From an uncultured Ruminococcus sp. (GTDB lineage Bacteria > Bacillota > Clostridia > Oscillospirales > Acutalibacteraceae), in the NCBI GenBank assembly GCA_902773265.1, contig CACYDZ010000364.1, positions 1 through 6,636 on the forward strand: 6,636 nt of DNA. The letters are read 5' to 3'. The position numbers were made by a program, and so were the translations under genes. The first letter of the stretch is position 1. Every line of letters starts with the position of its first letter. This document shows, piece after piece, positions 1 through 6,636 of this stretch. Below the pieces are notes generated by a model that was given only the letters and a program-made list of their open reading frames with translations, was not told the origin of the DNA and did no database searches.

Positions 1-2084
1 TTATCAGCAAGGGACGGGTCGGGCTTACGGAAATTTTCTTCCATTGCGGACGCATTAAGCCACATATCAAATTCATCTGTCCCTAAAATTGATGATGTTG
101 CGTCAATGAAAAGAATATCCTTGTAATCTTCTTCTTTTTTCAACTCATCAATTTTTTCTCTCAATCTGCGTTGTTCGTCTTCATTTCTGGCAAAGCAGAT
201 GATTGTTTTGATTTTAAATCGGTTATTATGGTTTGCCACTTTACCGACTTCCGTTCTGACATTATCTACCGTTACATAGTTTGTAAAATCAAATCTTGCT
301 TTCAGATAATCACCGAAATTGAAAGCCGTCAACAACTCTCCGTTACTGACCAACTGTGAAGTTTTGGTATTTTTCCGCAAATTTTCCTTGATTTCATCAA
401 TTTTTGACTGGTCACCCGATTCGATATTTGCTGCATATTCAGGTACTCTTCCACTATCATCTCTGTAAAGAATTTTTTTCTTTCCTATGAGAAGATTTTC
501 AAGAATATTGATTGCCTTGTCACTTTCCAATGCAATATCTCCCTCAAAAGCCAATCGAATATTACGGACTGTCGGACGCAATAGCTCAACAGCGTTTTTC
601 TGCTTGCGGGATATTGCCTGCATCATCAACACGGTTTTCAATACTCTGCGTTCTTCTTCACTATCCATTCTGTCTTCGTTGATGACATAGGTATCAAGAA
701 TTGTAGCAATTAACCTGCTTAAGTTGTTTTTGCCTGTTGTATGGGAATTTTCATCTGTTCCCGATACATAAAAGAAATCCCAAAGATAATCTATTGTTAA
801 TATATCACCGTTTTCAGGACTGCGATTTTTGATAAACCATTGGAAAGCGTGCATATTTTCATCTTCATTTTTGATAAAATTAAACATACTTCTCTGGTTA
901 GATGCAAATTCAACCGAAATATATTTCAGCATAAGTGCCGCCATAGGGTGTATCGGCAAAATACTTTTCATTGTTTCTGTATCGATTTTTGCTTTTTCAC
1001 AAACGATTTTTCTTGGTTCATAAGTATACTCGGTAATATCTTTGACCAACTCTGAATATTCGTCTTTGACGATAGGAATATCTATCGGTTTTATTGCGTC
1101 ATGGATTAAATCAAAAGCAACAACATCAGGCATTTCTACCTTAACTTGATTAAATCTGTCAAAAACAGCTGAACCATCAACACCATTAGCGTAATTTTCG
1201 TGTGTAGCAACAATGAAATTAAATGGTTTGCTGTCGTGTAATTCCTGTAAAGTCTGTAAACTGTCCAGTACATCTTTCATTTTCTTGAACATTGATGAAA
1301 ACTCGTCCCACATAAATACAATATGTGAAAGATTATTCACCTCAATAACTTCTTTAATCCATTCTTTCAGAAATTCTACTGTTGTTTCATAAATAATAAT
1401 TTTTTCATCATTGGCAATCTTGAATAAATCCCGTAACAAATTTTCGACATTTCTGTTTGTGTTCCTCAGACGGTCAGCGACTTCTTCAACTGACCTGCCA
1501 TATATACTGCCTAATCCTCTATACTTTGGCTGTTTGAAACACTCTTCAAAAAAATTTTTCCACTTGGGTTCTGTAATTCTGTCGGCGACACTGCCTCTTA
1601 CTGTCTTTTCCGCAATACTATTATATCCATTCCTTATCAACTCTTTTGCAATACTTTCGTATACAGCAACAACAAAATCTTGTACGGTGTTTATTTCGCC
1701 ACTGGAATATTTAAAAACAGTTAAAATTTTTTCACTGCGTATTCTTGTAAACCTACTTTTCAGTTCCTTTTCTTTCTTTAGTAACTCATAAGATTGAAAA
1801 TAATCTTCAAATTCTTTATCTGTACATTTGAATAAATTAGATAATGTCCAGATAAAACGGGATTTTCCTGTACCGAAAGCACCATGCACCAGCAAATCAT
1901 TTTTAGCTTTATTATTTTCACGATTAATCATACGGACAACGGCTTTTAGAAAATCAACAAATCCTTTATGTGGATAGGTACGATTCCATTTCAGTTCGGT
2001 GTCTTTGACAGATTCAGGATTAATGACAGGATAATAAGCTTTATCTATTGAAAAATACTGTTCATAGGTTCTCATATCTTGCAT
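1..2084 (-). CDS. brxC: BrxC/PglY-like P-loop ATPase, N-terminal 694 residues (3' end outside window)
   Basis: The frame is open from an ATG at 2084 to the left edge, giving 694 residues with no stop. Seen: Walker A GAFGTGKS at residues 68-75; a hydrophobic strand ending in Walker B Asp260-Glu261 (IVFMWDEF); a sensor-like strand FIVATHEN at 290-297; and a DRF arginine-finger-like motif at 309-311. Further on are an 'LPIHPMAALML' helix near 376-386 and an NQRSMFNFI motif at 396-404. Known: an HP-x-A helix followed by N-x-R-S-hydrophobic-F is how I recall BrxC/PglY-type BREX ATPases, which exceed 1,000 residues, so a substantial C-terminal part should lie to the left. Inferred role: cytoplasmic ATPase of a BREX-type defence complex, working with the upstream PP-loop protein. 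The start is set by a strong Shine-Dalgarno at 2094-2101, nine bases upstream; the gap to the preceding stop is 4 bp. Alternatives are another defence-island STAND/AAA ATPase or a DptF-like protein of Dnd restriction. ATPase assignment is confident, the BrxC name moderately so. Confidence 0.72.
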   Translation of the reverse strand, partial: MQDMRTYEQYFSIDKAYYPVINPESVKDTELKWNRTYPHKGFVDFLKAVVRMINRENNKAKNDLLVHGAFGTGKSRFIWTLSNLFKCTDKEFEDYFQSYELLKKEKELKSRFTRIRSEKILTVFKYSSGEINTVQDFVVAVYESIAKELIRNGYNSIAEKTVRGSVADRITEPKWKNFFEECFKQPKYRGLGSIYGRSVEEVADRLRNTNRNVENLLRDLFKIANDEKIIIYETTVEFLKEWIKEVIEVNNLSHIVFMWDEFSSMFKKMKDVLDSLQTLQELHDSKPFNFIVATHENYANGVDGSAVFDRFNQVKVEMPDVVAFDLIHDAIKPIDIPIVKDEYSELVKDITEYTYEPRKIVCEKAKIDTETMKSILPIHPMAALMLKYISVEFASNQRSMFNFIKNEDENMHAFQWFIKNRSPENGDILTIDYLWDFFYVSGTDENSHTTGKNNLSRLIATILDTYVINEDRMDSEEERRVLKTVLMMQAISRKQKNAVELLRPTVRNIRLAFEGDIALESDKAINILENLLIGKKKILYRDDSGRVPEYAANIESGDQSKIDEIKENLRKNTKTSQLVSNGELLTAFNFGDYLKARFDFTNYVTVDNVRTEVGKVANHNNRFKIKTIICFARNEDEQRRLREKIDELKKEEDYKDILFIDATSSILGTDEFDMWLNASAMEENFRKPDPSLAD

Positions 2085-2088
2085 ACCA

Positions 2089-4383
2089 TCATTCCTCCTC
2101 CAGTAATTTCAGCACATCAGCCGAAGTATGATATTCTCTCAAAGATATTTTATCAAGGTCATGGGTAAATGTCACATTAATAAAATCCTCGTACTTTGCC
2201 GAAAGTCCTCTCAACATCGGCTCAAGGTCATCTTCATCAAAACCAAAAATTCTTACAGGGCTTATTCCTGCTGATTTTTTAGTCAAATCCAAAAGCGACG
2301 ACATCGGAAAACTCCAAGTGTCGTTTTCTTCTGCGTATCTGTAAAGAGCATACAGCAAAACAAGTGAATTATAAATGGAACATTTGTTTCTTTTGGCTGA
2401 TATAACAACTTTTCCTTTTGTTTCCACACTCATAAAATTCAATGTTGTCCCGAAAGGTGTTTCTTTTGCAATTCTTTTCAACGCTGAAATAATAAATTTT
2501 ATATCATTATTGGTAGCTTTACACTCACTAAGCATATTTGAAAGTTCTTCTCTTGTAAAAAACTTTCCAATGGGCATATTTATAATATACCAATTAAACT
2601 GTGGATTATTGTAAGCTAATTCTATTAAAACAATAGCTATTACAATTTCACTATCATATGGAAATTTCGATAAACATTTTCCTAAATCTGTTACTATTTT
2701 TTTTCTGGTATCTGTAAGAGATGCATCATTCAGAAATCTTTTAAATGATTTTATTTGATTTGGACCCAAATTATTATTTAATAAAAACTCATCTGGGTTT
2801 TCAAAAAAATTTTGAAGCCATGCATTTAAAGGAGCATGACTGTCAAAGCAATTTATACTTTTAGTTTTTTCTTTCATTGGTTTTTTTCTGCTTTCCATAA
2901 CTAAACACCCACTTAACATATCGTGACAAGCACCACATTGTATACAATGGTTAATTTTTACACCATTTTCATCAAATTTTAAAGCTCCTGACCAACAATG
3001 ACTTTCACAAGCCCTACATAAAACACAATACGCTGATTTTTTTAAAGCTTGTTTAAGTATTTTATATTTACCTAAACGATTTAATTCTTTACTTACAACG
3101 ATTGTTACTTTGTTCTTTTCTACAATTTCATCAAAAATTGTATCTATGTTGGGAACTGTTTTTTTCCATTCACTCCATATTCTATATTCTGTAATAGCAG
3201 AAAGATAAATTTTTCCATTTTTCTCGTATTCAAAATATTTTAAATCATTATCAAATAAATCACGACCACTTCTTCGTGAATTGAATCCTCCATTATCTAT
3301 ATAACTTTCGATATTACTATCATCAACGAGTTTTTTAACTATATCAACAAACTTTTGAACTTCATTAGGATAAGACGCATACTGCATACAATACGACTTT
3401 CCTGTTGCCATTGGACAAAGTAAACACCCTGCACGAGAATTTCCTTTTTTATAGGTTTCATTAATAACCAAATTCCGGGCATAAATATACAGCCATACTT
3501 CGGCTGATGTCCATTCTAATATCGGATTGTAAGAATACTGTCCTTTCTGTTTTTTCCCGTAATTTTCTTCTTCGTATTTTGAACGCATAACACTTTCATA
3601 TCTGCGTACACCGACAAAATCCAGCCCTATATAGTTATTTTTTCCTGTAATTTCTCTAAGTTTGAGTGTCTGCGGTGTAGATTTATGCACCGTACAACAC
3701 CATCTTAATACTCTTGACGGTGGTCCGAATAATTTCCAGCTTTCTTCGGGCTTGAGATGTGATGTTGCTCTGTAAAATTCTATATTATTATTCAGACATT
3801 CTTCCTCCACTTTGTCTATGACATCATATGTATCCGGAAATTCCATTTGCGTATCTCCGAAAATGACCACATAACTGCTTTCAGGTAACGCTTTTCGGCA
3901 TATATCCAAAACAACTATGCTGTCTTTTCCTCCTGAAAACGCAATGTGAAAACGGTCAATTTTTTTCTTGTACTTACGATATGTGGCATATACTTTCTTG
4001 ATAGTAATCTGTTCAAGAATTTCAAGAAGTTCATGATTTTTACAACACATTTTTTCTATGTCAATCGGTATGAGTTCTGTCTGTAATTCTACTGCCGGTT
4101 TTTCTGTTCCGTTTTCATCTGTTTCCATAACAATCTCTACTTCGGGCATACTGTATAATGAACCGCCTTTTGTATCGAAAATATGTTTCCCCCGATAATA
4201 ATATCTCTGCGATTCAGCCCACAGATAAGGAATATCTGTCTGTGGTTCATACCGATAATAACGGTCTATTCCCAAAAAATCGAGTTCTGTTGCATAAACA
4301 GGACGAGGTTCTTTAGACATATTTACCGACTGGTCAATAAGTAAAATTCCGCCCGTTTCTTCATCGTATTTATAATCAAACAT
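2089..4383 (-). CDS. brxP: BrxP-like PAPS reductase/DndC-family PP-loop protein with embedded ferredoxin-like module
   Basis: 764 residues, cytoplasmic, with no signal peptide or membrane segment. An N-terminal region (about 35-85) contains PYLWAES and YYYRGKHIF. The PP-loop core runs about 140-330: SGGKDS at 150-155 (ATP pyrophosphate loop), a GDTQMEFPDT strand at 176-185 (equivalent to the family's TGxEFPET), RWCCTVHK at 227-234, and GCLLCPM at 319-325. Cys229/230/320/323 could hold an Fe-S cluster as in DndC. Residues 453-493 carry eight cysteines in two ferredoxin-type clusters. The C-terminal part (about 540-764) is helical and ends in a module with RIFGF at 711-715 and a D-L-D strand near 742-744, possibly DUF4007-like. 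Known: PAPS-reductase relatives adenylate or reduce sulfur substrates; DndC does so in DNA phosphorothioation, and BrxP is the BREX type 4 member. Inferred: a defence-linked modification enzyme. The start follows a 9 bp gap and a weak, distant AAGGA; Met22 is an alternative. The middle third is unusually AT-rich. Family is secure; the BrxP name rests on the adjacent BrxC-like gene. Confidence 0.78.
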   Translation of the reverse strand: MFDYKYDEETGGILLIDQSVNMSKEPRPVYATELDFLGIDRYYRYEPQTDIPYLWAESQRYYYRGKHIFDTKGGSLYSMPEVEIVMETDENGTEKPAVELQTELIPIDIEKMCCKNHELLEILEQITIKKVYATYRKYKKKIDRFHIAFSGGKDSIVVLDICRKALPESSYVVIFGDTQMEFPDTYDVIDKVEEECLNNNIEFYRATSHLKPEESWKLFGPPSRVLRWCCTVHKSTPQTLKLREITGKNNYIGLDFVGVRRYESVMRSKYEEENYGKKQKGQYSYNPILEWTSAEVWLYIYARNLVINETYKKGNSRAGCLLCPMATGKSYCMQYASYPNEVQKFVDIVKKLVDDSNIESYIDNGGFNSRRSGRDLFDNDLKYFEYEKNGKIYLSAITEYRIWSEWKKTVPNIDTIFDEIVEKNKVTIVVSKELNRLGKYKILKQALKKSAYCVLCRACESHCWSGALKFDENGVKINHCIQCGACHDMLSGCLVMESRKKPMKEKTKSINCFDSHAPLNAWLQNFFENPDEFLLNNNLGPNQIKSFKRFLNDASLTDTRKKIVTDLGKCLSKFPYDSEIVIAIVLIELAYNNPQFNWYIINMPIGKFFTREELSNMLSECKATNNDIKFIISALKRIAKETPFGTTLNFMSVETKGKVVISAKRNKCSIYNSLVLLYALYRYAEENDTWSFPMSSLLDLTKKSAGISPVRIFGFDEDDLEPMLRGLSAKYEDFINVTFTHDLDKISLREYHTSADVLKLLEEE
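2094..2101 (-). promoter_or_regulatory. Strong Shine-Dalgarno for the BrxC-like gene, inside the preceding coding end
   Basis: The transcript reads GGAGGAGG nine bases before the ATG at 2084. The site is formed by the final Leu-Glu-Glu-Glu codons of the PP-loop gene, so ribosomes terminating at 2089 sit on the next initiation site, which favours translational coupling. It supports the ATG at 2084 over the ATG at 2092, whose frame stops after six codons, and over the in-frame ATG at 2075, which is too far away. Confidence 0.8.
2461..3360. other. AT-rich block inside the PP-loop gene
   Basis: Hand-counted GC is about 27% over these 900 bp, against about 36% in 2101-2460 and about 38% in 3361-3780, all within the same gene. 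The block corresponds to residues of about 342-641, which include the ferredoxin-like module but neither the catalytic PP-loop core nor the last 120 residues. A Lys/Asn/Ile/Tyr-rich protein sequence explains part of the dip. Intragenic recombination or module acquisition is a possible cause, not shown. Confidence 0.6.
2899..3033 (-). other. Ferredoxin-like eight-cysteine module encoded inside the PP-loop gene
   Basis: Covers residues 451-495 of the PP-loop protein. The first cluster is C-x2-C-x2-C-x3-C (Cys453, 456, 459, 463). The second is C-x2-C-x2-C-x6-C (Cys480, 483, 486, 493). Spacing between the two matches the bacterial 2[4Fe-4S] ferredoxin fold, though the usual proline after the fourth cysteine is missing in both (Trp464, Leu494). 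By family knowledge such modules carry electrons; here it could feed the PP-loop active site or stabilise the complex. Whether it binds two clusters is inferred. Confidence 0.75.
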
Positions 4384-4392
4384 CTGTGTGTA

Positions 4393-6636
4393 TCATTCCT
4401 TCGTCTGTCTTATTCTGTACGCACCTGATATAATCTGACTTACCTCTGATTTTCTCTGCCTGAAACCATAACGAATTAAATAACGGTTTACTTCATCTTC
4501 TTCAAGCTCAATTTCTGAATCAGCAACGGCAATCGTAATAAGGTCGCTGTAGCTGTTATAAGTCATCTTTGCGTCAATAACAGCCCCTACAACCCCTGCC
4601 CTTGTGTGTTCGCCTTCAAATCTCCATTTTTGACTGTAATGCTGCAAAAAACTGACAAGCAAAAATTTATTCCATGTGTATCCCTCAATGTAAGGAAACA
4701 GATTGAAACTGATACTGTTTATTGCTGTAACTTCATGACGATGAAATAAATCTATCTTTTGGTCTGTTGTAGCAATATCAAATAAAATATTACTCTTCTG
4801 AATAAATTCATCTGCTGTTATTCTCAACATTGTCTTCACTGCCACATTGAGTGATTTCTTTGTCTTACAACCTGCTATCTTTTCTTCATAAGCTTCGACA
4901 TCCTCTAAAGTAAGATATTCATGTTCAAGACAATATTTTTCCAATAATTTATCAATATTTCTCTGTTGTCCTAAAGGTGAAATTCTTCTGTTTTTTCGGA
5001 TATATTCAGTGGCTGAAAAAAATCTGTCAAATAACGCTGTCTGCAAGATAATTTCTTCTATGTCACCATTGAGTTCTTTGCTTTTTGCTACCACCAAATC
5101 TTTCAAAAAACAATAACCTTGTTCATTTATCAGTTCTCTGATAACTTTTCCGGATTTTTCAATATCTTCTTCATCAAAATCTATACTATCAATTACAACA
5201 TACTGTTCCCTACTTGTTCGGATATATTTAGGATTTTGGCTTAAATGAGTGCGAATGATGTTACTGTCTATATAAGGCAACCGTTCACTCAACTTTTCAA
5301 CTGACAAGCAGATATCATATCCAAATGCTTTACCTATTTCTTCTTTCAAGGTTGTATTACTATCTGTAAAGAAATTTTTCTCCTGTCGGTATTTCGGAAA
5401 CAGGCTTATTACTACTGTTTTCAGCATATTTTCGGAGTAAATACAGAAATCTGTCAGCCTTTCAATATTTTTCTGATACAGCACATTATAAAATATAATG
5501 CGGTTTTCAAGCAATATTTCTGTGACAAGTTTCTTTACATAAGCAATCGCTTCATCGCTCAATACATAATATTTCCCGTCATATAAAAAAGCTCCTTGCT
5601 TCAAAATATCGGTGATATTGGCTTCTTCGGGAAAATCTTCTCCATATTTTGAAGAATAAGCTCTCATAAACTGCCTTCCTGAAATTGTCAGTCTTCCCTC
5701 TGCATTCCACAATTCCTGTTTCAGACCATTGGAAAATTTTTCTCTTATTACTGCCTGACATCTTTCCAATAATTCTTTGTCAATTTTCTTCTTTTCGGGA
5801 ATTTTCTGAATGACCGGCTGTCTGTCAGTTTTTTTCTTTTCGGGAATTTTCTGAATGACTGGCTGTTGATAAGTAATCGTTAGTCTTTTTAACGGAATAT
5901 TTGCCAAAGTCAACATTTTTTTCAGTCTGTCAATAATTTCCTGCGGTGTCCAGTCTGTTTCTACATAAACATTTTCTGCTATCTTGATAGGATTTCTCAA
6001 ATACGCATACCAATATAAATTTCCTAAATCTATTTTTTTCTCGTTAACAAACAAAGATTTTCCTATATACTGTTTTAAGATAGATTGCCGTTCCTCCCAA
6101 AAATATTGGACAAATTCAGCGTATAATTCTGACCACGAACGACAATTAACCAGTTTCATTCTATAATATACTGCGACAAGTGGTACAGATAACGGGTGGA
6201 CTTCATCGTTGTCATAAGTAATCTCTTTAACTTCAAACGGTTCAAGATTTGATTTTTCTGTAGCTGTTTCAGAAAACTGTTCTGTTTGTTCTGTAATATC
6301 CGCTGGTCGTCTTTTGCGATACTCAATAACAAGATTTTCATCGTCTACATAGCATAAATCCAACAGCCTTTTTATCCGTCTGACAATATTTTCTGCACTT
6401 AAATTTGTTTCGGCAAATACATTGTTGAAAATTTCCATAGGTCTGCGTAGAATGGAAACATAATCTCGGTCACAAAAATCTATCGTATCCCCTCTGGTAA
6501 TAGATGTTCCTTTTAATCCCTCAATTACCTGTGGATAGTCTTCATACAAACACTTCAAAACGCCAACATACAAACTATTCCATACATCATACAAATGCAC
6601 TTCTCCAAAATAATCAAAACTTATCGGTTTTGTAAA
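4393..6636 (-). CDS. Unrecognised large defence-operon protein with duplicated N-terminal domain (5' end probably outside window)
   Basis: I do not recognise a named family. Residues are numbered from the GTG at 6600, which gives 735 aa. The frame continues open for 12 more codons to the window edge, and those codons extend the first domain copy, so the true start is probably outside. Architecture seen: domain copy 1 up to about residue 95 (LRRP at 51-54, AETNLSAENIV at 63-73); an acidic, Thr/Glu-rich linker at 98-125; domain copy 2 at about 135-244 (LRNP at 201-204, VETDWTPQEII at 213-223); and two perfectly in-frame 15-residue repeats at 246-275. Residues 276-735 are soluble alpha/beta with several helix-helix-strand stretches suggesting winged-helix folds (e.g. 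325-347 and 445-470). There is no Walker, PD-(D/E)xK, methyltransferase or cysteine-cluster motif, and no membrane segment. I recall an 'ETNLSA' signature in uncharacterised clostridial proteins, unverified. It is first in the visible operon, 9 bp before the PP-loop gene. A DNA-recognition or scaffold role is inference only. Confidence 0.85.
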   Translation of the reverse strand, partial: FTKPISFDYFGEVHLYDVWNSLYVGVLKCLYEDYPQVIEGLKGTSITRGDTIDFCDRDYVSILRRPMEIFNNVFAETNLSAENIVRRIKRLLDLCYVDDENLVIEYRKRRPADITEQTEQFSETATEKSNLEPFEVKEITYDNDEVHPLSVPLVAVYYRMKLVNCRSWSELYAEFVQYFWEERQSILKQYIGKSLFVNEKKIDLGNLYWYAYLRNPIKIAENVYVETDWTPQEIIDRLKKMLTLANIPLKRLTITYQQPVIQKIPEKKKTDRQPVIQKIPEKKKIDKELLERCQAVIREKFSNGLKQELWNAEGRLTISGRQFMRAYSSKYGEDFPEEANITDILKQGAFLYDGKYYVLSDEAIAYVKKLVTEILLENRIIFYNVLYQKNIERLTDFCIYSENMLKTVVISLFPKYRQEKNFFTDSNTTLKEEIGKAFGYDICLSVEKLSERLPYIDSNIIRTHLSQNPKYIRTSREQYVVIDSIDFDEEDIEKSGKVIRELINEQGYCFLKDLVVAKSKELNGDIEEIILQTALFDRFFSATEYIRKNRRISPLGQQRNIDKLLEKYCLEHEYLTLEDVEAYEEKIAGCKTKKSLNVAVKTMLRITADEFIQKSNILFDIATTDQKIDLFHRHEVTAINSISFNLFPYIEGYTWNKFLLVSFLQHYSQKWRFEGEHTRAGVVGAVIDAKMTYNSYSDLITIAVADSEIELEEDEVNRYLIRYGFRQRKSEVSQIISGAYRIRQTKE
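4397..4402 (-). promoter_or_regulatory. Weak, distant Shine-Dalgarno for the PP-loop gene
   Basis: The transcript reads GAAGGA just before the stop of the upstream gene. About 13 bases separate it from the ATG at 4383, longer than the usual 5-9. No better site lies nearer, so initiation probably relies on ribosomes finishing the upstream gene (stop at 4393-4395). This suggests the PP-loop protein is made at a level tied to the upstream protein and perhaps lower than the BrxC-like ATPase. Confidence 0.45.
5777..5866 (-). repeat. Two tandem 45-bp direct repeats, in frame
   Basis: The unit 5777-5821 is repeated at 5822-5866 with 41 of 45 bases identical. The four differences (at 5777/5822, 5783/5828, 5788/5833 and 5815/5860) are all transitions. 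Each unit is 15 codons, so copy number can change without frameshift. It encodes a Lys/Pro-rich QPVIQKIPEKKK-type unit twice, at residues 246-275, in the linker between the N-terminal domain pair and the C-terminal part of the unrecognised protein. Confidence 0.9.
5869..6636 (-). other. Tandem duplication of a roughly 100-residue domain in the unrecognised protein
   Basis: Two protein segments align by eye: the window edge to about residue 95, and about 135-244. Shared landmarks in order are a tryptophan then L-Y (Trp7 / Trp156), a Y-x2-L-R-x-P-hydrophobic-x-I type element (48-57 / 198-207), N-V-(F/Y)-(A/V)-E-T (60-65 / 210-215), I-(V/I)-x-R-(I/L)-K-(R/K)-(L/M)-L (72-80 / 222-230), and a closing hydrophobic strand ending in -x-Y (90-94 / 240-244). 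Copy 1 keeps N-L-S-A after E-T; copy 2 has diverged to D-W-T-P. Detectable only at protein level, so the duplication is old. Confidence 0.75.

Follow-up and report, generated by a model that had tools for sequence, protein, structure and literature searches.

A conserved gene with predicted SeqA-like domains lies directly upstream of brxP in a BREX type 4 locus

Results

Gene content of the locus

The window analysed here (6636 bp) is the whole of one contig, C364, end to end. The draft genome to which it belongs amounts to 1.79 Mb, is split into 388 contigs and is 76.8% complete, with an estimated contamination of 0.17%. Three genes are encoded in it, all on the minus strand: orfX (4393-6636), brxP (2089-4383) and brxC (3-2084), with gaps of 9 bp between orfX and brxP and of 4 bp (2085-2088) between brxP and brxC. 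The initial annotation had described a PP-loop enzyme and a large ATPase 4 bp apart, and both genes are indeed present. It had also taken the window for the start of the locus, which must be revised, as a third gene, overlooked at that time and unnamed although conserved, precedes brxP on the same strand and runs off the contig. This gene, orfX, is the first of the visible operon, and 747 aa of its product are visible, the 5' end being lost at the contig edge. Promoter-like sites numbered 31 versus 26.8 expected, and eight terminator-like sites were counted versus 2.9 expected, all eight within brxP or brxC; neither set entered the readings given below.

BrxP (764 aa) is a PAPS-reductase-like PP-loop enzyme with ferredoxin-like cysteines and a C-terminal DUF4007/SspB-like part. 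It contains the motifs SGGKDS, RWCC and GCLLCP, and matches the PADLOC BrxP model PDLC02510 over residues 1-762 (E 1.2e-238) as well as PF01507 (E 2.1e-33). In an alignment of 18 proteins the PP-loop SGGKDS (residues 150-155; 3919-3936) was invariant in 18/18, as were RWC, GC..CP and eight ferredoxin-like cysteines, all of which are kept in the window protein; the second C of RWCC, also kept, was found in at least 90% of the aligned proteins. The eight cysteines form a 4Fe-4S-like region (residues 453-493; 2905-3027), where Fer4 matches were below the cut-off. The C-terminal part (residues 520-760; 2104-2826) corresponds to the DUF4007/SspB protein that Ssp systems encode separately, with a match to PDLC02511 (E 2.4e-16) and a weak one to the SspB model PDLC02764 (E 0.0082). 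A fusion with DUF4007 is usual for the PAPS reductase of BREX type 4. In one relative locus (L014, 2259-3107), a second ORF after a near-complete brxP repeats this C-terminal part, with 31.6% identity to residues 509-762.

BrxC is represented by the first 694 of about 1400 residues, the 3' half of its gene lying past the contig end. Its best PADLOC BrxC model, PDLC02485 (E 5e-120), was matched by residues 6-683 at model positions 4-672 of 1376. A Walker A motif, GAFGTGKS (residues 68-75; 1860-1883), a Walker B-like FMWDEF, and the motifs IHPMAAL and NQRSMF were recognised in the visible part.

Assignment to BREX type 4

The PADLOC models place both proteins in the BrxP and BrxC families, as the initial annotation had proposed to check. 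Gene order was then compared in 21 relative loci chosen by closeness to the window BrxP. Going by their record titles, most belong to Bacillota, and there is also one record each of Abditibacteriota, Thermotogae, Tenericutes and Muribaculaceae. The order is orfX-brxP-brxC-pglZ-brxL, mostly followed by a cysteine desulfurase gene: pglZ comes after brxC in 18/18 and brxL in 17/17 loci whose DNA extends far enough, and the desulfurase is next in 13 of the 16 that extend past brxL. Copies of pglZ and brxL were also found in the own genome, on two other contigs. C271 encodes BrxL (PDLC02505, E 3e-224) and PglZ (PDLC02554, E 5.9e-84), and C63 carries a second pglZ-brxL set plus most of a brxC. Neighbours of the dnd or dpt type would have spoken for another system, but the window has no such gene, and no PglX methyltransferase was found among its three genes, in a locus that is incomplete at the contig ends. 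The candidate BREX type 4 locus of the initial annotation is therefore well founded, on the HMM matches of BrxP and BrxC, the gene order in relatives, and the presence of pglZ and brxL in the same genome. A first probe with PF08665 (PglZ) had given no match in the own genome, and a protein query then found the two pglZ copies; PF08665 is a poor probe here because type 4 PglZ matches DUF7862/7863/7864 instead.

In 60 related genomes, BrxP matches were found in five, namely the own genome, one partial match (31%) and three traces. Three contigs of IMG/VR (L071-L073) encode a BrxP-like protein without a match to the other genes queried, and a query with P0006, a relative of OrfX described below, gave no match in IMG/VR.

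BREX type 4 is described as a phosphorothioate system in the excerpt of PMC12839542, which lists as its parts BrxC, a PAPS-reductase, DUF4007, PglZ, BrxL, a desulfurase and a small zinc finger, and reports the cysteine desulfurase in 56% of taxa. Likewise, an excerpt of PMC11931770 places brxPCZL in the group of phosphorothioate gene families and ascribes an antiviral activity to it. Sulfur marking by type 4 BREX is thus already published and is not new here.

OrfX is conserved upstream of brxP in relatives

Neither PADLOC nor NCBIfam gave a match for OrfX, nothing in Pfam exceeded the cut-off, and the proteins matched in protein searches are unnamed or hypothetical. A full-length relative, P0001 (1041 aa), is 88% identical to the window protein. 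With a profile of the last ~430 residues, a homologue was found directly upstream of brxP in 20 of the 21 relative loci. The exception (L014) begins inside brxP, so that the count is 20/20 among checkable relatives, two near-identical operon pairs (L006/L017 and L012/L013) being included in it.

As the 21 loci had been picked by closeness of BrxP, 391 genomes of the class were drawn regardless of it, and a BrxP-like match was found in 12 of them besides the own genome. Four of these 12 loci (L059-L062) are Ssp-like in appearance or lack pglZ and brxL in some other way. Among the remaining eight, the OrfX C-terminal module is encoded upstream in five (L052-L055 and L057, L054 being cut off); of the other three, L058 has a 262-aa protein with a SeqA-like domain only, L056 has other genes upstream, and L044 is cut off. 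A plasmid locus of the archaeon Methanosphaera (L023) carries brxP, a BrxC-like gene, pglZ and brxL without OrfX. From the mixed result of the class survey and this Methanosphaera locus, OrfX is a clade-specific part and not a universal one.

At E <= 1e-5, OrfX was without a match in plasmid records. One phage record did match (L024; MT835511.1, 12561-27019); filed as 'Bacteriophage sp.' (UNVERIFIED), it holds the whole orfX-brxP-brxC-pglZ-brxL-desulfurase operon and is perhaps a bacterial scaffold or else a mobile element. In L057 (G289 C19), brxP (3222-4703) has an in-frame TAG and no further operon gene follows in the stretch; this is possibly a decayed BREX-4 locus that keeps orfX. L005 has two OrfX-type genes in a row ahead of brxP (4173-8267 and 8274-9968), which together encode three SeqA-like domains.

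OrfX combines a variable front with a constant back

The C-terminal module of OrfX (residues 318-743; 4408-5685), predicted to form tandem winged helices and defined by the structure model, the profile and the genome survey, is common to the OrfX proteins of relatives, and the front is variable. In the window protein, the visible front holds two copies of a predicted SeqA-like domain, D1. The first, D1a, covers residues 1-106 (6319-6636), and the second and more divergent one, D1b, residues 151-256 (5869-6186). Of the 20 relatives, no more than 7 have D1 in their OrfX; in the class draw, it was found in the OrfX of L052, and also in that of genome G309 if contig pieces C90 and C198 belong together. 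Pfam scans of 18 OrfX proteins, singly, gave a domain above the cut-off in four and none in 14: HARE-HTH in L008 and L019, and DUF7662 in L004 and L018, one of the latter also with DUF7225. Another relative from the databases, P0031, carries an MrcB_N domain.

Identities between pairs of loci follow the same division. For L004 and L018, the identity falls from 77% in BrxP to 46% in the OrfX back and 25% in the OrfX front, with a similar pattern for L012 and L015. The opposite is seen for L011 and L021, with OrfX 96% and BrxP 65% identical, which argues against strict co-inheritance of OrfX and BrxP.

Outside BREX-4, a sister family of the C-terminal module was detected in 15 of the 391 genomes (best E per genome from 5.7e-17 to 6.1e-46). 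One member is named 'sigma factor-like helix-turn-helix DNA-binding protein', and the family carries the Pfam accessions PF04545 and PF03118, which we take to be sigma-70 region 4 and the RNA polymerase alpha-CTD. Given this sister family, a regulatory role for OrfX is possible. In the eight of these 15 genomes that were viewed (L121-L128), the sister proteins have 821-1334 aa and the genomes are without a BrxP match.

The D1 domain is predicted to have a SeqA-C fold

The structure model of D1a had a pLDDT of 96.1, and SeqA gave the top matches in the structure search. Together with the profile comparison, this supports a SeqA-C fold for D1, as a predicted fold. For D1b, which matches the domain model with E 4.7e-27, the fold rests on that match and on the strands and helices predicted for its counterpart in P0001 (residues 428-553), not on a model of its own. 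In Foldseek searches with D1a, no SeqA row had E <= 0.001. With the full-length OrfX model, SeqA appeared in one row only (E 2.4, rank 50), behind UFL1 chains. The latter ranked highest for this model (E 3.6e-4 to 6.1e-4, rmsd 12-24) and were set aside, as the likeness concerns tandem winged helices and was read as a common arrangement. A viral structure library gave no match with E <= 0.001. A sequence-profile search of PDB chains with D1 found no SeqA, and none of 39 aligned D1 domains matched Pfam SeqA (PF03925). Two D1 proteins elsewhere do match Pfam SeqA below the cut-off (23.6 and 22.5 versus 25.5 bits). The similarity of D1 to SeqA thus appears to be structural.

D1 shares with the C-terminal domain of SeqA the predicted fold and the TN loop. 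It differs in occurring as tandem copies in a protein of 1000 aa, in scoring below the Pfam cut-off, and in several changed contact residues. SeqA itself also has an N-terminal oligomerisation domain (residues 1-33), and its GATC-contact residues are Arg116, Thr117, Arg118, Asn150 and Asn152, of which the last three were counted here. Among 66 D1 domains in the profile alignment, the position of Asn150 is kept in 49 and also in D1a, and is Asp in D1b; the position of Asn152 is mostly Ser (45/66). At that of Arg118, Arg is found in 36/66, Thr in D1a and Lys in D1b.

D1 is fused to GmrSD enzymes outside BREX

D1 matches were found in 25 of the 391 genomes of the class draw, the own genome included. 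When ten D1 proteins were scanned with Pfam, seven had GmrSD domains before D1 (L077, L080, L081, L086, L091, L095 and L096); six of them have both GmrSD halves, GmrSD_N being below the cut-off in L086, and one has the C-terminal half alone. In L086, L091 and L095, DUF4268 follows the SeqA-like domain, which carries no Pfam label in these Type IV restriction enzymes. Two of the ten had no Pfam match, and one small protein matched Pfam SeqA below the cut-off (E 5.6e-5), as did another D1 protein (E 1.2e-4), these being the two sub-threshold matches given above. According to the part of PMC4619093 available, GmrSD enzymes act on modified DNA, and it is mainly because of this fusion that we read D1 as a putative reader of DNA marks. 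Some GmrSD Type IV restriction enzymes thus carry the same SeqA-like domain as OrfX, and OrfX differs from them in having no GmrSD domains: GmrSD_N and GmrSD_C were absent from the window protein and from 44 scanned OrfX relatives. Small proteins of 185-363 aa with one SeqA-like domain were also seen (L078, L079, L083, L085 and L087-L090), in genomes without a BrxP match.

Two apparent BREX-4 sets in the draft genome

The first 98 residues of the window OrfX are identical to residues 294-391 of two database relatives, P0005 and P0006, and beyond them the identity is about 23%. The two sides of this boundary point to different relatives. L002 is nearest for the back half of the window OrfX (tied with L004), for BrxP and BrxC, and for PglZ and BrxL of C271, and for this reason C271 probably joins the set of the window. 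For the back half of P0006 and for BrxC, PglZ and BrxL of C63, the nearest relative is in every case L052 or L053. C63 (L049, 7309 bp) and C271 (L030, 3001 bp) have the same first 87 bp, which belong to the end of a small gene whose product has zinc-finger-like cysteines, and then differ. The bin holds one BrxP and one OrfX, and the back half of P0006 is absent from it. P0005, P0006 and P0042, which have no source label, are presumably tied to this same genome.

The simplest picture is that of two BREX-4 sets with a common OrfX front and a common operon tail, in which the middle has been exchanged, the two being alternative routes through one assembly. The two sets probably belong to two strains binned together, or to two loci, and not to one genome that switches between them. 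In favour of this are the fragmentation of the draft into 388 contigs, the single BrxP and single OrfX binned, and the common 87-bp start of C63 and C271, as in alternative paths of an assembly graph; against it stands the estimated contamination of 0.17%, a type of estimate that detects marker genes only. A mixture of strains is on this evidence more likely than switching within one genome.

P0005, P0006 and P0042 are otherwise about 97% identical, and over residues 1-349, 15 of their 19 variable sites lie in residues 58-95. This mosaic is made up of a block at 62-73 and another at 80-90, each of the three proteins having its own combination, and spans the third predicted helix of the OrfX front domain (58-72). 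Gene conversion or a diversity-generating process is a conceivable source. The hypergeometric value of 6e-13 obtained for it is overstated, because the region was picked after inspection.

Discussion

We lean slightly towards a reading in which OrfX would be a swappable DNA-reading adaptor of the BREX-4 core, with two SeqA-like domains predicted to grip DNA. The front module, SeqA-like here and HARE-HTH or others in some relatives, would sense a mark or site on DNA, and the winged-helix back would dock on the BrxC/BrxP core and so bring the DNA to BrxC/BrxP and to the effector PglZ. Whether the core then gives protection to that DNA or blocks it would depend on how OrfX reads the mark. As input, we think foreign or base-modified DNA likelier than a phosphorothioate site, because a type 4 core without OrfX exists in Methanosphaera and because GmrSD Type IV enzymes, a family that acts on modified DNA, include fusions with this SeqA-like domain.

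A rather unlikely alternative is that OrfX acts as an HsdS-like specificity subunit, the front picking the phosphorothioate sequence and the SeqA-like domains finding hemi-modified sites after replication. In its favour are the variable front on a constant back and the packing of 15/19 variable sites of three near-identical relatives into residues 58-95; SeqA binds hemimethylated sites, and OrfX is beside brxP in 20/20 checkable relatives. However, BrxP already has a DUF4007/SspB-like part, and SspB is described as the DNA-recognising component in Ssp (PMC12707154, in excerpt), while type 4 loci without the OrfX C-terminal module exist (L023 of Methanosphaera, and L058 with its 262-aa D1 protein only). 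We consider it quite improbable that OrfX regulates transcription of the operon, as BrxR does in Type I BREX. In favour of this are the place of orfX as the first gene in view, the predicted folds of OrfX, which are of DNA-binding types wherever they can be interpreted, and the accessions found in its sister family, presumably those of sigma region 4 and the RNA polymerase alpha-CTD. On the other side, multi-module proteins of 554-1488 aa, as OrfX proteins are, would be unlike the usual autoregulators, and the 9-bp gap to brxP suggests a single transcript. The place of BrxR in the Type I operon can be likened to that of OrfX, and both are further non-core BREX genes with a predicted DNA-binding product. 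OrfX has no WYL match in Pfam, is far larger and is multi-domain, whereas BrxR is a WYL regulator of Type I BREX (PMC9122589, in excerpt). Finally, an ordinary BREX type 4 with an unrelated, hitchhiking neighbour gene would fit the fact that the tie between OrfX and BREX rests on gene position, and also L056, the type 4-like locus of the class survey with other genes upstream; it is very improbable in view of the position of OrfX directly upstream in 20/20 checkable relatives from, by record title, several phyla.

If OrfX is the DNA-reading adaptor that we favour, the two sets described above allow a further reading, which we regard as speculative and unlikely: a population would keep one interchangeable reader of DNA marks as its sensor and change its machinery, with recombination within the reader domain swapping two cores as entire cassettes. 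Within that same unlikely reading, this would be the first SeqA-like reader in a sulfur-marking defence found in the literature searched. In the open-access literature searched, no title or abstract start described a SeqA-like domain in BREX or on GmrSD; SeqA has been used as a fluorescent probe, as seen in the excerpt of PMC6326788.

A conserved OrfX with a predicted mark-reader domain offers a handle on how self is told from non-self in the backbone-marking type 4 BREX, and also on what a sulfur system may sense, be it base marks, hemi-modified sites or none of these. The presence of the SeqA-like domain on GmrSD too suggests a wider defence family of DNA-mark readers that score under the Pfam SeqA cut-off.

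With BREX type 4 the locus has in common BrxP and BrxC by HMM and the order of its genes, as well as pglZ and brxL, found both in its genome and in relatives, and the desulfurase found in relatives; it differs in the extra conserved orfX before brxP, which is absent from the parts listed in the excerpted text of PMC12839542. The likeness to Ssp (SspABCD) lies in BrxP, which corresponds to SspD plus an SspB-like part, and in BrxC, which resembles SspC, as is also stated in that excerpt. Type 4 BREX differs from Ssp in that BrxP is one fused protein, and in having PglZ and BrxL where Ssp, in the excerpted descriptions, has SspE or SspFGH. In one of the genomes with the OrfX sister family (L127), a PAPS-reductase-like gene (15746-17302; 24% identity to BrxP over 233 aa) was seen in the same 18-kb stretch as the OrfX-like gene, and this is possibly another sulfur system with a relative of OrfX.
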